Shown here piece after piece: positions 1 to 64,000 of a stretch of DNA of 64,000 bases. The stretch is from Pseudomonas sp. B21-048 (GTDB taxonomy: Bacteria; Pseudomonadota; Gammaproteobacteria; Pseudomonadales; Pseudomonadaceae), in NCBI RefSeq assembly GCF_024748615.1, contig NZ_CP087168.1, forward strand, positions 4,650,001 to 4,714,000, in the 5' to 3' direction. The notes beneath the pieces were generated by a model. It made no database searches and was not told where the DNA came from. It saw only the letters and a list, made by a program, of their open reading frames with translations. A program made the translations under genes and the position numbers. Every line of letters begins with the position of its first letter. Position 1 is the first letter of the stretch.

Positions 1-87
1 GATGGGGTCGCCGATGATTGTGCAGTTGCACTGCAAAGGGCCGACGGGGAAGGTTTCGCGGATGAGGACCGTATTCGGGGTTTCCAT
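1..87 (-). CDS. MBL-fold metallo-hydrolase, N-terminal fragment
   Basis: Only the first 29 codons lie in the window; the gene continues off the left edge. The visible N-terminus has the segment FPVGPLQCNCTIIGDP, which opens the glyoxalase-II-like MBL hydrolases (YcbL type) of Pseudomonas. The metal-binding HxHxDH motif would lie outside the window, so substrate and activity cannot be judged. It is divergent from the kinase operon, with about 100 bp between the start codons. Confidence 0.7.
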   Translation of the reverse strand, partial: METPNTVLIRETFPVGPLQCNCTIIGDPI

Positions 88-191
88 GGGTTAAATCCTA
101 CTGCCAAGGCTCTGTACTGCGGTTGTGATCCGCAAAAATGGTAGGTTATGCTCGCGTCGAGCCTATTTTGAAACAAGATGGCAGGAAGCCA

Positions 192-2108
192 ATGCCCCCT
201 CCAATGGAACACGTACTTGTCGATAAAAGCGTCCTTTTCCTGGACCCGGACATTATCAACCGCATTCGCGGCAAAAATGGACTGCCTTTTATCTCCCACT
301 CCGATCTTCTAGAGCTTCAGTCCCTGACCAAAGGGCTTGAGCAGGTCCACAAAAACGCTCGACAGTTTTTCCAATTCTTCGCCAGTCAGCCTTCCCGATC
401 GCACCGCGCACTCCCTAAAGGTACAGCACTGCGTCCCGGTGATTTGCTGGCTGAATGCGCGTTTGATGGCCATCCGATCTTCTTCCTAAAGCGAACGACA
501 GAGCCACAGGACCAGACTCCTTCCGGTGATGCCGTCGATTTTTGCCGTCACTACGACCTGTTGTTACTGACTTGCGATGAGGCGCAACTTACTCAGTGCA
601 AAGCCACTGACGCCAGAGCTCAACGCTGGATCGGCCGTGCGGAAAAAAACGGGGAAGGCACTTTGCCGCCGATCATGCCTTTCGAACTCCCCCAAAAGCC
701 TCTCACTACCGCCGACAGTCGTATCCATAACAAAGGCGCAAGCGTCACGGAAAGTTCGGTGGTAACGACGTCTAGCGGCCGCCGGTTGACCCTGAACAAA
801 TCCATCAGCTCCGGTGGCGAAGGAACGATCTACGCAGTGGCAGGAAATGCAGAAGTATGCAAGATCTATCACCCGGAGAAGCTCACTGAACGCCGCCGCA
901 AGAAGGTCGAGCTTATGGTGACGCGCCGAGTCGTTGAGCCTGGTATTTGTTGGCCGAATGAGCTGGTTTTCAATACGCAGAAAGAGTTCGTCGGCTATGT
1001 CATGCCTCGTGCGGAGGGGAAAACCCTTCAGGCCACGGTATTTGTCAAACCCTTGTTGGCAAGAACGTTTCCGCGCTGGACGCGACGAGATCTGGTGAAT
1101 GTCGCGGTTGCGTTTCTGAAACAGGTGCAATACCTGCATTCGCTGAACATCATTGTGGGCGACATCAACCCGAACAACCTGCTTGTGACACCCGACAGTA
1201 CTAAGGTCTGGATGGTCGATACAGACAGCTTTCAGATCGATCATTTTCCCTGCGAAGTTGGCACCGTGCCTTTCACCGCTCCAGAGATCCAGGGAGAAAA
1301 GTACGGCAACTACCTGCGTACCAAAGATCACGAGTTGTTTGCCATTGCCACCATGCTGTTCATGATCATGCTGCCAGGTAAACCACCCTATTCCCAACAG
1401 GGTGGCGGAACGGCGGCCGACAACATCAAGAACATGAATTTCCCTTATCGATTTAAAAAAGACAGTGGCAAAGGCAAGGTAAGCGTCACGCCGGTGGGTG
1501 CTTGGCAGCACATTTGGAGTCATTTGCCGTATCCGCTCAAGCAGGCCTTCAGCAACACGTTCGAAGATAATCAGCGACAACCGATCGGTGATTGGTTGAC
1601 GCTACTGACTCAGTACGGCGAAGAGTTGCTCAAGGGCAAGCATAGCGATGAGTTGTTCCCCGCCGCTTTCCATATCAACAACCCGGTCGAGGCTGTCTGC
1701 GGTAGTTGCAAAAAAACTTACACCGAATCCAAGGCCTGGCTTAAGAAAAGACAAGCCGTGGGTGGATCAACTCAATGCGCAGACTGTCAGAAGGCATCCA
1801 AACTGAAAAAACTGGCCCGTGAAAGCCAAAAGAAAACCAAGCTGGCAGAACAGCGTGCGGCGCCACCTCCGGCGGCCACCACGCCTCAGCCGAATCCAAC
1901 GCCGGTACGTAATATAGCGGCACCTGCACCTGCACCTAGACGCACTGCGCCGGCCACTGCCACCGTACGCCAGGCATCGACAAGACCGCAGCAACAGCAG
2001 CCGACTTCCGCCCGACCACAACCTTATAGATCCATGCCAACGCACGCGCCCAACCAAGAGGGCATGGTGGTGCGCTGGTTCAAACGACTCTTGAAGCATT
2101 TTTTGTAA
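192..2108 (+). CDS. PIN-like / Ser-Thr protein kinase fusion of a TerY-P triad
   Basis: First gene of a kinase-vWA-phosphatase operon. The kinase core shows a glycine loop (SSGGEGTIYA, about residues 204-213), an ATP-site Lys near 223, catalytic loop VGDINPNN with Asp 324, metal site VDTDSF (Asp 343/345) and a PE motif. A zinc-ribbon follows (C503xxC506...C529xxC532), then a Pro/Ala-rich linker and a basic amphipathic C-terminus. Residues 8-150 look like a PIN domain: VLVDKSVLFLD, a Glu in DLLELQSL and a late Asp in LLLLTCD. Start 192 is preferred to an upstream ATG at 138 because AGGAAG stands 4-5 bases before it; the upstream start has no ribosome site. The product is 638 residues. The kinase call is firm; the PIN call is inference from spacing of acidic residues. 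Confidence 0.85.
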   Translation: MPPPMEHVLVDKSVLFLDPDIINRIRGKNGLPFISHSDLLELQSLTKGLEQVHKNARQFFQFFASQPSRSHRALPKGTALRPGDLLAECAFDGHPIFFLKRTTEPQDQTPSGDAVDFCRHYDLLLLTCDEAQLTQCKATDARAQRWIGRAEKNGEGTLPPIMPFELPQKPLTTADSRIHNKGASVTESSVVTTSSGRRLTLNKSISSGGEGTIYAVAGNAEVCKIYHPEKLTERRRKKVELMVTRRVVEPGICWPNELVFNTQKEFVGYVMPRAEGKTLQATVFVKPLLARTFPRWTRRDLVNVAVAFLKQVQYLHSLNIIVGDINPNNLLVTPDSTKVWMVDTDSFQIDHFPCEVGTVPFTAPEIQGEKYGNYLRTKDHELFAIATMLFMIMLPGKPPYSQQGGGTAADNIKNMNFPYRFKKDSGKGKVSVTPVGAWQHIWSHLPYPLKQAFSNTFEDNQRQPIGDWLTLLTQYGEELLKGKHSDELFPAAFHINNPVEAVCGSCKKTYTESKAWLKKRQAVGGSTQCADCQKASKLKKLARESQKKTKLAEQRAAPPPAATTPQPNPTPVRNIAAPAPAPRRTAPATATVRQASTRPQQQQPTSARPQPYRSMPTHAPNQEGMVVRWFKRLLKHFL

Positions 2109-2132
2109 TGCTCAACTCAAAAGGATAATCCC

Positions 2133-2807
2133 ATGCAAGACGACTTTCTCCTTCGTCAGGAAGACCTCGCGGAAAACCCGACCACACGCGTGCCGGTTTG
2201 CCTGGTGCTAGACGTCAGCGGATCAATGGAAGGCGAGCCTATTGCGGAACTGCATTCAGGCGTTCAGATGTTTTTCGAGGCGATTCGTGACGATGAGGTG
2301 GCGCAATATGCCGCTGAAATTTGCATCGTGACCTTCGGCGGGACGGCGCAAAAAGTGCTGGATTTCAGTTCCATCAGTCGTCAGGACGTCCCCCCGCTGG
2401 TGGCATCAGGCATGACACCCATGGGGCACGCCGTGGGCATCGCTTTGGACTTGCTGGAAGCACGCAAGGAAGATTATCAACGTGCCGGCGTTGATTATTT
2501 CCAACCCTGGATGGTTCTCATGACCGACGGGGAGCCGACCGACGACATTGGTGAGGCGGCCGCTCGCGCAACCAGCATGATCAACAACCGAAAACTGACT
2601 GTTTTCCCGATCGCGATCGGTGAGGCAGCGAACGTGCAATCGCTAGCCCGGTTTTCCCCGTCGCGCCCGCCTCTGCGCCTCAAAGGCCTGCGCTTCAATG
2701 AGTTCTTTGACTGGCTGAGCCGAAGTGTTTCGCGCGCATCTCAATCGACACCGGGTGATGCGGTGGCACTGGATATTAAAGGTATCGAAGCCTGGGGACA
2801 GGTCTGA
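2133..2807 (+). CDS. TerY-like von Willebrand factor A domain protein
   Basis: A 224-residue protein made almost only of a vWA fold. The metal-ion-dependent adhesion site is complete: D27-x-S29-x-S31 in LDVSGSM, T95 in ASGMTPMG, and D132 in LMTDGEPTDD. No signal peptide or membrane segment is seen, so it is probably cytosolic. It starts 24 bp after the kinase with a good site (AAAAGGATAATCCC) and ends 3 bp before the phosphatase, so the three are co-transcribed. TerY-type vWA proteins are thought to be phosphorylation-regulated partners in tellurite/stress systems. No terC or terD gene is nearby, so a tellurite role is not shown here. Confidence 0.88.
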   Translation: MQDDFLLRQEDLAENPTTRVPVCLVLDVSGSMEGEPIAELHSGVQMFFEAIRDDEVAQYAAEICIVTFGGTAQKVLDFSSISRQDVPPLVASGMTPMGHAVGIALDLLEARKEDYQRAGVDYFQPWMVLMTDGEPTDDIGEAAARATSMINNRKLTVFPIAIGEAANVQSLARFSPSRPPLRLKGLRFNEFFDWLSRSVSRASQSTPGDAVALDIKGIEAWGQV

Positions 2808-2810
2808 GCC

Positions 2811-3608
2811 ATGCCTGACATCCCGGTAGACTTGCGCTGTAAAACGGCTTGCGCCTTTGTGACAGGACGCTCACACCTCAAAACTCAAACGCCTTGCCAG
2901 GACTATGTCGCGGCCAGAGAGTCGAACGAGGTGACCTGCATTTCATTGGCCGATGGGGCTGGCTCCAGAGCCAGATCCGAAATCGGCGCCCAAATCGCGG
3001 TCACTGCGACCCTAGCCTTTGTCTGCAAAAACTTTGAAAGCCTCTGGCAAAACATGGACAAACACAACGCGAAGGCAGCGCAGCGACTGGTTAATCGTTG
3101 TCTGGACGCGTTCAGACGCAAATCTGAAAAGCTTGGCTGCGACCTCAACGATCTGGCCTGTACCTTGTCGTTCGTCGCTCACTCTCATGGCCGCTATCTG
3201 GCAGGCCACCTGGGCGACGGAGTCATCGCAAGCGTTAATGTGGACGGACAACTTCAGGCCCTTTCTCATCCGGAAAACGGCGAGTTCGCCAACACCACGC
3301 TGTTTCTGACCGACCATAAAGCGGCGTCGCGGCTCAGGCTATATCGTGGACAGATTGAAGCCACGACAGGCTTTGCGATCATGAGCGACGGCACCGCAGA
3401 AAGCCTCTACCACAAATCCAGCGGCGTCCCCGCTCCGGCGATCCAAAAGCTGCTGGAATGGAATGCAACGTTACCCAGAAAAAAAATGAGAACCGTGTTG
3501 GGCGACAACCTTCAACAGTCCATCGCCACTAAAACCGGCGATGATTGCTCCATAGGATTACTGTCGATCCTGAAGCACTCCATCGATGGGGGTTCACACC
3601 CGGTATGA
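2811..3608 (+). CDS. PP2C-like protein phosphatase of the TerY-P triad
   Basis: A 265-residue PP2C-family metal-dependent phosphatase. Expected metal-ligand positions are present: D31 in CQDY, D48-G49 in LADGAGS, D136 in HLGDGV, D193 in MSDGTAES and D244/D245 in TGDDCSIG. The gene begins 3 bp after the vWA gene. With the kinase it would form a reversible phosphorylation switch, presumably acting on the vWA protein or a common target; the target is inference. It is the short PP2C type usual in TerY-P triads, with no fused sensor domain. No clear terminator separates it from the convergent regulator gene. Confidence 0.85.
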   Translation: MPDIPVDLRCKTACAFVTGRSHLKTQTPCQDYVAARESNEVTCISLADGAGSRARSEIGAQIAVTATLAFVCKNFESLWQNMDKHNAKAAQRLVNRCLDAFRRKSEKLGCDLNDLACTLSFVAHSHGRYLAGHLGDGVIASVNVDGQLQALSHPENGEFANTTLFLTDHKAASRLRLYRGQIEATTGFAIMSDGTAESLYHKSSGVPAPAIQKLLEWNATLPRKKMRTVLGDNLQQSIATKTGDDCSIGLLSILKHSIDGGSHPV

Positions 3609-3683
3609 CTGTCTCCGAGAAAAAATGACCGAAAACCTTCTGATCACAAACCCCGCATTGAATTGGAGGTCTTCAAACGGCGA

Positions 3684-6422
3684 TTACTGCAACACACCCA
3701 ATTCTTTCGCCTTGGCGACCGCTTGCGTTCGCCGTTCCACCCCAAGCTTGCTGTTGATATGACTGGCATGGGTCTTCACCGTGTGCAGCGAAATAAACAA
3801 CTGATCGCTGATTTCCTGGTTCGAACACCCTTGGGCGATCAGTCGCAGAACGGCCAGTTCACGCGTACTGAGTTGTTCGGCGGCAGGAGACGACTCCATC
3901 ACCGGTCGAGAGGCCATGACCGGAAGTTTTTCCGAGAGACTCTGCGAAACGGCCGTCGACGCACAGAGTTGAAGTTGCCCGCGTAGCCAATCCGGATGTT
4001 CGGTCAACAATGGGTCAAACGGTTGCAGGACACCACCGGCGGCCGCTTCCAAAGCCTGGGCCAGCGCCTTGCGGGCCTCGGATTCGCGCCCGCCCGCCAG
4101 CAACAGCCTGATTTTCTGACTCAGCGCCATCACGCTGAGCATCTGTCGGCCGCTACGCTGACCGTGTTCAAGCAACGCGTTCAAGCGTCCTTCGGCGAGC
4201 ATCGGCTGCCCCTTCATCATGTCCAGCACGGCTTGTTGCAGTTCAATGTGCAGCGGCAGTTGTGGATGGAATTCCGGGGGGGCTGCCGGTTTTTCTCCGT
4301 TGTAGGTCTGGCCCAGGCGCGCGAGCCAGGCTTCGGCCAGGTCGGTGCGGCCCTGGGCCAGCCAGAGTTCGCATTTGACCTGGGTGATCATCGCCAGGTA
4401 ATAAATCGGCGGGACGTCCCAGATGTGCATCAGGCGTTCGGCCTCGGCGAGTTCGGCGAAGGCTTTGGCGAACTCGCCGCTGCTGCCCTCCAGACGGGCA
4501 ATCACGCAGTGGCCGATCAGCACGCTGATGTCGCGACAGGCCCGCGCTTCGCCCAGACCCGCGAGCAAACGTGCCCGTGCGGCTTGGGGTTGCAAGCGCA
4601 GCGCCAGCAAAAATCCCTCGTATAAGGTCAACCGTGCGCGCACCGCATAAAGCCGTTGCGGGGATAAGCCTTGCAGGCGTTGCAGCCCTTGGCGGACTTC
4701 GTCCAGTGAGCGAAGAATCTCCCCGCGCGCTTGCAGCACGCGGGCGCGGTCGTAATGGGCCAGCGCCTCGAACAGCGGATTGCCGACCCGTTGTGCCAGC
4801 TCAAGGGATTCACGATTCAACCCCCGTGCACGCCAGAGATCACTGTCGGCAATGGCCAGATTGGACAAGGTCGAGAGGCATATCAGGCGCTGTCCATAGC
4901 GTTTGGCCGGCAGGCTTTCCAGCGCTTCGGTGCAATAGCGCAACGTCAGCTCGCGATTGCCTCGCCCCCGGGCGATGATGCCGCTCAGGGCCAGCCATTG
5001 CGCCAACATGGATTTTTGCGCGGTGGCCGACGGGGCTGGCAAGAAGCGGCTCAAGTGGTTGGCCAGTTCCTCGGCGGCGTCCAGTTGGCAGGCCAGCCCC
5101 AATGCCCAACTGTAGAGCACGATCAGCCTTGGCGTGCTGATCAGCAGGCTGTCGGGCAAGTCCATTTTCCAGCGCAACAGCATGCCAACGTTCTGCTCGG
5201 CCAGCAGCTGTTCTTCAGAGAGGTTTTGTACCAGATTCGCTGCAACGTCCAGATGCCCGGCACGTAACGCCTGCTCTACCGCCTCATCGAGTAACCCTTG
5301 GGCATTGAACCAGCGGCAGGCACGCAGATGCAGGCTGGCCGTGGGTACCATCGCCTGGGCGGTGGGCCGGCTGCGCAACAGGTCGGAAAACAGATGATGA
5401 TAGCGATACCAATGACCGTGTTCGTCCAGCGGCACCAGAAACACCTGATGCGCCAGCAGGAAGCGCAGGATCTCGGCGCTGTCATGGGCTTCGCGCACGG
5501 CGTCGCACAATTCGCTGCAAAAGCGCTCTTGAGGGGCGGTGTCGTAAAGGAATGACTGCACCTCGGCAGGCAGGCAATCGATCACTTCCTCGAGCAGATA
5601 GTCGCGAATCAGCCCTTCCCCACCGTACAACGATTGGGGCATTGCGCCTTCGCTACCCGCTTCGGAGGCCGCCAGCAGCCAGAAACGCAGCCCTGCCACC
5701 CAGCCTTCGCTGCGCTGGATCAAACTCTCCAGCGCCTCGCCACGCAATGAAATGCTGTGCCGATCGAGTAGGGTCAGAGCTTCATCATGGGTCAGCCGAA
5801 GATCCTGCTCATGCAACTCGAGCAGTTGCCGCGACAGTCGCAGGCGTGCCAGATGCCAGTCGGGACGTTGCCGGCTGGTGACCATGACCAGCAGGCCATC
5901 GGGTAAATGATTGAGGAAAAACTGCAGGCAACGATCAAGCACCGGGCCCTGGGCCAGATGATAATCATCAAGTACCAGCAACAGCGGTGTAACGGGTGAA
6001 AGGTGCACAGCCAGTTCATCGAGCAAACCGTCCAGCCATTCTTCGAAGGCAAATGGCTGATGACGTTGGCGCATTTTCAGCAACCCCAGCGCCTGGCTGC
6101 CCAGTTGCGGAAAATACTCTTGAAGTCCTTCAAGCAGGCGTTCAAGAAAACGACCGGGATCGCTGTCCCGAGGGCTCAACCCTAGCCACAGACTTTGCCA
6201 GTGATCCGGCAACCCCTGGCAAAACTCCACCGCCAATGAACTCTTGCCGAACCCCGCCGGTGCGCTGACCAGCAACAGCCTGCCACCGAGGCCGGCGCTC
6301 AGGCGCTCGCACAAACGCGGCCGCAGCACATGGCCGTCGGGCAGCGGAGGCCGGAAAAAGCGCCCGTCCAATGCGGCGACGGCAACGCTTGCAGGGCCCG
6401 AAAATGGGGACAGATCAGTCAT
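3684..6422 (-). CDS. MalT-type (LAL) LuxR family transcriptional regulator
   Basis: Large ATP-dependent regulator of 912 residues from the chosen start. It has a Walker A motif APAGFGKSS (residues 54-62), Walker B LLLVLDDYH, a long helical TPR-like middle, and a C-terminal LuxR helix-turn-helix (LSTRELAVLRLIAQGCSNQE, then SLHTVKTHASHINSKLGV). MalT-family proteins use ATP and an inducer to oligomerise and activate promoters. An in-frame ATG 24 bp upstream exists, but the start giving MTDLSPF has a better AAGAG signal. It lies downstream of the DUF1329/DUF1302 pair as in PA3921-PA3923, so it probably activates those genes; the inducer is unknown. Confidence 0.85.
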   Translation of the reverse strand: MTDLSPFSGPASVAVAALDGRFFRPPLPDGHVLRPRLCERLSAGLGGRLLLVSAPAGFGKSSLAVEFCQGLPDHWQSLWLGLSPRDSDPGRFLERLLEGLQEYFPQLGSQALGLLKMRQRHQPFAFEEWLDGLLDELAVHLSPVTPLLLVLDDYHLAQGPVLDRCLQFFLNHLPDGLLVMVTSRQRPDWHLARLRLSRQLLELHEQDLRLTHDEALTLLDRHSISLRGEALESLIQRSEGWVAGLRFWLLAASEAGSEGAMPQSLYGGEGLIRDYLLEEVIDCLPAEVQSFLYDTAPQERFCSELCDAVREAHDSAEILRFLLAHQVFLVPLDEHGHWYRYHHLFSDLLRSRPTAQAMVPTASLHLRACRWFNAQGLLDEAVEQALRAGHLDVAANLVQNLSEEQLLAEQNVGMLLRWKMDLPDSLLISTPRLIVLYSWALGLACQLDAAEELANHLSRFLPAPSATAQKSMLAQWLALSGIIARGRGNRELTLRYCTEALESLPAKRYGQRLICLSTLSNLAIADSDLWRARGLNRESLELAQRVGNPLFEALAHYDRARVLQARGEILRSLDEVRQGLQRLQGLSPQRLYAVRARLTLYEGFLLALRLQPQAARARLLAGLGEARACRDISVLIGHCVIARLEGSSGEFAKAFAELAEAERLMHIWDVPPIYYLAMITQVKCELWLAQGRTDLAEAWLARLGQTYNGEKPAAPPEFHPQLPLHIELQQAVLDMMKGQPMLAEGRLNALLEHGQRSGRQMLSVMALSQKIRLLLAGGRESEARKALAQALEAAAGGVLQPFDPLLTEHPDWLRGQLQLCASTAVSQSLSEKLPVMASRPVMESSPAAEQLSTRELAVLRLIAQGCSNQEISDQLFISLHTVKTHASHINSKLGVERRTQAVAKAKELGVLQ

Positions 6423-6616
6423 GGCCGGCTCTTGTTTGAAATGCATGATGGCGGCGTTACAGCTGTCCGCAGCCTAGCGGTAAACGAAGAGCTATTGAAG
6501 GTTGTTGCTACAAATGGCTACAAAAAGACTACGCGCAGAAGTTGCCAAGTCAGAGGTTCAGTTTTCTCCGACAGACCGTGTCGCCCCGCGTCAAGTGCAC
6601 CCTGATACACAATTCC

Positions 6617-6645
6617 AAAAAAAAAAGCCCCGAACCAGTCGGGGC
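6617..6645 (-). terminator. Rho-independent terminator after the DUF1329 gene
   Basis: On the minus strand a stem GCCCCGA / TCGGGGC with a 5-base loop is followed by an unbroken run of about ten T. It lies 36 bp past the DUF1329 stop codon and ends that transcript before the regulator gene. Confidence 0.9.
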
Positions 6646-6680
6646 GTTCTTTCGAGGATGCGGCCTCGGTTTACAACGTA

Positions 6681-8045
6681 TTAGCGAACGCCTTCCTGAC
6701 GCAAAGCTGCCGGGGTGAAGTCTGCGGTGCTGGCAGTGAAGCCGAAGTTATACGCCGACTTCTCTTCGTTCTTCATGCCCAGGGCCAGGTAGCGGCCCGA
6801 TTGCAGGTCGTACAGGGTTTCGAGGGCGTACCACGGCACTTGCTTGTCATAGTAGTTCTCGGCGTGAGCCTCGGCGACCCGCCACAGTTGCCCGCGACCG
6901 TCGTAGTGGTCGACTACAGCCGCTTGCCAGGTGTCTTCGTCGATATAGAAGTCACGCTTGGCGTAGATGTGACGCTGACCTTCCTTCAGGGTCGCGACCA
7001 CATGCCAGACCCGACGCAGTTCATAGCGAGCCAGGTCCTGGTTGATGTGACCGGCCTTGATGATGTCGGCGTACTTCAGTTGTGGCGAATCGAGCTTGTG
7101 GCTGTCGGAGGCGATGTACATCTCTTTCTTGCCTTCGAGCTTCCAGTCGTAACGATCCGGCGCGCCGTTGTACATGTCCAGGTTGTCAGAGGTACGCAGG
7201 CCATCGGCCGCGGTACCTGGCCCGTCATAGGACACCTGCGGCGCACGACGTACACGGCGTTGCCCGGCGTTATAGACCCATGCCGAACGCGGCTCTTTAA
7301 CCTGGTCCAGGGTTTCGTGTACCAGCAGCACGCCACCGGCCAGACGAGCCGGCGCGGTCACTTTTTGCTTGAAGTAGAACAGGATGTTGCCCGGGTTCTT
7401 CGGGTCGTAATCCTTCATCTTGTCGCGGAACACGAACTGGTCCTCGAAGTACACCAGGCTGAACGAGCCGTTCGGCTGTGGCGTGGCCTGGGTTAGCAGA
7501 CGGGTCACACTGCCGCCGCGATAACGGGTGATATGGTTCCAGATGACTTCAACGCCGCTTTTCGGAATCGGGAACGGGATCGCGGTTTCGAAATTTTCCA
7601 GACCGTTGCCGCCGGATACCAGATTGGTGTTGGTGGCGTTCTTCTTGATCGAGGCAAACACCTCATCCGGCACGGTGGCGCCGCGATGAGACGGGTAGAC
7701 CGGCATCTTGAAGGTTTCCGGGTAGCGCTTGAACATCGCGTACTGACCCGGCGCGAGCTTGTCCTTGTACTGGTCGACGTTCTGCGCGGTGATGGTGAGC
7801 AGCGGTTTTTCATTCGGGAACGGGTCAGCCAGGAAGCCTTTGCTGTCTACGGCACCGGCGTTTTTCGGCATGGGTTTCCAGGCCGGGATCGAACCGTCGG
7901 CGTTGCCTGCCATCTCGGCGCCCATCGGGGTCAGGCTCTTGCCCAGCTTGTCCGCTTCGGCCGCAGGGACCGCTGCCATGACACCGGTCGCCAGCATCGA
8001 AAGCCCCAGAACGCCAACGTGGAACAGACTCTTTGTTAGTTTCAT
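6681..8045 (-). CDS. DUF1329 family exported protein
   Basis: A 454-residue protein with a Sec signal peptide (MKLTKSLFHVGVLGLSMLA, cleavage near residue 25). The mature part reads as a DUF1329 protein: early KLGKSLTPMGAEMAGN, later RRVRRAPQVSYD and DYDGRGQLWRVAEAHAE-like segments. DUF1329 proteins are predicted to fold like lipoprotein-carrier envelope proteins and almost always pair with a DUF1302 protein, as here (29 bp apart, same strand). This suggests a periplasmic partner for an outer-membrane lipid or hydrophobic-compound system. The biochemical role is not established. Confidence 0.88.
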   Translation of the reverse strand: MKLTKSLFHVGVLGLSMLATGVMAAVPAAEADKLGKSLTPMGAEMAGNADGSIPAWKPMPKNAGAVDSKGFLADPFPNEKPLLTITAQNVDQYKDKLAPGQYAMFKRYPETFKMPVYPSHRGATVPDEVFASIKKNATNTNLVSGGNGLENFETAIPFPIPKSGVEVIWNHITRYRGGSVTRLLTQATPQPNGSFSLVYFEDQFVFRDKMKDYDPKNPGNILFYFKQKVTAPARLAGGVLLVHETLDQVKEPRSAWVYNAGQRRVRRAPQVSYDGPGTAADGLRTSDNLDMYNGAPDRYDWKLEGKKEMYIASDSHKLDSPQLKYADIIKAGHINQDLARYELRRVWHVVATLKEGQRHIYAKRDFYIDEDTWQAAVVDHYDGRGQLWRVAEAHAENYYDKQVPWYALETLYDLQSGRYLALGMKNEEKSAYNFGFTASTADFTPAALRQEGVR

Positions 8046-8073
8046 AAATGTGTTCGTCCTGAAAATGCAATGC

Positions 8074-9963
8074 TTAGAAGTTCACGCCAAAGCTGAGCGC
8101 AACGAAGTCGCGATCATCCACGGTGGTGTACTTGCCGTCGAAGAAGTTGGTGTACGCCAGGCTCGCGGTATAGGTGTTCTGATATTCGGCATCCAGACCC
8201 AGGCTCACCGCCTTACGACCTTCCTCGAAATTGCCACCAGGGCCAGGCGAGTAACCGCTCACGTCGTGGGACCAGGCCACGTTCGGCTTGAGGTTCACAC
8301 CGGCAAATACGTCGTTGTAATCCCAGATGGCACGAGCGCGATAACCCCACGAAGTGGCCGTAGTAAAGCCGTCGTCTTCACAATTGCGGCTGCGGTTGTT
8401 GGTAGCCGTACCTGCGCCGGCACCGTTGATGGTGCCGGTGTTGAGGATCGCCGAGCAGGTGTTGAGGCCGCCGGTAGACGGCAGTTCACCAGGCCCGTAG
8501 ACAGGGTCACGGCCATAACGGATGTCGGAACTGCTTTCCAGGCCGCCGACATGGGTCACGCCCACTTCACCCACCAGGGTCATACGGCTGGCGCCCATGA
8601 CCTGATCGAAGAAGTGCGTCAGGGTGGTCTGGAACTGGGTGATTTCCTTACGGCGATAGCCGTGCAGATCCTGACCCGGTACACCGGGGAGCAACGAAGC
8701 GTTGGTGAGGGCACCGCCCAATGGGCGCACGCCAGCGAACAGGATATCGGTGGAATTGAGCTGCACCGGCGCGTTCGGACGGTAGCTGAGCTCACCGCTC
8801 CACGCCGTACCGGTAGGCAAGGTGGTGGAGAAGCTCAAGCCATAGAGGCGGATGTCTTCCGGGTACTCGACGAAGTACTGGGAATTACCCGCGACCACCA
8901 GTGGCCCCAGCGCGCGGAACGCCGCCGGCAAAGCCGCCACGCCGTTGTAGACCGATTGTGGAGCCCCGGTGGCACTGAAGATCGGCGCCCGGCTGTGGTA
9001 GTTCATGAAGTACGCGCCAAACTCGGTATCGAGCGGATCGAACATGTACTTCAAGGACGCGCCCCACTGGCCGCTGTCCCGCGCATCGCGATCCGGACCA
9101 CGGCGTACCAGCACACCTTCCTCGTTTACGTCGACGCCCAGCCTGCCCAATGTAGGCAATGCCGCGGCCGGAATGGTCGAGCGCTTGTTCAGCACGCGCA
9201 GGTTGTTGTCGCAACCGTCGGCAATGATGTCTGGCTGGGAGAAAAAGGTACCGCAGTTATCGACAACCGTCTGGTCCCATTCCAGTTGATAAAAGGCTTC
9301 GGCCGACAGATTGTCGGTGAGGCTCTGGGACACGTAGAACATGTTGACCGGGATCAGACCTTCCTTGACCTCGGCACCGGGACGACGGAATGCGGACACG
9401 TCGATCGGGTTGATCGAGTTGATGCCACCGCCGATGAAAGTACTTTCACCCCAGCTCACAACCTGTTTGCCCAGACGCACGGAACCCGGCTGATCGGCAA
9501 TGGCGTAGTTGTGGTAGACGAAGGCATCGAGGATCTGGCCGCCGGAGGACTTGGCGCCTTCCTTGCGGTTGTTGTCGCTGATGTCCTTGAACTCGCGGCT
9601 TTCATCCTTGAGTTCAAAGTCGTACCAGTATTTGCCGCGGACGAAGACACCGGTATCGCCGTATTTCAATTCAAGGTCATGGATGCCCTTGAAGATCTTC
9701 GAAAAGGTTTCGCCGCTCTTGAAGTTGTTGTGACCGTCATCGGACGTCTGGGACAGGCCGTGGCCCCCGTTATTGACGCCGATGAGGTTCTTGTTGGGAC
9801 TCTGAGTAGACCAACTGGCGCCGATCGACAGGGATGAATCGAATTGACCTTCGATCTCACCGACGTTGAAACTGACGCCGAATGCAGGCCCGGCGAGCGA
9901 AGAGGCGAGACTGACCGCCAAAGGCAATTTTGCCCGGCGCCAGAACTGGTTTACTGATGTCAT
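8074..9963 (-). CDS. DUF1302 family outer-membrane protein
   Basis: A 629-residue exported protein with many alternating aromatic/polar stretches of a beta-barrel and a C-terminal Phe (ALSFGVNF), typical of outer-membrane insertion signals. The signal peptide is RRAKLPLAVSLASSLAG, cleaved near residue 33. The start is placed at an ATG preceded by GGAG eight bases upstream; a longer frame adds 29 residues without signal-peptide character and is not used. It is probably co-transcribed with the DUF1329 gene. Barrel form is inferred from composition; family membership is from recognised sequence. Confidence 0.85.
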   Translation of the reverse strand: MTSVNQFWRRAKLPLAVSLASSLAGPAFGVSFNVGEIEGQFDSSLSIGASWSTQSPNKNLIGVNNGGHGLSQTSDDGHNNFKSGETFSKIFKGIHDLELKYGDTGVFVRGKYWYDFELKDESREFKDISDNNRKEGAKSSGGQILDAFVYHNYAIADQPGSVRLGKQVVSWGESTFIGGGINSINPIDVSAFRRPGAEVKEGLIPVNMFYVSQSLTDNLSAEAFYQLEWDQTVVDNCGTFFSQPDIIADGCDNNLRVLNKRSTIPAAALPTLGRLGVDVNEEGVLVRRGPDRDARDSGQWGASLKYMFDPLDTEFGAYFMNYHSRAPIFSATGAPQSVYNGVAALPAAFRALGPLVVAGNSQYFVEYPEDIRLYGLSFSTTLPTGTAWSGELSYRPNAPVQLNSTDILFAGVRPLGGALTNASLLPGVPGQDLHGYRRKEITQFQTTLTHFFDQVMGASRMTLVGEVGVTHVGGLESSSDIRYGRDPVYGPGELPSTGGLNTCSAILNTGTINGAGAGTATNNRSRNCEDDGFTTATSWGYRARAIWDYNDVFAGVNLKPNVAWSHDVSGYSPGPGGNFEEGRKAVSLGLDAEYQNTYTASLAYTNFFDGKYTTVDDRDFVALSFGVNF

Positions 9964-10264
9964 CGACGCTACTCCATGTGCATTATTGTTATGGCTGAGT
10001 ACTTTTAAAAACGTTGTGGGTGACCGCAAGCCAAGTGGTTCCGACGTCACGCCAAAATTGCATCGCCCCGTTTTGTGCGTGCGCTCCGTTCTTAAAAATC
10101 CTTGAGCGGACTATAGCCAGCAGGTAGTAGTGCTTGATCCCTCTAAAGTGTGATTTGCAGCTGCCGGCCACTCTGGAACAGTCCTTCGCCAGTCCGACAC
10201 ACGTCGGCCCGGCAAGGATGGCTGAAAATTCGGATTTCACAAGTCAAGCGCTTGCTTGGTGGGT
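9964..10264. other. Intergenic region upstream of DUF1302 gene
   Basis: About 300 bp with no gene. A possible minus-strand -10 hexamer TATAGT lies at 10110-10115, some 150 bp before the DUF1302 start, but no convincing -35 accompanies it. This would fit a promoter that depends on an activator such as the MalT-type regulator nearby. No other signal was recognised. Confidence 0.4.
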
Positions 10265-10290
10265 CTGGCGCGCCGTTTTCGGCGCGCCAG
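10265..10290. terminator. GC-rich hairpin after the acyl-CoA ligase gene
   Basis: A perfect 11-bp inverted repeat, CTGGCGCGCCG, separated by four bases and 7 bp past the ligase stop codon. It lacks a U-tract on the minus-strand transcript, so it may be a weak terminator or an mRNA 3'-end stabiliser. Confidence 0.6.
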
Positions 10291-10297
10291 CGAACGC

Positions 10298-11980
10298 TTA
10301 AAGCGTCGAGAGGAAGGTACTGTTGTTAGCCTGCCATTCGGTGATGTCGACGCGGATACGCTTCTTGTCGAGCTTGCCGACACTGGTCTTGGGAATTTCA
10401 GTAACAATGGCGATCTGGCTCGGGATGGCCCACTTGCTCAGGTGCCCCTGTTCAACGAATGGCTTAAGGTGCTCCTTGAGTTCCTTGGCCCCGATCTCAT
10501 GCCCTTCCCTGACTATCAGCAGCGCAAATGGCCGCTCGCCCCACTGCGGATCGGCGATGCCCACCACTGCTACTTCGCGTACCGCCGGATGGCGGCTGAT
10601 CAGGTCTTCCAGGTCCAGGGAGGAAATCCACTCGCCACCGGTCTTGATCACGTCCTTGATCCGATCGCGAATGTCGATCACACCCATGCTGTCCAGGGTC
10701 GCCACGTCGCCGGTGTGCAGCCAGCCCCCGGCCCAGAGCTCGGCGCCCTTCTGCGGCTCGTTGTAATAACCCTCGGTGAGCCACGGTGCGCGCAGTACCA
10801 GTTCGCCCTGAGTCTCGCCATCGGCAGGCAGGAAATTGCCCTCGGTGTCGATGATCGCCGCCTCGACCAACGGCCCTGGTACACCCGCCTTGATCCGATA
10901 GGTTGTGCGTTCGTCTTCGGTGCCGGCCATCAACTCATCGTTAAGGTGCGCGCACGATACCAATGGCCCGGTTTCCGACATGCCGTAAGCGGCGGTCAAC
11001 TGAATGCCCTTGGCTTTGGCCGCTTCGTACAGCGCGCGGTTGAGCGCACTGCCGCCGATGACAATTTTCCAACCGCCGAAATCGGTATTTTGCGCCGACT
11101 TGGCATTGAGGATCATCTGCAGAATGGTCGGCACGCAATGGGAAAAGCTCACCTTCTCCTTGCGCCACAATTCCACCAGGTATTCGGGGTCGTAACGGCC
11201 GGGATAGACCTGCTTGAGCCCGAGCATGGTCGCCACATACGGCAACCCCCAGGCGTGCACATGGAACATCGGGGTGATCGGCATGTACACGTCGTTGGTG
11301 CCCAGCAGACGTACGCTGTCGATGGAACCCATGATGGTCGACACGCCCATGGTGTGCAGTACCAGTTGCCGGTGGGTGAAATACACGCCTTTGGGATTAC
11401 CGGTGGTACCAGTGGTGTAGAACGTGGTGGCGACCGAGTTTTCGTCAAAATCTTCAAAGTCGTACCGCGGGCTCGCCGCGGCCAGCAATTGCTCGTACTC
11501 GCCAATAAGGTTCGGCAGGTCGGCGGTTTTTTCCGGCAAGTCCGTCAACAGCAGGGTTTTCTCCACGGTGGTCAGGTGCCCGGCTATCGCCTTGTACAGC
11601 CCGACGAACTCGCTGTTGACCAGCACGAAGCGGTCCTCGGCGTGGTTCATGGTGTAAAGAATCTGTTCTGGCGACAGGCGCACGTTGATGGTGTGGATCA
11701 CCGCGCCGATCATCGGGATGGCAAACATGCATTCCAGGTAACGATGGCTGTCCCAGTCCATCACCGCCACGGTATCCCCGGCCTTCACGCCGGCCGCCGT
11801 CAGCACGTTGGCCAGCCGCGCGACCCGCTCGATCAGGGTCGGATAGCCATAGCGCAATTGATCGCGGTAGATAATTTCGCGGGTTTTTTCATAACGAGCG
11901 CCGGACATCAGCAGCCGTTTAATCAACAGCGGATACCGGTAAGCGCCCTCGGCTGGAGGAATAACGCGAGTCTGCAACAT
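10298..11980 (-). CDS. Medium/long-chain acyl-CoA ligase (AMP-forming)
   Basis: A 560-residue ANL-superfamily enzyme that activates a fatty acid to its acyl-CoA through an acyl-adenylate. The P-loop-like motif TTFYTTGTTGNPKG, the adenine motif AAYGMSETGP, the hinge/catalytic LHTGDVATLD and the C-terminal PKTSVGKLDKK with the adenylation Lys are visible. It resembles AlkK-type medium-chain ligases and PA3924. The start at 11980 has GGGA upstream; a frame extended by 16 residues is rejected. It stands upstream of the DUF1302/DUF1329 pair on the same strand, suggesting the envelope proteins handle a lipid or hydrocarbon that this enzyme activates (inference). Confidence 0.88.
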   Translation of the reverse strand: MLQTRVIPPAEGAYRYPLLIKRLLMSGARYEKTREIIYRDQLRYGYPTLIERVARLANVLTAAGVKAGDTVAVMDWDSHRYLECMFAIPMIGAVIHTINVRLSPEQILYTMNHAEDRFVLVNSEFVGLYKAIAGHLTTVEKTLLLTDLPEKTADLPNLIGEYEQLLAAASPRYDFEDFDENSVATTFYTTGTTGNPKGVYFTHRQLVLHTMGVSTIMGSIDSVRLLGTNDVYMPITPMFHVHAWGLPYVATMLGLKQVYPGRYDPEYLVELWRKEKVSFSHCVPTILQMILNAKSAQNTDFGGWKIVIGGSALNRALYEAAKAKGIQLTAAYGMSETGPLVSCAHLNDELMAGTEDERTTYRIKAGVPGPLVEAAIIDTEGNFLPADGETQGELVLRAPWLTEGYYNEPQKGAELWAGGWLHTGDVATLDSMGVIDIRDRIKDVIKTGGEWISSLDLEDLISRHPAVREVAVVGIADPQWGERPFALLIVREGHEIGAKELKEHLKPFVEQGHLSKWAIPSQIAIVTEIPKTSVGKLDKKRIRVDITEWQANNSTFLSTL

Positions 11981-12128
11981 AAGAGTCCCTTTTCTGACTG
12001 CACGGTCTTGGCTTTTAAAGCTAAGCACTCTAGAGCCCTTGAACGCCAGTCAAATCAGCCAAAGGGATGATTTGCACAGCCGTACAAATGCTAGCGTTGC
12101 GCCAGCATTTGCAGGAATTCGTCAGCCG

Positions 12129-13313
12129 TTACGCCGTTTTTCCTACGACAGCCTCGGATGGCGTTCGGGGGAAAAACACTGCGGCTACGAAGGTCAACGC
12201 TGCAAAACCCGCCAATATCAGGTAAAGGCCTACAAAACCTTGGCGCGGTTCGACGAACGAAATCAGCGGAATCGCACTGGCACTGGCACCGAACGATAAA
12301 CAGTAACGCAGCGCGAAGACTCGGGATTGCCATTGCGGTGCGACGAAGTTAGCGACCATCGCATCATTCACCGTGACCTGGCCAAACACCACGAACATGA
12401 ACGCCGCGCCCAGCGCTATCACAGCCCAGCCCTCGACATAGGCCAACCCGAACAACAGCGGCGCCTGGCACAGCGTCAACACGATGAACGGCCATTTCAG
12501 ACTGAAACAATGCAAGACCCGGCCGATGCTCAACTGCGCCACGGCGCCGAAGGCATACGCCAGGCTGACCACGACGCCAAGGATTTGCGGCGAAGCGAAC
12601 AAATCGTGCAGGCGTTCCTGAAACAGTTTCGGGTAGGTCATGGTCGTGGCGTTGAACACCACACCGCCGGTGGCGGTAGCCAAGGCCAATACGCCGAACA
12701 CCACGACCATGGAAATCCGCTGGCCAGCCGCACCTTTGAGCGGTGTGTGCGGGCGCTTCGGGATGGGCTCTTCACGCACCTGAAGCGCGAAACCGATGCC
12801 TAGCACAATCGCCACCACGCCCGGCAAAATGAACGCCGAGCGCCAGCCGAGCTGCGTCACCAGCAACCCGGTGATCAGCGCCGAAAACGCCACGCCGAGG
12901 TTGCCCCACATGCCGTTGATACCGATTTCCCGGCCCCGGTTCTGTGCATAAGCCACCAGCATCGCTGTGCCCACCGGGTGATAGATCGCGGCGAAAACCC
13001 CGATCAGCGTCAGGCCGAGTACCAACATCGGTGCGCTGCTGCTCACGCCGGTAAAGATCGCCGAGGCGCCAATGCCGAAAAAAAACACCAGCATCATTTT
13101 CCGTCGGCTCCAGTGATCCCCCAGCCAACCGGCAGGCAGCGAACAACCGCCAAAGGCAATGAAACCGCCGAGGGACAGGCTGATCAGCGCGGCATAGTCC
13201 AGCGCGAAGGCCTGGGTCATGCCGAGAATGGCGGCGGGAAAAATAAGCATGAACATGTGATCGATCACATGGGCTGCGTTTATGTAGCGGAGGACATTTC
13301 TGGACTGGTTCAT
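12129..13313 (-). CDS. MFS transporter (PA3926-like)
   Basis: A 394-residue major facilitator with about 12 hydrophobic segments and the loop 2-3 signature GWLGDHWSRRKM. The sequence gives no substrate. It is divergent from the AraC regulator gene at 13399, with 85 bp between starts, so the two probably share a control region, as do PA3926 and PA3927. The thiolase gene that lies between PA3924 and PA3926 in P. aeruginosa is absent here. Confidence 0.82.
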   Translation of the reverse strand: MNQSRNVLRYINAAHVIDHMFMLIFPAAILGMTQAFALDYAALISLSLGGFIAFGGCSLPAGWLGDHWSRRKMMLVFFFGIGASAIFTGVSSSAPMLVLGLTLIGVFAAIYHPVGTAMLVAYAQNRGREIGINGMWGNLGVAFSALITGLLVTQLGWRSAFILPGVVAIVLGIGFALQVREEPIPKRPHTPLKGAAGQRISMVVVFGVLALATATGGVVFNATTMTYPKLFQERLHDLFASPQILGVVVSLAYAFGAVAQLSIGRVLHCFSLKWPFIVLTLCQAPLLFGLAYVEGWAVIALGAAFMFVVFGQVTVNDAMVANFVAPQWQSRVFALRYCLSFGASASAIPLISFVEPRQGFVGLYLILAGFAALTFVAAVFFPRTPSEAVVGKTA

Positions 13314-13398
13314 CGCGGCACGCTTTACGTTGTAGTGAGCGGCTTATGCTAAGTTGGCGAAAAAGCGTATTCCTGACAAAAAAGTCATTGGATCTGAC

Positions 13399-14169
13399 AT
13401 GTTAATCAGCCATTTCCTGCACGGGCCGGTCAGCGCCTACCCGCGAGATTACGTGGACGGTGCTCACCAGCAATTGCATCAACACCGCGAAGCGCAGTTG
13501 CTGTACGCCGTTCGCGGCACCATGCGAGTGGTCACGGCACAAGGTGCCTGGGTCATTCCGCCGACCCGAGCCGTGTGGATTCCGCCCTGGGTGGCGCATG
13601 AGATTTTCATGTCGGGCGAGGTACGCATGCGGTCGCTGTTCATTGCCGCCGAACTGTCGCCGCCAACGCTGCAGCAGTGCTGCGTGCTGGCCGTCACGCC
13701 GTTGCTGCGCGAGCTGATCCTGCGCGCGGTGCAAGGTCCGCAACACGCGGAAAATTCATTGATTCAGCAGTTGATGCTGGAAGAGATCGCCAGCCTGGAA
13801 AACCTTCCGCTACACATTCCGATGCCCGAGGACCGACGCGTGCTGGGCATCTGCCTGGCGCTGCTGCGCGCACCGGACCATTCCAATACCCTGGAAGACT
13901 GGGCACAGCAAGTCGGCGCCAGCTCTCGAACCTTGGCGCGGTTGTTTCAGCAACAATTGAAGATGAATTTCAATGCCTGGCGTCAGCAACTGCGCCTGAT
14001 GGAAGCCCTGCCACGCCTGCTCGCCGGAGAAAGCGTGCAGAGCGTGGCGTGTAATCTGGGCTATGGCAGTGCTCGGGCGTTTAGCGCGATGTTTCGCCGT
14101 TTACTCGGGGAAAACCCTCGGGAATACCTGAGCGCGTTGAACACATTGAGCAAACTCAATCCCCCGTAG
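13399..14169 (+). CDS. AraC family transcriptional regulator
   Basis: A 256-residue regulator with an N-terminal cupin-like sensing domain (HQHREAQLLYAVRGTM, about residues 27-42) and a C-terminal double helix-turn-helix (TLEDWAQQVGASSRTLARLF, then SVACNLGYGSARAFSAMFRR). The start is taken at ATG 13399; a TTG 45 bases upstream would add a basic tail and has no better ribosome site. It probably controls the divergent MFS gene. The inducer cannot be read from sequence. Confidence 0.85.
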   Translation: MLISHFLHGPVSAYPRDYVDGAHQQLHQHREAQLLYAVRGTMRVVTAQGAWVIPPTRAVWIPPWVAHEIFMSGEVRMRSLFIAAELSPPTLQQCCVLAVTPLLRELILRAVQGPQHAENSLIQQLMLEEIASLENLPLHIPMPEDRRVLGICLALLRAPDHSNTLEDWAQQVGASSRTLARLFQQQLKMNFNAWRQQLRLMEALPRLLAGESVQSVACNLGYGSARAFSAMFRRLLGENPREYLSALNTLSKLNPP

Positions 14170-14182
14170 GCGTTCAGCGCGA

Positions 14183-14812
14183 TCAATGCATTTCGGTGAA
14201 CGCAAGTTTCACGCCGATGGCGATCAGCACCGCGCCCATGGTCCGGTCGAACCAGTGGCCCATGCGGGCAAAACCGGCGCGCACGCGCTGCTGGCTGAAC
14301 AGCATCGCCACGAGGCAAAACCAGGCCGCCGTCGCTGCGGCCAGATAAATCCCGTAACCGGCCTGTACCGCCAAAGGTGTTTGCGGGTTGATCACCACGG
14401 TGAACAGCGACAGAAAAAACAGGGTGGCTTTCGGGTTCAAACCATTGGTAACGAAGCCCGAGGTGAAGGCACCGCGCGCGGTGCGTTCGCCGGCTTCCTG
14501 GTGCAGATCATCCGCCACCGGTTTGGCCGGTTGCGCGCGCAGGGCTTTGTAGCCGATATACAGCAGGTACGCAGCGGCGGCCCACTTCAAGGCGTTGAAC
14601 AGCACGATCGACTGAGACACGATCAGCCCGATTCCCAGCAGCGAATAACCGACGTGCAGGAAAATCGCCGAGCCGACACCCAGCGCCGTCCAGGTCCCGG
14701 CACGGCGACCGTGGGTCACGCTCTCACGCACCACCACGGCGAAATCCGGGCCTGGGCTGGCGACGGCCAGCAGGTGAATCAGGGCAACGGTCAAGAACTC
14801 TGTCCAGTACAT
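14183..14812 (-). CDS. LysE/RhtB family amino-acid exporter
   Basis: A 209-residue inner-membrane protein with about six hydrophobic helices and the family signature ASPGPDFAVVVRESVTHGRR near residues 18-37. The length is typical of RhtB/LysE exporters, which expel amino acids or their analogues. The exact substrate is unknown. It converges with the AraC gene with only 13 bp between stops. Confidence 0.85.
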   Translation of the reverse strand: MYWTEFLTVALIHLLAVASPGPDFAVVVRESVTHGRRAGTWTALGVGSAIFLHVGYSLLGIGLIVSQSIVLFNALKWAAAAYLLYIGYKALRAQPAKPVADDLHQEAGERTARGAFTSGFVTNGLNPKATLFFLSLFTVVINPQTPLAVQAGYGIYLAAATAAWFCLVAMLFSQQRVRAGFARMGHWFDRTMGAVLIAIGVKLAFTEMH

Positions 14813-14867
14813 TGGGGCTCCTTTTGTGCAGGCCGATCAATAAAAAATTCTGAGGCCGACTTCACCT

Positions 14868-15012
14868 CTGTGGCGAGGGAGCTTGCTCCCGTCGGCCGAT
14901 CCGCGCCCGGGCGAAGCAGTCGTAAACCGCATGACACGTATGTCTGAAAATACACGGTCGCCTGGGTTGGGGCCGCTGCGCAACCCAGCGGGAGCAAGCT
15001 CCCTCGCCACAG
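14868..15012. repeat. REPIN (GTGGCGAGGGAGCTTGCTCCC family)
   Basis: Two inverted REP units, each built on GTGGCGAGGGAGCTTGCTCC, flank about 95 bp. The outer arms are near-perfect reverse complements. The internal spacer (GTCGGCCGATCCGCGCCCG..., GGGGCCGCTGCGCA) is shared with the copy at 23845. It lies between divergent genes. Confidence 0.92.
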
Positions 15013-15106
15013 GTTTTGGGCCAGACCAAGCAGTAAGTAGCTATTTGTTTCATCTGGTAGGCTCGACAGATTACGCCTTCAGTTCACTGCACAAAAGGTA
15101 CAGTTG

Positions 15107-16072
15107 ATGACGAACTCTCGCCGCGCCGTTTTTCTCGACCATCCGTCCCTGGACCTCGGCGATCTCGACCTCGACCCGCTACGCGAGTGCTTCAGCGACT
15201 TGCAGCTGTTCGCCCAGACCACGCCGGATCAGGTGGTCGAACACCTCAAGGGCGCCACTGTCGCCATCAGCAACAAAATCCTGATCAATGCGGCGGCCAT
15301 GGCGGCCAGCCCCGAGTTGAAGCTGATCCTGATCACCGCCACCGGCACCAACAACATCGATCTCGCCGCTGCCCGTGCTCACGGGATCACCGTTTGCAAC
15401 TGCCAGGGTTACGGCACACCGTCGGTGGCTCAGCACACGATCATGTTGTTGCTGAACCTGGCGACGCGCCTGGCCGATTATCAAAAAGCTGTCGCCGAAG
15501 GTCGCTGGCAGCAGGCGAAACAGTTCTGCCTGCTCGATTACCCGATCGTCGAACTCGAAGGCAAAACCCTCGGCCTGCTTGGCCACGGTGAACTGGGCAG
15601 TGCCGTGGCGCGGTTGGCCGAGGCGTTCGGTATGCGCGTGTTGCTGGGGCAGATTCCGGGGCGCCCTGCCCGGCCGGATCGCTTGCCGCTGAATGAACTG
15701 CTGCCGCAAATCGACGCCCTGACCCTGCACTGCCCGCTCAACGAACACACCCGCCACTTGATCGGCGCCCGCGAACTGGCCTCGATGAGACCCGGTGCTT
15801 TCGTGGTCAACACCGCGCGCGGTGGTTTGATTGACGAGCAAGCATTGGCCGACGCCCTGCGCAACGGTCACTTGGGCGGCGCGGCCACTGACGTGTTGAG
15901 CGTCGAACCACCGAGCGCCGGCAACCCGCTGCTGGCCCAGGATATCCCCCGGTTGATCGTGACGCCGCACAACGCCTGGGGCAGTCGCGAGGCGCGGCAG
16001 CGAATCGTTGGCCAGTTGACCGAAAACGCCCAAGGCTACTTCAGCGGTCAAGCGCTGCGAGTCGTCAGTTGA
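15107..16072 (+). CDS. D-isomer-specific 2-hydroxyacid dehydrogenase
   Basis: A 321-residue NAD(P)-dependent oxidoreductase, probably cytosolic, interconverting a 2-oxoacid and its D-2-hydroxyacid. Visible features are the nucleotide-binding GLLGHGELGS (about residue 150), a catalytic Arg in NTARGGLIDEQALADAL and a catalytic His in VTPHNAWGS. The closest class is glycerate/hydroxypyruvate reductase-like. The ATG at 15107 is preferred over an adjacent TTG, with AAAGG nine bases upstream. It stands alone between a REPIN and rsmC. Confidence 0.85.
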   Translation: MTNSRRAVFLDHPSLDLGDLDLDPLRECFSDLQLFAQTTPDQVVEHLKGATVAISNKILINAAAMAASPELKLILITATGTNNIDLAAARAHGITVCNCQGYGTPSVAQHTIMLLLNLATRLADYQKAVAEGRWQQAKQFCLLDYPIVELEGKTLGLLGHGELGSAVARLAEAFGMRVLLGQIPGRPARPDRLPLNELLPQIDALTLHCPLNEHTRHLIGARELASMRPGAFVVNTARGGLIDEQALADALRNGHLGGAATDVLSVEPPSAGNPLLAQDIPRLIVTPHNAWGSREARQRIVGQLTENAQGYFSGQALRVVS

Positions 16073-16105
16073 TAAACTGCGGCACTTTTTTTCCAGGAGC
16101 AGAGT

Positions 16106-17104
16106 ATGGATCCGCGCAGTGAAGTACTGCTTCGTCAGGCTGAGTTATTCCAGGGTTCGGTGCTGCTGGCCGGTTTGCCCGCCGATGATTTGCTGGGCCG
16201 CTTGCCCGATGCCCACGGCTGGTGCTGGCACGCCGGCGATCAAGCGGCACTGGACGCCCGTTTCGCCGAGCGCAGCCATTTCGGCGTGAATGCACCGGAG
16301 CGCGAGTTCGACAGCGCCGTGGTGTTTCTGCCCAAATCCAAAGACCTGACCGACTACATCCTCAACGCCCTCGCCTCTCGTTTGGCCGGCCGTGAGTTGT
16401 ACCTGGTGGGCGAAAAACGCAGTGGCATCGAAGGCGCAGCCAAACAGCTGAACCCCTTCGGTAAACCACGCAAGCTCGACAGCGCACGGCATTGCCAGCT
16501 CTGGCAGGTCACCGTGGCCAATGCACCAGAAGCCAAGTCGCTGGAAAGCCTGGCCCAGGAATATGAACTGCCACTGGCCGAAGGCCCGTTGAAAGTCATC
16601 AGCCTGCCGGGCGTGTTCAGCCACGGTCGCCTGGATCGCGGCAGCGCCCTGCTGCTGGAGCATCTGGACAAACTGCCGAGCGGCCACTTGCTGGACTTCG
16701 GTTGCGGCGCGGGTCTGTTGGGGGCGGCGGTCAAGCGGCGTTATCCACACAACCAGGTCACCCTGCTCGATGTCGACGCGTTTGCCGCCGCCAGCAGTCG
16801 CCTGACCTTGGCCGCCAATGGTCTGGACGCGGAAGTGATGACCGGAGATGGCATCGATGCCGCGCCTATGGGTTTGAGCGCGATCCTGAGTAATCCACCG
16901 TTCCATGTCGGCGTACACACCGACTACTTCGCCACCGAGAACCTGCTGCGAAAAGCGGCCAAACATCTGAAAAACGGCGGGGAACTGCGCTTGGTAGCGA
17001 ACAGCTTCCTGAAGTATCAACCGCTGATCGAAGAGCACTTGGGCGTGTGCGCGATCAAGGCTGAAGGACAGGGTTTCCGAATCTATCGGGCCAAGCGCGG
17101 CTGA
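16106..17104 (+). CDS. rsmC: 16S rRNA (guanine-1207-N2) methyltransferase RsmC
   Basis: A 332-residue enzyme that methylates N2 of G1207 in 16S rRNA within the small subunit. The N-terminal half is a degenerate methyltransferase fold used for RNA binding. The C-terminal half has the SAM-binding [12 protein letters not shown] (about residues 194-205) and the catalytic NPPFH (about 263). Length and layout match RsmC throughout. An AGGAG lies before the ATG. It is transcribed alone; a REP unit and a riboswitch follow. Confidence 0.92.
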
Positions 17105-17117
17105 AGATATTTTTGAA

Positions 17118-17151
17118 GGGCAAGTCGGATCGCCGCACCGCTGGCTCCTAC
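17118..17151. repeat. Single REP unit
   Basis: The segment CAAGTCGGATCGCCGCACCG then CTGGCTCCTA matches, as reverse complement, the left part of the repeat at 24697. It is an isolated REP unit between rsmC and the riboswitch. Confidence 0.7.
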
Positions 17152-17207
17152 GAAAAACGGCTCATGGGGCTTGCCCAATCGGATTTGCCTAGGCAGAATC
17201 CGCTCCG

Positions 17208-17404
17208 TCCTAGGGGAGTAGTCTCCCACGAGCGCCATGCTCGTCCGGCATACGTCAACATACTTGGTCCTCAGACCATGGCGTATGCGACCCAAGCGTC
17301 CGCACCAGACGGATCGCAGGGTTTGACAAGACCTATGACACGAACACCTTACCCGGGGCGGGAAGGCTGTACGTGTCATAGCCGTGTCGACCCGCCCCTT
17401 AGGA
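17208..17404 (+). ncRNA. yybP-ykoY manganese riboswitch
   Basis: The leader before the UPF0016 gene holds the hallmark GGGGAGTAG (17213-17221) and the conserved CGTCAACATACT as in the E. coli mntP and alx leaders, with paired elements between. The 5' TCCTAGGGG (17208-17216) can pair with CCCCTTAGGA (17395-17404), which contains the ribosome-binding AGGA of the next gene. Ligand binding could therefore control access to the start site. Family assignment is by motif; the pairing and the control mode are inference. Confidence 0.9.
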
Positions 17405-17412
17405 AAACCCTG

Positions 17413-18000
17413 ATGATGCTGGACTCTCTGCTCGTTCCTACCGCAATCGTTGCCTTGGCCGAAATCGGCGACAAGACGCAACTGCTCGCGCTCATTCTCG
17501 CAGCCCGCTTTCGCAAACCCTGGCCGATCATCGCCGGCATCGTCGCCGCGACCCTGGCCAATCACGCGGCAGCCGGTGCGGTAGGCGCCTGGTTCGGCAG
17601 TTTCTTCTCGAATGCGATGTTGCACTGGATCCTCGCCGCGAGCTTCACCGCCACCGCGTTGTGGACGCTGGTGCCGGACAAGATGGACGAAGACGAAGCC
17701 AGCACCGCCCGCAAGTTCGGGCCGTTCCTGACCACGCTGATTGCGTTCTTCCTTGCGGAAATGGGCGACAAGACCCAAGTCGCCACCGTAATGCTCGCCG
17801 CGCAATACCCCGATCTGTGGCTGGTGATTATCGGTACTACCGCCGGGATGTTGATTGCCAACGTGCCGGTGGTACTGGCAGGTAATTTTGCGGCGGAAAA
17901 GCTGCCCTTGACCCTGATCCGTCGCCTGGCGGCGTCGGCGTTCTTCGTCCTGGCGATGGTCGCGGTGTACAAGGCGATGCAGAGTAGTGGATGGGTTTAA
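17413..18000 (+). CDS. UPF0016 (TMEM165/GDT1) family manganese exporter
   Basis: A 195-residue inner-membrane protein with six hydrophobic helices in two repeats, each carrying the family motif E-x-G-D-K-T: AEIGDKTQ (E17) and AEMGDKTQ (E116). Members export Mn2+ (or Ca2+) from the cytosol. The upstream yybP-ykoY riboswitch supports manganese as the signal. AGGA lies 8 bases before the first of two adjacent ATG codons (17413, 17416). The long reading frame begins about 300 bp earlier, but that part is riboswitch and is not translated. Confidence 0.92.
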   Translation: MMLDSLLVPTAIVALAEIGDKTQLLALILAARFRKPWPIIAGIVAATLANHAAAGAVGAWFGSFFSNAMLHWILAASFTATALWTLVPDKMDEDEASTARKFGPFLTTLIAFFLAEMGDKTQVATVMLAAQYPDLWLVIIGTTAGMLIANVPVVLAGNFAAEKLPLTLIRRLAASAFFVLAMVAVYKAMQSSGWV

Positions 18001-18009
18001 AGCAGCGGC

Positions 18010-18070
18010 AAGCTGCAAGTGATCAGCCGCAAGCTGAAGCAGAGTGTGCCTTGCTTCACGCTTGCAGCTT
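18010..18070. repeat. Inverted repeat between convergent genes
   Basis: AAGCTGCAAG (18010-18019) and its exact complement CTTGCAGCTT (18061-18070) bracket about 40 bp containing further CAAGCTGAAG-like copies. It overlaps the stop codon of the M48 protease gene and may serve as a transcript end for both convergent genes. Confidence 0.65.
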
Positions 18071-18884
18071 AGTGCTTGCTACTGTTGTAAAGCGGCATCA
18101 CCTTCGGAATCGCCGCCTGCAAGGCAGCAATCCGACTGGCCGACGCCGGGTGCGTGCTCAAGAACTCTGGCGGCGCGCCATTCGAGGCTTTGCTCATTTT
18201 GTTCCACAGGGTGATCGCCGCGTTCGGGTTGTAGCCGGCGCGGGCCGCCAGTTCGAGGCCGATCAGGTCTGCCTCGTTTTCATTGCCGCGACTGTTGGGC
18301 AAGGTCATGCCGTATTTGGCCACGGTGTCCGCGAGGACCAGGCTGTCCTGACCCAGACCGAGCAACGCACCGGCGCCCTGCTTGGCCATTTCGATACCGT
18401 AAGCCTTGGACATCGCTTCACGACCGTGCTCGCGCAAGGCGTGAGCGATTTCATGGCCGATGATGGCAGCGATTTCGTCGTCGGTGAGTTGCAGGGTGTC
18501 GATCAGCCCGCTATAGAAAATGATCTTGCCGCCAGGCCCGCAGGAGGCATTCAGCTCGTCGCTCTTGATCAGGTTCACTTCCCATTGCCACTGGGCTGAG
18601 TCCGGACGGAACACGGGTGCCTGGGCAATCAGCCGACTGGAGATCGCCTGGACGCGTTTCGCATCGTTACTGGTTTTGTCCAGCACGCCTTTGGTGCTCG
18701 CCTCCCCGATGGTCTGTTGATAAGACTGGGCGTACATCTGGTTGACCTCGGCAGTCGACAACATGCTGAACATATATTGCTTGCGTTCAACGCCCACGGC
18801 GCCACCGCTGGTGGTGTTGACCGACTGACAACCGGCGAGCAGCAGACCTGCGCTCAGTGCACACAAAACCAATGTCTTATTCAT
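18069..18884 (-). CDS. M48 family metalloprotease lipoprotein
   Basis: A 271-residue lipoprotein: signal peptide MNKTLVLCALSAGLLLAGC with lipobox Cys 19. The zinc protease motif HEIAH is near residue 142, with a second Glu expected in ENEADLIGLELAARAGYNP. It resembles LoiP/YcaL-type peptidases, which degrade misassembled envelope proteins. The mature N-terminal Gln after Cys fits outer-membrane targeting. The start at 18884 is preceded by AGGGAGC; an upstream extension of 26 residues is not credible. Confidence 0.87.
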   Translation of the reverse strand: MNKTLVLCALSAGLLLAGCQSVNTTSGGAVGVERKQYMFSMLSTAEVNQMYAQSYQQTIGEASTKGVLDKTSNDAKRVQAISSRLIAQAPVFRPDSAQWQWEVNLIKSDELNASCGPGGKIIFYSGLIDTLQLTDDEIAAIIGHEIAHALREHGREAMSKAYGIEMAKQGAGALLGLGQDSLVLADTVAKYGMTLPNSRGNENEADLIGLELAARAGYNPNAAITLWNKMSKASNGAPPEFLSTHPASASRIAALQAAIPKVMPLYNSSKH

Positions 18885-19156
18885 CAAAAAGCTCCCTGGA
18901 AACATGCCGCGTATCCTAGGCGGTGAAAGGTATCGGCGCCAGATACAACAGACGTGCAGCACGCACTTTCAGATAAATCCCTTCAACGCGTAAGAAAAAT
19001 TTCATTTCTCGCCGCACGCCACGACCGAACAGGGCAGCGATGGTTCATTTGCGACATCCAGCACTCCAGAACAGCCAATTCGTGACACCGCGCTCATGAC
19101 CCTGCACCGCCCTGCCGATACAGCACCGCAGATGTTCTCTTGCGTGCGGAGCACCC

Positions 19157-21298
19157 ATGAAATTCAAATCGATCCAGTTTTCCGTTGCCGCCCTGGCCGG
19201 TGCCATTGTGCTCAGCGTCGTCGCCGCCCTGGTGCTGTACGCACTGTTTTCCGGTGCCCGGACCCAAGACATGGTTCAGCAACGGACTCAGGCGCAGTTC
19301 GAGCAAGTCATCGAACAGCGCCTGACGTCGCTGGCGCAAACCCAGGTCAGCCAGATCCAGCGCGAACTCGAAGCACCGCTGCTGATTGCCGGCGGCCTGG
19401 TTCGTGTCAACGCATTGATCGGTACCCCCGGTGCCGACGGCCAGCCGCAACTGAGCCTGAGCCGTGAGCAACTGATCAGCCTGATCAAGGAAAACGTCGC
19501 CCGCAACCCGAAAATTCTCGGCACCTACATCGCCTGGGAAAAAAACGCACTCGACCACAACGATGCGGCCTACGTCGATACCCCAGTGGTCGGCATCGAC
19601 GCCAGCAACGGGCGCTTCCTGCCGTGGTGGTTCCGCAACGAAGACGGCAGCCTGGGCCTGGACAAACTGGTGGACGTCGACGACCAGAAAACCCTGTCCA
19701 CCGGTGTGCGCGCCAGCGAGTACTACCTGTGCGCCAAGGAAACCAAAAAATCCTGCGTGATCGATCCGGCGCCCTACAAGGTCGGCGACAAAATCGTCAT
19801 GCTCGCCTCCTTCATAGAACCGATCATGCTCAACGGCGCGTTCCAGGGCGTTGTCGGCGCCGACCTGTCGGTGAACTTCATCCAGGAAATGCTCCTGGCG
19901 GCGAATCAGAAACTGTACAGCGGCGCCGGGGATATGACGTTGATCGGGAGTAACGGCCGGATCGTCGCCTATACCAAAGACCCGAGTAAATTCGGCGAGA
20001 AAGTCAGCGACATTCTCGACAGCAAACAAATTGCCAACATGGCCAACCTCAAGCGCGGCGAAGTCACTTACACCGTCGACAAGGCCCAGGGCCGAATCGA
20101 GTTGTACCTGCCCTTCGGCATTGGCCAAACCGATGCCCGCTGGACCTTGATGCTGCAATTGCCGCTGAACGCGGTGATGGCCGATCTGCAAAAACTTCAG
20201 GGTGATCTGGACGCACAGCGCAAATCCGATACCTTTGGCATGGCCATGGTCGGCCTGTTGATTGCCGCTATCGGTTTGTTGGTGATCTGGCTGGTGGGCC
20301 ATGGCATTGCTCGCCCACTCAAACAAATGGTCGCGATGCTCGACGATATTGCCCAGGGCGAAGGCGACCTGACTCGCCGTCTGACCAGTGACCGCACCGA
20401 CGAACTGGGCTCGATTGCCAAAGGCTTCAACACCTTCCTCGCCAAGTTGCAGGCGATGATTACTCAGGTGGTGACGTCGGTGCAGAGCGTCAGCGATTCC
20501 TCGGAACACACCGCCGACATCGCCATCCGCACCAACATCGGCGTGCACAAACAAATGGCCGAGATCGATCAGGTCGCGACCGCCGTGCATGAAATGACCG
20601 CTACCGCCCAGGATGTCGCGCGCAACGCGACCCAGGCCGCGCAAGCCGCCAGCCATGCGGATCAGGCAGCGGCGCAAGGCATGCAAATCGTCCGGGATAC
20701 GTCGAACTCGATTGGCGTTTTGGCCATCGAAATCGGCAAAGCCGTCGGCGTGGTGCAGACCCTGGCCAAGGACAGCGAAAACATCAACGCGATCCTGACG
20801 GCCATTCGCGGCATCGCCGAGCAGACCAACCTGCTGGCCTTGAACGCGGCCATCGAAGCGGCGCGGGCCGGTGAACAGGGCCGTGGCTTTGCGGTGGTGG
20901 CCGATGAAGTGCGCAACCTGGCGCAGAAAACCCAGAAGGCCACTGAAGAAATCCAGACCATGATCCAACATCTGCAGCAAGGCACCCGCGATGTGGTGCG
21001 GGTCATGGAAGACAGCCAGAACCGCACCGACGAAAGCGTGCAGCACGCCGCGAAAGCGGCCGAGGCGCTGGAGACCATTACGCAGGCGGTGTCGGTGATC
21101 AACGACATGAACACCCAGATCGCCAGCGCGGCCGAGGAACAGAGCGCGGTGGCGGACGACATCAACCGCAACGTGATCAACATCGGGCAAGTGGCCAACG
21201 AAGTGGCCGGTGGGGCGGATGAGTCGAGCGCGGCCAGTGCGGATTTGACCCAGTTGGCCGAACAGCAGCGGCGGTTGATCAATCAGTTCAAGGTTTAG
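19157..21298 (+). CDS. Methyl-accepting chemotaxis protein with dCache-type sensor
   Basis: A 713-residue transmembrane chemoreceptor. TM1 is at about residues 8-31, then a periplasmic double-Cache-like domain (about 45-330), including [15 protein letters not shown] and the distal [11 protein letters not shown]2 is near 355-378, followed by HAMP and a long signalling coiled coil whose tip reads [20 protein letters not shown] (about 555). Length and layout resemble TlpQ-like amine receptors, but ligand assignment would be a guess. It is an isolated gene with no che genes nearby. Confidence 0.9.
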
Positions 21299-21303
21299 GG
21301 TTC

Positions 21304-21340
21304 AATGATCGTTCCTACGCTCTGCGTGGGAACGATCATT
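21304..21340. repeat. Hairpin repeat between convergent genes
   Basis: Perfect 12-bp arms AATGATCGTTCC and GGAACGATCATT, extended by TACGC/GCGTG, lie 6 bp past the chemoreceptor stop and 7 bp before the SRAP stop. This sequence is a dispersed palindrome in Pseudomonas genomes and probably acts as a shared transcript end. Confidence 0.75.
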
Positions 21341-21346
21341 ACGCGC

Positions 21347-21970
21347 TCAACCAGGCGTCAAACACTCCGGCCCATTGAGCTTCGGATCATTCACCAGGTT
21401 CGCCAGCACCCGCTCGCGCAACGCCGCAGGCTCGCTGGCCAGCAACGCCTGCAAGGCATGCAACGGCGTTTGCGGGTTGAGCCAGGCTTCCTGCCCCGCC
21501 GCATCCAGAATCAACGGTCGACGCTGACTCGAAGCCGGCTGGGTGATCACCGCCGTGCTCAGCCACACCTGCTCCTGCACCGGATACGCCTCCCAGATCG
21601 CCGCAAAGAACAGCGCCGAACCCTCCCCCGGGGTCAGCCAGTACGGACGTTTGCGGGTGGTGCCGCGCCATTCGTAGAAACCATTGGCCGGCAGCAGGCA
21701 ACGACGCAGGCGTAACGCTTCGCGAAACATAGGCTGTTCGGCAACGGTTTCGGCGCGGGCATGGGCCGGGGTGCGGGACAGGTCGGTCAGCCACGGCGGC
21801 GTCAGCCCCCAGCGGGCGCGGGCCAACTCACGTTGCCCGTCTGCGCCGGCACGCAGCATCAACACCGAATCGTTGGGGGAGATATTCCACTGGGCCTGCT
21901 GATCGGCGGGGAATCCGGGCAGGGCCGCAAAGGCGGGGTTCCAGCGAAACAGGGCATAACGTCCACACAT
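21347..21970 (-). CDS. SRAP domain protein with altered active site
   Basis: A 207-residue SOS-response-associated peptidase (YedK/HMCES) family member. These proteins use Cys 2 to form a stable crosslink with abasic sites in single-stranded DNA. Cys 2 (MCGRYAL) and the active-site Glu (E100 in GFYEWRG) are present. The Asn of the usual NARAET motif is His 70 (HARAET), and the usual IHDRMP loop with its catalytic His is shortened to SSQRRP with no His. It may bind abasic DNA differently or have lost self-release. Start at MCGRY is fixed by the need for Cys 2. Confidence 0.88.
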   Translation of the reverse strand: MCGRYALFRWNPAFAALPGFPADQQAQWNISPNDSVLMLRAGADGQRELARARWGLTPPWLTDLSRTPAHARAETVAEQPMFREALRLRRCLLPANGFYEWRGTTRKRPYWLTPGEGSALFFAAIWEAYPVQEQVWLSTAVITQPASSQRRPLILDAAGQEAWLNPQTPLHALQALLASEPAALRERVLANLVNDPKLNGPECLTPG

Positions 21971-22005
21971 GGGGCAATACGACTCTTGATCAAACGAACG
22001 TCAGC

Positions 22006-22266
22006 CTAACAGACCAGCGTGCCGGGAAAACTGTCCGATTCATCGCCCGACAACGGCAGCGCGGCATTGTACGCGGTGATCAGCTCCCGGGCGTATTCAG
22101 CCTGATCGTTATCGACCGATAAGCCCAGCAGGCCGAAGATCGGTAACTCCCCGGTACCGCCGATCAAATCCCGACCTGCCAAATGCGCCTCGATACCCTC
22201 GCTGGCGAGCATGCTTTGAAGCAGTTCGCCTTCCATCAGGTTTTCCGGTTCGTAGATGCGCTGCAT
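22006..22266 (-). CDS. DUF2007 domain small protein
   Basis: An 86-residue protein beginning MQRIYEPENLMEGELLQSML and containing the family core EAHLAGRDLIGGTGELP. DUF2007 proteins are small PII-like-fold proteins annotated as putative signal-transducing; no function is proven. It follows the 60-residue cysteine-rich gene by 6 bp on the same strand, a pair conserved in Pseudomonas. Confidence 0.85.
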   Translation of the reverse strand: MQRIYEPENLMEGELLQSMLASEGIEAHLAGRDLIGGTGELPIFGLLGLSVDNDQAEYARELITAYNAALPLSGDESDSFPGTLVC

Positions 22267-22272
22267 AGACCC

Positions 22273-22455
22273 TCACTCGTTTTCACTGAACACTTCGAGA
22301 TGCCATTCCTCGCCGTGAACCTGCAATACAAACGTAATCGGCCGACAACACACCTGACAGTCCTCGATATAGGTCTGATCGCCTCCTGACAGGTCTACAG
22401 AAGTCTCAACCACTTCACCACAATACGGACATTCATACTGCGCAGTTTCGAGCAT
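22273..22455 (-). CDS. CPXCG motif cysteine-rich small protein
   Basis: A 60-residue protein with two zinc-binding-like pairs: CPYC near residue 9 and CQVC near residue 33, giving a rubredoxin/zinc-ribbon look. It is the first gene of a two-gene unit with the DUF2007 protein and is divergent from the acyltransferase. No function is known; metal binding is inferred from the Cys spacing. Confidence 0.85.
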
Positions 22456-22594
22456 CGCGGCCTCCCAGGTGACTTGTGCGTATAATCGCCGGTCTATTTG
22501 CAGGGCTATTTTCGTCTGACTACCTGTTCAGACCGTGCCCCGTTGGTTTTCGATCAAAACCTTTACTTACCCTAGCCGTTTCTAACAAGAGAGC

Positions 22595-23761
22595 ATGATG
22601 GGCGAATTCGATGCCATCCGACCTTACGACGACAGCGAAGTCCCGGCAGTGCTGAACCGGCTGCTCGGCGACAAGGCGTTTCTAGATACCCTCATCCACT
22701 TCCGTTTCCCGCGCTATGCCGGTGCCCTCGGCTGGATGCTCAAACCTCTTATAGCGCATCGGCTGCGCCGTGAGTTCGCCGGCATCACGTCGGTGGCCAC
22801 CTTGCAGGACAAAGTCGAGTTTTACGTCGACCATACCATTGAGCGGGCTACGGACGGGGTGACCTACACCGGCGTGGAGCAATTCAAATCCGGTAGCGCC
22901 TACCTGTTCATCGCCAACCACCGCGACATCGTGATGGACCCGGCTTTCGTCAACTATGCCGTGTACCACGCCGGCCTGCCGACCCCGCGCATCGCCATTG
23001 GCGACAACCTGCTGCAAAAGCCTTTTGTCAGCGATCTGATGCGCCTGAACAAGAGCTTCATCGTGCACCGTTCGATCACCGGTCGCCGGGAAAAAATGGC
23101 GGCGTATCAGCTGCTGTCAGCGTACATCAACCACTCGATCCGCAACGACTGCGCCTCGATCTGGATCGCCCAGGCGGAAGGCCGAGCCAAGGACGGCGAC
23201 GACCGCACCGAGTCGGCGATCCTCAAGATGTTCCACATGAGTCGCAAGGACGAGCCATTCGGCGAAGTCATTCGCTCGCTGAACCTCACCCCGGTGTCGA
23301 TCAGCTATGAATATGACCCGTGCGACCAGGCCAAGGCCCGCGAGTTGTACATCCGCGCCACCACCGGCAGCTACACCAAAGCGCCGGGCGAGGATGACGT
23401 CAGCATCGCCAAGGGCATCACCGGTTACAAAGGCCGGGTCCACGTGAACTTCGCCGCGCCGATCACCGAGCTGTTCGACGACACCAAGCAATTGGCGATC
23501 GAAATGGACAAGCAGATCCTTGGTGGTTACCGGTTGTTCCCAGTGCACTACCTGGCGTACGCGCAGTGGACAGACGCCGACCCGCAACTGCAGGTGCCGA
23601 AAGCGGCCGAGGTGTTTGCGGCTGACGAACTGGCCAAGGCTCAGGAAGAATGGCAGCGTCGACTGGAGGCTTGCCCTGAGGAGCACCGTCCGTTTTTGGT
23701 GCTGCAATATGCGACGCCGGTGCGCAATCAGTATCGGGTGAAGGCCCGGTTGCCGCTGTAA
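22595..23761 (+). CDS. 1-acyl-glycerol-3-phosphate acyltransferase family protein
   Basis: A 388-residue PlsC-family acyltransferase, larger than classical PlsC. The acyltransferase box reads FIANHRDIVMDPAFVN (about residues 107-122), and a later acceptor-binding segment SIWIAQAEGRAKDGDD resembles the family EGTRS block. It would move an acyl chain to a glycerophospholipid precursor at the inner membrane; the true acceptor is unknown. Adjacent ATG codons at 22595 and 22598 follow AAGAGAGC. A strong terminator stands 22 bp after the stop. Confidence 0.85.
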   Translation: MMGEFDAIRPYDDSEVPAVLNRLLGDKAFLDTLIHFRFPRYAGALGWMLKPLIAHRLRREFAGITSVATLQDKVEFYVDHTIERATDGVTYTGVEQFKSGSAYLFIANHRDIVMDPAFVNYAVYHAGLPTPRIAIGDNLLQKPFVSDLMRLNKSFIVHRSITGRREKMAAYQLLSAYINHSIRNDCASIWIAQAEGRAKDGDDRTESAILKMFHMSRKDEPFGEVIRSLNLTPVSISYEYDPCDQAKARELYIRATTGSYTKAPGEDDVSIAKGITGYKGRVHVNFAAPITELFDDTKQLAIEMDKQILGGYRLFPVHYLAYAQWTDADPQLQVPKAAEVFAADELAKAQEEWQRRLEACPEEHRPFLVLQYATPVRNQYRVKARLPL

Positions 23762-23782
23762 GCGATTTTGGCTGGATACGAC

Positions 23783-23810
23783 AACGGCGCTTTCGGGGCG
23801 CCGTTTTTGT
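23783..23810 (+). terminator. Rho-independent terminator after the acyltransferase gene
   Basis: Stem AACGGCGC / GCGCCGTT with loop TTTCGGG, followed by TTTTTGTTT on the plus strand. Confidence 0.9.
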
Positions 23811-23844
23811 TTGTCTTGATGCGGTAAGACAGTCAGGCACTGTA

Positions 23845-23993
23845 CCTGTGGCGAGGGAGCTTGCTCCCGTCGGCCGATCCGCGCCCGGACGCAGCAGTCG
23901 TAAAGCCAGCGCTCGCGGTGTGTCTGACACAACAAGGGGTGGCCGGTTGGGGCCGCTGCGCAGCCCAGCGGGAGCAAGCTCCCTCGCCACAGG
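23845..23993. repeat. REPIN (GTGGCGAGGGAGCTTGCTCCC family), second copy
   Basis: Inverted REP units CCTGTGGCGAGGGAGCTTGC and GCAAGCTCCCTCGCCACAGG flank a spacer closely related to that at 14868-15012. It lies between the acyltransferase terminator and a convergent small membrane protein gene. Confidence 0.93.
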
Positions 23994-24009
23994 GGCTTGT
24001 GTCAGATCT

Positions 24010-24288
24010 TCAGACGCGGGTGCTGATCCACGACACCAGCAAGGCCATCCCGAGGCAGGCGAAACCGAAACGGTAGAAAAACCGGTTCATGCGCAGGGTT
24101 GCCCAATCCAGCGTTGGCTCTTCACTGGGGCGACTTTGGCGCTGCGCCTCGATACTGGCCAGGGCGCGTTGTTCGCGACGACGGGTGGCGTGCAGTAACC
24201 AGCCGCCCGGGAAGGCGAACAGCAAGGCCAGCAAATTGATCAATTTGGCGGGATGAGCGGTAAAGAGCGAAATCAAATGCAGCGACAT
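24010..24288 (-). CDS. Small inner-membrane protein of unknown function
   Basis: A 92-residue protein with two hydrophobic segments: residues about 13-33 (LINLLALLFAFPGGWLL) and 68-88 (FGFACLGMALLVSW), with a charged middle (RRREQRALASIEAQRQ). The start at 24288 has GAGG six bases upstream. A frame extended by 45 residues has no ribosome site and is not used. No family was recognised. Confidence 0.65.
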   Translation of the reverse strand: MSLHLISLFTAHPAKLINLLALLFAFPGGWLLHATRRREQRALASIEAQRQSRPSEEPTLDWATLRMNRFFYRFGFACLGMALLVSWISTRV

Positions 24289-24482
24289 CACAAACCTCAG
24301 GCAAACCGGTATAGCAGACGCCGGACCGACGACCACGGCGCGGATTCTACCGAAAGCGCTCCGACCTGCCCCGGCTTTCCGACAAATAACGAAACCATTT
24401 GGCTGATGACTGTCCTGTGTCACGGTGCCGTCATCTGAAATCCGCCAGTCTGTCGCCCCTCGAAACCGACACGGACCCCGTC

Positions 24483-24689
24483 ATGCTCCACGCCGAAAAC
24501 CAGGACCGCCTCTACCTCATTGCCCAGAGCGACGAACAACAAACCTTAGTCGGCAGCCTCGCCTTCAACGTTCAGGACCGCCACTGGCTGGTGTATTGCG
24601 CGCTGGGAGGGCATCAACATGCGGATTTGCCGGAAACAGACTTGCTGACGGGGGTGAGTGTTCTGGATTTTTATTCAGAGGCGGCTTGA
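24483..24689 (+). CDS. Small hypothetical protein
   Basis: A 68-residue soluble, acidic protein beginning MLHAENQDRLYLIAQSDEQQ and ending FYSEAA. Third-position GC and codon choice fit the neighbours, but the ribosome site before ATG 24483 is weak. No family was recognised. It is followed within 10 bp by a REP pair. Confidence 0.5.
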   Translation: MLHAENQDRLYLIAQSDEQQTLVGSLAFNVQDRHWLVYCALGGHQHADLPETDLLTGVSVLDFYSEAA

Positions 24690-24696
24690 TTTCCTT

Positions 24697-24801
24697 TGTA
24701 GGAGCGAGCGGTGCGGCGATCCGACTTGCCCGCGAAGGCGATTTCACATTCAACATTGTCGTCTGACACGCCACTTTCGCGGGCAAGCCTCGAGCCTACA
24801 A
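24697..24801. repeat. REPIN (TTGTAGGAGCGAGC family)
   Basis: Left unit TTGTAGGAGCGAGC...CCGACTTGCCCGCGAAGG and right unit CTTTCGCGGGCAAGCCTCGA...CTACAA are imperfect inverted copies around about 35 bp. It differs from the GTGGCGAGGGAG family. Confidence 0.85.
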
Positions 24802-24811
24802 GCGGCAGGCA

Positions 24812-24846
24812 CAAAAAACCCGGTGCCATCACTGACACCGGGTTCC
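24812..24846 (-). terminator. Rho-independent terminator after the YajG-like gene
   Basis: On the minus strand the stem AACCCGGTG / CACCGGGTT with a 10-base loop is followed by TTTT. It lies about 20 bp past the lipoprotein stop codon. Confidence 0.9.
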
Positions 24847-24865
24847 TTAAACAAGAAGCAAACCG

Positions 24866-25450
24866 TTACTCGGCCAGCACCTGACCAATCGTCGGGTCCT
24901 TGAACAAGCGAGTCAACGCGTCACTCAACACATCACTGACCAGCTTGGTATTGGTTTCCTGATTCGGCGCCATGCCAAAACGCTGATCCAGCGACGCACC
25001 GTAACGACCGCTGTAACGACGGTTGGCATTCTGCACATCCGAACGGAACGTCGCGCCAATCGTCGCCTCAGTCACATACAGGCCTTCCTTGGGCGACTGA
25101 TACTTCAGTTCGGCCAGGGTCACCGTCAATTGCGGTGCATTCAGCGCATTGGTCGTCGGGGTAAAGCCCAACAAGCGCACGGCCGCCTCAGCCTGAGCCT
25201 GCAACTTCGGCAGAATCTGCGCGCCCTGCACGGTGATTGCACTGGTCTCCGGATACAGACCACCACGAGTCCCCAGGGTTGGCGACGGACGACCGTCCAC
25301 CACACGCACCACCACCGGCTGACCGCGACCGACCGGCGCCAGCTGAGCCGTCAGCTTGGGTTCCGGGTTCAGTTGTTGCGGGCTGTGGGCACAGCCGACG
25401 AGGGTCAAACTGGTCACAGTGATCAAACCGAACAACAGGCGTTGCAACAT
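24866..25450 (-). CDS. YajG family lipoprotein
   Basis: A 194-residue lipoprotein: MLQRLLFGLITVTSLTLVGC with lipobox Cys 20, then Ala at +2, consistent with outer-membrane sorting. The body carries VVVRVVDGRPSPTLGTRGG and a C-terminal VLSDALTRLFKDPTIGQVL, typical of YajG proteins. Their function is unknown. Start 25450 follows GAGAAGAGC. It is divergent from the small gene at 25656, with about 205 bp between starts. Confidence 0.85.
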   Translation of the reverse strand: MLQRLLFGLITVTSLTLVGCAHSPQQLNPEPKLTAQLAPVGRGQPVVVRVVDGRPSPTLGTRGGLYPETSAITVQGAQILPKLQAQAEAAVRLLGFTPTTNALNAPQLTVTLAELKYQSPKEGLYVTEATIGATFRSDVQNANRRYSGRYGASLDQRFGMAPNQETNTKLVSDVLSDALTRLFKDPTIGQVLAE

Positions 25451-25568
25451 GCTCTTCTCTCCAGAATCAGGCACAAACAGACCCGCAGTATAGCGGTGCG
25501 CCACTGCGGCGAACTAGCGTCGCGCAACGATTACTGAAATCTCTGACAAACCCGGCGCAGCGCGGTTC

Positions 25569-25586
25569 CTGTCACACATCTGTCAC
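25569..25586 (+). promoter_or_regulatory. PHO box (PhoB binding site)
   Basis: Two exact direct repeats CTGTCAC separated by ACAT give the 7-4-7 spacing of the PhoB consensus (CTGTCAT-N4-CTGTCAY). The site lies 70 bp before the start of the 77-residue gene at 25656 and is oriented toward it. The -10 region downstream is weak (CATACA or CATGCA). Confidence 0.75.
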
Positions 25587-25655
25587 CGCCCATACACATG
25601 CACGTCATGGCTCTCTGGCAACCTGCACAGCAGTCACCCCACAAGGTACTTTGCC

Positions 25656-25889
25656 ATGCGTTTTCTCATCTCGCTGTTCGCGCCACGCCCACTGCATCGC
25701 TGCTTTGCCTTGCTCGACCGCAATGGCTGCTGCCAGGCGTTCAAACAGTGCAGCCTGCAGCCAATGGGCGATGGTTGGGTCGAAATCGAAGAAATCCGCC
25801 TCAACTGGCTGCACCATCCCCTGCCCGCCAGTGCCCGTATCAACCAGCGCCAGCCACGTGCGCGCGCACAACAACTGTTGGCCACCTGA
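25656..25889 (+). CDS. Small conserved Pseudomonas protein, possible Pho regulon member
   Basis: A 77-residue basic protein beginning MRFLISLFAPRPLHRCFALL, with Cys-Cys in NGCCQAFKQC and a WLHHPLPASAR segment. It has no predicted membrane helix apart from a mildly hydrophobic N-terminus. I recall similar short proteins upstream of mqo in Pseudomonas but no function. AAGG precedes the ATG by nine bases. The PHO box upstream suggests induction under phosphate starvation. Confidence 0.7.
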   Translation: MRFLISLFAPRPLHRCFALLDRNGCCQAFKQCSLQPMGDGWVEIEEIRLNWLHHPLPASARINQRQPRARAQQLLAT

Positions 25890-26627
25890 CCGGACGCCTA
25901 ATAAAAGTCATTAAACACGACCATTTCCCTGCGTTTCTTCGTTACAATCTCCCCCCGATTATAAGGACGTCTCCTGATCGGGCCTCGCAGCATCGTCAAT
26001 GCCTCGGTATTGACACCCCGCACCGCCCACAGAGAGCCGCCCACACAGATCGAGTGAGGCTGGCGCGCTTGCTGTTTCTTTAAGCAAAACCCCACTTCTC
26101 GCGAATCTGCAGAGCTGTCATTACGCTCGGTCACTGAGCTGTTTGCCCGTTTTGCCTGCCATGTCCCCATGGCGGCAATCCATTCGGGCACGGTGCCAGG
26201 CTGGGACAGCCCTTTTTTGAGGTTCACGTCTTCAAAAGAGCGTGAAAAAAACGGGTTTTCACAACTTCACAAGAGTGTGGCGAGCAAATGAATAGTTTTG
26301 CGTCTGAACATGCACCATTAGCGTCTACAACAGCCCAACGACACAGGACCGAGTATTCCTCGAACACCGGAGCCTGAAGCCTGTCCGCTACGGATTTGGT
26401 TGCACGAACGGATGTCTCGACCATAAGTCGAATTGCCAGCCGGGTGCCGAAATGAGTTCATGTGACTCTTGAGGCCAGGCCGCATGCATCCGTCGAAGTT
26501 GCAAAAAATTGCGAAGATTCGGACATGGCGATCCTGGCCATGGGTACCTGGGGCATCACTGACACGCCCCGGAACGCCTGGCAGCCATGCCGACAATTTG
26601 GTGCTGCAGATTTTGGAGACGCGTTAA
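25890..26627. other. 738-bp intergenic region upstream of mqo
   Basis: No convincing gene was found; the frames present here lack ribosome sites and family features. A small terminator-like hairpin (GGCTG-GGA-CAGCC then C and six T) lies at 26199-26218, so a short transcript could end there. The last 400 bp may be a long mqo leader; GGAGA lies nine bases before the mqo ATG. Confidence 0.5.
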
Positions 26628-28136
26628 ATGGCGCATAACGAAGCAGTCGACGTAGTACTGGTTGGGGCCGGCATCATGAGTGCCACCCTGGCTGTACTGC
26701 TCAAAGAGCTCGACCCCGCGATCAAGCTGGAAGTCGTCGAGCTGATGGATTCCGGTGCCGCGGAGAGTTCCAATCCGTGGAACAACGCCGGTACCGGTCA
26801 CGCCGGGCTGTGTGAGCTGAACTACACGCCACAGGCCGCCGACGGCACCGTCGACATCAAGAAAGCCGTGCACATCAACACCCAGTTCGAGGTGTCGAAG
26901 CAATTCTGGTCCTACCTGACCAAGAAAGGCACGTTCGGCTCGTGCAAGTCGTTCATCAGCCCGGTGCCGCACCTGAGCTTCGTGCAGGGCGACGACGGCG
27001 TCTCCTTCCTCAAGGAACGTTTCAAGACGCTGAGCAAACACCACGCCTTCGCCGACATGGAATACACCGAAGACAAAGCCAAAATGGCCGAGTGGATGCC
27101 GCTGATGATGCCAGGCCGCCCGGCTGACGAAGTCATCGCCGCCACCCGTGTGATGAACGGCACCGACGTCAACTTCGGCGCCCTGACCAACCAATTGCTC
27201 CAGCACCTGACCAGCGCACCCGATGCCCAGGTCAAGTACTGCAAGCGTGTGACGGGGCTGAAGCGTAACAACGGTGGCTGGACTGTCAGCATCAAGGACG
27301 TCAACAGCGGCAATACCCGTGACGTCGATGCGAAATTCGTATTCCTCGGCGCCGGCGGTGCGGCACTGCCACTGCTGCAAGCTTCGGGCATCGAAGAAAG
27401 CAAAGGCTTCGGCGGTTTCCCGATCAGTGGCCAATGGCTGCGTTGCGACAACCCGGAAGTGGTCAAGCACCACCAGGCCAAGGTCTACAGCCAGGCTGCG
27501 GTAGGTTCGCCACCGATGTCCGTGCCGCACCTGGACACCCGCGTGGTCGATGGCAAGAAGTCCCTGCTGTTCGGACCTTACGCCGGTTTCACCACCAAGT
27601 TCCTCAAGTATGGCTCCTTCATGGACCTGCCGATGTCGGTTCGCGCCGGCAACATCGGCCCGATGCTGGCCGTGGCCAAAAACAACATGGACCTGACCAA
27701 GTACCTGGTCAGCGAAGTGATGCAGTCGATGGAACAGCGCCTGGAATCCTTGCGTCGCTTCTATCCACAGGCGAAAGCCGAAGACTGGCGCCTGGAAGTG
27801 GCCGGCCAACGGGTGCAGATCATCAAGAAAGACCCGAAGAAAGGTGGCGTTCTGCAGTTCGGTACCGAACTCGTCGCGGCCAAGGACGGTTCCCTTGCCG
27901 CCCTGCTCGGCGCCTCGCCAGGCGCTTCGGTGACTGTTTCGATCATGCTTGAGCTGATCGAGAAATGTTTCCCGAACAAAGCCCATGGCGAGTGGGCTGC
28001 CAAGCTCGCGGAAATCTTCCCGGCTCGGGAAAAGGTCCTGGAAACCGATGCTGCGCTGTATCGCAAGATCAACGCGCACAACAACGTCGCGCTGGAACTG
28101 GTTGAAGCCAGTAACGAGACCGAAAGCTACGCTTGA
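26628..28136 (+). CDS. mqo: Malate:quinone oxidoreductase
   Basis: A 502-residue FAD-dependent membrane-associated enzyme that oxidises L-malate to oxaloacetate and passes electrons to quinone, replacing or assisting malate dehydrogenase in the TCA cycle. The N-terminal FAD fold [17 protein letters not shown] and the family blocks [18 protein letters not shown] and [15 protein letters not shown] are present. The length is that of the mqoB type. It has a good GGAGA site and a strong terminator directly after the gene. Confidence 0.95.
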
Positions 28137-28146
28137 TTCGGTGACA

Positions 28147-28188
28147 TAAAAAACGCCCCGTCCTCATTGAGGGCGGGGCGTTTTTTTA
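28147..28188 (+). terminator. Rho-independent terminator after mqo
   Basis: Stem ACGCCCCGTCCTC / GAGGGCGGGGCGT (one bulge) is flanked by A-run and T-run, followed by TTTTTTT. The symmetry makes it potentially bidirectional. Confidence 0.95.
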
Positions 28189-28197
28189 TGACCGTCG

Positions 28198-28273
28198 TAG
28201 GAGCTGGCTTGCCAGCGAAGGGGACGTCGTGGTGTGCCAATGACACCGCCTTCGCTGGCAAGCCAGCTCCTAC
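28198..28273. repeat. REPIN (GTAGGAGCTGGCTTGCCAGC family)
   Basis: Perfect inverted arms GTAGGAGCTGGCTTGCCAGC(GAAGG) and (CCTTC)GCTGGCAAGCCAGCTCCTAC enclose about 26 bp. Lies between convergent mqo and the PA4642-like gene. Confidence 0.93.
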
Positions 28274-28306
28274 AAGGTACGCGGCGTTCACATGCCGCGC
28301 AGGCGG

Positions 28307-28594
28307 TCAGCCACGAGCTTTTTCGATCAGCTCAATGTAATCCGGGGCATTGCGCTGATCCTTGATCAGGGCGACGAAGTCATTGCCGTGCTCATCCTTG
28401 CCGTTCAGATCGTAGCCGGCCTCGACAAAAAACATCAGAAAACGCTCGAAGTCATCGATACGCAGACCACGGTACGCCTTGATCAGTTTGTGCAGCGACG
28501 GTGAAGTGGCGTCAACCGGTTCGAAATCGAGGAACAGTTTGATTTGCGCATCGCCGATCTCGTCACCAATTACTTGCTTCTTATCTTTACGCAT
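28307..28594 (-). CDS. PA4642 family protein
   Basis: A 95-residue soluble protein beginning MRKDKKQVIGDEIGDAQIKL and containing DDFERFLMFFVEAGYDLNGK. It matches the small family named after P. aeruginosa PA4642, which also lies next to mqo. GGAG stands before the ATG. No function is known. Confidence 0.88.
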   Translation of the reverse strand: MRKDKKQVIGDEIGDAQIKLFLDFEPVDATSPSLHKLIKAYRGLRIDDFERFLMFFVEAGYDLNGKDEHGNDFVALIKDQRNAPDYIELIEKARG

Positions 28595-28657
28595 TGCCGA
28601 CTCCAGCTCGCAGACATTTCACGGGGCGGGCAGTTTACCCCTGCGCAGGCGCCAGGC

Positions 28658-29143
28658 TCAACGCGGACGAACGCTGCCTGTGTGCAAATCGGCCCAGATA
28701 TGGCCGTTGGCGTAACTGAGGAACTGGCAATACACCGTGTCATTGCGCAGCAAATCGATCACCACCCGGTACTGAGCCAGCGGGTAATAGAGGGTCAGGG
28801 TTTTGCTTTTTTCGTCGTAGATCGGCTTTTTCAGGCTTTTGCTTTCGCCATCGAAGTTGACCAGTACCTGGCTGATGGTCGCGCCCTTGTTCAAGGATTT
28901 GCCCTTGAGGCGGATCAGCAATGGCGATGTGACCGGGATCGGCTGTTGGTTGGACTGGCGCTGGCTGCCGATCACCACTGAGTACTCGGTGATCTGCAAC
29001 AGTTGCTGCTGCTCGGGCTCGGCGTCACGCAGGGTCAGGTCGTCCGGAGGCAAAAACTGCGCGTGCATCGGCGACGGGGCGGCGGCCAGGGGCAGGCTGA
29101 CGGTCAGCAACAGGGCGGCGCAGCTGCGGATCAATAGGCTCAT
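28658..29143 (-). CDS. Exported protein of unknown function (PA4643-like position)
   Basis: A 161-residue protein with a Sec signal peptide MSLLIRSCAALLLTVSLPLA, cleaved near residue 21. The rest is a polar, beta-rich periplasmic domain with SPLLIRLKGKSL and SYANGHIWADLHTGS. The start at 29143 has a modest Shine-Dalgarno; an extension of 32 residues would bury the signal peptide and is rejected. No named family is recognised. Confidence 0.75.
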   Translation of the reverse strand: MSLLIRSCAALLLTVSLPLAAAPSPMHAQFLPPDDLTLRDAEPEQQQLLQITEYSVVIGSQRQSNQQPIPVTSPLLIRLKGKSLNKGATISQVLVNFDGESKSLKKPIYDEKSKTLTLYYPLAQYRVVIDLLRNDTVYCQFLSYANGHIWADLHTGSVRPR

Positions 29144-29294
29144 GGATGGCTCCGGGGGCGGGGCCGAGCACTCTAGCATGAGGATCAACCGGGCGAATAA
29201 CCGATCCAGGTCAATACTCTGGAAGACAAGGCTGGGCATACTGAAAGAGCTTTCAGCCCTATTTCAACAGTGCGCCTTCTATTGTGGAGTACCC

Positions 29295-31016
29295 ATGTCA
29301 TTCTCCATGCCCCCGTTGTTCGCCGCCTGGCGCCAGACCTGGCGCGCAGGTTACAGCCTCAGACGCTTGCGCGGCGACATCAGTGCCGGAGTGACGGTCG
29401 GGATTATCGCCATCCCTCTGGCCATGGCCCTGGCGATTGCGGTGGGGGTAGCGCCCCAGCAAGGTCTGTATACGGTGCTGATCGCCGCGCCCCTGATCGC
29501 CCTGACGGGAGGCTCGCGCTTCAATGTCAGCGGGCCGACAGCCGCATTCGTAGTGATACTGCTGCCGATCACCCAACAATATGGTCTGGGTGGCCTGCTG
29601 CTCTGCACCATGCTAGCCGGGGCAATCCTGATTGCCTTGGGGCTGATTCGGGCCGGACGGCTGATTCAGTACATCCCTTATCCAGTGACCTTGGGCTTTA
29701 CCGCCGGGATCGGCATTGTTATCGCCACCCTTCAATTAAAGGATTTGCTGGGCCTGAGTACCACCGGGCATGCCGAACATTACATCGAGCAATTAGGCGG
29801 ACTGCTCCAGGCGTTACCCAGCGCTCGTCTGGGGGACGGGATCATCGGTGCCATGTGCCTGGCGGTTCTGATCGTCTGGCCGCGTTTTGTGCCGAGGATT
29901 CCGGGGCATTTGGTGGCGCTGGCCGTCGGCGCATTGCTGGGGGTGGCGCTGGAAAGCGGCGGGTTACCGGTTGCGACGCTGGGGGAGCGCTTCAGCTATA
30001 TCGTCGATGGCGTCAGCCATCCCGGCATACCGCCGTTTCTGCCGAGCTTCGACTGGCCGTGGAATCTGCCGGGGCCCTACGGCCAGCCGCTGCACTTGTC
30101 TTACGACTTGATCCGCCAATTAATGGCACCAGCCTTCGCCATTGCCATGCTCGGCGCCATCGAATCGTTATTGTGCGCGGTGGTGGCCGATGGCATGACG
30201 GGCAGCAAACACGACCCCAATGCCGAACTCCTGGGTCAAGGCCTGGGTAACCTGGTCGCACCGCTGTTCGGCGGCATTACCGCCACCGCGGCGATCGCCC
30301 GCAGCGCCACCAATGTGCGCAGCGGGGCGTTTTCACCATTGGCGGCGATTATCCACAGCGCAGTGGTATTGCTGGCGATACTCGCCCTCGCGCCCCTGTT
30401 CAGCTACTTGCCGATGGCGGCGCTGGCGGCATTGCTGGTGATGGTGGCATGGAACATGAGCGAGGCCCGGCACGTCGTGCATACCCTGCGCATCGCACCA
30501 CGCAGCGATGTACTGGTCTTGCTGACTTGCCTGAGCCTGACGGTGCTGTTCGATATGGTGCTGGCCGTCGCCGTCGGCCTGTTGCTGGCCGCCGGCTTGT
30601 TCATCAAACGCATGAGCGACCTCACGGACACCGCCGAACTGCCTCGCGAGTTCCATCAAGCCTTGCAGGATATGCCGGAGCATGTTCGTTGCTATGCGAT
30701 ACGTGGGCCGCTGTTTTTTGGCGCGGCGGAAAAAGCCCTGGGCGTACTGCGCAAATTCAGCCCCGAGGTCAAAGTGGTGATCGTCGAGATGAGCGCCGTG
30801 CCCATGCTGGACATGACAGCGCTGGCTGCCTTCGACAATATCCTCAGGGATTACCTTACCGACGGCATCGGCCTGATTCTGGTCGGAACCGCTCCACGGG
30901 TACGCCTGAAACTCAGGCGGGCGGGCATCCATCGGGAACAGCGCAAGTTGGCCTACGTGAATAACCTGGAACAGGCTCGACGCAAAAGCGAACGCTGGCT
31001 TGCCGGACAGAACTGA
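29295..31016 (+). CDS. SulP family anion transporter with STAS domain
   Basis: A 573-residue inner-membrane transporter. The SulP core has many hydrophobic helices and the signature AVGVAPQQGLYTVLIAAPL and FNVSGPTAAFVVIL. The C-terminal cytosolic STAS domain reads IRGPLFFGAAEKALGVL and VPMLDMTALAAFDNI. Family members carry sulfate, bicarbonate or dicarboxylates; the substrate here is open. A long upstream frame extension is antisense to the exported-protein gene and is rejected. GGAG lies before ATG 29295. Confidence 0.9.
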   Translation: MSFSMPPLFAAWRQTWRAGYSLRRLRGDISAGVTVGIIAIPLAMALAIAVGVAPQQGLYTVLIAAPLIALTGGSRFNVSGPTAAFVVILLPITQQYGLGGLLLCTMLAGAILIALGLIRAGRLIQYIPYPVTLGFTAGIGIVIATLQLKDLLGLSTTGHAEHYIEQLGGLLQALPSARLGDGIIGAMCLAVLIVWPRFVPRIPGHLVALAVGALLGVALESGGLPVATLGERFSYIVDGVSHPGIPPFLPSFDWPWNLPGPYGQPLHLSYDLIRQLMAPAFAIAMLGAIESLLCAVVADGMTGSKHDPNAELLGQGLGNLVAPLFGGITATAAIARSATNVRSGAFSPLAAIIHSAVVLLAILALAPLFSYLPMAALAALLVMVAWNMSEARHVVHTLRIAPRSDVLVLLTCLSLTVLFDMVLAVAVGLLLAAGLFIKRMSDLTDTAELPREFHQALQDMPEHVRCYAIRGPLFFGAAEKALGVLRKFSPEVKVVIVEMSAVPMLDMTALAAFDNILRDYLTDGIGLILVGTAPRVRLKLRRAGIHREQRKLAYVNNLEQARRKSERWLAGQN

Positions 31017-31116
31017 GCACGTAGTTCAAGCAAACTGCGCACGCATCCCGAGGTGAGGCCTTGCATTCAAGCCTCAACGTGCCTGACGGCCAATCGCCCC
31101 GAGACAGTCATCCTGG

Positions 31117-31674
31117 TTACATGCCTTTAACGGCAAAAATCCCGTTGGCGTTACGCCAGTAGCCTTTGTAGTCCATGCCGTAACCGAAGATGTAACGGTC
31201 GATGCACGGCAGGCCGACGAAATCGGCTTTCAGGTCCGGGCGAGCCTTTCGGTCGTGGTCCTTGTCGATCAGCACGGCGGTGTGCACGGCGCGGGCGCCA
31301 GCGTGTTTGCAGAAGTCGATAATCGCGCCCAAGGTGTGACCTTCATCGAGAATATCGTCGATGATCAGCACGTCACGGTCGATGAACGAGACTTCCGGCT
31401 TGGCTTTCCAGAACAGGTCGCCGCCGCTGGTTTCGTTGCGATAACGGGTGGCATGCAGGTAGGACGCTTCCAGCGGGAAATTCAGATACGTCAGCAGCTT
31501 GCCGGAGAAAATCAGCCCACCGTTCATCACGCAGAACACTACCGGATTGCTCTCGGCCAGCTGATCGTTGATTTGTGCACCGACGCGGGCGATGGCCGCC
31601 TCGACTTCAGCTTCGGTGTACAGGCAGTCAGCCTCTCGCATGATTTGACGGATATGCTCGAGATCAGCGGACAT
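31117..31674 (-). CDS. hpt: Hypoxanthine-guanine phosphoribosyltransferase
   Basis: A 185-residue purine salvage enzyme that adds the ribose-5-phosphate of PRPP to hypoxanthine or guanine. The PRPP-binding motif DVLIIDDILDEGHTLG and the YIFGYGMDYKGYWRN C-terminus are present. The start is at MSADLEH (31674), inside a longer frame. It is divergent from upp, grouping purine and pyrimidine salvage as at PA4645-PA4646. Confidence 0.93.
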   Translation of the reverse strand: MSADLEHIRQIMREADCLYTEAEVEAAIARVGAQINDQLAESNPVVFCVMNGGLIFSGKLLTYLNFPLEASYLHATRYRNETSGGDLFWKAKPEVSFIDRDVLIIDDILDEGHTLGAIIDFCKHAGARAVHTAVLIDKDHDRKARPDLKADFVGLPCIDRYIFGYGMDYKGYWRNANGIFAVKGM

Positions 31675-31841
31675 GGCGCTCTCCAAGGGGGACGGACAGA
31701 GGAAAAGGGAAAAGCGGGCAAAGGTACGCATCCCGCACGACCAGATCAAGCGTTTGTGGACTAACGTTCTATATGTCTATAGGACAACACTCTCGGACAG
31801 ATTAATCTGGGCCGTTTTTTGCCCGCCCCCGGAGCCTTTCC

Positions 31842-32480
31842 ATGCCCATTCTCGAGATCCGCCATCCGCTGATCCGCCATAAACTTGGCCTTATGCGCCG
31901 CGCCGACATCAGCACAAAGAATTTCCGTGAGCTCGCTCAGGAAGTCGGTGCCTTGCTGACCTATGAAGCCACCAAAGACCTGCCGCTGGAAAGCTACGAC
32001 ATCGAAGGCTGGTGCGGCACGGTGTCGGTGGAGAAAATCGCCGGCAAGAAAATTACCGTGGTGCCGATCCTGCGTGCCGGTATCGGCATGCTCGAAGGTG
32101 TGCTGAGCCTGATCCCGGGCGCCAAAGTCAGCGCCGTGGGCGTGGCCCGCAACGAAGAAACTCTCGAAGCCCATACCTACCTGGAAAAACTGGTGCCGGA
32201 AATCGACGAGCGCCTGGCAATGATCATCGACCCGATGCTCGCCACCGGTGGTTCGATGGTCGCCACCATCGACCTGCTGAAAAAGGCCGGCTGCAAGGAC
32301 ATCCGCGCCATGGTGCTGGTAGCCGCTCCTGAAGGCATCGCCGCCGTTGCGAAGGCTCACCCGGACGTGATGATCTATACCGCCTCCATTGATCAGAAAC
32401 TGAACGAACACGGTTACATCATCCCAGGCTTGGGCGATGCCGGTGACAAGATCTTCGGCACCAAGCAGAAGGACGCTTGA
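31842..32480 (+). CDS. upp: Uracil phosphoribosyltransferase
   Basis: A 212-residue enzyme that makes UMP from uracil and PRPP. It shows the family ends [20 protein letters not shown] and [17 protein letters not shown], and the PRPP loop [21 protein letters not shown] stands before the ATG. In other Pseudomonas the uracil permease gene uraA follows; here only debris of it remains directly after the stop codon. Confidence 0.96.
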
Positions 32481-32638
32481 GCGATTCCAAACTTCACCGC
32501 GCCGGAATTCAATTGGCAGGCGATTCTGTTCATTGTTCCGGTAGCGGCCTCAAGGGTACCGCGCTGTGGGCGGTGGTGGCGATTGTGCTGAACCTGTTGT
32601 TGCCCGGCAAACAGCTCGAAGCACAAGAAGGCGGATGA
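32481..32638 (+). pseudogene. uraA: Remnant of uracil permease gene uraA
   Basis: Two short stretches, in different frames, match separate parts of UraA. From 32481, directly after the upp stop, the frame reads IPNFTAPEFNWQAILFIVPVA, equivalent to E. coli PWFALPTFYTPRFEWFAILT. From about 32543 another frame reads GLKGTALWAVVAIVLNLLLP and ends KQLEAQEGG-stop at 32638, equivalent to the E. coli C-terminal ELKGMALATIVGIGLSLIF. Roughly the first half and most of the second half of a 1.2-kb gene are missing. At least two deletions are required. Confidence 0.85.
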
Positions 32639-32666
32639 ATCGCTGCTCTGAGTGAACTGATCATGA

Positions 32667-33689
32667 CTACAGGGCTATCGGCGCTCTTTCGCACAAGGCA
32701 CTCAACGCCCGCGCCCACTGCGGATCCTCGTTGAGGCACGGCACCAGCACCAACTCCTCCCCTCCCGCTTCGCGGAATTGCTCCTTCCCGCGATCACCGA
32801 TCTCTTCCAGTGTTTCGATGCAATCGGCGACAAACGCCGGGCACATCACCAGGACTTTCTTCACGCCACTTTTGGCCAACTCATCAAGGCGCGCTTCGGT
32901 GTAGGGTTCGATCCACTTGGCCCGGCCCAAACGCGACTGGAACGACACCGACCACTTGCCGTCCGGCAAGCCCACGCGCTTGGCAAACTCTGCGGCGGTG
33001 CGCAGGCACTGACCGCGATAACAGGTCGCGACCACTTCCGGCGGCGCCCCGGCGCAGCAATCGCCGCCACCTTCGAAGCTGTGACCCGGGTTGAGCTTCT
33101 TCAGGTGCCGTTCCGGTAAACCGTGGAAGCTCAGCAGCAGGTGATCGTAATCCTGCAGCAGATAAGGTTTGGCGCTGGCCACCAGGGCCTCGAGGTATTC
33201 CGGTTGATCGTAGAATGGCTGGAGAATCGAGAACTGCAGATCAAGCTTCTTCTCCCGCACCACTCGCTTGGCTTCTTCGATCACCGTGGTCACGGTGCTG
33301 TCGGCAAACTGCGGATAGAGTGGCGCAAGAGTGACTTTTTTGTGGCCCTGAGCCGCCAGACGAACCAACATCGATTCAATCGACGGCTCGCCGTAACGCA
33401 TCGCCAGTTCCACCGGCCCGTGGGTCCACTGCGCGGTCATGGCCTGTTGCAGACGACGGCTGAGCACCACCAGCGGCGAACCCTCCTCCCACCAGATTGA
33501 CGCGTAAGCGTGAGCCGATTGCTCCGGGCGCTTGATCAGAATCAACGACACCAGCAAACGCCGCACCGGCCATGGCAGGTCGATCACATACGGGTCCATC
33601 AGAAATTGATTGAGGTAGCTGCGCACATCCGCCACCGAGGTGGAAGCAGGTGAACCCAGGTTGACCAGAAGCAACGCGTGATCGGTCAT
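32667..33689 (-). CDS. hemH: Ferrochelatase
   Basis: A 340-residue enzyme that inserts Fe2+ into protoporphyrin IX in the last step of heme synthesis, at the inner membrane face. The catalytic His is in [15 protein letters not shown] and the Glu in [15 protein letters not shown]. Cys residues in [12 protein letters not shown] and CYRGQC may hold a 2Fe-2S cluster or be structural. The start [14 protein letters not shown] (33689) follows AGGATG; a 46-residue extension is spurious. It ends 29 bp after the uraA debris, convergent with it. Confidence 0.93.
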
Positions 33690-33702
33690 GCAACATCCTA
33701 TT

Positions 33703-34605
33703 TCAAAGGCGGCTGGACAGATCGTCCAATGCCGCGCGCAAATCAGTGAACTGGAAAGTGAAGCCCGCTTCCAGCAAGCGAGCCGGCATGGCCTTCTGGC
33801 CACCCAGCAGCAACAATGACAACTCACCCAGGCACACCTTCAACACCAGAGTCGGCATCGGCATGAACGCCGGACGATGCAACACGCTACCCAACGTTTG
33901 GGCGAATTCGCGATTGCGCACAGGTTTGGGCCCGCAGGCATTATAGGGACCGCTGGCTTCATTGCGATGCAGAAGAAAATCAATCAGGGCGACTTGATCC
34001 TTGATATGAATCCACGGCATCCACTGCCGACCATTGCCGATCGGCCCGCCCAGCCCCAGTTTGAACGGCAACAGCAACCGCGACAAAAAGCCGCCCTCGG
34101 CGGACAGCACCAATCCGGTACGAATGAGGATCACGCGTATGCCCAAAGCCTCGGCGCGCTGCGCGGTTTCTTCCCAGGCAATACACAACTGACTGGCGAA
34201 ATCATCGATGACCGGTGGAGACTTTTCAGTCAACTCTCGCTCGCCACCGTCGCCGTACCAACCTATGGCTGAGCCGGAGATCAGCACCTGAGGCTTCTGC
34301 TCCCGACTTTCGAGCCAGGCCAGCAGGGTTTCGGTCAGGGTGATCCGGCTGCTCCACAACAACGCTTTGCGTTTGTGGGTCCAGAGCCGATCGGCAATCG
34401 GTGCCCCCGCGAGGTTGATAATGGCATCCACCGGTTCTTGACCCAGGTCCTCAAGCCGTGCGATTCCCCGTACCTGAGTGCCACAGACATCGGTGACCTT
34501 GGCAGGCGTGCGACTCCATACCGTCAGGTGATGCCCCTGGCTCAACCAGTGTCGGCAGAGTTGACGTCCTATCAAACCAGTACCGCCGGTCAGCAATATG
34601 TGCAT
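33703..34605 (-). CDS. TIGR01777 family NAD-dependent epimerase (YfcH-like)
   Basis: A 300-residue extended SDR protein. The N-terminal nucleotide site is [20 protein letters not shown], and family blocks include [36 protein letters not shown] and [15 protein letters not shown]. Members are found widely, but the substrate is unknown. It lies 13 bp upstream of hemH on the same strand, so they are probably co-transcribed. It is divergent from the FAD oxidoreductase across a 196-bp control region. Confidence 0.88.
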
Positions 34606-34726
34606 GACTTCTTCCTCGCGTGGCGTTTTACCCTGATCACTAGTCTATTTTTATAAGCAGGGATCTTTGGTATTGGGCAGGCTCTGTGCTTAACAATAGG
34701 CCAAGCTGTCAGAACGAGGACGCTAA

Positions 34727-35788
<1,062 letters not shown>

Positions 35789-35858
35789 ATTGATTCAAGT
35801 CCAGCCCATCGCTGCTGTCGACATGGGCAGCAGCCCCGCAAAAACTTATACAAAAAAA

Positions 35859-35886
35859 TTGACTTGTACGCCTTTGAATCTATGAT
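35859..35886 (+). promoter_or_regulatory. Sigma-70-like promoter before the TudS-DUF1722 gene
   Basis: TTGACT (-35, 35859-35864), 16 bp, then TATGAT (-10, 35881-35886). The preceding TTATACAAAAAAA and internal TTGTAC...TTTGAA match the motif upstream of the FAD oxidoreductase gene. The short 16-bp spacer leaves the exact -10 slightly uncertain. Confidence 0.65.
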
Positions 35887-35896
35887 GAAGTCATGT

Positions 35897-35920
35897 TGTA
35901 CAGATCTAGTAATCTGTACA
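35897..35920 (+). promoter_or_regulatory. Palindromic operator TGTACAGAT-N6-ATCTGTACA
   Basis: Perfect 9-bp arms with a 6-bp spacer (CTAGTA), just downstream of the predicted -10 and 23 bp before the TudS-DUF1722 start. The half-site CTGTACA repeats in the palindrome at 34773. It is a likely repressor site, probably for the MerR/LitR-like protein encoded in the same cluster. Confidence 0.7.
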
Positions 35921-35942
35921 GGTCTGGATTCGAGGCGCTCCG

Positions 35943-36902
35943 ATGCCCCACACAGCCATGAAACCCAAAATCGCCATCAGCGCCTGCCTGATGGGAGCCG
36001 AAGTGCGTTACAACGGCGGGCACAAAGCCTCGCGGCTGTGCAGCATTACCCTCACCGATTATTTCGATTTCGTCCCGGTATGTCCGGAAGTCGCCATTGG
36101 CCTGGGTATCCCTCGCGAACCGATCCGTCTGGTCGGCAACCCCGAACAGCCGGAGGCTGTCGGCTCCCTCCACCCTGAGATCAACGTCACCCGGCCGCTG
36201 GCCGACTATGCTCAGAAAATGGCGGTGGAACTGGGCGACATCTGCGGCTATATCTTCATGCAGAAATCCCCTTCGTGCGGGCTGGAGCGAGTCAAGGTCT
36301 ACCACGCCAACGGCGCGCCAGTGGACGGCGGTAGCCGTGGTATCTACGCCCAGGCCTTCTGCGCGTTGCACCCTGATCTACCGGTGGAAGAAGACGGCCG
36401 CCTCAACGACCCGGTGCTGCGAGAAAATTTCCTCACCCGTGTGTTCGTCTACAGCGCCTGGCAGCAGTTGCTGCACACAGGCCTGACCCCGCGCGGCCTC
36501 ACTGACTTTCACTCGCGCTACAAATACCTGTTGATGGCCCACAACCCGGTGCAATACAAAACCCTGGGCAATTTGTTGGGCAATATGGGCCAGATCGATC
36601 CCGAAGTGCTGGGCCCGCGCTATTTCAGCGAACTGATGGCGGCCCTGAAAAAATGCGCCACACGCGGCACCCACAGCAACGTACTGCAACACCTCAGCGG
36701 CTATCTCAAACACGCCGTCAGCGCTGAAGACAAACAGGAAGTGCAGCACGTCATCGGGCAGTACCGCCATGGCATCGTGCCGCTGGTCGTACCACTGACA
36801 TTGCTCAAACACTACTTTCGCCAACACCCGGACCCGTACATTGCGCAACAGGTTTACCTGCAACCGCACCCGGAAAACCTCAGCCTGCGAAACGCGATTT
36901 AA
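35943..36902 (+). CDS. TudS (DUF523)-DUF1722 fusion, RudS-like tRNA thiouridine desulfidase
   Basis: A 319-residue two-domain protein. Residues 8-150 are a TudS/DUF523 domain with the three cluster-binding Cys expected for a [4Fe-4S] desulfurase: C15 (SACLMG), C47 (VCPEVA) and C112 (SPSCG). Residues about 190-305 are DUF1722 (YbgA), with YKYLLMAHNPVQYKTLG. TudS enzymes remove sulfur from thiouracil. Fused TudS-DUF1722 proteins, called RudS, are reported to remove sulfur from 4-thiouridine in tRNA, a near-UV target. ybgA also accompanies phr in E. coli. The stop overlaps the next start (TAATG). A good GAGG site supports the ATG at 35943. Confidence 0.87.
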   Translation: MPHTAMKPKIAISACLMGAEVRYNGGHKASRLCSITLTDYFDFVPVCPEVAIGLGIPREPIRLVGNPEQPEAVGSLHPEINVTRPLADYAQKMAVELGDICGYIFMQKSPSCGLERVKVYHANGAPVDGGSRGIYAQAFCALHPDLPVEEDGRLNDPVLRENFLTRVFVYSAWQQLLHTGLTPRGLTDFHSRYKYLLMAHNPVQYKTLGNLLGNMGQIDPEVLGPRYFSELMAALKKCATRGTHSNVLQHLSGYLKHAVSAEDKQEVQHVIGQYRHGIVPLVVPLTLLKHYFRQHPDPYIAQQVYLQPHPENLSLRNAI

Positions 36903-37843
36903 TGAAAAATCCACCGGATACCAGCGCCAGCGAAGACCTCGGCATCGACTTCAAGAAGGCCCTCGACGCTGGCTGGCTGCCCATTCGTGAAGTGTCCCGG
37001 CAGACCGGGGTCAATGCCGTCACCTTACGCGCCTGGGAACGGCGCTATGGGTTGATCGTGCCTCAGCGTACGCCCAAGGGGCATCGACTGTTCTGTGCCG
37101 AACACGTTCAACGGATTCTGACCATCCTTACCTGGCTCAATCGCGGCGTGGCTGTCAGCCAGGTCAAACAACTGCTCGACACGCCTCAGGGGCTTACCGA
37201 CCCCGTCGGGAACGATTGGCTGGTGCTGCGCCAGACACTGCTGCAGGCGGTCACTCAGCTGGCCGAACGCACCCTCGATGACACGGTGAACCAGGCGATG
37301 GCGCTGTATCCGCCACGCACCTTGTGTGAACGATTGTTGATGCCGTTGCTGGCAGAACTGGAGCAGCGCTGGCAAGGCCAGTTCGGCGCACAGATGGAGC
37401 GGGTGTTTGTTTATTCCTGGCTGCGCAGCAAATTCGGCGCGAGAGTCTACCTTAACAATCGTCAGTTGCGCACCGCGCCGCTGCTGCTGATCAATCATTC
37501 GGACCTGCCGCTGGAGCCTCATTTATGGCTCACCGCCTGGCTGATCAGCAGCGTCGATTGCCCAGTGGAAGTCTTCGACTGGCCACTCCCCGCTGGCGAA
37601 CTTGCGCTGGCGGTCGATCACCTGCAAGCCCGCGGCGTACTGCTGTATTCCAGCAAAGCCATGAATCTTTCGCAGCTGACGAAACTTTTGAATGGTGTCA
37701 GCTGCCCAAAAATGATTGCCGGATCAACGGTGCGTATTCACCACACCGAGTTGTCCGCAAGAACCGCCGCCATTGCTGACTTGTCCCTGGCCGAAGACCC
37801 GTTGTCGGCCCATCAGGGCCTGATTCAGCGTGGGCTTATTTAA
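36902..37843 (+). CDS. MerR family regulator, class II LitR-like
   Basis: A 313-residue regulator with an N-terminal MerR helix-turn-helix (LPIREVSRQTGVNAVTLRAW, then ERRYGLIVPQRTPKGHRLF) and a C-terminal helical plus Rossmann-like region related to cobalamin-binding sensors. The His motif that holds B12 in LitR/CarH is not seen: the equivalent region reads MERVFVYSWLRSKFG. This fits class II LitR, which in P. putida works with a LOV photosensor. It is translationally coupled to the TudS gene and probably autoregulates the cluster through the TGTACA palindromes. Confidence 0.85.
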   Translation: MKNPPDTSASEDLGIDFKKALDAGWLPIREVSRQTGVNAVTLRAWERRYGLIVPQRTPKGHRLFCAEHVQRILTILTWLNRGVAVSQVKQLLDTPQGLTDPVGNDWLVLRQTLLQAVTQLAERTLDDTVNQAMALYPPRTLCERLLMPLLAELEQRWQGQFGAQMERVFVYSWLRSKFGARVYLNNRQLRTAPLLLINHSDLPLEPHLWLTAWLISSVDCPVEVFDWPLPAGELALAVDHLQARGVLLYSSKAMNLSQLTKLLNGVSCPKMIAGSTVRIHHTELSARTAAIADLSLAEDPLSAHQGLIQRGLI

Positions 37844-37877
37844 TGGCACATTTTTAATGGATCGTGCGGATACCACC

Positions 37878-39314
37878 ATGCAATTGATCTGGCTGCGCAG
37901 CGACTTGCGTCTACACGACAACACCGCCCTCTCGGCCGCCGCAGCCCGCGGCCCGAGTGTGGCGGTGTATTTGCTGAGTCCGCAGCAATGGCTGGCGCAT
38001 GACGATGCGCCGTGCAAAGTGGATTTCTGGTTGCGCAACCTGAAAGAATTGCGCCATGCGCTGGGCGCCCTGAACATCCCGCTGCTGATTCGCAAGGCGT
38101 CCCGCTGGGATGAGGCACCGAAGGTCCTGCTCGAGTTGTGCCAGCAATTGAAGATCGACGCAGTGCATGCCAACGAGGAATACGGCATTCATGAAACCCG
38201 TCGTGATGTCGCGGTGGCCCAAGCCCTGAAAGCCCAAGGCATCGACTTTTACCGCTACCTCGATCAACTGCTGTTCAAGCCCGGCACCGTGCTGACCAGA
38301 ACCGGCACCTATTTCCAGGTTTTCAGCCAGTTCCGCAAGGTCTGCTACGAACGCTTGCATGCATCATTGCCGAGATTGGTTACCGCCCCCGCCGTCCAGG
38401 CTCCACTGGGTATCGCCAGCGACGAACCGCCCTCCCGTGTCGAGGGTTTCGACACGCCCAGCGACAGTTTACGTGCTCTCTGGCCGGCCGGCGAAACCGA
38501 AGCCCGACGCCGCCTCGAGACCTTTACCGACGCACAGATCGACTATTACCACAGCGAGCGCGATTTCCCGGCAAAACCCGGCACCAGCCAGCTCTCGGCC
38601 TATCTCACCGCCGGGGTCATCTCCCCTCGTCAGTGTCTGCACGCTGCGTTGCGAAGCAATCAGGGGGAGTTCGAAAGCGGCAAGGTCGGTGCCGTCACCT
38701 GGATCAACGAGTTGCTGTGGCGCGAATTCTATAAGCACATTCTGGTGGGCTACCCACGGGTCTCTCGGCACCGCGCCTTTCGCCCGGAAACCGAAGCCCT
38801 CGCCTGGCGTGACGCCCCGGAAGACCTCAAAGCCTGGCAGCAAGCCCGTACCGGCCTGCCGATCATTGATGCCGCCATGCGCCAATTGCTGGAGACCGGC
38901 TGGATGCACAACCGCTTGCGCATGGTCGTGGCAATGTTCCTGACCAAAAACCTGCTGATCGACTGGCGTGAAGGCGAGCGTTTCTTCATGCGGCACTTGA
39001 TTGACGGCGATCTGGCGGCGAACAACGGTGGTTGGCAGTGGAGTGCGTCCACCGGCACCGATTCGGCACCCTACTTCCGGATTTTCAACCCACTGAGCCA
39101 GTCGGAAAAGTTCGATGCCGAAGGGGTTTTCATCAAGCATTGGTTGCCGCAGATCAATGAAATGAACAAAAAAGACCTGCACTATCCCGCGAGACTCGAC
39201 GGATTGTTCGGTATGACGGATTATCCATTGCCGATCGTCAACCTGAGCGCTTCGCGCGAACGAGCCTTGGCCGCCTTCAAGAACCTGCCATCACGACGAG
39301 GTTTATCGCAATGA
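37878..39314 (+). CDS. phrB: Deoxyribodipyrimidine (CPD) photolyase
   Basis: A 478-residue class I photolyase that uses blue light and FADH- to split cyclobutane pyrimidine dimers. The N-terminal antenna-binding domain starts MQLIWLRSDLRLHDNTALSA. The C-terminal FAD domain has WINELLWREFYKHILVGYP, GWMHNRLRMVVAMFLTKNL and NNGGWQWSASTGTDSAPYFR. The start is set at 37878 by family ends; GTG 37830 and ATG 37857 would overlap or abut merR and add a non-homologous tail. It is in an operon with the regulator (35 bp gap). Confidence 0.93.
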   Translation: MQLIWLRSDLRLHDNTALSAAAARGPSVAVYLLSPQQWLAHDDAPCKVDFWLRNLKELRHALGALNIPLLIRKASRWDEAPKVLLELCQQLKIDAVHANEEYGIHETRRDVAVAQALKAQGIDFYRYLDQLLFKPGTVLTRTGTYFQVFSQFRKVCYERLHASLPRLVTAPAVQAPLGIASDEPPSRVEGFDTPSDSLRALWPAGETEARRRLETFTDAQIDYYHSERDFPAKPGTSQLSAYLTAGVISPRQCLHAALRSNQGEFESGKVGAVTWINELLWREFYKHILVGYPRVSRHRAFRPETEALAWRDAPEDLKAWQQARTGLPIIDAAMRQLLETGWMHNRLRMVVAMFLTKNLLIDWREGERFFMRHLIDGDLAANNGGWQWSASTGTDSAPYFRIFNPLSQSEKFDAEGVFIKHWLPQINEMNKKDLHYPARLDGLFGMTDYPLPIVNLSASRERALAAFKNLPSRRGLSQ

Positions 39315-39360
39315 ACACGGTATTGCCCGGAAAAATTATCGGGTTAACAAGGGGATCGGC

Positions 39361-40131
39361 ATGAGTCACACACCTCCAAGGCGATACTGGTTGACCGGCG
39401 CCAGCAACGGTATTGGTGCCGCGCTGGCCGAAGAAATACTGAAAGCCGGTGCCCATCTGGCTGTCAGTTCCCGCTCATTGGCGCCATTGAAAGCCTTGTC
39501 TGAGCGTTATCCCGGACAAGTGCTGGTGCTCGCGGGCGATTTGACCAACGGCCAACGGGTGCGCGAAATCGGCGAGCAGATTGCCCTGGAATGGGGTTCT
39601 CTAGATACCATAATCCTCAACGCTGGCACCTGCGAATACGTCGAAACCCATCAGTTCGACGCATCAATCATCGAGCACATCGTGCGTACCAACCTGCTGG
39701 TCAGTAGCTATTGCATCGAAGCTGCTCGGCCTCTATTGCGAGCAGGCACTGCGCCACATCTGGTGGGCATGGCCAGCTCGGTGACCTGGTTGCCCCTGCC
39801 ATGGGCCGAATCCTATGGCAACTCCAAGGCCGGGTTGCATCATCTATTCGAATCCTTGCGCAGCGAAGTGGCGCCGGAAAACATCGAAATGACCGTGGTC
39901 AGTCCAGGGCTTATTGATATGCCCCTGAGCAACAGAATTTCAGAATACCTCGACTGGTCGGCAGACGACGCCGCACGATACCTCTTCGATATGTTAAAGC
40001 ATCGTCCACTGGAGCTTCCTTTACCGGAGCTACTCATGCCCGTCCTTTGGCCCTTGTCGCCACTGCTCGACCAGACAGGTCTGGCAATCGACGAACGGGC
40101 GAGCATTCCGCCGATCGAAGACTTGCCATAG
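39361..40131 (+). CDS. Short-chain dehydrogenase/reductase
   Basis: A 256-residue classical SDR with the cofactor motif WLTGASNGIGAALAEEIL (residues 10-27), NAG in IILNAGTCEYV, and the catalytic Tyr-Lys pair in WAESYGNSKAGLHHLF. The substrate is unknown. It starts 46 bp after phrB with AGGGGATC before the ATG, so it probably closes the light-response operon; the same neighbour follows phrB in P. putida. Confidence 0.87.
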   Translation: MSHTPPRRYWLTGASNGIGAALAEEILKAGAHLAVSSRSLAPLKALSERYPGQVLVLAGDLTNGQRVREIGEQIALEWGSLDTIILNAGTCEYVETHQFDASIIEHIVRTNLLVSSYCIEAARPLLRAGTAPHLVGMASSVTWLPLPWAESYGNSKAGLHHLFESLRSEVAPENIEMTVVSPGLIDMPLSNRISEYLDWSADDAARYLFDMLKHRPLELPLPELLMPVLWPLSPLLDQTGLAIDERASIPPIEDLP

Positions 40132-40191
40132 AGTCTGAGCGTCCGTCAGACCTTTCACACAGCGCAGACCCACTGCCTTACACTGCGCTCC

Positions 40192-40497
40192 ATGAAAACC
40201 ATTCCCCATACGCAAATTGCCGAACCTGCGGTCACCTGCTCGACGTGCGCTGCCTGCTGCTGTCAGCTTGAGGTCATGCTGATCACCGACACCGGTGTGC
40301 CCGAGCGTTTTATCGATACCGATGATTGGGGTGGGGAAGTCATGCTGCGACTGGATGACGGCTGGTGCGCTGCGCTGGATCGCAACAGCATGATGTGCAC
40401 CATCTACGAAAAACGTCCGCTGATCTGCCGGGAGTTCGAAATGGGCGCACCGGAATGCATCGCCGAACGCCAGGGGATTGCGACGGCGTATCGGTAA
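40192..40497 (+). CDS. YkgJ family cysteine-cluster protein
   Basis: A 101-residue protein with the metal-binding Cys pattern CSTCAACCC (residues about 16-24), then CAALDRNSMMCTIYEKRPLIC and a late Cys. It belongs to the YkgJ (DUF/CxxCxxCC) family, which probably binds zinc or an Fe-S cluster. No function is assigned. It stands downstream of the light cluster with a 60-bp gap and could be independent. Confidence 0.85.
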   Translation: MKTIPHTQIAEPAVTCSTCAACCCQLEVMLITDTGVPERFIDTDDWGGEVMLRLDDGWCAALDRNSMMCTIYEKRPLICREFEMGAPECIAERQGIATAYR

Positions 40498-40538
40498 TCC
40501 GCATCGATGCATTTCAGGTAGCAAGTCAAAACACTGAA

Positions 40539-40644
40539 CCTGTGGCGAGGGAGCTTGCTCCCGCTGGACTGCGCAGCAGTCCCGTTCTTTTAGGAAGAGA
40601 GTGGGGCCGCTTCGCGACCCAGCGGGAGCAAGCTCCCTCGCCAC
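40539..40644. repeat. REPIN (GTGGCGAGGGAGCTTGCTCCC family), short copy
   Basis: Arms CCTGTGGCGAGGGAGCTTGC and GCAAGCTCCCTCGCCAC bracket a spacer that contains its own hairpins (GACTGCGCAGCAGTC) and differs from the other two copies. It lies between convergent genes. Confidence 0.92.
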
Positions 40645-40655
40645 GATTTTTGACG

Positions 40656-41174
40656 TTACAACGGCATCGTGTAATGCAGCGAGTAACTCTCTACACCATC
40701 GTTCGGGCTGCTGATCCCGCCATTGGAATAGTGCGTGGCGCGAATCCCGACTTCATGTCCGCCGGTAAAGCGCAGACCAAACCCGAAACGGTCTTCGAAC
40801 TGAAAGGCACTACCCAGTTTGTTGTCTTCGACTTCGGTGTTGGCAAACACCGCGATACCGATACCCGCTTCAACGTAGGGTTTGATGGTCTGACCGGCAA
40901 ACTCGTACACCAGCACCGGCGAGAATGACAAACTGTGATTGCTCGACGTTTCATCGCCCTCCCAATAGGTGTAAGCGCCGCTCCAGTAGCCGGTCAAGCG
41001 ACCGATATCACTCTGCAACCAGCTCTTGTCCCAGTCGAATTGCATGCCCAATCGGTAAGTCATGGTCGAATCGCTGGTCTGGCCAACCCCGAATTCCACC
41101 CCTGCTGCCTGCGCGGTAAAACTGTACCCCATCAATGCGGTCGCAATCGCGGCCAAGCAGAATAGTCGCTTCAT
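40656..41174 (-). CDS. pagL: Lipid A 3-O-deacylase PagL
   Basis: A 172-residue outer-membrane beta-barrel enzyme that removes the 3-O acyl chain of lipid A. The signal peptide is MKRLFCLAAIATALMGYSFT, cleaved near AQA (residue 23). The catalytic His-x-Ser is seen in RATHYSNGGI, and the C-terminal YTMPL ends a barrel strand. AAGGATG precedes the start. PagL activity commonly adjusts endotoxin structure; regulation is not visible here. It sits upstream of murI as at PA4661-PA4662. Confidence 0.9.
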   Translation of the reverse strand: MKRLFCLAAIATALMGYSFTAQAAGVEFGVGQTSDSTMTYRLGMQFDWDKSWLQSDIGRLTGYWSGAYTYWEGDETSSNHSLSFSPVLVYEFAGQTIKPYVEAGIGIAVFANTEVEDNKLGSAFQFEDRFGFGLRFTGGHEVGIRATHYSNGGISSPNDGVESYSLHYTMPL

Positions 41175-41293
41175 TAGAAACATCCTTTTCCGAACAATTT
41201 CGTATGGTTTTTATGCTGCCCAACAGACAAAGCTATAGAAGTTGAAGCTTGATCAGAAGCTCAGCTCAATTATTCGTGTGATCTCTTTTTTAT

Positions 41294-42085
41294 CTACAAG
41301 TCGAAGCTTTGCACAACACCCGTCGAATGCCATAAAACCGGCAAGATATTTCTGAAACGCTCCGGATCCGCACTCGTCCAGAACCGGGCAGCGCGAGCAG
41401 GTCCCTCGGCTAGCAACTCACGCTCTGCCAACAATCGTTGAAGCTGCCGGGCCACAGCGGCACCGGTATCGATCAGGCTGATGCTCGGGGGGAGCATCTG
41501 CTTAAGCAGCGGTTTTAGAAAGGGATAATGCGTGCAGCCAAGAATGATCGTGTCTGCACCTGCAGCCAGCAGCGGATCGACATACCCTTGCAGCAACTGA
41601 CGCAATGCCTCGCTGTGCAAATCGCCATTTTCAATCAGCTCCACCAACCCAGGGCATGGCTGAGTGATGACTCGCACATCGGCGGCGAAACGGTCGAGCA
41701 AGGCGGCGAACTTGGCACTCTGTAATGTGCCGGTGGTGGCGAGTACGCCAACTACACCGCTGCGCGTCGCCGCTGCAGCCGGCTTGACCGCGGGCTCCAT
41801 GCCGACGATGGGCCACTCGGGGAAATCGCGCCGCAAGTCCGCAACACCCGCGACGGTCGCGGTGTTGCAAGCGAGCACCAGCGCCTTGGCGCCCTGCTGC
41901 TGAAAGAACTGCGCCATGACACTGCAACGCTGACTGATGAATGCCGGGGATTTCTCACCGTAGGGAATATTCCCGCAATCGCCGAGGTACAACAAAGATT
42001 CGTTGGGCAGCAACTGCTGGATCTCGGCCAGCACCGACAGCCCACCGACACCGGAATCGAACACTCCAATCGGCGCTTCACGCAT
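41294..42085 (-). CDS. murI: Glutamate racemase
   Basis: A 263-residue enzyme that makes D-glutamate for peptidoglycan. The two catalytic Cys are in VLACNTATV and [12 protein letters not shown]; the N-terminus [13 protein letters not shown] is diagnostic. The start at 42085 overlaps the end of moeB by 8 bp, so translation is probably coupled. It is the last gene of the hemA-prfA-prmC-moeB-murI unit. A frame extending 24 residues further upstream lies inside moeB and is not used. Confidence 0.94.
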
Positions 42086-42833
42086 GGCTTGACCCGCAGA
42101 CGCTGCAACCCGGATCACGCTTGACCCGCAATTCACGGAAGCGTGTGCCCAAGGCATCGATCAATAACAGACGCCCCACCAGCGGTTCACCGAATCCCAC
42201 CAGCAATTTCAGCGCTTCGAGGGCTTGCAAGCTACCGACCAGGCCCACCAACGGACCCAGTACACCGGCCTCGCTGCAGGTCAGCTCGGCTTCGCTGCCG
42301 TGCCCATATAAACAGTGGTAGCACGGGCTTTCCGGACGACGAGGGTCGAAGACCGACAATTGCCCTTCCAGCCGAATCGCCGCACCGCTGACCAGCGGTT
42401 TGCGCGCAGCCACACACGCGGCGTTGACCGCCTCGCGGGTGGAAAAATTATCGGAACAGTCCAGCACCAGATCCACCGCCGCAACGGCTGCCGCCAGGGA
42501 ATCTTCATCCAGGGCGGTGCGATGGGCAATCAGCTGAATCTCGGGATTGATCGCGGTCAGGCGACGGATCGCCGAATCGACCTTGCTCAGGCCGACGCTG
42601 TCGGTGTCGTGAACGATCTGGCGTTGCAGATTGGTCAGGTCAACCGTGTCGAAGTCCGCCAGATGCAACTCACCGATACCGGCCGCCGCCAGGTACAGCG
42701 CAACCGGTGAGCCGAGACCACCGAGGCCGACAATCAGCACGCGGCTTTCTTTGAGCCGTAACTGGCCATCGATGTCGACGTGTTGCAGCAGAATCTGCCG
42801 GCTATAGCGCAGTAATTCCTGATCATTCAGCAC
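42078..42833 (-). CDS. moeB: Molybdopterin-synthase adenylyltransferase MoeB
   Basis: A 251-residue E1-like enzyme that adenylates the C-terminus of MoaD in molybdenum cofactor synthesis. The nucleotide site is [18 protein letters not shown]. Structural zinc is suggested by CYHC near residue 172 and CSVC at the C-terminus. It overlaps prmC by 7 bp and murI by 8 bp. Homologues in ThiF-type roles exist, but length and synteny (PA4663) support MoeB. Confidence 0.92.
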
Positions 42834-43657
42834 GGCAAGCGCCCCAGACTGATGCGTTCGTGACCGCCCAGATCGGTGCGGCTGTGGACCTCTTCAAAGC
42901 CGCGGGTCAGCAGCAAATCGCGCACGGCCTCGGCTTGATCGTAACCATGTTCGAGCATCAACCAGCCACCCGCCTCAAGATGATCCGGTGCCTGATCGAC
43001 GATCAGACGTAAATCGTCGAGCCCATCGACACCGGCCACCAAGGCACTGGCTGGCTCGAAGCGCACGTCGCCCTCCGCCAGATGCGGATCGGTCGAAGCA
43101 ATGTAGGGCGGATTGCTGATGATCAATTGAAAGCGTTGACCTTCCAAAGCGCTGAACCAATGGCTACTCAGCACTGTGGCGTTGTTCAGGTGCAGCCGCT
43201 GGCGATTGCGCTCGGCCAGGGCTACGGCTTCCAACACGCGATCCACGGCGGTGACTTTCCAGGCCGGACGTTCGCTGGCCAAGGCCAAGGCGATGGCGCC
43301 ACTGCCGGTGCCCAAATCGAGCACCAAGGCCTGTGTGGCCGGCAACAGTTCCAGCGCGGTCTCTACCAGCAATTCGGTATCGGGACGCGGAATCAGCGTG
43401 TGGGGTGCGACCTCCAGGTCGAGTTTCCAGAAGCCTTGCTGCCCCAGAATGTAGGCCACCGGCTCACCGCTACGGCGGCGCTGTAGGTACTCGGCAAACT
43501 TCAGTGCCGCTTCGCTCGGGACGATACGCTCGGGCCAGGTGTGCAGAAAGCTGCGGGATTTGCCCAAGGCCGCCGCCAGCAACAATTCGGCATCCAGACG
43601 CGCGGTGGGCGAGTCGGGCAAATCGGCTGCGCGCAGCAAACTGGCGATAATCGTCAT
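42827..43657 (-). CDS. prmC: Release factor glutamine methyltransferase
   Basis: A 276-residue SAM-dependent enzyme (HemK) that N5-methylates the Gln of the GGQ motif in release factors 1 and 2. The SAM-binding VLDLGTGSGAIALAL and the catalytic NPPY (in LIISNPPYIA, about residue 182) are present. It follows prfA directly, with no gap, coupling the modifier to its substrate. Confidence 0.94.
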   Translation of the reverse strand: MTIIASLLRAADLPDSPTARLDAELLLAAALGKSRSFLHTWPERIVPSEAALKFAEYLQRRRSGEPVAYILGQQGFWKLDLEVAPHTLIPRPDTELLVETALELLPATQALVLDLGTGSGAIALALASERPAWKVTAVDRVLEAVALAERNRQRLHLNNATVLSSHWFSALEGQRFQLIISNPPYIASTDPHLAEGDVRFEPASALVAGVDGLDDLRLIVDQAPDHLEAGGWLMLEHGYDQAEAVRDLLLTRGFEEVHSRTDLGGHERISLGRLPC

Positions 43658-44740
43658 TTACTCACCTATCGCCGCCAGTTGATCGGCCTGGTACTCGGCC
43701 AGCAACGGTTCGATCACCGCATCCACGCCACCGGCGAGAATTTCGTCGAGGGAATACAGGGTCAGGTTGACCCGGTGGTCGGTAACCCGGCCCTGGGCAA
43801 AGTTATACGTACGAATCCGCTCGGAGCGGTCCCCTGAACCTACCAGCAATTTACGCTCGCTCGCGATAGCGTTCGCGGCGGCGCTGGTCTGCTGGTCGTT
43901 GAGCTTGGCCGACAGCCAGGACATCGCCCGGGCGCGGTTCTTGTGCTGGGAACGTTCTTCCTGGCACTCGACGACAATACCGGACGGCAAGTGCGTGATA
44001 CGAATCGCCGAATCGGTCTTGTTGACGTGCTGACCACCGGCACCGGAGGAGCGGTAGGTGTCGACTCGCAGATCCGCCGGGTTGATCTCGATCGCTTCCT
44101 GCTCGTCCGGCTCGGGTAACACGGCCACGGTGCAGGCCGAGGTGTGGATGCGGCCCTGGGATTCAGTGGCCGGAACCCGCTGTACGCGGTGCGCACCGGA
44201 TTCGAACTTCAGCTTGCCGTAAACGTTCTCGCCTTCGACCCGGGCAATGACTTCTTTATAGCCGCCGTGTTCGCCTTCGTTCTCCGAGAGAATCTCTACC
44301 CGCCAACCACGTCGCTCGGCGTAACGCGAATACATGCGAAACAGGTCGCCGGAGAAAATCGCCGCTTCATCGCCGCCGGTGCCGGCACGGATTTCGAGGA
44401 ATACGTTGCGCCCGTCGTTGGGATCTTTGGGCAGCAGCATGCGTTGCAGGCTGGCTTCGATTTCGATCAACTGCTCTTTGGCTTCGCGGACTTCTTCCAC
44501 GGCCATTTCGCGCATGTCCGGGTCGCTGTCCTTGAGCAGCGCCTGAGCCCCTTCGAGGTCGCCCTGCACTTTAAGCAGCTGTTTATAGGTGCCGACGATC
44601 GGCTCGACTTCCGCGTATTCCTTGGAATAGGTGCGGAACTTGTTTTGATCGGAAATGACCTCGCCGTCGCCAAGCAGGGCGGTCAATTCCTCGAAACGGT
44701 CCTGGAGGATGTCCAGCTTATTGAGCAGTGACGCTTTCAT
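43658..44740 (-). CDS. prfA: Peptide chain release factor 1
   Basis: A 360-residue factor that reads UAG and UAA and triggers peptide release. The stop-reading PAT tripeptide is in [10 protein letters not shown], and the catalytic GGQ in [12 protein letters not shown] (about residue 235). The start overlaps the hemA stop by 4 bp. Its Gln in GGQ is the target of the neighbouring prmC product. Confidence 0.96.
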
Positions 44741-46026
44741 TGCGGTTTTTTATCCGAAAAGCTATCCGATGAGCCCTCACCGAGGGCAAAGAGTTCCTGG
44801 GCCATGGCCAGCGCATCGAGGCGGCCTTCGGCAGAGAGCTTTTTCAATTGCACGCTCGGAGCATGCAAGAGTTTGTTGGTCAGGCCGCGGGCCAACTGCA
44901 CCAATACGTCTTCAGCGCTGCTGCCATTGGCAAGCATACGCTGGGCTTTCTGCAATTCTTCGTCGCGCAGACGCTCGCTTTGTTGACGATAGGCCTTGAG
45001 CACATCCACCGCCGCCAGTTCGCGCAGGCGAACCATGAAATCTTCGGCGCCAATCGACACCATCTCTTCGGCGGCCTGGGCTGCGCCCTGACGGCTCTTG
45101 AGGTTCTCGGCGACCACTTCGTGGAGATCGTCGACGCTATACAGGTAAACGTCGTCCAACTCGCCGACTTCCGGCTCGATATCCCGAGGAACGGCGATAT
45201 CCACCATGAAAATCGGCTTGTGCTTGCGCAATTTCAAGGCACTTTCCACCGCGCCTTTACCGAGAATCGGCAACTGGCTGGCGGTGGAACTGATGACGAT
45301 GTCGCTGCGCACCAGTTCTGCCGGAATGTCCGAGAGCAGCACCGCGTGGGCGCCGAACTGCTCGGCCAGAATGCTCGCGCGCTCCAGGGTGCGGTTGGCG
45401 ACCACGATTCGCTTCACTCCCAGCTCATGCAGATGGCGGGCGACCAGGGTGATGGTCTCGCCGGCGCCGATCAGCAAAGCCTGGCTGCGTTGCAAATCAC
45501 TGAAAATCTGTTTCGCCAGGCTGACCGCGGCAAACGCCACGGACACCGGGTTCTCACCGATGGCGGTGTCGGTTCGCACCTGTTTGGCCGCATTGAATGT
45601 GGCCTGGAACAGCCGCCCGAGCAGTGGGCCGATGGTGCCGGCTTCTCGCGCTACGGCGTAGGCCGACTTCATCTGACCGAGAATCTGCGGTTCGCCCAAC
45701 ACCAGCGAATCGAGCCCGGAGGCGACCCGCATCATGTGACGAACTGCCGCATCATCTTCGTGCACATAAGCGCTCGCGCGCAGCTCATCGAGGCTCAAAT
45801 GATGATAATCGGCCAGCCAGCGCAATATGATGTCAGCCGAAAGATGATCCTGTTCTATGTACAGTTCACTGCGATTGCAGGTGGAGAGGATCGCAGCTTC
45901 GCGGCTGTCGGTGAGTCGGCAGAGCTGCTGCAAGGCCTCAACCAGCTGCTCAGGGGTAAAGGCCACGCGCTCGCGGACGTCTACTGAAGCAGTCTTGTGG
46001 TTAATACCGAGTGCAAGGAAGGCCAT
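44737..46026 (-). CDS. hemA: Glutamyl-tRNA reductase
   Basis: A 429-residue NADPH enzyme making glutamate-1-semialdehyde from Glu-tRNA, the first committed step of tetrapyrrole synthesis. The catalytic Cys 50 lies in [27 protein letters not shown] binds NADPH. It is the first gene of the leftward operon and diverges from the TPR gene across a 235-bp gap. I looked for an FNR/Anr-type site in that gap and found none. Confidence 0.95.
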
Positions 46027-46261
46027 TCAAAGTCGCTGATGGTGACGTGAAGCCGGTAATTGTCCTACTTCGACAGAGCCAGAACAACCACTCGATCTCT
46101 ATCGTTTCTATAAGAACTGCCGAAGGCTGCGATCCGTTCTCGTTTACAAGAGCGCCGGACCTATGGGGATTGCCCGCACGGGTAAATTGGCCGGGCGGTT
46201 ATGTTTGGCCGAAGGCTTGTGTCATGATGATCCGACCGCAGGTTAGTCGTCCTCCTCCTAT

Positions 46262-47986
46262 ATGAATAGATCTTCCGCGTTGCTCCTCGCTTTAGTCTTC
46301 CTCAGCGGCTGCCAGGCCTTGGCACCCGTTTCGTCGGACGGTACGCCGCCGGTCGAAGACAGCACTCCGGCCCCTGAAAAGCCCAAGGTTTACAGCTCGT
46401 TCAGTGAAGAAACCATCTTCAGCCTGTTGAGCGCCGAACTGGCTGGCCAGCGCAATCGTTACGACATTGCCCTGGACAACTACGTGACCCAGGCCATCAA
46501 CACCCAGGATCCGGGCATCTCCGAGCGGGCATTTCGCATTGCCGAGTACCTGGGCGCCGATCAGGCCGCCCTCGACACCGCACTGGCCTGGGCGAAAAAC
46601 GCCCCGGACGATCTCGAGGCGCAACGAGCGGCTGCCGTGCAACTCGCCCGCGGCGGACGTTACGACGAGTCCATGGTTTATATGGAGAAGGTCCTGCAAG
46701 GCAAAGGCGACACGCATTTCGACTTCCTCGCCCTGTCGGCAGCCGATACCGACCAGGAAACCCGCAACGGTCTGATGAAAGGTTTTGACCGGCTGTTGCA
46801 GCGCCACCCGCATAACAATCAGCTGATTTTCGGCAAGGCCTTGCTGCTGCAACAGGACGGCGATGCCAAGAGCGCCTTGGGCCTGCTCGAAGACAACCCG
46901 CCAGACGAGGGTGAAATAGCGCCGATCCTGCTGCGCGCGCGCCTGCTGCAAGGGCTGAACCGTGGCGATGAAGCCTTGCCGCTGCTGCAAAAAAGCATCA
47001 AGAAATACCCGGACGACAAACGTCTGCGCCTGACCTATGCGCGCATGCTGGTTGAGCAGGATCGCATGGACGACGCCAAAGTCGAGTTCTCGAGCCTGGT
47101 GCAGCAATACCCCGAAGATGACGAACTGCGTTATTCCCTGGCCCTGGTCTGCCTGGAAGCCAAGGCCTGGGATGAGGCCAAAGGTTACCTCGAAGACTTG
47201 ATCGCCCGGGAAAGCCATGTCGATTCGGCACACCTGAACCTGGGGCGCATTGCGGAGGAGCGTAACGATCCCCAAGGCGCGCTGATCGAATATGCCCGGG
47301 TCGGGTCGGGCAACGATTACCTGCCGGCGCAATTGCGTCAGGCCGATATCCTGATGAGCAATGGCAAGACCGCCGAAGCCCAAAAGCGCCTGGCCGCCGA
47401 GCGCGGCGAGCAACCCGATTACGCGATCCAGTTGTACCTGATCGAAGCCGAAACCTTGTCTGCCAATAAACAAGGCGACCAGTCCTGGAAAGTCTTGCAG
47501 CAAGCGCTGCAACAATACCCGGATGATCTGAATCTGCTGTACACCCGGGCCATGCTGGCAGAAAAACGCAATGATCTGGCGCAGATGGAAAAAGACCTGC
47601 GACTGATCATCAAACGCGACCCGGACAACGCAATGGCATTGAATGCCCTTGGCTACACGTTGTCCGACCGCACTACGCGCTACGCCGAAGCCAAGGCCTT
47701 GATCGAACAGGCGCACCAGCTCAACCCGGAAGACCCGGCAGTGCTCGACAGCCTCGGCTGGGTGAATTTCCGCCTGGGCAACCTCGATGAAGCCGAACGG
47801 TATTTGCGCCAGGCGCTGGAACGCTTCCCCGATCAGGAAGTCGCCGCTCACTTGGGTGAAGTCCTGTGGGCCAATGGCAAACAGCGCGAAGCCAAGAAAA
47901 TCTGGAGCAAGTTCCTCAAGGAACAGCCCGACAGCCCTACCCTGCGCGGCACCATTAAGCGCCTGACCGGATCAGAGACTCTTTAA
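46262..47986 (+). CDS. TPR repeat lipoprotein
   Basis: A 574-residue lipoprotein with lipobox LSGC (Cys 17) followed by tetratricopeptide repeats to the C-terminus, for example [20 protein letters not shown] and [20 protein letters not shown]. It is the PA4667-type gene that always precedes lolB. Outer-membrane anchoring is likely; its partners are unknown. It starts at ATG 46262 with a CCTCCTCC stretch but no clear Shine-Dalgarno. LolB begins 4 bp after its stop. Confidence 0.88.
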
Positions 47987-47990
47987 GATT

Positions 47991-48608
47991 ATGTTTTTGC
48001 GCCACTTCATCATTTTCAGTTTCATCGCCTTGCTCGCCGGTTGCGCGGGTTTTGGCGCCCGTGAGTCGGTCCAGGGCCAAGGCAACACGGCCCAATGGCG
48101 CGAGCACAAACAGCAACTGACCGGCCTCGACGGCTGGCAGATCAACGGCAAGATCGGCATCCGCGCGCCAAAAGATTCGGGCAGCGGCACGTTGTTCTGG
48201 TTGCAACGCCAGGATTACTACGACATCCGCCTCTCCGGACCACTGGGCCGTGGCGCGGCCCGCTTGACCGGTCGCCCCGGCAAAGTCTCGCTGGAAGTGG
48301 CCAATCAGGGCCGCTATGACGCGCGAACCCCGGAAGCCCTGGTTGAAGAACAACTGGGCTGGAAATTGCCGGTGTCCCATTTGGCGTGGTGGGTTCGCGG
48401 GCTCCCGGCCCCGGACAGCAAAAGTCGCCTGACCCTCGACGTCGACAGCCGCCTGGCCAATCTCGAACAGGACGGATGGAAGGTCGAATACCTCAGTTAT
48501 GCCGAGCAAAACGGCTACTGGTTGCCCGAGCGAATCAAACTGCATGGCACCGACCTTGATGTCACGCTGGTGATCAAGGAATGGCAACCACGCAAACTGG
48601 GGCAATGA
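47991..48608 (+). CDS. lolB: Outer-membrane lipoprotein LolB
   Basis: A 205-residue lipoprotein that accepts lipoproteins from LolA and inserts them into the outer membrane. The signal peptide [18 protein letters not shown] gives a lipidated Cys 18. The body includes [12 protein letters not shown] and [13 protein letters not shown] blocks and ends WQPRKLGQ. It sits between the TPR gene and ispE, in the order typical of gamma-proteobacteria. Confidence 0.92.
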
Positions 48609-48610
48609 AC

Positions 48611-49462
48611 ATGACTGCGCCACGCCTGACATTGCCCTCGCCCGCCAAGCTCAATCTGATGCTGCATATCCTGGGTCGCCGTGAAGACGGTTACCACGAG
48701 TTGCAGACGATTTTTCAGTTCCTCGATTACGGCGATGAAATCACCTTCGCCGTTCGCGACGATGGTGTGATTCGGTTGCACACCGAATTCGCCGACGTCC
48801 CTCACGACAGCAACCTGATCGTCAAAGCCGCAAAAAAACTTCAGGAACAATCCGGCTGTTCGCTGGGTGTCGACATCTGGATCGAAAAAATCCTGCCCAT
48901 GGGCGGTGGAATCGGTGGCGGCAGCTCGAATGCGGCGACCACATTGCTGGGCCTCAATCATCTTTGGCAACTGGGCTGGGATGAGGATCGGCTGGCCGCA
49001 CTGGGCCTTACACTTGGCGCCGACGTCCCGGTTTTCGTGCGCGGTCACGCGGCTTTCGCCGAGGGCGTGGGGGAGAAACTCACCCCTGTAGAGCCCATCG
49101 AGCCGTGGTATCTCGTGCTGGTGCCGCAAGTATCTGTAAGTACAGCAGAAATTTTTTCAGATCCACTGTTGACACGCAACACTCCTCCCATTAAAGTGCG
49201 CCCCGTTCCCAAGGGAAACAGTCGAAATGACTGCTTACCGGTAGTCGCAAGGCGTTATCCAGATGTACGTAACGCATTGGATTTGTTAGGTAAATTTACC
49301 GAAGCAAAACTCACCGGAACTGGAAGTTGTGTGTTTGGGGGCTTCCCAAGCAAAGCTGAAGCTGATAAAGTCTCGGCCCTTCTGACAGAGACCCTTACAG
49401 GGTTTGTAGCAAAAGGAAGCAACATTTCGATGTTGCATCGCAAGCTGCAAAGTCTGCTCTAA
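48611..49462 (+). CDS. ispE: 4-diphosphocytidyl-2-C-methyl-D-erythritol kinase
   Basis: A 283-residue GHMP kinase of the MEP isoprenoid pathway. The N-terminal [20 protein letters not shown] and the ATP loop [14 protein letters not shown] are diagnostic. An ATG six bases earlier (48605), overlapping the lolB stop as ATGA, is an equally possible start. The last third (from about 49130) is visibly more AT-rich than the first. tRNA-Gln follows 37 bp later. Confidence 0.94.
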
Positions 49463-49499
49463 AAGGAATCGAGTACTGGGTACTCGTTGCAACAGATAC

Positions 49500-49574
49500 A
49501 GGGGCGTCGCCAAGCGGTAAGGCAGCAGGTTTTGATCCTGCCATGCGTTGGTTCGAATCCAGCCGCCCCTGCCA
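49500..49574 (+). tRNA. tRNA-Gln (anticodon TTG)
   Basis: A 75-base cloverleaf with acceptor AGGGGCG / CGCCCCT, anticodon loop TTTTGAT within stem GCAGG / CCTGC, T-arm GGTTCGAATCC and an encoded CCA. Its position between ispE and prs is conserved in Pseudomonas. Confidence 0.97.
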
Positions 49575-49620
49575 TTTTCCTATACTCATCCAGGTTACCC
49601 TCAGCCTTCAGGTACTGCGC

Positions 49621-50562
49621 GTGTCCAAGATGATGGTCTTTACGGGGAACGCTAACCCCGATCTGGCTCGGCGTGTTGTACGTCAGCTGCATATCCCTCT
49701 CGGTGACATCTCTGTCGGTAAATTCTCCGACGGCGAAATTACAGCCGAGATCAATGAAAACGTCCGCGGTAAAGACGTCTTCATTATTCAGCCGACTTGC
49801 GCTCCGACCAACGATAATCTGATGGAACTGGTAGTGATGGCTGATGCCTTCCGCCGCTCCTCGGCTACTCGTATCACTGCTGTTATTCCTTACTTTGGTT
49901 ATGCCCGTCAGGATCGCCGTCCGCGTTCCGCACGTGTGGCTATCAGCGCGAAGGTTGTCGCTGACATGCTTACCGTAGTCGGCATCGACCGTGTTCTCAC
50001 GGTTGATCTGCATGCTGACCAGATTCAGGGTTTCTTCGATATTCCGGTAGATAACATCTACGGCTCCCCGGTACTGGTGGATGACATTGAAGATCAGCGC
50101 TTCGAAAACCTGATGATCGTGTCCCCGGACATTGGCGGCGTCGTGCGTGCACGGGCTGTTGCCAAATCCCTGGGCGTGGATCTCGGGATCATCGACAAAC
50201 GCCGTGAGAAAGCCAATCACTCTGAAGTGATGCATATCATCGGTGATGTCGAAGGGCGTACCTGTATTCTGGTCGATGACATGGTCGATACCGCCGGCAC
50301 TCTGTGCCACGCGGCGAAGGCCCTGAAAGAGCATGGCGCTGCCAAGGTTTTCGCCTACTGCACGCACCCTGTGCTGTCGGGTCGGGCGATCGAAAACATT
50401 GAAAATTCCGTGCTGGATGAGCTGGTGGTGACGAACACCATCCCGCTGTCCGCTGCAGCACAAGCCTGTGCACGTATCCGTCAACTGGATATCGCACCGG
50501 TAGTTGCCGAGGCGGTCCGCCGCATCAGCAATGAAGAATCGATCAGCGCGATGTTCCGTTAA
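49621..50562 (+). CDS. prs: Ribose-phosphate pyrophosphokinase
   Basis: A 313-residue enzyme making PRPP from ribose-5-phosphate and ATP, feeding purine, pyrimidine (hpt and upp in this window), His and Trp synthesis. The start is GTG 49621, giving (M)[15 protein letters not shown] as in the family. Motifs are [16 protein letters not shown], the PRPP signature [15 protein letters not shown] and [11 protein letters not shown]. An earlier ATG would read through the tRNA. It is followed by a strong terminator. Confidence 0.96.
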
Positions 50563-50595
50563 GGGCCCTGCCCTTTTCATTACATCTCGTTGACG

Positions 50596-50640
50596 AAAAG
50601 CGCCCCGCCCCGGCATTCCTGTCGGGGCGGGGCTTTTTTG
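50596..50640 (+). terminator. Rho-independent terminator after prs
   Basis: Stem AAAAGCGCCCCGCCCCG / CGGGGCGGGGCTTTTTT with loop around GCATTCCTGT, ending in a T-run. Confidence 0.95.
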
Positions 50641-50704
50641 CCCATATCGCCTTTAGCGCTGGTCGCAAACGCTGGGGCGAATGTGGTTATTTTGGAGATA
50701 CAAC

Positions 50705-51304
50705 ATGAACGATTTTACTCTGAATGCTGAAGTGCGTTCCGACCTGGGGAAAGGTGCGAGCCGCCGCCTGCGTCGTCTCGCAAGCCTGGTTCCAGCTGTA
50801 GTTTACGGTGGCGAAAAAGCCCCTGAATCCATCAGCATGCTGGCTAAAGAAGTTGCCAAACTGCTCGAAAACGAAGCGGCTTACAGCCACATCATCGAGC
50901 TGAACGTTGGCGGCACCAAGCAAAACGTAATCATCAAGGCTCTGCAGCGTCACCCGGCCAAAGGCCACGTGATGCACGCTGACTTCGTACGTGTAGTTGC
51001 CGGCCAAAAGCTGACCGCTATCGTTCCAGTGCACTTCATCAACGAAGCTGCTCCGGTGAAGAAAGGCGGCGAGATTTCGCACGTTGTTGCTGAGATCGAA
51101 GTGTCTTGCCTGCCAAAAGACCTGCCTGAATTCATCGAAGTTGACCTGGCTAACGCCGAAGTCGGCGCGATCATTCACTTGTCCGACATCACCGCCCCTA
51201 AAGGCGTTGAGTTTGTTGCTCTGGCTCACGGTAACGACCTGGCTGTTGCCAACGTTCACGCTCCACGTGTTGCTCCAGAAGCTACTGAAGGCGCAGCAGA
51301 GTAA
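50705..51304 (+). CDS. rplY: 50S ribosomal protein L25 (Ctc/TL5 form)
   Basis: A 199-residue long form of L25, binding 5S rRNA. Residues 1-95 are the L25 core ([25 protein letters not shown]); the rest is the TL5-type C-terminal beta domain. The C-terminus is short and Ala/Glu-rich (EATEGAAE). GGAG precedes ATG 50705; an earlier frame start at 50681 is rejected. T-rich codon choices fit a highly expressed gene. Confidence 0.95.
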
Positions 51305-51387
51305 TTTCACTCTGTTCGCCGGAGTGACCGGAAACATCGCGGACTAGAGCGTAGCGAGAAAGCGGGCGAGAACGCGGAGTTTACATA

Positions 51388-51477
51388 ATGGTAAATGAGC
51401 ACTTGTCGTCCACTTTCGCCGCACTCCCTGATTGCGGCGACGTTATCCACCACTCCAAGGAAGGGCCCCTATCGTGA
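51388..51477 (+). CDS. Putative 29-residue leader peptide upstream of pth
   Basis: The frame ATG 51388 to TGA 51475-51477 encodes [19 protein letters not shown] then [16 protein letters not shown] stands eight bases before the ATG, and the stop overlaps the pth GTG start (GTGA), an arrangement that couples translation. It has no homologue known to me and may be chance. Confidence 0.4.
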
Positions 51478-52058
51478 CTGCCATCAAACTGATCGTTGGC
51501 CTGGGAAATCCAGGTGCTGAATACGAACAGACCCGGCATAACGCAGGGGCCCTTTTTGTTGAGCGCATCGCGCACGCGCAGGGTGTCAACCTTGTGGCCG
51601 ATCGCAAATATTTCGGCCTGACCGGGCGCTATTCGCATCAGGGTCAGGATGTTCGTCTGTTGATTCCCACCACCTACATGAACCGCAGCGGCCAGGCCGT
51701 CGCGGCACTTGCCGGCTTCTTCCGCATCAAGCCTGAAGAAATCCTGGTGGCGCATGACGAACTCGATCTGCCCCCGGGCGTTGCCAAGCTCAAACAGGGC
51801 GGCGGCCATGGCGGTCACAATGGGTTGCGCGACATCATCGCGCAACTGGGCAATCAGAATACCTTTCACCGCTTGCGGCTTGGCATTGGCCACCCGGGCG
51901 TTGCCAGTATGGTTTCAAATTTCGTCCTGGGTCGTGCGCCACGCGCCGAACAGGAAAAACTCGATGCCAGCATCGACTTTGCCCTCGGCGTGCTGCCGGA
52001 TATCCTCGCCGGTGAATGGAACCGCGCGATGAAAAACCTGCACAGCCAGAAGGCCTGA
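51474..52058 (+). CDS. pth: Peptidyl-tRNA hydrolase
   Basis: A 194-residue enzyme that frees tRNA from prematurely released peptidyl-tRNA. The start is GTG 51474, giving (M)[19 protein letters not shown]; the catalytic His is in TRHNAGALF, with [13 protein letters not shown] downstream. AAGGAAGGG lies before the start. The annotated long frame begins 42 bp earlier without family similarity. ychF follows 22 bp later, a widespread pair. Confidence 0.95.
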
Positions 52059-52080
52059 CTTTTACCCGAGGGGAAACACC

Positions 52081-53181
52081 ATGGGATTCAATTGCGGCAT
52101 CGTCGGCCTGCCTAACGTCGGCAAGTCCACCCTGTTCAACGCCCTGACCAAATCCGGGATCGCGGCCGAAAACTTTCCCTTCTGCACCATTGAGCCGAAC
52201 ACCGGTATCGTGCCGATGCCGGATCCGCGCCTGGATGCCCTGGCGGTCATCGTCAATCCCAAGCGCATCCTGCCGACCACCATGGAATTCGTCGACATCG
52301 CTGGCCTCGTTGCTGGCGCTTCGAAAGGTGAAGGCCTGGGCAACAAATTCCTCGCCAACATCCGCGAGACCGATGCCATCGCCCACGTGGTCCGCTGCTT
52401 CGAAGACGAGAACGTGATTCACGTCTCCAACAGCGTCGACCCGAAACGCGACATCGAAATCATCGACCTGGAACTGATCTTCGCCGACCTCGACAGCTGC
52501 GAGAAGCAGCTGCAGAAAGTTGCCCGCAACGCCAAGGGTGGTGACAAGGACGCCGTAGTCCAGAAAGGCCTGCTGGAACAGCTGATCGCTCACTTCACCC
52601 TCGGCAAGCCAGCGCGCACGCTAATGAAGAACATGGGCGCCGACGACAAAGCGGTGATTCGTGGCTTCCACCTGCTGACCACCAAGCCGGTCATGTACAT
52701 CGCCAACGTCGCTGAAGACGGTTTCGAGAACAACCCGCTGCTGGACATCGTCAAAGCCATCGCCGAAGAAGAAGGCGCCATGGTGGTTCCGGTCTGCAAC
52801 AAGATCGAAGCTGAAATCGCCGAACTGGAAGACGGCGAAGAGAAAGACATGTTTCTCGAAGCCCTGGGCCTCGAAGAGCCTGGCCTGAACCGCGTAATCC
52901 GCGCCGGCTACGACATGCTGCACCTGCAGACCTACTTCACCGCCGGTGTCGAAGAAGTCCGCGCCTGGACCGTCCGCGTCGGTGCCACCGCACCACAAGC
53001 CGCCGGCGTGATCCACACCGACTTCGAAAAAGGCTTCATCCGCGCTGAGGTCATCGCCTACGACGACTTCATTCAGTACAAGGGCGAAGCCGGCACCAAA
53101 GAAGCCGGTAAATGGCGCCTGGAAGGCAAGGACTACATCGTTAAAGATGGCGACGTGATGCACTTCCGTTTCAACGTCTAA
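52081..53181 (+). CDS. ychF: Redox-regulated ATPase/GTPase YchF
   Basis: A 366-residue Obg-family P-loop protein that prefers ATP and associates with ribosomes. The P-loop is [14 protein letters not shown] (about residues 7-20), then [19 protein letters not shown], a coiled-coil insert and a C-terminal TGS domain ([16 protein letters not shown] to the end). It is co-transcribed with pth and ends at a strong hairpin. Confidence 0.95.
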
Positions 53182-53239
53182 CTTGTAGCTGGCATTGCAG
53201 GTGATTGCTTAGGGTTGCGAGACAGTCCTTTAATCATCC

Positions 53240-53267
53240 CGAAAGCCCCCATTTATGGGGGCTTTCG
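53240..53267. terminator. Hairpin after ychF
   Basis: A perfect 13-bp inverted repeat CGAAAGCCCCCAT-TT-ATGGGGGCTTTCG. The GGGGGCTTTC arm provides a short T stretch, so it probably terminates the pth-ychF transcript. Confidence 0.85.
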
Positions 53268-53385
53268 CGTTTCTATGGCATGCATGAGATTGCAGCAGCA
53301 TGCAGAAAAAAACGACTACACCGGTGTATATGATTCTTGGGCAGACCGTTTTTAGGTCTGGCAGAATTGCGCAAAACCACTACCC

Positions 53386-53472
53386 ATGACGATCACCTTG
53401 TTGGCCGCTGCAAGCGCCATCTTCGACGGCCTGCTCGCCGAGTTTGTAAAAGAGGAACAACCCAATGAGTAA
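53386..53472 (+). CDS. Putative 28-residue ORF overlapping the chrA start
   Basis: ATG 53386 to TAA 53472 encodes MTITLLAAASAIFDGLLAE then FVKEEQPNE and overlaps the chrA start. It has no ribosome site of its own, so it may be fortuitous; if translated it could tune chrA translation. Confidence 0.25.
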   Translation: MTITLLAAASAIFDGLLAEFVKEEQPNE

Positions 53473-54821
53473 GGTTTGCGAATCAGCGGTTGAAGTGGAT
53501 CTGTCGAGGCCCGAAGCGATCAGTTTGCGTGAGGCGTTCTGGTTCTGGCTGAAGCTCGGCTTCATCAGCTTCGGCGGGCCAGCGGGGCAGATTTCGATCA
53601 TGCATCAAGAGCTGGTGGAACGCCGGCGCTGGATTTCCGAGCGGCGCTTTCTACACGCCCTCAATTACTGCATGTTGCTGCCTGGGCCCGAGGCCCAGCA
53701 GTTGGCGACCTACATTGGCTGGCTGATGCATCGAACCCGGGGTGGCCTGATCGCCGGAGCGCTGTTCGTGTTGCCCTCGCTGTTCATCCTGATCGCTTTA
53801 TCCTGGATGTACATTGCCTTCGGCGAAGTGCCTGTTGTGGCCGGACTCTTCTATGGCATCAAGCCTGCGGTGACGGCCATCGTCGTGCAGGCGGCTCATC
53901 GAATTGGCTCACGGGCGCTGAAGAACAACTGGCTGTGGGCCATGCCGGCGGCGTCGTTTACCGCCATCTTCGCCTTCAATGTCCCGTTCCCGCTGATCGT
54001 GCTGGGAGCAGCTTTGATCGGTTATGTCGGCGGACGCCTGGCGCCGGAGAAGTTCACAGTCGGGGGGCATAATGCCGCCAAAAAATCCTTCGGCCCGGCC
54101 TTGATCGATGACGCCCCCCCTCTCCCGAACATGCCCGCTTCAGCTGGCTGAAACTGGTGCTGTTGGCACTCATCGGCGCAGTGCTGTGGGCCTTGCCGAT
54201 GGGGCCCTGACCGCGCTCTTTGGTTGGGAAGGTACCTTGACCCAGATGGGCTGGTTCTTTACCAAGGCCGCGTTGCTGACGTTCGGCGGCGCATATGCCG
54301 TGCTGCCTTACGTTTATCAGGGCGCCGTCGGCCACTATGGCTGGTTGACCCCGACCCAGATGATCGACGGCCTGGCACTGGGGGAAACCACTCCAGGGCC
54401 GCTGATCATGGTGGTGGCTTTCGTCGGTTTTGTCGGGGCCTATGTCTCGCAAGTGTTCGGCGCCGATCAAGTGTTCCTGGCCGGTGCCATTGCGGCCAGC
54501 CTGGTGACCTGGTTCACCTTCCTGCCTTCATTCCTGTTCATTCTCGCCGGCGGCCCGCTGGTGGAGTCGACCCACAATGAACTCAAGTTCACCGCGCCGC
54601 TGACCGGGATTACGGCTGCGGTGGTCGGGGTAATCCTCAATTTGGCGTGTTTCTTCGGCTACCATGTGCTGTGGCCAACAGGTTTCAGCGGCGGTCTGGA
54701 CTGGCCTTCCGCCCTGATAGCGATTGCGGCGGCGATTGCCTTGTTCCGCTTCAAGCGCGGCGTGATTCAGGTACTGATGGCCTGCGCGCTCGTCGGTTTG
54801 GCGGTGCATCTGCTGCGTTAG
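53465..54821 (+). pseudogene. chrA: Chromate transporter ChrA, doubly frameshifted
   Basis: The two halves of a long-chain ChrA lie in different frames. The first half starts at ATG 53465 (MSKVCESAVEVDLSRPEAIS) with GAGG upstream and carries the ChrA block FGGPAGQISIMHQEL. The second half carries [17 protein letters not shown] and [17 protein letters not shown]. Between them the middle frame [19 protein letters not shown] needs one extra C in C7 (54114-54120) and one extra G in GGGG (54201-54204) for full continuity. Real decay and sequencing error are both possible. ChrA exports chromate; intact genes are about 450 residues. Confidence 0.85.
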
Positions 54822-54928
54822 GGCGCTGCCTTTATCCAGCAAGCAGTCAGTGATCTCCCCACCATTCGATGAAAGCCTGCGCGCCTATTTCTTGAGCTGC
54901 CACTGCCCTGGTTTAGGCTGATCCAACA

Positions 54929-54941
54929 CCCCCCTGGGGGG
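54929..54941. promoter_or_regulatory. C6-T-G6 palindrome, candidate CsoR/RcnR-family operator
   Basis: CCCCCCTGGGGGG followed by ATATC, 89 bp upstream of the His-tailed MFS gene. G/C-tract palindromes of this kind are bound by CsoR/RcnR/FrmR (DUF156) repressors. No such repressor gene is in the window. Confidence 0.45.
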
Positions 54942-55029
54942 ATATCAGATCACCTGCAAACGAGTCACTCTCTTTCTTCAAGAAACATTCGACAACCAAG
55001 TGATCAAACGCCTTGCCATATGAGATGCC

Positions 55030-56364
55030 ATGCTGAAAATCCTCACCAACCAAACCTACCGTCATCTTTTCCTCGCCCAAGTGATTGCGTTGGTAGGTAC
55101 AGGCCTTGCGACCGTCGCATTGGGGCTGCTGGCCTTCGACCTTGCAGGCGCCCAAGCGGGTGCAGTCCTCGGCACAGCGCTAGCGATCAAAATGACGGCC
55201 TATATCGGCGTTGCGCCGATCGCCGCGGCTTTTGCAGAGCGCTTGCCACGCAAGGCGATGTTGGTCTCACTGGACTTGGTACGGGCCCTGGTCGCGCTTG
55301 CTCTGCCGTTCGTGACAGAGATCTGGCAGGTCTACGTGCTGATTTTCGTCCTGCAATCGGCCTCGGCCTCGTTCACCCCGACATTTCAAGCGACCATTCC
55401 GGACATACTGCCGGATGAGGACGACTACACCCGAGCACTGTCACTGTCGCGCCTGGCCTACGATCTCGAGAGCGTCGCCAGTCCAATGCTTGCCGCTGCG
55501 TTGCTGACCGTGGTCAGCTTCCATAGCCTGTTCGTCGGCACGGTCATCGGTTTTCTTGCCTCGGCAGCGCTGGTCTCGACAGTGCTGCTGCCGAAGGCGA
55601 AGCAGACGCCACGGCGCAGTATTTACGAGCGAACGACCCGCGGCATGCGCATCTTCCTGGCGACGCCTCGTTTGCGTGGATTGTTGGCGCTGAACCTGAC
55701 GGTAGCGGCCGCCAGTGCCATGGTCATCGTCAATACGGTGGTGCTGGTCCAATCGCGCTTCGCTTTGCCTCAGAGCTTCACAGCACTGGCGCTGGCCGCG
55801 TTCGGCGGTGGCTCCATGATCGCTGCCCTGGTGTTGCCTCGTTTGTTGAAAGGCATCAAGGACCGAACGGCAATGCTGTTTGGCGCAGGGATACTGGTTG
55901 TCGGCCTGGCCATTGGCATCAACCTGACCACCTACAACTTTCTGCTGCCGTTGTGGGTGCTGCTGGGCATAGGCTATTCGCTGGCCCAGACCCCGAGCGG
56001 TCGCCTGTTGCGTCGCTCGGCGCATGCCGAGGACCGCCCTGCACTGTTTGCCGCCCAATTTTCCTTGTCCCACGCTTGTTGGTTGATTACCTACCCATTG
56101 GCGGGATGGCTGGGCGCCGATATCAGCCTGACTGCATCGTTTATCGGGCTCGCCCTGTTAGCAGGTAGCGCATTGTTGGTCAGCATGGTGATCTGGCGTC
56201 CAGCGCATGATCTGGAATCAATCAAACATACCCATGAGGACCTCCCGGACAATCACATACACCTGAGGGAGTACGGTGGCACCGATCATCGACATCCCTA
56301 TGTCATCGATGACCAGCATCCTCGTTGGCCGAACAAGCAACGCACCCGCATCGATTCTCAGTGA
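55030..56364 (+). CDS. MFS transporter with His-rich C-terminus
   Basis: A 444-residue major facilitator beginning MLKILTNQTYRHLFLAQVIA with about 12 hydrophobic helices. The C-terminal 45 residues are cytosolic and rich in His and acids (HTHEDLPDNHIHLREYGGT, DHRHPYVIDDQHPRWP). This is like NreB-type nickel exporters and other metal-linked MFS proteins, so a metal role is plausible but unproven. It lies downstream of broken chrA and a G/C-tract palindrome. The ATG has a weak AGATGCC context. Confidence 0.8.
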   Translation: MLKILTNQTYRHLFLAQVIALVGTGLATVALGLLAFDLAGAQAGAVLGTALAIKMTAYIGVAPIAAAFAERLPRKAMLVSLDLVRALVALALPFVTEIWQVYVLIFVLQSASASFTPTFQATIPDILPDEDDYTRALSLSRLAYDLESVASPMLAAALLTVVSFHSLFVGTVIGFLASAALVSTVLLPKAKQTPRRSIYERTTRGMRIFLATPRLRGLLALNLTVAAASAMVIVNTVVLVQSRFALPQSFTALALAAFGGGSMIAALVLPRLLKGIKDRTAMLFGAGILVVGLAIGINLTTYNFLLPLWVLLGIGYSLAQTPSGRLLRRSAHAEDRPALFAAQFSLSHACWLITYPLAGWLGADISLTASFIGLALLAGSALLVSMVIWRPAHDLESIKHTHEDLPDNHIHLREYGGTDHRHPYVIDDQHPRWPNKQRTRIDSQ

Positions 56365-56418
56365 TGCCGCATGCTGTTTAGTCGAGCGTTTTAATGATTA
56401 CCTGTTTAGAGTCCTTTT

Positions 56419-57732
56419 ATGACAGCCCATATTTATCCACAACCCGGTCGCTTTTCCCGGGCTGATTACAAGACCCAGGGACTGGCGGCATTGGGTGGTG
56501 CGCTGGAAATCTATGATTTCATCATCTTTGTGTTCTTTGCCCTGACCCTCAGCCAGTTGTTCTTTCCGCCAGAGATGCCTGAGTGGCTGCGCTTGCTGCA
56601 AAGCTTCGGGATTTTCGTTACCGGCTATCTGGCACGCCCGCTGGGCGGCATTCTGATGGCCCATTTCGCTGATCGGGTGGGTCGCAAGCGGGTGTTCAGC
56701 CTGAGCATTCTGATGATGGCTTTGCCCTGCCTGTTGATCGGAATCATGCCGACCTATGATCAGATCGGTTACTGGGCGCCCTTGATCCTGCTGCTATTGC
56801 GGGTGCTGCAAGGTGCCGCGGTGGGGGGTGAAGTGCCGAGCGCCTGGGTGTTCGTGGCCGAGCATGCCCCGGACGGCCATCGTGGCTATGCACTGGGTGT
56901 ATTGCAGGCCGGTTTGACGTTCGGCTATTTACTGGGAGCACTGACCGCGACCCTCCTCGCGCGGATCTACAGCCCCGCCGAAATCCTCGACTTTGCCTGG
57001 CGTTTCCCCTTCTTGCTCGGCGGAGTATTCGGGGTGATCGGGGTCTGGTTACGGCGCTGGTTGAGCGAAACTCCGGTGTTCATAGCCTTGCAGGCGCGAC
57101 GCGAGATGGATGCGGAGTTGCCATTGCTGACGGTGTTGCGCGATCACCGCAAGTCCATCCTGCCGGCGATGCTTTTGACCTGTGTGCTGACCTCGGCGGT
57201 GGTGGTGCTGGTGGTGATTACCCCGACCGTCATGCAGAAAAGCTTCGGCATGAGTGCCAGCCATACATTCGCGCTGAGCAGCCTGGGCATTGTGTTCCTG
57301 AATATCGGCTGTGTGCTGGCGGGATTACTGGTTGATCGAATCGGCGCCTGGCGCGCGGTGCTGGTTTATAGCCTGCTGCTGCCGGTAGGGACGGCGGTGC
57401 TCTACGCCAGCCTGATCAATGGCGGCTACTGGATCGGCGGGGCCTATGCCTTGGCTGGCCTGACCTGCGGCGTGGTGGGCGCCGTACCCTCGGTAATGGT
57501 GGGGTTGTTTGCGACTCGGATCCGGGTGTCCGGCATCTCGTTTACTTACAATATTGCCTATGCACTCTGGGCCAGTACCACGCCGCTGCTGCTGATCGGG
57601 CTGATGCCATGGAGCCCTTGGGTTTGCGTAGGCTATTGCGTCATCATGGGCACCGTCGGGGCCCTGATGGCATTGTTCTACGGTTTTCACTCATCGTCCT
57701 CGGCTGATGTTTCGGTGGTTACGGGCGCCTGA
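56419..57732 (+). CDS. MFS transporter, metabolite:H+ symporter (MHS) type
   Basis: A 437-residue transporter with the MHS-like opening GGALEIYDFIIFVFFALTLS and loop signature GGILMAHFADRVGRKRVF, plus VGGEVPSAWVFVAEHAP. This type carries organic acids, betaines or similar. Start 56419 follows GAGTCCTTTT, a weak site. It follows the His-tailed MFS gene by 54 bp but need not share its role. Confidence 0.85.
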   Translation: MTAHIYPQPGRFSRADYKTQGLAALGGALEIYDFIIFVFFALTLSQLFFPPEMPEWLRLLQSFGIFVTGYLARPLGGILMAHFADRVGRKRVFSLSILMMALPCLLIGIMPTYDQIGYWAPLILLLLRVLQGAAVGGEVPSAWVFVAEHAPDGHRGYALGVLQAGLTFGYLLGALTATLLARIYSPAEILDFAWRFPFLLGGVFGVIGVWLRRWLSETPVFIALQARREMDAELPLLTVLRDHRKSILPAMLLTCVLTSAVVVLVVITPTVMQKSFGMSASHTFALSSLGIVFLNIGCVLAGLLVDRIGAWRAVLVYSLLLPVGTAVLYASLINGGYWIGGAYALAGLTCGVVGAVPSVMVGLFATRIRVSGISFTYNIAYALWASTTPLLLIGLMPWSPWVCVGYCVIMGTVGALMALFYGFHSSSSADVSVVTGA

Positions 57733-57800
57733 ACCTATGGGTAAAACCAGCACAACAAATGCTATGGCGGCTCCTTTATCAGGAACCGCCACCGCTATGT

Positions 57801-58034
57801 TCACACTCGGGACTTACTCCGATTGAAGAACATCGAAGATCCCGCCCCCACTCCAGCGATTGCAAAGATCCCGACATCGATGCCGCCAATGTAGGGCGGC
57901 AGCACAAACATCACGCCAAAGCCCAAACCGACCAGAGCAATACCCAGCCATTTCCTGAGTACGTAGCTTCTTACGCAAATGTACAGCAGCATCATTCCCA
58001 CGCAGGCCAACGCATACTGACTGTAGAGGCTCAT
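57801..58034 (-). CDS. Small hydrophobic membrane protein
   Basis: A 77-residue protein with three hydrophobic stretches: MSLYSQYALACVGMMLLYIC, KWLGIALVGLGFGVMFVLPP and GIDVGIFAIAGVGAGSSMFF. The start at 58034 has AAGGAAT nine bases upstream. It is 28 bp downstream of the Fsr-like gene on the same strand. No family is recognised. Confidence 0.65.
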   Translation of the reverse strand: MSLYSQYALACVGMMLLYICVRSYVLRKWLGIALVGLGFGVMFVLPPYIGGIDVGIFAIAGVGAGSSMFFNRSKSRV

Positions 58035-58062
58035 GGGCCTATATTCCTTGGGACTTGATGAT

Positions 58063-59304
58063 TCATGGATGACACCGAGCGTTGCGGTCCGATGCCGCCG
58101 TGCGTGGCAGAAAGATCGCCAACACCCCAAGCAGCGGCAAGAACGAACACAGGAAGTACACGTACTCAATGCCGTGAATATCCGCCAGATGCCCGAGCAA
58201 CGCCGCGCCAATCCCGCCGAAGCCGAACATCAGGCCGAAGAACACCCCGGCAATCATCCCGACATTCCCCGGCACCAGTTCTTGCGCATACACCACAATG
58301 GCCGAGAACGCCGAAGCCAGGATGAAACCAATCACCACGCTCAACACACTGGTCCAGAACAGGTCCACATGGGGCAGCAGCAGCGTGAACGGCGCCACAC
58401 CGAGGATCGAGACCCAAATCACTGCCTTGCGCCCGATCTTGTCGCCGATCGGCCCACCGAAGAAAGTCCCCGCCGTTACCGCACCGAGAAACAGGAACAG
58501 GTGCAGCTGCGAGCTGGCCACCGACAGGTCGAATTTTTCAATCAGGTAGAACGTGAAGTAACTGGTGAGGCTGGCCATGTAGAAATACTTGGAGAACACC
58601 AGTAACCCTAGTACCACCAGTGCGCTGATCACCCGGCCTTTCGACAAGCCATGAGTCGCTGCCTGACCTTGTTTGAGCTTGAACAGGTTCAGGTGGTTGG
58701 CGTACCAACGACTGATCCGATATAGCACGAACAGCGCAAACAGCGCGAACAATCCGAACCAGGCCACATGCCTCTGACCGTAGGGAATGATGATCGCCGC
58801 CGCCAGCAACGGCCCAAAAGCCGAGCCCGCATTGCCGCCGATCTGAAAGGTCGACTGTGCCAAGCCGAAGCGCCCACCCGAGGCCAGTCGCGCCACACGA
58901 GAAGCTTCCGGGTGAAAGGTCGATGAGCCGACACCGATCAACCCCGCCGCCAGCAGAATCATCGAGAAGCTACCGACCACGGACATCATCAGAATGCCGA
59001 TCAATGTGCAGACAGTACCGGCTGGCAACAGCCAGGGTTTTGGATGACGATCAGTGTGGTAACCGACCCATGGCTGCAACAGCGAGGCCGTCAGTTGAAA
59101 GGTCAGTGTGATCAGACCGATCTGGGTGAAGGTCAGGCCATAACTGGCCTTGAGCATCGGATAGATCGAGGGCAATACCGCCTGAATCAAGTCGTTGATC
59201 AAATGCGCCAGCGCCACCGCGCCGATGATGCGCATGACCAGCGGGCTGCTTTGTGAAGTGGCGGGCGCCTTTGTTGCGGCGGACTGAACGTTGCTGATGG
59301 CCAT
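58063..59304 (-). CDS. MFS transporter, fosmidomycin resistance (Fsr) type
   Basis: A 413-residue major facilitator resembling E. coli Fsr. Blocks include AHLINDLIQAVLPSIYPMLK, WVGYHTDRHPKPWLLPAG and GSSTFHPEASRVARLASGG. Such exporters confer fosmidomycin or other drug tolerance in some hosts; the native substrate is unknown. It is divergent from the chemoreceptor gene. Confidence 0.88.
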   Translation of the reverse strand: MAISNVQSAATKAPATSQSSPLVMRIIGAVALAHLINDLIQAVLPSIYPMLKASYGLTFTQIGLITLTFQLTASLLQPWVGYHTDRHPKPWLLPAGTVCTLIGILMMSVVGSFSMILLAAGLIGVGSSTFHPEASRVARLASGGRFGLAQSTFQIGGNAGSAFGPLLAAAIIIPYGQRHVAWFGLFALFALFVLYRISRWYANHLNLFKLKQGQAATHGLSKGRVISALVVLGLLVFSKYFYMASLTSYFTFYLIEKFDLSVASSQLHLFLFLGAVTAGTFFGGPIGDKIGRKAVIWVSILGVAPFTLLLPHVDLFWTSVLSVVIGFILASAFSAIVVYAQELVPGNVGMIAGVFFGLMFGFGGIGAALLGHLADIHGIEYVYFLCSFLPLLGVLAIFLPRTAASDRNARCHP

Positions 59305-59629
59305 GAGAGTTTCCGTACTGCGGATGGGGGCGCACTGGCGGGTCGGTCAATGTGCCATTTTTCGGTGCAGTTGCGCCATCCCCTTAGCCTGCTAACGACT
59401 TCAAGAAAAGAAGGGTGGTAGCGCAACGCCATGGTCTGAATCTTGCCTTGCTTATCCACTTCAACGCGGCCCCTTACAAAGGGAACCGAGAATGGGAAGT
59501 TTCGCTACAGAGTCAGCCTACAGAGCGGACCAAGGTGAACTTTCGAGGCCTTTTAGAAGGGCACGAGTCGCGGTCGCAATGATCTCGACGCACGCCAATG
59601 GTGCGTGGTGTCCAGAGGAGTCATGGGGC
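59305..59629. other. Divergent control region between Fsr-type and chemoreceptor genes
   Basis: 325 bp with no credible gene. The reading frame entering the chemoreceptor from 59492 lacks a ribosome site and similarity. A GAGGAG at 59615-59620 serves the ATG at 59630. No clear promoter, riboswitch or repeat was recognised. Confidence 0.45.
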
Positions 59630-61687
59630 ATGCTGGCTTTTTTATCACCAGGGATCGGGCTGCTGGGGCGTTTCGGCTTCGCGCGCAAATTTCAGCTGCT
59701 GTTTCTGCTGTTTATCCTGCCACTCGCGGGCAGTCTGTGGATGATCGGTCAAGATTATCGTGACAAGTTGAATCTGATCTCGGGCGAACGCGCCGGGGTT
59801 CGTCAATTGCTCGCCCTCGACGCGCTCGACAACCTGCTCGCCGCCCAGCGTGACCGCGCCGCTCGTTGGCGCGCCACCGAAACCAATCGCCAGCCGACAC
59901 CCGCAACCATCGCGGCGATGGCAGCATTCGATGCGGTTCAACCGGCCGTCGTCCAAGCCATCACGGAGTTGGGTAATGCCCTGAAAACCGAAGGCGCCGA
60001 GGATCAAGTCCTCAGCCGCTATCAAGCCCTGCAAACCGCCCTCACCGGCCTGGACTCGAAGAGCCTGAGCAGCGTTGGTTGGTGGCCGGACGGTTACGAT
60101 CGCTTCACCCATGCCTTGAGTACCCTGCAAGCCTTGCGCGAACAGATCGCGATGGACAATCGCCTGACCCTCGCCCCATGGCTGGAAACCTGGCTGCTGA
60201 CGCAGATTTCCACCCAGCATGCACCGGACCTGATCGAACGGGTCGGTCGCCTCGCCGCGGTCGGTCAGGCCTCAGTAGTGTCCGGGCAGTTCACCCTGCA
60301 AAGCCGTCTGCAGCTGCGGGACTTGCGCAGCCGCATCGGCGATGCCCGGGAACAGCTTGTTAAAACGGCTGGCCTGCTGGAAGCGCGTCTGCCCAGCGCG
60401 TTACTGACCTGGGCCGGGCAATACCACGACAGCCTCAAGCACCTGGACACCAGTTTGAAAGTGCTGGACGACGGCGTCTTCGGCGGCAGCATCAACCTCA
60501 AGCCGGAAGACTTTGAACGCAGTCTCGACGCCCTCCTCGGCGACCTCGCCTCGTTGCGTCAGCAATCGTTGGTTTCTCTGGATCAACGGCTGGATTACTA
60601 CCACGGCTCGGCCATCCGCCAATTCATCCTGGTGGCGACAGTTTTTGGCTGCCTGCTACTGGCCGCGTTGTATCTGTTCATCTGTTTGCAGGCCTCGATC
60701 CGTCGCAGCGCCAGCGGCATCACGCTGTTGGCCGAAGCACTGCGTGACGGCAACCTGAGCCTGCAAGTACCAGTGCAGGGCCGCGATGAACTGGCGGCGA
60801 TCAGCACCGCCCTGAATGTCGCCGTGGTGCAATTGCGCAATAGCCTGCAGGGGGTCGATCACGAAACCCTGCAACTGAGCAATGCGGTGCGCACCCTCAA
60901 CGATCACTCCAGCGGCGCGCTTGGCGAAGTCGAGGCTCAGCAGTTGCAGATCAGCCAGATTGCCGCTGCGGCCACGCAATTGGCCGCGACCTCTCAAGGG
61001 GTCGCCCAAAGTTGCGAACAGGCCTCAGGCAGCGCTCAGCACACCCAGCGCATCGCCGCCGACAGCAGCCGCGACAGTCAACGCACGACAGCGAGCATTC
61101 AGCAGCTCAATCAGCGCTTGAACGACACAGCAGCGGCATTGGGTCGGGTCAGCGAACAAGGGCAGCAGATTCAATTGGTGGTCGATACCATTCGCGGCGT
61201 CGCCGAGCAGACCAACCTGCTGGCCCTCAACGCCGCCATCGAGGCCGCACGGGCCGGCGAACAGGGTCGTGGCTTTGCCGTGGTGGCCGATGAAGTGCGC
61301 AGCCTGTCGCAACGTACCCAGTCCTCCACCGCGCAAATCGCCGGCACCGTCGACAGCCTGCGCAGCACCGTCAACGAAGCCGTAAGCCTGATGGAAGCCG
61401 CCTGCGACCAGGCACAATCGGACGCGCAAGCCGTCACCGGTCTCGGCGAGCGACTGGGGGAAATCGCCAGCGCGGTGCAGAGCGTCACCGACACCCTGGC
61501 GCAGATCGCCACCGCTGTCGAAGAGCAAGCGAGCACCGCCGATGAAGTCAGCGGCAACATCCAGCAAGTCGATCAGGCGGCGGTACGCTTGCTTGAAGGC
61601 GCACGGGCGGTGAACCTGGCGGCGGACACCTTGAGCCAGGGCAGCAAGGCCTTGAGTGCGAATACCGGAAGATTTCAGCTCAGTTGA
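59630..61687 (+). CDS. Methyl-accepting chemotaxis protein with helical periplasmic domain
   Basis: A 685-residue chemoreceptor. TM1 is at about residues 20-40, then a 290-residue mostly helical periplasmic region without Cache motifs. TM2 (FILVATVFGCLLLAALYLFI) is near 325-345, then HAMP and a signalling domain with tip [20 protein letters not shown] (about 525). An early segment LDNLLAAQRDRAARW recalls NIT (nitrate-sensing) domains, but this is not certain. GAGGAG stands nine bases before ATG 59630. Confidence 0.88.
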   Translation: MLAFLSPGIGLLGRFGFARKFQLLFLLFILPLAGSLWMIGQDYRDKLNLISGERAGVRQLLALDALDNLLAAQRDRAARWRATETNRQPTPATIAAMAAFDAVQPAVVQAITELGNALKTEGAEDQVLSRYQALQTALTGLDSKSLSSVGWWPDGYDRFTHALSTLQALREQIAMDNRLTLAPWLETWLLTQISTQHAPDLIERVGRLAAVGQASVVSGQFTLQSRLQLRDLRSRIGDAREQLVKTAGLLEARLPSALLTWAGQYHDSLKHLDTSLKVLDDGVFGGSINLKPEDFERSLDALLGDLASLRQQSLVSLDQRLDYYHGSAIRQFILVATVFGCLLLAALYLFICLQASIRRSASGITLLAEALRDGNLSLQVPVQGRDELAAISTALNVAVVQLRNSLQGVDHETLQLSNAVRTLNDHSSGALGEVEAQQLQISQIAAAATQLAATSQGVAQSCEQASGSAQHTQRIAADSSRDSQRTTASIQQLNQRLNDTAAALGRVSEQGQQIQLVVDTIRGVAEQTNLLALNAAIEAARAGEQGRGFAVVADEVRSLSQRTQSSTAQIAGTVDSLRSTVNEAVSLMEAACDQAQSDAQAVTGLGERLGEIASAVQSVTDTLAQIATAVEEQASTADEVSGNIQQVDQAAVRLLEGARAVNLAADTLSQGSKALSANTGRFQLS

Positions 61688-61693
61688 CGCCAT

Positions 61694-61721
61694 CCGCTGG
61701 CCCGATTTTTCGGGCCAGCGG
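61694..61721. terminator. Hairpin after the chemoreceptor gene
   Basis: Perfect 12-bp arms CCGCTGGCCCGA / TCGGGCCAGCGG with a TTTT loop, 6 bp past the stop. It has no T-run after the stem, so termination efficiency is uncertain. Confidence 0.75.
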
Positions 61722-61763
61722 GATAAGCGGTTGAAAGTGTGGAGAAATATTTTTAATTTACGC

Positions 61764-61792
61764 TTGACGCATCTTCGTTCCAGGTGAATAAT
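61764..61792 (+). promoter_or_regulatory. Promoter of tRNA-Met
   Basis: TTGACG (-35), 17 bp, AATAAT (-10, 61787-61792), with a GC-rich GCGCGCC discriminator typical of stringently controlled stable-RNA promoters, 11 bp before the tRNA. Confidence 0.8.
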
Positions 61793-61803
61793 GCGCGCCA
61801 CTT

Positions 61804-61880
61804 GGCTACATAGCTCAGTTGGTTAGAGCATAGCATTCATAATGCTGGGGTCCGGGGTTCAAGTCCCTGTGTAGCCACCA
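61804..61880 (+). tRNA. tRNA-Met (anticodon CAT, elongator type)
   Basis: A 77-base cloverleaf: acceptor GGCTACA / TGTAGCC, D-arm AGCTCAGTTGGTTAGAGCA, anticodon loop TTCATAA, T-arm GGGTTCAAGTCCC-like and encoded CCA. The acceptor starts with a paired G, so it is the elongator rather than the initiator. Ile2 with a modified CAT is less likely from the acceptor sequence. Confidence 0.93.
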
Positions 61881-61886
61881 AGTACC

Positions 61887-61918
61887 GATTTATAGAGATC
61901 TACGGATGTCTATAAATC
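61887..61918. repeat. AT-rich inverted repeat directly after tRNA-Met
   Basis: Perfect 10-bp arms GATTTATAGA and TCTATAAATC with a 12-bp spacer, starting 6 bp after the CCA. It may help processing of the tRNA 3' end. Confidence 0.7.
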
Positions 61919-61926
61919 ACCTCAAG

Positions 61927-61952
61927 AAGCCCGCCTAGTGCGGGCTTTCTTG
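61927..61952 (+). terminator. Rho-independent terminator of tRNA-Met
   Basis: Stem AAGCCCGC / GCGGGCTT with loop CTAGT, followed by TCTTGT on the plus strand. It lies before the convergent LysR gene. Confidence 0.85.
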
Positions 61953-61980
61953 TATCTGGAAATCCATCAACACTTGCCAA

Positions 61981-62895
61981 TCAGTACGCAGACCGCTGAC
62001 GCACCTGCTCGACCTCTTGCAGATACAGTTCCACCTCCTCGCCCAGCCATTCGGCAAACTGCTGCCTCTTGGCCTCGACGCGTTCGCGGTCTGGCAGCAG
62101 TAGCCAGTACGGATAAGCATACGGCACCGCGTACTCGCTCAACTGCACCAGCTCACCGCGCCCGATAGCGTCATGCACCAGACTGCGGCGCACCAATGCA
62201 ATACCCTGCTTGAGTCGCACGGCCTCCAGCACCAGGTTCGAATCGTTGCTGCACAACCCTTTACGCGTGACCTCGATGTCCAGCCCCGCTGCCTCACACC
62301 AGGGCTGCCACGAGTCCATGGTGAAAATGATCGGGCTCGCGACGATCTGTGCTGGCGTTTCAGGCAACTGCCCACCGTTGAAACCTGGGGCTGCAACAAC
62401 AATCATCTCGTCGTGGAACATCATGAACTGTTGCACGTTATCCCAATCGCCACGCCCCATGCGTACGCCGATGTCAATTGCCTCCTGAGCCAGGTTGGTC
62501 ACGGCGAGACTGGCCTGCAAACGCACCGTGATATGCGGGTAACGCGCCTGAAATCGACCAATGCGCGGCAGCATCCAGGAGAAGCCGAAGGAAGGCATGA
62601 CCGCAACCACCAACTCCGAGGCCTTGGGCTGCGCTTTAACCTGACGTGTCGCATCAGCGATGTTCTTCAACGACTCACGCACTTGCAGTGAGTACAACCG
62701 ACCGTCTTCAGAGACACGCAAGGTGCGTCCCTCACGCACGAATAGCGTCACCCCCAACAGCTCTTCCAGCACCTTGAGCTGCTGGCTGACAGCCGAATGA
62801 GTGACGTGCAGTTCCGTCGCCGCCAGGGTGACACTGGACAAGCGACTGACGGCTTCAAAGCTGCGCAGACAGCTAAGGGGGGGAATGACCGACAT
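61981..62895 (-). CDS. LysR family regulator, GcvA-like
   Basis: A 304-residue regulator with an N-terminal winged helix-turn-helix (ELHVTHSAVSQQLKVLEELL, about residues 28-47) and a C-terminal substrate-binding fold. The opening PPLSCLRSFEAVSRLSS is usual for the GcvA/AmpR-like group. AAGGGC precedes the start at 62895; the frame extends 38 residues further without homology. It is divergent from the small gene and the EamA transporter gene, which it may control. Confidence 0.87.
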   Translation of the reverse strand: MSVIPPLSCLRSFEAVSRLSSVTLAATELHVTHSAVSQQLKVLEELLGVTLFVREGRTLRVSEDGRLYSLQVRESLKNIADATRQVKAQPKASELVVAVMPSFGFSWMLPRIGRFQARYPHITVRLQASLAVTNLAQEAIDIGVRMGRGDWDNVQQFMMFHDEMIVVAAPGFNGGQLPETPAQIVASPIIFTMDSWQPWCEAAGLDIEVTRKGLCSNDSNLVLEAVRLKQGIALVRRSLVHDAIGRGELVQLSEYAVPYAYPYWLLLPDRERVEAKRQQFAEWLGEEVELYLQEVEQVRQRSAY

Positions 62896-63033
62896 GTAAG
62901 CCCTTCTAACAAATACTAAAAAAAATGACCGATATATTAAAATCGTATGCCAATTTAATGTAAGCGCAGGTGCATTCACCACAGTTTTCAGGTATCGAAC
63001 GCATCCCATCGACTTTTCCAGAAGGAAATCAGG

Positions 63034-63378
63034 ATGCGTACGTTATCGGTATCCTTCAGCACCAATCCTCCAGACTGCGAGCCGGATTGGGTTTACATCC
63101 ATCTGAGCCCGGCAGAGCTGATGTCGTTGCGCTTCAGTCAGGACATCATTGCTCGCTCGCTAAGCGGCAGTCATTGGGTGAGCTGGGAAGGTTGCGACCT
63201 GTTTCTGGAGCAGAACCAGACCCTCAGGTTGACCGCTGGCACAGCACTGATCGATGGCGCCGGTGTCTTGGAGATCGCCCTGGCTTCAGCGCCTGAGGAG
63301 TCAGTCAGACGCTTGGGAAAATGGATCGCGCCGTTCCTGCCAAGTTACGCCCAACCATTGCGGATTGAAATCCGCTGA
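63034..63378 (+). CDS. Hypothetical protein upstream of an EamA transporter
   Basis: A 114-residue soluble protein starting MRTLSVSFSTNPPDCEPDWV. The middle, HWVSWEGCDLFLEQNQTLRL, recalls short beta proteins of the DUF2917 kind, but this is weak. AGAAGGAAATCAGG precedes the ATG. Its stop overlaps the transporter start (TGATG), showing coupled translation. Confidence 0.7.
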   Translation: MRTLSVSFSTNPPDCEPDWVYIHLSPAELMSLRFSQDIIARSLSGSHWVSWEGCDLFLEQNQTLRLTAGTALIDGAGVLEIALASAPEESVRRLGKWIAPFLPSYAQPLRIEIR

Positions 63379-64000
63379 TGGCCTTGTCAATGACTGCCGG
63401 CGCGACCGGCGCCCGCAACCACTTGGGCTTTGCCGTCACGATCCTGGCATCCACGTTTCTGATGGGTTCAAGCTTCGTGTCAGGCAAGGTGCTGCTCAAT
63501 CAGGGTTTCGAACCCTTGATGCTGGTGGGCGCGCGGTTCCTCTTGGCTGCGCTGGCGACCTTGCCATTGGTGATGCTGGAAGGTCGTTCCTGGGCCGCTC
63601 TGCTTCCCCGCCATCTGAATGCCCGACAAATGCTGGTGATCGCCGTCATTGGCCTCACCCAGACCGCCGCCGTGATGAGCCTGCTGTTCCTGGCGATGCG
63701 CCACGTTTCAGCCTCCACTGCCGCGATCCTGCTTTTTACTAACCCCGTGTGGGTTGCCGTGGGCAATCGGCTGCTCTACGCGCAGCCGCTCAAGGTCATT
63801 CGCCTGTTCGGCCTGGTCATGGGCGTGATCGGAGTATCGCTGGCCGTTGGCGCCGACCTTGCGCAGGGCTCGCAGCCTGGTGCGTGGATCGGTGTGATCC
63901 TGGCGCTGGGTGCGGCCCTGAGCTGGGCCGCCGCGACCCTGATCAACAAGCGTAACCCTCTGCCGGTCGGCACGTGGGCCTTAAGTTTCTGGCAAATGCT
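63378..64000 (+). CDS. EamA (DMT) family transporter, N-terminal part
   Basis: At least 207 residues before the window ends, with about seven hydrophobic helices and the EamA pattern of early ILASTFLMGSSFVSGKVLL and FTNPVWVAVGNRLLY at the end of the first repeat. It belongs to the drug/metabolite exporter superfamily; the substrate is unknown. Translation is coupled to the preceding small gene, and the divergent LysR gene is a likely regulator. Confidence 0.85.
   Translation, partial: MALSMTAGATGARNHLGFAVTILASTFLMGSSFVSGKVLLNQGFEPLMLVGARFLLAALATLPLVMLEGRSWAALLPRHLNARQMLVIAVIGLTQTAAVMSLLFLAMRHVSASTAAILLFTNPVWVAVGNRLLYAQPLKVIRLFGLVMGVIGVSLAVGADLAQGSQPGAWIGVILALGAALSWAAATLINKRNPLPVGTWALSFWQM

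Follow-up and report, generated by a model that had tools for sequence, protein, structure and literature searches.

Three genes of the TerY-P type in the window (the whole 64,000-nt stretch of Pseudomonas sp. B21-048 DNA that was analysed) encode what we regard, with about even confidence, as a patchily distributed, defence-type phosphorylation switch, in which the PIN domain of the kinase has turned into a non-cleaving sensor or docking domain in this lineage.

Layout of the Triad and Domains of the Kinase

All three genes lie on the + strand. The kinase gene (192..2108), found as an open reading frame and by homologue search, encodes a 638-aa PIN-kinase-zinc ribbon protein; close homologues favour 192 as the start, and an alternative start at 204 given in one source (P0002) would shorten the product to 634 aa. 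It is followed after 24 bp by the gene for a vWA protein (2133..2807; PF00092, E = 4.6e-10) and after a further 3 bp by that for a PP2C phosphatase (2811..3608; PF13672, E = 1.6e-49). Motif positions in the vWA protein give a complete MIDAS (D27-x-S29-x-S31, reading DVSGS at 27, with T95 and D132), and the ADG, GDG, SDG, and DDCS motifs were found in the PP2C product. The tight kinase, vWA, and PP2C triad of TerY-P type with a complete MIDAS, as claimed in the original prediction, is borne out by the gene order, the gaps, the MIDAS residues, and the matches to PF00069, PF00092, and PF13672.

The protein kinase domain (residues 188-480, 753..1631, + strand; PF00069, E = 4.4e-9) contains GGEG at 208-211, K224, GDINPNN with D324 and N329, D343, and D345. 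Of 7998 scored in the homologue search, 816 came out as kinase homologues at E ≤ 1e-3; 120 were listed, including the window's own. K224, D324, N329, D343, and D345 are invariant in 120/120 of the matches listed. The same holds for C503/C506...C529/C532 (1698..1787, + strand), and this fixed CxxC...CxxC pattern supports the four-Cys zinc ribbon that had been predicted after the kinase. By its sequence the remainder (1827..2105, + strand) is a Pro/Ala/Gln-rich linker and a C-terminal hydrophobic/basic peptide; among the fetched homologues the commonest last three residues are LFK, IFK, and FFK (together 59).

PIN Homology and Active-Site Residues

Searches of the window proteins alone with Pfam, NCBIfam, and PADLOC saw no PIN in the N-terminal region of the kinase; it was revealed by the homologues (residues 1-150, 192..641, + strand). 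Residues 1-170 of P0012, a PIN_4-bearing homologue, matched the window locus with 35.8% identity (tblastn, E = 3e-29). In a profile-profile comparison with hhalign, the region aligned with the 76 homologues that carry four acids without gaps over 146 columns (probability 99.92, E = 7.6e-35). PIN_4 was matched at E ≤ 0.01 by 16 of 40 aligned homologues, and a 96-sequence profile matched the solved PIN 1o4w at profile positions 104-145 (E = 2e-4). Judged by homology, then, the first 150 residues of the kinase are genuinely related to PIN domains, as had been suspected from the spacing of acidic residues.

The active site of this PIN-like domain is eroded. Three acids named earlier fall on PIN motif columns: D11 in VDKS on motif 1 (222..224), E41 in LLEL on motif 2 (312..314), and D129 in LTCD on motif 4 (576..578), all on the + strand. 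Motif 3 (NND in homologues) had been overlooked, and here the window protein has Ser111 (522..524, + strand) at a position that is Asp in four-acid homologues, on which the multiple alignment and the hhalign re-alignment agree. It thus has D11, E41, Ser111, and D129 where an active PIN ribonuclease has four conserved acids, and cautions against reading a 'PIN domain-containing' annotation as a nuclease. In the window clade, eight rows have the N-terminus (the window, P0003-P0008, and P0010). D11 is present in 8/8, E41 in 6/8 (Lys in P0006 and P0008), and D129 in 7/8 (Asn in P0010), but position 111 is acidic in 0/8. An acid two residues further on, at position 113, recurs in 7/8 of these rows. 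We rejected D113 as a motif 3 acid displaced by misalignment, since both alignments agree (the hhalign profiles being cut from the same multiple alignment) and a shift would probably need a two-residue deletion in the next helix.

Repeated Erosion Under Purifying Selection

Among the matches listed, all four PIN acids are present in 76 of 119 homologues scored and the site is eroded in 42. On the kinase tree, parsimony gives six changes for this erosion, at least four of them forced by well-supported branches. PIN-kinases are also present in Firmicutes, where each of the four acids occurs in 21 or 22 of 22 Firmicutes-type PIN regions; together with the 76/119 count among the matches listed, this suggests that the ancestor was probably a nuclease. 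As to a possible common fusion behind the proteobacterial and Firmicutes PINs, the profile match between them had a probability of 93% with the four-acid set, whereas the eroded sets reached 15% and 0.5%.

The rows with fewer than four acids number 43, including P0118, which is cut before D11. D11 is D in 76/76 four-acid homologues and in 41/41 of these rows having a residue there, vs 10/43 for E41. The non-catalytic residues P75, D84, Y121, and W146 are each kept in 43/43 and R101 in 42/43. In two comparisons, dN/dS was 0.13 and 0.17 for the eroded PIN vs 0.12 and 0.11 for the kinase. The eroded PIN is still under purifying selection, and on these low ratios we rejected a decaying remnant.

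Distribution and Genomic Setting

The distribution of the PIN-kinase triad is patchy. Among 199 same-genus genomes drawn, a match at E ≤ 1e-40 was found in the window's own only, and one PIN-kinase is carried by a Paenarthrobacter conjugative plasmid. Viral contigs searched with P0012 held no relative, and phage records searched with P0001 at 1e-10 gave no match. The triad sits in a 3596-base segment (88..3683) with an MBL-fold gene on one side and a LuxR-type gene on the other; in six relatives the same two genes are 82-116 bp apart. Two relative loci (L005 and L006) have it at the very chromosomal site that the window copy occupies. The window copy is flanked by housekeeping-type genes with no known-defence gene nearby, and an insertion hot spot for defence genes was not seen at this site, where six other relatives hold other, by eye non-defence-looking, genes in the gap. 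Of the 18 relative loci tested, with neighbours chosen by their size and no background rate for comparison, four had a specific known-defence neighbour: Lamassu (L009), Gabija GajA (L010), Csm3 and Csx1-like (L019), and type III restriction (L027). At L011, on an 8.7 kb contig, the PIN-kinase has no vWA or PP2C match despite ∼4.8 kb downstream.

Comparison With Known Systems

The TerY-P triad has been described as vWA, PP2C, and an STK-zinc ribbon protein (PMC11090510, in excerpt, citing Anantharaman 2012), and the window shares these three components, with the C-terminal zinc ribbon and the MIDAS. It differs in the N-terminal PIN, which the available text of PMC11090510 does not mention, and in having neither TerD nor CoCoNuT, helicase, or secretion genes alongside. 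The earlier statement that no ter genes lie close by holds as far as TerD (PF02342), which gave no match in the whole genome. We did not treat linked ter genes as required, because the same excerpted source also describes TerY-P that is linked to CoCoNuT or stands alone. The anti-phage TerY-P with an STK-OB kinase (Gao 2020, via excerpts of PMC11090510 and PMC7699616) is likewise a kinase, phosphatase, and vWA triad, whereas the window kinase has a zinc ribbon instead of the OB-fold and a PIN at its N-terminus. The PADLOC TerY-P models did not recognise the window triad (TerY, E = 0.041; STK_OB, a match confined to residues 299-370, E = 1.9e-6), so we call it TerY-P-type and not the PADLOC/Gao system. 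To our knowledge, the literature apparently holds no signal or target for TerY-P triads.

The products of E. coli yegI, yegL, and pphC are homologous to all three window proteins (28% identity in the kinase domain, 41% for vWA, and 27% over 176 residues for the phosphatase). They lack a PIN, and in K-12 the kinase gene comes last with yegJ intervening. The same motif order is seen in the PIN_4 ribonucleases and in the PINs of active SMG6 and inactive SMG5, and SMG5 offers a precedent for a kept pseudo-PIN (PMC12923823, in excerpt); the window PIN differs in being fused to a kinase and in having the third acid replaced while the others are kept. IRE1 and RNase L share the idea of a kinase-nuclease fusion, with an unrelated fold, the KEN RNase, placed after the kinase (PMC3710099, in excerpt).

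Proposed Switch and Alternative Explanations

We propose a PIN-kinase branch of the TerY-P type, in which a Ser/Thr kinase is flanked by a PIN-derived domain at its N-terminus and a zinc ribbon at its C-terminus. Both flanking domains may bind nucleic acid that arises in infection or stress, or else a partner, and thereby control the kinase; the output would be phosphorylation of a target brought in via the MIDAS vWA scaffold, and the PP2C partner would reset or turn off the switch. Efficient RNA cleavage would not be expected of the window-lineage PIN, which may sense or dock instead. A defence or stress role, suggested earlier, is plausible, and the most likely role of the triad is anti-phage or stress defence. 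TerY-P protected P. aeruginosa PAO1 against Autographiviridae with most cells surviving (PMC10889362, in excerpt); the TerY-P variant there may carry a PIN or lack one. Autophosphorylating YegI is dephosphorylated by PphC (as reported in part of PMC13232886).

The original prediction was a phosphorylation-controlled RNase, in which the PIN cuts with three acids under kinase, phosphatase, and vWA control. From the aligned residues this appears plausible for the 76 four-acid homologues and the Firmicutes relatives, in which the four acids are so widely kept, but doubtful for the window protein with its Ser111, and for the latter we consider it unlikely. D11, E41, and D129 are kept there, and some PINs use a fifth acid (PMC12923823, in excerpt), which leaves D113, two residues on, as a candidate. 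Against cleavage stand the non-acidic position 111 in 8/8 clade rows, the loss of E41 in two and of D129 in one, and the human SMG6 D1353A mutant, a catalytically inactive control in the same excerpt; we equate D1353 with window position 111 by motif order. The clade-wide loss at 111 and the inactive D1353A favour a pseudo-PIN, as does the repeated erosion of the site while the kinase residues and four Cys stay at 120/120 of the matches listed; low dN/dS and the fixed non-catalytic residues argue that selection keeps it. The three remaining acids and the acid at 113 in 7/8 clade rows weaken this reading. A pseudo-PIN could also complete the site of another PIN in trans. In the SMG5-SMG6 precedent the inactive partner donates one acid to a composite PIN (PMC12923823, in excerpt), and the invariance of D11 in the eroded rows would suit this. 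We consider it very improbable, as the triad has no second PIN gene and the sole genomic PIN_4 match lies far off in a 466-aa frame (G000:C1:1011996-1012430; the search was by PIN_4).

Non-defence envelope or stress signalling like that of YegI-PphC-YegL would fit the homology of all three proteins and the shared chromosomal site amid housekeeping-type genes. It seems rather improbable, given that a PIN is absent from YegI (whose kinase domain begins at residue 14 of the open frame), that the gene order differs, and that patchy presence and the defence-gene neighbours of some relatives suit defence better. Rarity in the 199 same-genus genomes and those neighbours favour the defence switch; it is weakened by the housekeeping-type flanks of the window copy, by the non-defence-looking genes (by eye) in the same gap of six other relatives, and by a defence neighbour at only 4/18 loci. 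The PIN-kinase at L011 and the failure of the PADLOC TerY model to recognise the vWA protein (E = 0.041) also count against a triad switch.

More tentatively, we suggest an ancient PIN-kinase-vWA-PP2C defence switch across phyla, which was first a phosphorylation-gated nuclease and several times independently became a pseudo-nuclease sensor kinase, a bacterial counterpart of kinase-RNase sensors; perhaps phage or the cost to the host selected against cutting. The presence of a PIN at the kinase N-terminus in several phyla suggests that RNA is the signal or the substrate. Four-acid and eroded proteins form a natural series in which cleavage could be separated from signalling without engineering.

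The triad and its kinase

In the 5.71-Mb, single-contig host genome, the genes for the kinase (192-2108), the vWA protein (2133-2807, 24 bp after the kinase gene) and the PP2C protein (2811-3608, 3 bp after the vWA gene) lie on the forward strand where the original prediction had placed them. The kinase start at 192 agrees with close homologues; one source of the same protein (P0002) starts at 204. PF00069, PF00092 and PF13672 were found above the Pfam cut-offs in the triad proteins, the MIDAS of the vWA protein is complete, as had been predicted, and the PP2C Asp motifs were found in the sequence. The kinase contains GGEG, K224, GDINPNN and VDTDSF, with four Cys beyond the kinase domain. K224, D324, N329, D343, D345 and Cys503/506/529/532 are invariant in 120/120 aligned rows (from 121 proteins, the window's own being counted once), which are the best 120 of 816 homologues by score and not a random draw. 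The kinase gene ends (1827-2105) with a Pro/Ala/Gln-rich linker and then a short hydrophobic/basic peptide, perhaps docking or membrane-touching. The commonest last three residues among the homologues are LFK, IFK and FFK; a similar ending was seen in some Firmicutes kinases and the Paenarthrobacter copy, and not in others.

PMC11090510 describes TerY-P as a set of vWA, PP2C and an STK with a C-terminal zinc ribbon, and its OB-fold version as a stand-alone phage defence; TerY-P protected P. aeruginosa PAO1 against Autographiviridae, most cells surviving (PMC10889362), and YegI is reported to autophosphorylate and to be dephosphorylated by PphC (PMC13232886). No paper describing a PIN-kinase TerY-P was found in the literature searched, which did not extend to the original TerY-P studies, Anantharaman 2012 and Gao 2020. 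Public annotation already calls some members 'PIN domain-containing protein'.

A PIN domain with an eroded active site

The window kinase itself gave no Pfam match to PIN. PF13638 is present in many of the best 120 of 816 homologues by precomputed Pfam assignments, and 16/40 aligned homologues reached PIN_4 at E ≤ 0.01 in our own scan. Residues 1-170 of P0012, a PIN_4-bearing homologue, share 35.8% identity (E 3e-29) with the window's locus (L003, 10192-10635). A profile of the window's clade matched that of the four-acid clade over 146 columns without a gap (probability 99.92, E 7.6e-35), both profiles being taken from a single MSA after removal of columns that were mostly gaps, and positions 104-145 of a 96-sequence profile matched a PIN of known structure, 1o4w (E 2e-4). 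By these sequence matches, the PIN domain originally proposed for the kinase N-terminus is right. Some PIN-kinases (P0075, P0089, P0121 and others) carry Sel1 repeats (PF08238) besides PIN_4; in those aligned, the repeats precede the PIN.

In the MSA, four-acid homologues have their acids at window positions 11, 41, 111 and 129, where the window kinase has D, E, S and D. All four were present in 76 of the 119 rows with an N-terminus (120 rows in all); rescoring gave 77 full and 42 eroded rows, P0118, cut before position 11, no longer being counted as eroded. Position 111 in the window's clade (eight rows with an N-terminus) reads S, S, T, P, S, gap, P and A. The canonical PIN acids of SMG6 are D1251, E1282, D1353 and D1392, and D1353A is a catalytically inactive control mutant (PMC12923823); by motif order, D1353 would correspond to window position 111. 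Position 113 is D or E in 7/8 rows of the clade, with E41 retained in 6/8 and D129 in 7/8, and a rearranged PIN site using position 113 is conceivable. We favor the reading that RNA cleavage by the PIN has probably been lost in the window's lineage, phosphorylation being the output.

The PIN site has been eroded repeatedly. On the kinase-domain tree (145 rows), six changes between full and eroded were needed, at least four of them forced by starred branches, and five when two unscored rows formed their own group; another tree (159 rows), on which P0118 was scored as eroded, required 7 changes, with 4 forced for the four-acid label. In the outgroup, 24/25 kinases were labelled four-acid, the PIN acids being checked in 22 regions and the label assumed for some loci (L019, L022, L027, L028, L029, L034 and L035). 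The number of events is approximate because the trees were of a quick type with many weak branches. Purifying selection acts on the eroded PIN: by simple counting in two comparisons, dN/dS was 0.129 (vs L005) and 0.170 (vs L006) for the PIN, and 0.123 and 0.107, respectively, for the kinase. In the 43 rows that lack at least one of the four acids (P0118 counted among them), P75, D84, L86, Y121 and W146 were each found in 43/43, R101 in 42/43, D11 in 41/41 where the residue is present, D129 in 35/43 and E41 in 10/43. This pattern suggests that the eroded PIN has kept a function other than cleavage.

We infer the activity, ligand, target and phenotype of the PIN-kinase triad as follows. Most likely, the PIN and zinc ribbon would bind a ligand and thereby control the kinase, the vWA partner would recruit or scaffold the target via its MIDAS, and PP2C would reset the switch. 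Where all four acids are present, RNA cleavage by the PIN may be an additional, effector activity.

Breadth of PIN-kinases and gene order

PIN motifs and a profile of 22 such regions placed an N-terminal PIN in kinases from Firmicutes, from Treponema (L021) and from Ignatzschineria (L033). In the 22 Firmicutes-type regions, D1 and E were found in 22/22, and D3 and D4 in 21/22 each. All five Firmicutes N-termini scanned with Pfam matched PIN_4 (E 8e-5 to 3e-3; L012 above the curated cut-off), and 3/5 also matched PIN_12, which in one case scored better than PIN_4. The same scan gave PIN_4 above cut-off for Paenarthrobacter L089 (1.7e-5), a weak match for L011 (0.14) and none for the eroded L007.

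The usual order at PIN-kinase loci is kinase-vWA-PP2C, with L038 (kinase-PP2C-vWA) as an exception. No PP2C match was found at L036 or at L022, the latter at a contig end, and L011 (Rhodobacteraceae MAG; 960-residue PIN-kinase frame, 1049-3928) has no recognisable vWA or PP2C on its 8.7-kb contig. In the PIN-less kinases (L042 onward, mostly cyanobacteria, E. coli YegI and Photobacterium L090) the kinase domain comes first, and where partners were found the gene order is vWA-PP2C-kinase. At L041 and L043, the kinase gene is first and no PIN was found; the long N-termini of these related kinases (at least 600 residues) matched no Pfam family above its cut-off. Two tandem vWA genes lie between kinase and PP2C in Firmicutes loci L024, L025, L027, L029 and L030. 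L024 has two PIN-kinases, one with TQN instead of TQD, and in L018 and L020 (Bacillaceae) the first triad is followed downstream by a further, diverged PIN-kinase and vWA.

Genomic neighbours and distribution

PADLOC was run on 30 large neighbour proteins from 18 loci, picked by size and with no background rate, at limits of 1e-6 in one scan and 1e-15 in others. Matches were Lamassu LmuA and LmuB (L009), GajA of Gabija (L010), Csm3-like and Csx1/Csm6-like CARF-HEPN proteins upstream of the triad (L019), a type III restriction enzyme (L027) and more generic helicase, HerA or ATPase models (L015, L016, L024, L025 and L028); the remaining nine loci gave none at these limits, and the window's own adjoining genes include none of these defence-type neighbours. 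At L019 (Selenomonas MAG, 2637-9821) the CARF-HEPN frame abuts the PIN-kinase frame, and the Csm3-like gene lies farther upstream in the same orientation; the triad may share one operon with these type III CRISPR parts. When flanks were compared at E ≤ 1e-12, no neighbour other than the triad was common to L007, L008, L009, L010, L011 and L089. A conjugative plasmid carries the Paenarthrobacter copy, close to transposition genes.

In a same-genus draw of 199 genomes (with up to six candidates per genome scored), the window's own genome was the only match at E ≤ 1e-40, and among 229 genomes drawn from the class it alone gave a full-length match, two others matching the kinase part. Since named Pseudomonas genomes outside both draws (L005-L007, L009 and L010) carry the triad, it is rare rather than unique. 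The window triad is flanked by an MBL-fold hydrolase gene and a LuxR-type regulator, 3596 bp apart (88-3683); the triad occupies the same site in L005 and L006. The distance is 82-116 bp in six relatives (L092, L093, L095, L096, L099 and L101), and several kb in six more (L116-L121), with other genes between that by eye are not defence genes. The gap is a variable site, empty in six relatives and holding other genes in six.
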